Under the pieces are notes generated by a model. It did not search any database. It was given only the letters and a program-made list of their open reading frames with translations, and was not told the origin of the DNA. A program made the translations under genes and the position numbers. This document shows, in pieces, positions 1 through 8,923 of a stretch of 8,923 nucleotides of DNA (positions are counted from its first letter, which is position 1; every line of letters starts with the position of its first letter). This DNA comes from Turicibacter sp. (GTDB lineage: Bacteria; Bacillota; Bacilli; MOL361; Turicibacteraceae), in the NCBI GenBank assembly GCA_030531025.1, contig JAUMTV010000123.1, positions 1 through 8,923 on the forward strand, in the 5' to 3' direction.

Positions 1-207
1 GAAAATGGTAGGTGACCCAAGCCCTAATAGTGGGGAATTAGATTTCTTTCAGAAATCGTTAGGTGCCCCATTCCCTAGCAAAGGAGGAGTAGATTTCTTT
101 CAGAAATCGCTAGGTGACCCCTGGACGATAGTTGGCCTTGAACTTAAAAAGGACTAGAAACTGAGTATGATTCTGAAAATGTAGATTATTTCTCTGTTTT
201 TATATAG
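1..207 (+). mobile_element. BOX-like modular repeat element, copy 1 (left end outside window)
   Basis: This is the right-hand part of a repeat element that occurs three times in the window in the same orientation. It shows the end of one stem-loop module (1-18), two complete modules (19-69 and 70-120), and an 87-base right box (121-207) that starts CTGGACGATAG and ends TCTGTTTTTATATAG. By hand count the right box differs from that of copy 2 at about 12 of 87 positions with no gaps. No open reading frame of note lies inside it, so if it moves it is non-autonomous. It ends 14 bases before the start codon of the HD hydrolase gene. I do not recognise it as a named family; the left-box / n modules / right-box layout resembles BOX elements of pneumococcus. 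Confidence 0.75.
19..120 (+). repeat. two tandem 51-bp stem-loop modules of element copy 1
   Basis: Two adjacent modules (19-69 and 70-120) share the layout CCCTA, a purine-rich stretch, an inner hairpin GATTTCT-TTC-AGAAATC, then TAGGTG and a C-rich end. The outer stem pairs CCTAA with TTAGG in the first module and CCTAG with CTAGG in the second, so the fifth pair changes from A-T to G-C while pairing is kept. The end of a further module lies at 1-18. The pieces between the conserved parts are themselves related, so this is not a CRISPR array. Confidence 0.75.
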
Positions 208-221
208 AATTTGATGAACTA

Positions 222-749
222 ATGAATCATGCCATAGAATATCTTTCTATGGCATTAAGTGCTACAGGTCATAATGATAAACCTGTTTTACTTCATAGCA
301 TTAGAGTCGGTTTTCATCTCTATCATTTAGGTTATAGTGAAGAGATTGTTTTAGCAGGACTATTACATGATCTATTAGAAGACACTAACACTTCAAAAAG
401 TGATTTACAGAATCATTTCGGTGAAAAGATCACTCAGATTGTATGTGCAACGTCATTTAATTCTTTGATTAAAGATAAAACGGAACAATTTAATGAGATG
501 TTCAAAAGATGTGTCATGTACGGCAAGGAAGCCTTAATAGTAAAAGCAGCAGATATTTTAGATAATAGTCACTATATTCAGTTTGTCCCTCATCAAGAAA
601 AACAGCTATGGTTGTTATTTAAGATGAAACGTTTTATTGACCTATCAAAAGAACTCATAGAAACTGAAGAAATTTGGATGACTCTCAATAAACAGTATGA
701 GAGTCTATTAATACAATTTGGTATGTCCTCATCATCGATTGTCAGTTGA
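222..749 (+). CDS. small HD-domain hydrolase, possible stand-alone (p)ppGpp hydrolase
   Basis: The 175-residue protein carries the metal-binding pattern of the HD superfamily in the form seen in RelA/SpoT hydrolase domains: H25 and R28 in LLHSIRVG, H49-D50 with E53-D54 in GLLHDLLEDT, and D111 with N115 in VKAADILDNS. Length and motif spacing fit single-domain alarmone hydrolases (MESH1/SAH-like), which remove the 3' pyrophosphate of (p)ppGpp with Mn2+. No synthetase or TGS/ACT domain is present, and no signal peptide or membrane segment. The substrate is inferred; another nucleotide is possible. ATG 222 is the only start upstream of the first motif: the frame is open back to 177 without another start codon. 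No Shine-Dalgarno sequence precedes it. The gene lies tightly between two copies of the same repeat element, 14 bases after one and 1-2 bases before the other, so the upstream copy may have displaced its original leader. Confidence 0.8.
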   Translation: MNHAIEYLSMALSATGHNDKPVLLHSIRVGFHLYHLGYSEEIVLAGLLHDLLEDTNTSKSDLQNHFGEKITQIVCATSFNSLIKDKTEQFNEMFKRCVMYGKEALIVKAADILDNSHYIQFVPHQEKQLWLLFKMKRFIDLSKELIETEEIWMTLNKQYESLLIQFGMSSSSIVS

Positions 750-750
750 A

Positions 751-879
751 ATATATAAGTCCAGATAAATTTTCTTCATAGAAAATTTTTATCTGGACTA
801 TAGTTAGTCTTGAAGTTAAAAAGCATTAGGAATTAAGTAAGATTCTAAAAATGTAGATTATTTTTCTGTTTTTATATAG
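751..879 (+). mobile_element. BOX-like repeat element, copy 2, with no internal modules
   Basis: This short copy (about 129 bp) has a left box that matches copy 3 (TATAAGTCCAGATAAATTTT and on to 790) fused directly to the right box (793-879, CTGGACTATAG to TATATAG). The two ends are imperfect inverted repeats: ATATATAA..CAGATAAAT on the left against CTATATAA..CAGAAAAAT read from the right. The segment 759-798 folds into a long hairpin, GTCCAGATAAA..TTTTC with GAAAATTTTTATCTGGAC, with a 2-base bulge. The element starts 1-2 bases after the stop codon of the HD gene. It is the minimal form of the family. Confidence 0.75.
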
Positions 880-900
880 TTAATAATTAGTTTAAATTAG

Positions 901-933
901 AAAAAGGAGTTGCTACTTAGACAACTCCTTTTT
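901..933. terminator. bidirectional Rho-independent terminator
   Basis: AAAAAGGAGTTG (901-912) is a perfect inverted repeat of CAACTCCTTTTT (922-933) around a 9-base loop. The stem has a run of T on its 3' side whichever strand is transcribed. It lies between the converging HD hydrolase (+) and short-chain dehydrogenase (-) genes and can end both transcripts. The 150 bases from 934 to 1083 show no gene or other recognisable signal. Confidence 0.85.
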
Positions 934-1083
934 AAGTATCATCAATCATTTTTTAGCTAAACTCATCATGAATCCTCAAAAAAATTTCAACTCATTTTAA
1001 CATATTTGCACCAAACATAACGACTATCAATTTCTATAACTATTTGTTCTATCAGCCCATTTTTTCATAACGCCTAAGCTCAA

Positions 1084-1860
1084 CTAAACTTTTTTCTTTA
1101 ATTGTGTCTTATAGACGATTTGGCAGCCTAATTTTCTTGGAATTAAACGATTTAAGATGAGTAGCAATCGATTAACAAATCCTGGCACAATTAATGTCTT
1201 TTTCTTCATTAACTGCGAGTAAGCATATTGTGCCACTTCCTGTGCTGTTGGAGTGGCTATGATCGATTTTGCTACTTTAATATCTGCCTTTTTTTGAAAT
1301 TCCGTATCAACAGGCCCTGGACAAAGCACACTGACAACGACATTTGATTGCTTCACTTCAAGCTCTTTTGCAATGGCTTCTGTTAACTGCAAAATATATC
1401 CTTTTGTTGCATAATAAGTTGCCATTAATGGACCTGACTGAAAAGCAGCGGTTGAGGCGACATTTAATAAGTATCCTTCATTATTTTTGACAAAGTCTTT
1501 TAAAAACATTTTAGTTAAATAATGAACGGTTTTAATGTTTAAATCAATCATATTAAATTCATCATCTAATTCAAGAGTTAAGAATTCACCGTATAGACCA
1601 TATCCTGCATTATTAATTAACCCCACCACCGAATAAGACTGGCATTGTTCATACAACTGATCAAGACTTTTTATATCGGATAAATCGGCTTGCATCATGA
1701 CGACCTGGCGTCCATAGTGACTTTCTATGTCTTTTTTAATTTGTTCTAAACGTTCCATGCGTCTAGCAACCATGATGAGATCATATCCATTTTGAGCTAA
1801 TACATAGCACATAGCTTCTCCAATTCCTGATGAAGCACCTGTAACAACAAAATAAGGCAC
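1084..1860 (-). CDS. short-chain dehydrogenase/reductase (SDR family)
   Basis: A classical SDR oxidoreductase of 258 residues with a Rossmann fold. Visible motifs are the dinucleotide-binding TGASSGIG (7-14), basic residues R33-R34 after the second strand that suggest NADP(H) preference, NNAG (83-86), and the catalytic set N108, S136, Y149 and K153 (YYATK). The substrate cannot be told from sequence. A C-terminal hydrophobic stretch with basic residues (about 228-245, FVNRLLLILNRLIPRK) could lie against the membrane, as in DltE/YqjQ-like relatives. The open frame extends 12 codons further upstream, but I chose the GTG at 1860 because AAAGGAGG (SD core at 1868-1873) sits 7 bases before it and the protein then starts right at the first beta strand (MPYFVVTGASSG). 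It follows rnc, separated by a strong terminator hairpin. It is not part of the usual rnc neighbourhood (smc, ftsY in B. subtilis). Confidence 0.9.
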   Translation of the reverse strand: MPYFVVTGASSGIGEAMCYVLAQNGYDLIMVARRMERLEQIKKDIESHYGRQVVMMQADLSDIKSLDQLYEQCQSYSVVGLINNAGYGLYGEFLTLELDDEFNMIDLNIKTVHYLTKMFLKDFVKNNEGYLLNVASTAAFQSGPLMATYYATKGYILQLTEAIAKELEVKQSNVVVSVLCPGPVDTEFQKKADIKVAKSIIATPTAQEVAQYAYSQLMKKKTLIVPGFVNRLLLILNRLIPRKLGCQIVYKTQLKKKV

Positions 1861-1875
1861 TTTAATTCCTCCTTT

Positions 1876-1934
1876 AAAATAAAAAGAAGAAAGCAAAACT
1901 ATATTTTAAACAAATAAAGTTTTGCATTCTTCCT
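1876..1934 (-). terminator. Rho-independent terminator after rnc, abutting the SDR ribosome binding site
   Basis: On the minus strand an arm at 1933-1918 (GGAAGAATGCAAAACT) pairs with one at 1900-1885 (AGTTTTGCTTTCTTCT): about 15 pairs with one mismatch and a G-T wobble, around a 17-base loop. A T-rich run (TTTTATTTT) follows. It begins about 9 bases after the rnc stop codon. Its U-tract ends only a few bases before the SD of the downstream SDR gene, so that gene has no room for a promoter between the two. Confidence 0.8.
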
Positions 1935-1942
1935 TCATATGA

Positions 1943-2653
1943 CTATTTCTTCTCAGATGATTTAGCTAAGATTTCAATAGCCCCTTTAGCTGCCTGTTGT
2001 TCAGCTTCTTTTTTCGTTTTACCAATTCCACGTCCAAGCGTAATTCCATCTAATAAAACAATCGATTCAAATGAGCGATTATGAGCTGGACCTGTTTCAG
2101 AGACAATACGATACTCAATTGCCTTTTTAGAATCAGCCTGTACAAGTTCTTGTAACGTACTCTTATAATCGAACACTTGTGTCACTTCACCTTGTTGATA
2201 TGCTTTATGAATAATCTTATGCACAAATGAATAAACCGTATCCATTCCTAAATCAAGGTACATTGCTCCAATAAAGGCTTCAAATGCATCCGCTAATACA
2301 GTTGGACGCTCACGTCCACCTGAATTTTCTTCACCACGCCCAAGCAACATTAATTGCCCAAGCTTTAAATTACGTGCATAAGACTCTAGAGACGGCTCAC
2401 AGACTAATTGGGCACGAATTTTAGTCATTTCCCCTTCAGATAACGCAGGTTTTAAATTAAATAAGTAATTCGATACTGTCAGCTCTAAAACGGCATCTCC
2501 TAAATATTCAAGACGTTCATTATCTTCAATTTTTAAGTGGCGATGTTCATTCACATAAGATGAATGCGTAAAGGCTTGACAATAACGATCAAGTTGTTTA
2601 AACGGGATCTTATTTTCAGTTAAAAACTCCGTTAATTGATCTAAATACGCCAT
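1943..2653 (-). CDS. rnc: ribonuclease III
   Basis: RNase III, an Mg2+-dependent endonuclease that cuts double-stranded RNA in rRNA processing and mRNA turnover. The 236 residues carry an N-terminal catalytic domain (about 5-155) with the signature NERLEYLGDAVL (45-56), giving acidic residues E46, E49 and D53. E73 lies in SEGEMTKIRA, and D122 and E125 in LADAFEAFIGAMYLD. A C-terminal double-stranded RNA binding domain follows (about 160-230) with the GKTKKEAEQQAAKGAI helix. Length and residues are normal, so it should be active. The ATG is preceded by GGAGGTG (2661-2667) at good spacing. It has its own promoter (2684-2712) and a terminator after the stop codon. acpP, which often precedes rnc in Bacillota, is absent between it and plsX. 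Confidence 0.97.
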   Translation of the reverse strand: MAYLDQLTEFLTENKIPFKQLDRYCQAFTHSSYVNEHRHLKIEDNERLEYLGDAVLELTVSNYLFNLKPALSEGEMTKIRAQLVCEPSLESYARNLKLGQLMLLGRGEENSGGRERPTVLADAFEAFIGAMYLDLGMDTVYSFVHKIIHKAYQQGEVTQVFDYKSTLQELVQADSKKAIEYRIVSETGPAHNRSFESIVLLDGITLGRGIGKTKKEAEQQAAKGAIEILAKSSEKK

Positions 2654-2683
2654 ATAGTTTCACCTCCATTCAAAGTCCAAATA

Positions 2684-2712
2684 ATTATAACCCTTTTCCT
2701 GTTATTACACAA
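2684..2712 (-). promoter_or_regulatory. sigma-A-type promoter for rnc
   Basis: On the minus strand, TTGTGT (2712-2707), a 17-base spacer, and a consensus TATAAT (2689-2684). The -10 box lies about 30 bases upstream of the rnc start codon, just before its ribosome binding site. Confidence 0.65.
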
Positions 2713-2735
2713 GCGATTCAGAGTCAGTTGACGTG

Positions 2736-2768
2736 TTTCGACGAAAATAGATGATATTTTCGTCGAAA
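2736..2768. other. 13-bp perfect inverted repeat between plsX and rnc
   Basis: TTTCGACGAAAAT (2736-2748) is an exact inverted repeat of ATTTTCGTCGAAA (2756-2768) around a 7-base loop. It lies just after the plsX stop codon and upstream of the rnc promoter. Neither strand has a real T-run after the stem, so it is not a standard intrinsic terminator. It may protect the plsX 3' end, terminate with help, or bind a protein. Confidence 0.55.
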
Positions 2769-2781
2769 TCACGAGCTACTT

Positions 2782-3780
2782 TTACTCTGCTTTTAAAGCT
2801 TGACTAATTTTTGCAACGACATCTTTAGCGACTGTTTCGCGCGCTTGACGAATCGCATTCATTAAAGCCGTTGAATCAGATGATCCATGTGCCTTAATAA
2901 CAGGTGCCGAGACTCCAAGTAAAATTCCTCCACCGACTTCAGATGCATCCATACGCTTTTTAATACGTGCAAAAGCTGGCTTTAATAATAAAGCACCGAT
3001 TTTACCACGAGTTGAGGACATTAACTCTTCTTTAATCAATGATAATAATGATTTCGATGTTCCTTCAACTGATTTTAACGCGATATTTCCTGAATAGCCA
3101 TCAGCCACGATAATATCAACTTCACCTGCAATCATTGTTTTTCCTTCCATATTTCCAACAAAATTAATAGTTGGATCAGCCGCGATTAAAGCAAAGGCTT
3201 CTTTTTGTAATTCTGTTCCTTTTCCATCCTCAGTTCCAATATTTAAAAGGGCAACCGTCGGATTTTGAATATGCATCACTTCACGTGCATAAATAGAAGC
3301 AATTTTTGCATTTTGATATAAATACTGTGGTTTTGCCTCACTCGTTGCACCAGCATCACATAAAATCGTGTATTTATTTTCTTTAATCGTTGGCATGACT
3401 GGTGCTAAAGCTGGACGTTCAACTTCTTTTAAGCGTTTGACAACTAAAGTTCCCGCTGCGATTAGAGCACCTGTTGCACCAGCTGAAACAACCGCATCAA
3501 TCTCACCTGTTTTCGCATCTTTACACGCACGAACCATCGATGAATCTTTATATTTTCGGATGGCCATCGCTGGATCTTTAACGTCCATTGGAATTACTTG
3601 TTCACAATTAACAATTTTAATACGATCATGTGGAGCTTTCATAAATTTTTTAATTTCTGATGCTACTCCATATAAGATGACTTCAATATCTTCAAATTTT
3701 TCAACAGCAGCATAGGCCCCTAAGACTGTTTGTTCTGGAGCAAAATCGCCACCCATTGCATCTAATCCAATTTTAATCAT
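2782..3780 (-). CDS. plsX: phosphate acyltransferase PlsX
   Basis: PlsX interconverts acyl-ACP and acyl-phosphate at the membrane surface and supplies PlsY for phosphatidic acid synthesis. The 332 residues show the N-terminal GLDAMGGD (5-12), VSAGATGAL (98-106), NIGTEDGKG (180-188), NFVGNMEG (206-213), ADGYSGNIALKS (226-237), EVGGGILLGV (281-290) and AHGSSD (297-302), all in the family's usual order. A GTG four codons upstream keeps the frame, but the ATG at 3780 is the better start: AGGTGA lies 8 bases before it and the protein then begins MIKIGLDAMGGD like other PlsX proteins. It follows recG by 77 bases with no terminator between them. fapR, fabD, fabG and acpP, its usual neighbours, are missing here. 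Together with FakA further upstream it could channel exogenous fatty acids into phospholipid. Confidence 0.96.
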   Translation of the reverse strand: MIKIGLDAMGGDFAPEQTVLGAYAAVEKFEDIEVILYGVASEIKKFMKAPHDRIKIVNCEQVIPMDVKDPAMAIRKYKDSSMVRACKDAKTGEIDAVVSAGATGALIAAGTLVVKRLKEVERPALAPVMPTIKENKYTILCDAGATSEAKPQYLYQNAKIASIYAREVMHIQNPTVALLNIGTEDGKGTELQKEAFALIAADPTINFVGNMEGKTMIAGEVDIIVADGYSGNIALKSVEGTSKSLLSLIKEELMSSTRGKIGALLLKPAFARIKKRMDASEVGGGILLGVSAPVIKAHGSSDSTALMNAIRQARETVAKDVVAKISQALKAE

Positions 3781-3822
3781 TAATTTGTTCACCTATTTCT
3801 TCTATTTTATTTACTAATTAAC

Positions 3823-3828
3823 ATTATA
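3823..3828 (-). promoter_or_regulatory. possible -10 box upstream of plsX
   Basis: A consensus TATAAT on the minus strand lies 42 bases before the chosen plsX start, in the recG-plsX gap. No good -35 box is found 16-18 bases upstream (only ATTCTT or TTCTTT), so this is at most a weak secondary promoter inside a recG-plsX unit. Confidence 0.3.
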
Positions 3829-3857
3829 AACTATTTTATATGAGAAAGAATACCATT

Positions 3858-5903
3858 TTAATCAAATTGATGCATTTCATTCGCTACTGTTTCATGAATA
3901 TAATCACGTAACGCTAAAAACTCATTATTATGATGAAATTCATCACTACTTACTAAACGATATGCATCTTGCATCGCAACTTCTAAAATTTTGTAATCTT
4001 CAACTAAATCAGCCATTTTAAAGACAGGCGCTCCTGATTGTTTCTCACCAAAGAAGTCACCTGGACCACGCAATTTAAGATCGGCCTCAGCAATTTCAAA
4101 TCCATCAGTTGTTCCAGTCATAATTTTTAAGCGTTCCAGGCTCTGTTCATTTTTTATATCACTCATTAATAAACAGTAAGCTTGCTGACTTCCACGCCCG
4201 ACACGCCCTCTTAACTGATGCAATTGTGAAAGTCCGAATCGATGAGCATCATAAATGAGCATCAAGTTAGCATTTGGAACATTGACTCCAACTTCAATTA
4301 CTGTTGTTGAAATTAAAATTTGCGAACGATTCGCGACGAAATCTTCCATGACAGCATCTTTTTCAGCTTGTGACAAACGTCCATGCATTAATCCGACTTT
4401 TGCACGCCCTTCAAAATGATGTTGCCATAAATGATACACTTCAACTGCATTTTGAACATCCATTGCTTCAGATTCTTCAATGAGTGGAGTAATGACATAA
4501 GCTTGCTGTCCTTGATCTAAAATATTTTCTTGAATAAATCCAAGTGCACGATCAAGCTTTGAACTATCGATTAAAAAGGTTTCAACTGGTTTTCGACCTT
4601 GTGGTAATTGATTAATAATCGATACATCCATATCACCAAAAGCAGAAATAGCAAGTGTACGCGGAATGGGTGTAGCTGTCATCATTAAAACATCGACGAA
4701 ATCACCTTTTTCTCGCAACATTTTTCGTTGATTAACACCAAAACGATGTTGCTCATCGGTAATGACTAATCCTAAATTTTTAAAGATCACATCTTGTTGG
4801 ATAATGGCATGTGTTCCGATGATTAAATGAACCTCTCCACTTGCCAATCGCTCTAAAATATCACGGCGGCGGCGCCCTTTTACAGAACTACTTAAAAACT
4901 CGATTTTAAACTCTTCATACGGACTAAACAATTCTACGAGTGACTTATAATGCTGCTGCCCTAAAATTTCAGTCGGTACCATTAAAGCCGTCTGATATCC
5001 TGAGAGCATCACCATTAATAAACTAACAGCTGCTACCACCGTTTTTCCAGAACCTACATCCCCTTGTAGTAAGCGATTCATTCGACTCCCAGAACGCAAA
5101 TCTCTTTTAATCTCGTCAAGAACTTTTAGCTGAGCGCCTGTTAGCGTAAAAGGAAGCTGTTTAATAAATTCATTTACCTTTTGATCGTCAAAAACTTTTT
5201 CTGCGCCTTGACGTTCAATTTTCGTTTCATAACGTAAATATTGTAATTTCAATTGGAACTTTAAAAGTTCTTCATATTTAATACGGCGCTCCACTTGTCG
5301 AACCTGCTCTTTGTTTTCTGGAAAATGTGAAAATAAAACTGCATCCTCATAAGAAATGAGGCGATATTGTTGTCTAAGTTGAAGCGGGAGATCGTCTTGT
5401 AGCTGAATCGCATACTGATCATAAGCTGACTTTAAAATCTTTTTAAATGGTTTTAACGGAACTTCTTTTAAAGAATAAACCGGTTCAATTCCTCGTCCAT
5501 CTGATGCTCCAATTTTTATATCGGTTGCTGTGATCACCTTTCGTCCAAGGTCCCATTTACCAGTGACAGTGATTAGTGTATCCAATTTCAATTGATTTTT
5601 TAAAAATGTTCGATTAAAAACAACGACTTTCACTACTTCATGATTAACTAATACATTAAATGTCATACGAGCTTTCATTTTACCATAATATTGGACTTGG
5701 CAAGCCGTAATAACTTTTGCTTCAACTGTAATTTTTTCTTCATGCATGGCGCGATGAATGTCAATTAACTCAAAATTCTCATAGCGATATGGAAAATATT
5801 CAAGTAAATCCTTCACACTCATAATTTTAAGTTGATGAAGTTTTTCAAGAAGTGAAGGCCCTACACCTTTCACTTTTTCTACTGGAACTGTTGCTAGTGA
5901 CAT
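3858..5903 (-). CDS. recG: ATP-dependent DNA helicase RecG
   Basis: RecG, a superfamily 2 double-strand DNA translocase that regresses stalled replication forks and branch-migrates Holliday junctions. The 681 residues give a normal full-length protein. The N-terminal wedge region has the helix-hairpin-helix-like KGVGPSLLEKL and an OB fold. The helicase motifs follow: GDVGSGKT (281-288, Walker A), DEQH (382-385, Walker B), TATP (408-411), and the C-terminal helicase half with GLMHGRLSQ, ISTTVIEVGVNVPNA and QLRGRVGRG (562-570). The open frame reaches back to a TTG at 5921, but ATG 5903 fits better: it starts MSLATVPVEKVKGVGP like its relatives, and a GAGAGG/GGATGTGAT purine-rich SD lies before it. 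It has a strong promoter at 5967-5995 with a 12-base palindrome between promoter and gene, and plsX follows without a terminator. Confidence 0.97.
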   Translation of the reverse strand: MSLATVPVEKVKGVGPSLLEKLHQLKIMSVKDLLEYFPYRYENFELIDIHRAMHEEKITVEAKVITACQVQYYGKMKARMTFNVLVNHEVVKVVVFNRTFLKNQLKLDTLITVTGKWDLGRKVITATDIKIGASDGRGIEPVYSLKEVPLKPFKKILKSAYDQYAIQLQDDLPLQLRQQYRLISYEDAVLFSHFPENKEQVRQVERRIKYEELLKFQLKLQYLRYETKIERQGAEKVFDDQKVNEFIKQLPFTLTGAQLKVLDEIKRDLRSGSRMNRLLQGDVGSGKTVVAAVSLLMVMLSGYQTALMVPTEILGQQHYKSLVELFSPYEEFKIEFLSSSVKGRRRRDILERLASGEVHLIIGTHAIIQQDVIFKNLGLVITDEQHRFGVNQRKMLREKGDFVDVLMMTATPIPRTLAISAFGDMDVSIINQLPQGRKPVETFLIDSSKLDRALGFIQENILDQGQQAYVITPLIEESEAMDVQNAVEVYHLWQHHFEGRAKVGLMHGRLSQAEKDAVMEDFVANRSQILISTTVIEVGVNVPNANLMLIYDAHRFGLSQLHQLRGRVGRGSQQAYCLLMSDIKNEQSLERLKIMTGTTDGFEIAEADLKLRGPGDFFGEKQSGAPVFKMADLVEDYKILEVAMQDAYRLVSSDEFHHNNEFLALRDYIHETVANEMHQFD

Positions 5904-5942
5904 GTCATCACATCCTCTCAATGCTTATTCAAATGACTTAGT

Positions 5943-5954
5943 GAACAATTGTTC
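5943..5954. promoter_or_regulatory. perfect 12-bp palindrome, possible LexA (SOS) operator for recG
   Basis: GAACAATTGTTC is a perfect palindrome and fits the core GAAC-N4-GTTC of the Gram-positive LexA/DinR box. The outer bases (T and T) and the centre differ from the fuller consensus CGAACRNRYGTTYG-type site. It lies about 12 bases downstream of the recG -10 box, near +6 to +17 of the expected transcript, a good place for repressor binding. The assignment is inferred from pattern and position only. Confidence 0.4.
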
Positions 5955-5966
5955 TCTCTGACTTTT

Positions 5967-5995
5967 ATTTTAGCATAAACTGTTTAGCCATTCAA
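5967..5995 (-). promoter_or_regulatory. sigma-A-type promoter for recG
   Basis: On the minus strand, TTGAAT (5995-5990), a 17-base spacer ending in TGC, and TAAAAT (5972-5967). The TG one base before the -10 makes it an extended -10 promoter. It starts just after the fakA terminator, about 65 bases upstream of the recG start codon. Confidence 0.65.
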
Positions 5996-6000
5996 AGCAT

Positions 6001-6030
6001 AAAAAAGACGTGAGATTTAAACTCACGTCC
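6001..6030 (-). terminator. Rho-independent terminator after fakA
   Basis: On the minus strand GACGTGAG (6029-6022) pairs with CTCACGTC (6014-6007) around a 7-base AT-rich loop, followed at once by six T. It begins 9 bases after the fakA stop codon and closes the yloU-fakA unit. Confidence 0.9.
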
Positions 6031-6038
6031 TTTAGACA

Positions 6039-7676
6039 CTATTCTACAGAGATAATGTATGAATAAACTGGTTGTTGACCATCAAAGATTGTTACTTCAA
6101 CATCTTCAAATTTATTTTCAATGTATTCAGCTAATTCATCAGCTTCATCTTCGTCTACACCTTCTCCAAAAAGAATTGTGACGATTTCACTATCTTCATC
6201 AATCATTTTATCAACTAAGGCACATGCACTTTCAAAACGCTCTGGAACAGAAACAACAATGTCTTTATCTAAGATTCCGATAAAATCATTTTCTTTAATG
6301 TCTACCCCATTCATTTGTGTATCACGAACCGCATAAGTCACTTGTCCTGATTTTACTTCTGTAATGGCTTGATTCATTTCTTCAGTATTATCTTCAACTG
6401 AAGCATTCTCATTAAACATCATTAATGCTGTATAACCTTGTGGAATTGTTTTTGATGGAACAACCACAACGTTTACATCTTCAGTGACTTGTGCTGCTTG
6501 GTTAGCTGCCATGATGATATTACTATTGTTTGGTAAGATAATAATATTTTTTGCATTTAATTCATCAATCGCTTTTAAGAAGTCTTCTGTTGAAGGGTTC
6601 ATTGTTTGTCCACCTTCAATCACATAATGACATCCTTGCTCTTCGAATAATTGCTTAATTCCTTCACCGGCTACAACTGAAATAATTCCATATTCAGCTT
6701 GTTCACGTTTAGTTGGTGCTTCTTGTGGTGCATTTTGTCCAATAATTTCATTGTGCTGTTCTGTCATATTTTCAATTTTCAACTTCACAAATTCACCGTG
6801 TTTTTGAGCTAAATTTAAAGCTTCACCTGGTGTTAATGTGTGAACATGCACTTTAACGATGTCTTCATCTTGTACAACAACAATTGAGTTTCCTAACTTT
6901 TCTAAACGTCCACGGAAGACATCTTCTTTAAATGGTGTACGTTCTTCATCAATTCGTAAAATGAATTCTGTACAGTAACCAAATTCAACTTCATCGCTAG
7001 ATAAAGCCATTTGTGCAGATTCTCCAGCTGTTTCTGTTGCTGCTTCTAACGCAATTGTTTCACCTTTTAATGCTTTTAAAAATCCTTCAAAAATATAAGT
7101 TAATCCTTGTCCACCACTATCAACAACACCAACTTCTTTCAATACTGGTAATAGTTCTGGTGTACGATCTAAAGATACTTGCATTTCATTGACCACTAAT
7201 TCATATAAATCGACAATTGAATCAACTGTTTCGTATTTTGCAACAGCAGCTTCGGCTGACTCACGAGCAACGGTTAAAATTGTTCCTTCAACGGGCTTCA
7301 TAACTGCTTTATAGGCTGTTTTAACTCCGCTTTCCAACGCTTTTGCAATTTCTTCGATGTTCGCTTCGTCTTTCCCCTCAAGACCTGTTGCAAATCCTCT
7401 GAATAACTGAGATAAGATTACACCTGAATTTCCACGTGCACCCATTAGTAAACCACGTGATAAAACTTTTGCGACTTTCCCAATTGATGCTTCTTCTAAA
7501 GAAACTAATTCTTTAGCTCCAGCTGTCATCGTCATGCTCATATTCGTTCCTGTATCTCCATCTGGAACTGGGAAAACATTAAGCTGGTCTACATATTTTG
7601 ATTTATTCGCTAAGTTGTTAGCTCCGTTAATTACCATTTGCTTAAATACGATACCATTAATCTGTTTCAACGACAT
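6039..7676 (-). CDS. fakA: fatty acid kinase ATP-binding subunit FakA (YloV, DAK2 domain)
   Basis: FakA phosphorylates fatty acids held by the separate carrier protein FakB (DegV family), giving acyl-phosphate for PlsX/PlsY. The 545 residues match the usual length of about 550. The N-terminal DAK2 (dihydroxyacetone kinase L-like) domain spans about 1-200 and carries NVFPVPDGDTGTNM (33-46), with D39 and D41 as Mg-ATP ligands, and MGARGNSGVILSQL (from 78). A middle region and a C-terminal domain rich in acidic residues follow, as in YloV. There is no signal peptide or membrane segment, so it is cytosolic. The ATG is preceded by AGGAGGAG, and the stop codon of yloU overlaps that SD (TAGGAGGAG), so the two genes are probably translationally coupled. 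No FakB gene lies in the window; it is commonly unlinked. Confidence 0.95.
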   Translation of the reverse strand: MSLKQINGIVFKQMVINGANNLANKSKYVDQLNVFPVPDGDTGTNMSMTMTAGAKELVSLEEASIGKVAKVLSRGLLMGARGNSGVILSQLFRGFATGLEGKDEANIEEIAKALESGVKTAYKAVMKPVEGTILTVARESAEAAVAKYETVDSIVDLYELVVNEMQVSLDRTPELLPVLKEVGVVDSGGQGLTYIFEGFLKALKGETIALEAATETAGESAQMALSSDEVEFGYCTEFILRIDEERTPFKEDVFRGRLEKLGNSIVVVQDEDIVKVHVHTLTPGEALNLAQKHGEFVKLKIENMTEQHNEIIGQNAPQEAPTKREQAEYGIISVVAGEGIKQLFEEQGCHYVIEGGQTMNPSTEDFLKAIDELNAKNIIILPNNSNIIMAANQAAQVTEDVNVVVVPSKTIPQGYTALMMFNENASVEDNTEEMNQAITEVKSGQVTYAVRDTQMNGVDIKENDFIGILDKDIVVSVPERFESACALVDKMIDEDSEIVTILFGEGVDEDEADELAEYIENKFEDVEVTIFDGQQPVYSYIISVE

Positions 7677-7690
7677 GAATAATACTCCTC

Positions 7691-8056
7691 CTAGCGATCT
7701 AACCCTTTAACTCCTTGCACAAACACATTAACTTCTTTAACATGTTCTCCGAAAGTTTTTTCGATCACATATTGAACTTTTTTCTGAATTTCAAAACAAA
7801 CTTCTGAAACTTTAATACCAATTCCGACAATTACATATAAGTCTACAATTAGTTTATTATTTTCATCTGCGCGCAGTGTAACACCTTTACTATAATTCTC
7901 TTTTCCTAAAACAACAGCTAATCCATCTTTAACTAAATTTTTAGAAGCCATTCCGACAACACCGTAACATTCAGTTGTTGCGTTTCCAATGACTGTTGAA
8001 AGGGCATCTCTTGAAATGTCAATTCGACCATATTCATTTTTAATTTGGACTGTCAT
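7691..8056 (-). CDS. yloU: Asp23/Gls24 family protein YloU
   Basis: A 121-residue member of the Asp23/Gls24 (DUF322) envelope stress-related family, cytosolic and with no known enzymatic activity. Visible family features are the N-terminal GRIDISRDALSTVIGNATTECYGVVGM region, the central VDLYVIVGIGIKVSEV strand-turn-helix, and the C-terminal VKEVNVFVQGV. The open frame begins at a TTG at 8065, but that leaves only 1 base after the SD. The ATG at 8056 has GGGAGG about 10 bases upstream and starts MTVQIKNEYGRIDIS, as expected. It is the first gene of a two-gene unit with fakA, the same pairing as yloU-yloV in B. subtilis. The family name is firm; the exact role is unknown. Confidence 0.9.
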   Translation of the reverse strand: MTVQIKNEYGRIDISRDALSTVIGNATTECYGVVGMASKNLVKDGLAVVLGKENYSKGVTLRADENNKLIVDLYVIVGIGIKVSEVCFEIQKKVQYVIEKTFGEHVKEVNVFVQGVKGLDR

Positions 8057-8095
8057 AGGTGACAAACCTCCCTTATCGCTATATTCTTAAATTCA

Positions 8096-8124
8096 ATTTT
8101 ACTATATATTATACACATTGACAA
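8096..8124 (-). promoter_or_regulatory. sigma-A-type promoter for yloU-fakA
   Basis: On the minus strand TTGTCA (8124-8119), a 17-base spacer, and TAAAAT (8101-8096), 40 bases upstream of the yloU start. A TATAAT also lies in the spacer but without a matching -35 box. This promoter diverges from that of rpmB across about 70 bases of AT-rich DNA. Confidence 0.55.
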
Positions 8125-8195
8125 ATATAAAATGCCATGGACATAACCTAAAACCAACTTCTCATGACTATTATCTGTAATTATTTCAAAAAAAC

Positions 8196-8224
8196 TTGCT
8201 AATCAACAAAAAGTATGATAAATT
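8196..8224 (+). promoter_or_regulatory. sigma-A-type promoter for rpmB
   Basis: TTGCTA (8196-8201), a 17-base spacer ending in TGA, and TAAATT (8219-8224), an extended -10 form. It lies 45 bases upstream of the rpmB start codon, giving a short leader of about 40 bases with no structured regulator visible. Confidence 0.55.
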
Positions 8225-8269
8225 AATAGGAGTCTTAGATAAGAATGTGAAGTAAGGAGGTTTTTACTA

Positions 8270-8461
8270 ATGGCTCGTGTTTGTACAGTTACTGGACGTC
8301 GTACTAAAACAGGAAACGCTCGTTCACACGCTATGAACGCTTCAAAACGTACTTGGAAGTCTAACGTTCAAAAAGTTAAAATCTTAGTTAACGGTAAACC
8401 TAAAAAAGTATACGTTTCTGCTCGCGCATTAAAATCAGGAAAAGTAGAACGCGTTTATTAA
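8270..8461 (+). CDS. rpmB: 50S ribosomal protein L28
   Basis: L28 of the large ribosomal subunit, 63 residues, the normal length. The family pattern is clear: [20 protein letters not shown], then [31 protein letters not shown] and a terminal VERVY, close to the B. subtilis protein. It has a single cysteine (C5) rather than paired Cys-x-x-Cys motifs, so it is the zinc-free form. The strong SD AAGGAGGT lies about 10 bases before the ATG. It is monocistronic, with its own promoter and a strong terminator, and divergent from yloU-fakA as in B. subtilis. Confidence 0.98.
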
Positions 8462-8462
8462 T

Positions 8463-8506
8463 AACATAAAAAAGGTTATCTCTTCGGAGATAACCTTTTT
8501 TATGTT
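8463..8506 (+). terminator. Rho-independent terminator after rpmB (UUCG loop)
   Basis: A perfect 20-bp inverted repeat (arms 8463-8482 and 8487-8506) closed by a TTCG tetraloop; the core is GGTTATCTC / GAGATAACC followed by six T. It begins right after the rpmB stop codon. The stem is symmetric enough to work on both strands. Confidence 0.95.
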
Positions 8507-8693
8507 ATTAACCCTTTTCTATTAACAATAACTCAATCTTGACTCAATTTTTATGAACTCTATCACTTTAGCTTTTTTCCGTAACTTTTAATATTTTAAT
8601 AAAGACATGGGAAGGTATTCTAACAGTGTAAAAGAAGAAGTAAGTTTATCCTAATGCTTTACCTACTTTAAAACATTCATCTTTTTAATGATA
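8507..8693. other. non-coding stretch with no recognisable feature
   Basis: About 190 bases of AT-rich DNA between the rpmB terminator and element copy 3. I see no open frame with a ribosome binding site, no convincing promoter and no strong hairpin here. Confidence 0.6.
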
Positions 8694-8922
8694 CTATATA
8701 AGTCCAGATAAATTTTCTTCATAGAAAATTTTTAAGCCCTAGTAGCGGAGGAGTAGATTTCTTTCAGAAATCGCTAGGTGACCCATTCCCTACCAGTGGA
8801 GGATACATTTACTTCGTAAATGGCAGGTGACCCCTGGACGATAGGGTGTTTTTATAAATAAAGGATATCAGTATTTTTTGTTTGCTACCTTAGATGTAGA
8901 ATACTTATCTGTTTATATATAG
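8694..8922 (+). mobile_element. BOX-like modular repeat element, copy 3, with two modules
   Basis: The only complete copy with modules, 229 bp. The left box (8694-8733) begins CTATATAAGTCCAGATAAAT and contains the same hairpin as copy 2. Two modules follow (8734-8784 and 8785-8833), then a right box (8834-8922) starting CTGGACGATAG and ending TCTGTTTATATATAG. Its two ends are imperfect inverted repeats (ACTATATA at 8693-8700 against TATATAGT at 8916-8923). The middle of the right box is diverged from copies 1 and 2, so this copy may belong to another subfamily. It lies in the same orientation as the others and not next to the HD-type gene. Confidence 0.75.
8734..8833 (+). repeat. two tandem stem-loop modules (51 and 49 bp) of element copy 3
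   Basis: The first module (8734-8784) is close to those of copy 1, with inner hairpin GATTTCT-TTC-AGAAATC and outer stem CCTAG/CTAGG. The second (8785-8833) has inner hairpin CATTTAC-TTC-GTAAATG and outer stem CCTACCA/TGGCAGG with one A-C mismatch. Three of the seven inner pairs are replaced by other Watson-Crick pairs between the two modules, while loop and length are unchanged. Both end GGTGACCC. Confidence 0.75.
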
Positions 8923-8923
8923 T

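Follow-up and report, generated by a model that had tools for sequence, protein, structure and literature searches.

Composite repeats of the BOX type have been described in a few streptococci, and a common source has been suggested for them (PMC3049150). As outlined in that account, BOX follows an A-(B)n-C plan in which the inverted-repeat ends pair together, as in RUP. The inner modules of BOX fold largely apart from the boxes, and long arrays of modules give by-product open reading frames (PMC3049150). The same source names two further BOX-type families in S. suis and describes RUP by its inverted repeats and target duplications (PMC3049150).

Here, a repeat of comparable layout was analysed in an 8,923-nt stretch of Turicibacter DNA with a GC content of 34.7%; this whole stretch is called the window below. 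The original prediction, made from the sequence alone, had placed three same-strand copies at 1-207, 751-879 and 8694-8922, that is, three copies within 8.9 kb, and this was borne out by blastn within the window and by a repeat finder. The limits of copy 2 were revised to about 752-880, and copy 3 was found to extend from about 8694 to the window end. The predicted numbers of 49-51-nt modules between the boxes also held, with none in copy 2, two in copy 3, and at least two plus a partial one in copy 1. Two end boxes and tandem inner modules with n starting from 0 are the arrangement of the BOX plan. The features of the three copies and of the gene adjoining copy 1 are as follows.

1-18, forward strand: 3′ part of a partial module of copy 1, cut by the window start (GAAAATGGTAGGTGACCC); repeat comparison.
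19-69, forward strand: full module M1b of copy 1; covariance model, 72.7 bits (one of the model's four sources), and blastn.
70-120, forward strand: full module M1c of copy 1; covariance model, 80.2 bits (one of the model's four sources), and blastn.
121-207, forward strand: right box of copy 1, with a TATATAG end at about 207; 86% over 87 nt against 793-879.
207-749, forward strand: HD-domain gene (Pfam HD_4/HD), the end of copy 1 probably standing in place of its first codons; first in-frame ATG at 222.
752-791, forward strand: left box of copy 2; 40/40 identical to 8695-8734.
758-799, forward strand: hairpin of copy 2, formed by the left box and the right-box start, the site of the modules in copy 3; fold of 757-801.
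793-880, forward strand: right box of copy 2, modules being absent between the boxes; blastn and repeat finder.
8695-8734, forward strand: left box of copy 3; blastn and repeat finder.
8735-8784 (model match 8734-8784), forward strand: full module M3a of copy 3; 77.9 bits (one of the model's four sources).
8785-8833, forward strand: full module M3b of copy 3, with the variant hairpin CATTTAC-TTC-GTAAATG; 66.9 bits (one of the model's four sources).
8834-8922, forward strand: right box of copy 3, similar to the others at the first 11 and last 29-30 nt alone; blastn and repeat finder.

In the blastn comparison within the window, the modules of copies 1 and 3 matched at 84% over 113 nt (E 1.3e-29), and positions 1-69 matched 8767-8833 at 72% over 69 nt. 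It had been predicted that all three copies share both boxes. This was upheld for the left boxes of copies 2 and 3 (E 8e-17) and for the right boxes of copies 1 and 2 (E 8e-26); the left box of copy 1 lies outside the window, and since this copy starts before base 1, only two left boxes are observable. The right box of copy 3 agrees with the other two only at both ends. Its first 11 nt, CTGGACGATAG, are common to copy 1, its last 29-30 nt are 86-87% identical to the other right boxes, and its middle gave no match to them by blastn within the window or by the repeat finder. Taken as a whole, the earlier observation of a repeat family was partly confirmed. The four full modules, from which the covariance model was built, scored 67-80 bits, and the rest of the window no more than 8 bits; as the model derives from these same modules, only the gap between the scores is informative.

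The predicted folds differ between the copies with and without modules. In copy 2, one strong hairpin forms between GTCCAG of the left box and the CTGGAC that opens the right box. The fold of 757-801 reached -20.2 kcal/mol (z -6.77), a value that none of 200 shuffles attained, and the whole of copy 2 gave z -4.24. The modules of copy 3 are located between ...ATTTTTA and CTGGAC, which is the descending arm of the left-box hairpin. For the whole of copy 3, z was only -1.73, and the GTCCAG/CTGGAC stem, though able to close around the modules, was absent from both the minimum-energy and the centroid folds. The predicted fold of copy 3 brings the two inverted-repeat ends together in two 7-bp blocks.

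A module consists of three parts: a stem on the outside, roughly CCTANN/NNTAGG; a bulge rich in purines, roughly AGNGGAGGANTA; and a hairpin of 7 bp closed by a UUC loop. Three of the four full modules have GATTTCT/AGAAATC as their inner stem, and the remaining one has CATTTAC/GTAAATG. All four keep the TTC loop, most of the bulge, and AGGTG, while the stem letters change. The structure was described by 13 named pairs, drawn from the same four modules on which it was counted, a small set. Standard pairs filled 98.0% of the cells and 4 of the 13 pairs had changed on both sides, each of these two values being reached by 2 of 500 shuffles; for further pair types, 25 of 500 shuffles did as well. 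In slid controls, with the partners moved by 1-3 columns, 27-45% of the cells were paired. Single modules were no more stable than their shuffles (z +0.15, -0.46, -0.72 and -1.43), and the minimum-energy fold had both named helices in one of the four modules, M3a. The paired changes could also come from templated repair of the palindrome, without selection.

The element ends in imperfect inverted repeats (CTATATAA...). In all six comparisons, 15 of 22 positions agreed between the left end and the reverse complement of the right end; the six are not independent, the left ends being identical and the right ends related. The p values ranged from below 5e-5 to 4.5e-4, with shuffles that keep composition only. 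All five visible ends are compatible with a TA insertion site, although the repeat itself also contains TA. The flanks of copy 2 contain no clear duplication longer than TA.

The HD-domain gene next to copy 1 was compared with its homologues. Its reading frame opens no earlier than the base that follows the element's TAG. The homologous protein P0001 is 99% identical to the window protein over 175 residues and carries 11 extra N-terminal residues, MRSRNLEFDEL. The N-terminus of P0001 is MRSRNLEFDELMNHAIEYL; the window has the element end and TAG in that place. A start at the P0001 position, 11 residues before the window ATG, was found in 10 of the 12 other HD homologues examined, and P0003 and P0010 begin earlier yet have a methionine at this position. 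The usual first codons of the window gene were probably lost to copy 1, and the close relative P0001 keeps them. A start lost in the window gene and kept in a protein 99% identical to it suggests, at the protein level, that the insertion took place since their split.

Copy 1 lies at the start of the HD gene, copy 2 follows it, and copy 3 is located beyond rpmB, 7.8 kb from copy 2. Judging from the translations, the other genes of the window encode a short-chain dehydrogenase, RNase III, PlsX, RecG, FakA, an Asp23-like protein, and ribosomal protein L28. The best named matches of FakA are in Turicibacter, at 99% identity (a MAG) and 97% (strain TJ11). No transposase was recognised by eye among the open reading frames of the window. 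Copies 1 and 2 bracket the HD-domain gene in the same orientation (window 1-880), and recombination between their right boxes would delete it. A terminator-like inverted repeat, noted by eye, lies 3′ of copy 2 at window 901-933, so copy 2 may lie within the 3′ untranslated region of the HD mRNA. Another terminator-like sequence, a perfect 25-bp inverted repeat at window 8458-8511, overlaps the end of rpmB.

One reading frame (KMVGDPSPNSGELDFFQKSLGAPFPSKGGVDFFQKSLGDPWTIVGLELKKD) runs without interruption through the modules of copy 1, from base 2 up to a stop codon at 155-157. The peptide of this frame, fused to the corresponding stretch of copy 3, served as a bait in a search of 5.8 billion predicted proteins. 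Matches were obtained for 19 of 20 candidates at E ≤ 10, and 16 of those 19 reached E ≤ 1e-3. The matching peptides are 44-84 residues long, and the contigs behind them presumably belong to Turicibacter. By eye, P0248 contains four tandem modules. Ten of the 19 peptides pass through a closing TIV/TIG, as CTGGACGATAG would give, into five unlike continuations (by eye), which suggests that the right boxes vary. It is probable that gene callers produced these peptides by reading through the same DNA unit, and that the unit is kept as DNA and not as peptide. In the bulge of the module at 70-120 and of other modules, GGAGGA resembles a Shine-Dalgarno sequence, and this may explain why gene callers start peptides inside the arrays.

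Module-type hairpins in these arrays were spelled from the peptides, not observed in DNA, and they can be spelled in all three frames: DFFQKS in frame 0, TFSSKM and TLTLSM in frame 1, and YIFFENG and DIDVVNG in frame 2. An unrestricted count gave 122 spellable hairpins, compared with a shuffled mean of 55.3 and a maximum of 79 in 100 shuffles; the 66 that lie outside DFFQKS showed no clear excess. The unrestricted count was mostly due to DFFQKS, and therefore only a position-specific test was used. This test covered the 33 module ends that spell GGTGACC and are preceded by 25 nt or more; it left out those closer to the start, those in which another letter is spelled (as in P0255 and P0256), and those cut by the TGA. 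The common DFFQKS/DFFHKS type accounted for 28 of the 33 ends, and the other five were of two kinds only, three MLRM and two TLxxSM. All five uncommon ends allow a spellable hairpin with a stem of 5 bp or more where one is expected, before GGTGACC (null mean 0.87, maximum 3 in 200). Stems of 7 bp were possible at two of the five, with a null maximum of 2.

The original prediction had named no matching family, and the searches agree with it. None of 4227 Rfam families matched the window at the gathering threshold; at E ≤ 10, window 8650-8923 gave one match, shuA_thermo, with E 7.7. No such family was described among the matches listed for the Turicibacter literature on repeats, intergenic DNA, insertion sequences, MITEs and transposases, and the retrieved parts of the literature on interspersed hairpin RNA motifs held nothing related. 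Neither copy 3 (blastn) nor peptide P0246 (tblastn) had a match among 72,556 plasmid and 50,697 phage records. The IMG/VR scans, all but one by exact pattern, gave a single exact match and none confirmed. This match, L008, was taken as chance, its contig having 67.9% GC. Also in IMG/VR, 57 stretches matched DFFQKSL, and none of them was confirmed.

Two overlapping samples of 398 genomes each were also searched; judging from the gene neighbourhood, their class and phylum are presumably Bacilli and Bacillota. With window 8699-8845, 3 of the 398 class genomes had a match at E ≤ 0.01, each of 25-27 nt, and these were taken as chance. Model R1, with stricter filters, matched 9 of the 398 phylum genomes at E ≤ 0.1 and at most 23.6 bits. 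These matches were likewise taken as chance: 12 of the 17 listed were a bare hairpin, and the window modules score 67-80 bits. As neither sample included a known repeat carrier and no positive control was among them, these negatives are weak. When window FakA was compared in evenly drawn samples, the best identity was 55% in 398 phylum genomes and 54-55% in 391 class genomes, and nothing was found at E ≤ 1e-190 in 398 class genomes. With RecG of the window as the query, no more than 7 loci were confirmed in a scan of genome contigs, at identities of 37-44%. Seven and three short bare-hairpin matches (L024, L027 and L032) were found in genomes G377 (6.6 Mb) and G336 (6.5 Mb), respectively; they perhaps represent another, unrelated hairpin repeat.

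Several explanations of the repeat were weighed. A 51-nt period could encode a 17-residue repeat (GDPFPSxGGVDFFQKSL), either in a small protein or at the end of a longer gene starting before the window. The open frame of copy 1 and the 19 peptides called elsewhere in the same frame, with DFFQKSLG invariant, are what such a gene would give, but those peptides were found by a query in that very frame. In copy 3 the frame stops at a TGA within the second module, and copy 2 has no modules to encode. By eye, GLFAMLTAVGP and DCSPCSLLWAP appear to be translations of a single DNA sequence in two frames. Neither window peptide has a Pfam family at E ≤ 10, and the copy 1 peptide lacks a meaningful PDB match (best E 0.68). 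The hairpins spellable in different frames make a protein unlikely as well. The frame, Pfam, PDB and spellable-hairpin evidence disfavours a protein-coding repeat, which we regard as very unlikely. The bracketing of one HD-domain gene by copies 1 and 2 would suit a reading of the copies as pieces of one larger, already known mobile element or of an integrated phage, but the distance of copy 3, the plasmid and phage records, and the IMG/VR scans all argue against it, and we consider it very unlikely.

The repeat could instead be a dispersed structured RNA with its own function, the modules being tandem RNA binding units whose number tunes strength, for example through GGA-rich bulges holding a protein or the ribosome. 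The paired changes in both module helices, the loop, bulge and AGGTG kept while the stems change, and the hairpins allowed at all five uncommon module ends in other arrays are consistent with this explanation. Against it, Rfam gave no match, the three copies lie in unlike places, the modules are dispensable in copy 2 and singly not unusually stable, and the five uncommon-end hairpins are spellable only and of two kinds. We find an RNA of this type rather unlikely. Finally, the modules may be selected RNA units within a mobile element, whose variable array of bulged GGA-rich hairpins would titrate an RNA-binding protein or the 16S rRNA 3′ end. We consider this quite unlikely; if true, the module number would set the effect on neighbouring genes.

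The explanation that we prefer, with a probability of about 0.6, is that the repeats form a new family of short, non-autonomous mobile elements (MITEs) built on the BOX plan. The original prediction had proposed both the A-(B)n-C plan and a mobile or structured nature, and they are supported in part, by the inverted-repeat ends, the paired module changes, the probable insertion at the protein level, and the array variants in other contigs. The element is bounded by a left box that is conserved and a right box that varies, and it ends in the imperfect inverted repeats. Modules, from zero to at least four in tandem, sit in the descending arm of the left-box hairpin. The ends and the probable insertion suggest a passenger element moved in trans by a transposase; the enzyme, encoded elsewhere, would recognise the ends and insert the element, probably at TA. 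Since the module number varies, the array would then grow or shrink by slippage or by unequal recombination between the tandem hairpins. Transcripts running through the element would fold, presumably without a dedicated product.

Like BOX of S. pneumoniae (PMC3049150), the Turicibacter element has end boxes enclosing a variable number of tandem modules, paired inverted-repeat ends, inner modules whose folding is largely separate from that of the boxes, and by-product reading frames in its arrays. Unlike BOX, its modules sit in the arm of the left-box hairpin, and its right boxes vary strongly. The two are apparently unrelated in sequence, and we liken them by plan, without claiming membership by sequence. 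The hosts also belong to different orders, Turicibacter to Erysipelotrichales and the streptococci to Lactobacillales. The S. suis RepSU1 and its relatives, as described in PMC3049150, have alternative end modules around shared inner modules, which is what the Turicibacter right boxes suggest. Their host differs, and the comparison is one of plan. With RUP-type MITEs, the Turicibacter element shares its short length, its inverted repeats, and possibly a TA target, which in Turicibacter is inferred; RUP, in contrast, is a simple repeat without modules. RUP has a TA target and is associated with an IS630-like transposase.

That a common gut genus has the same plan, built from sequence that is apparently unrelated, suggests that this plan can arise independently. 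It gives a second system in which to study the accumulation of tandem hairpin modules within small mobile elements. Strains could also be told apart by their module counts.
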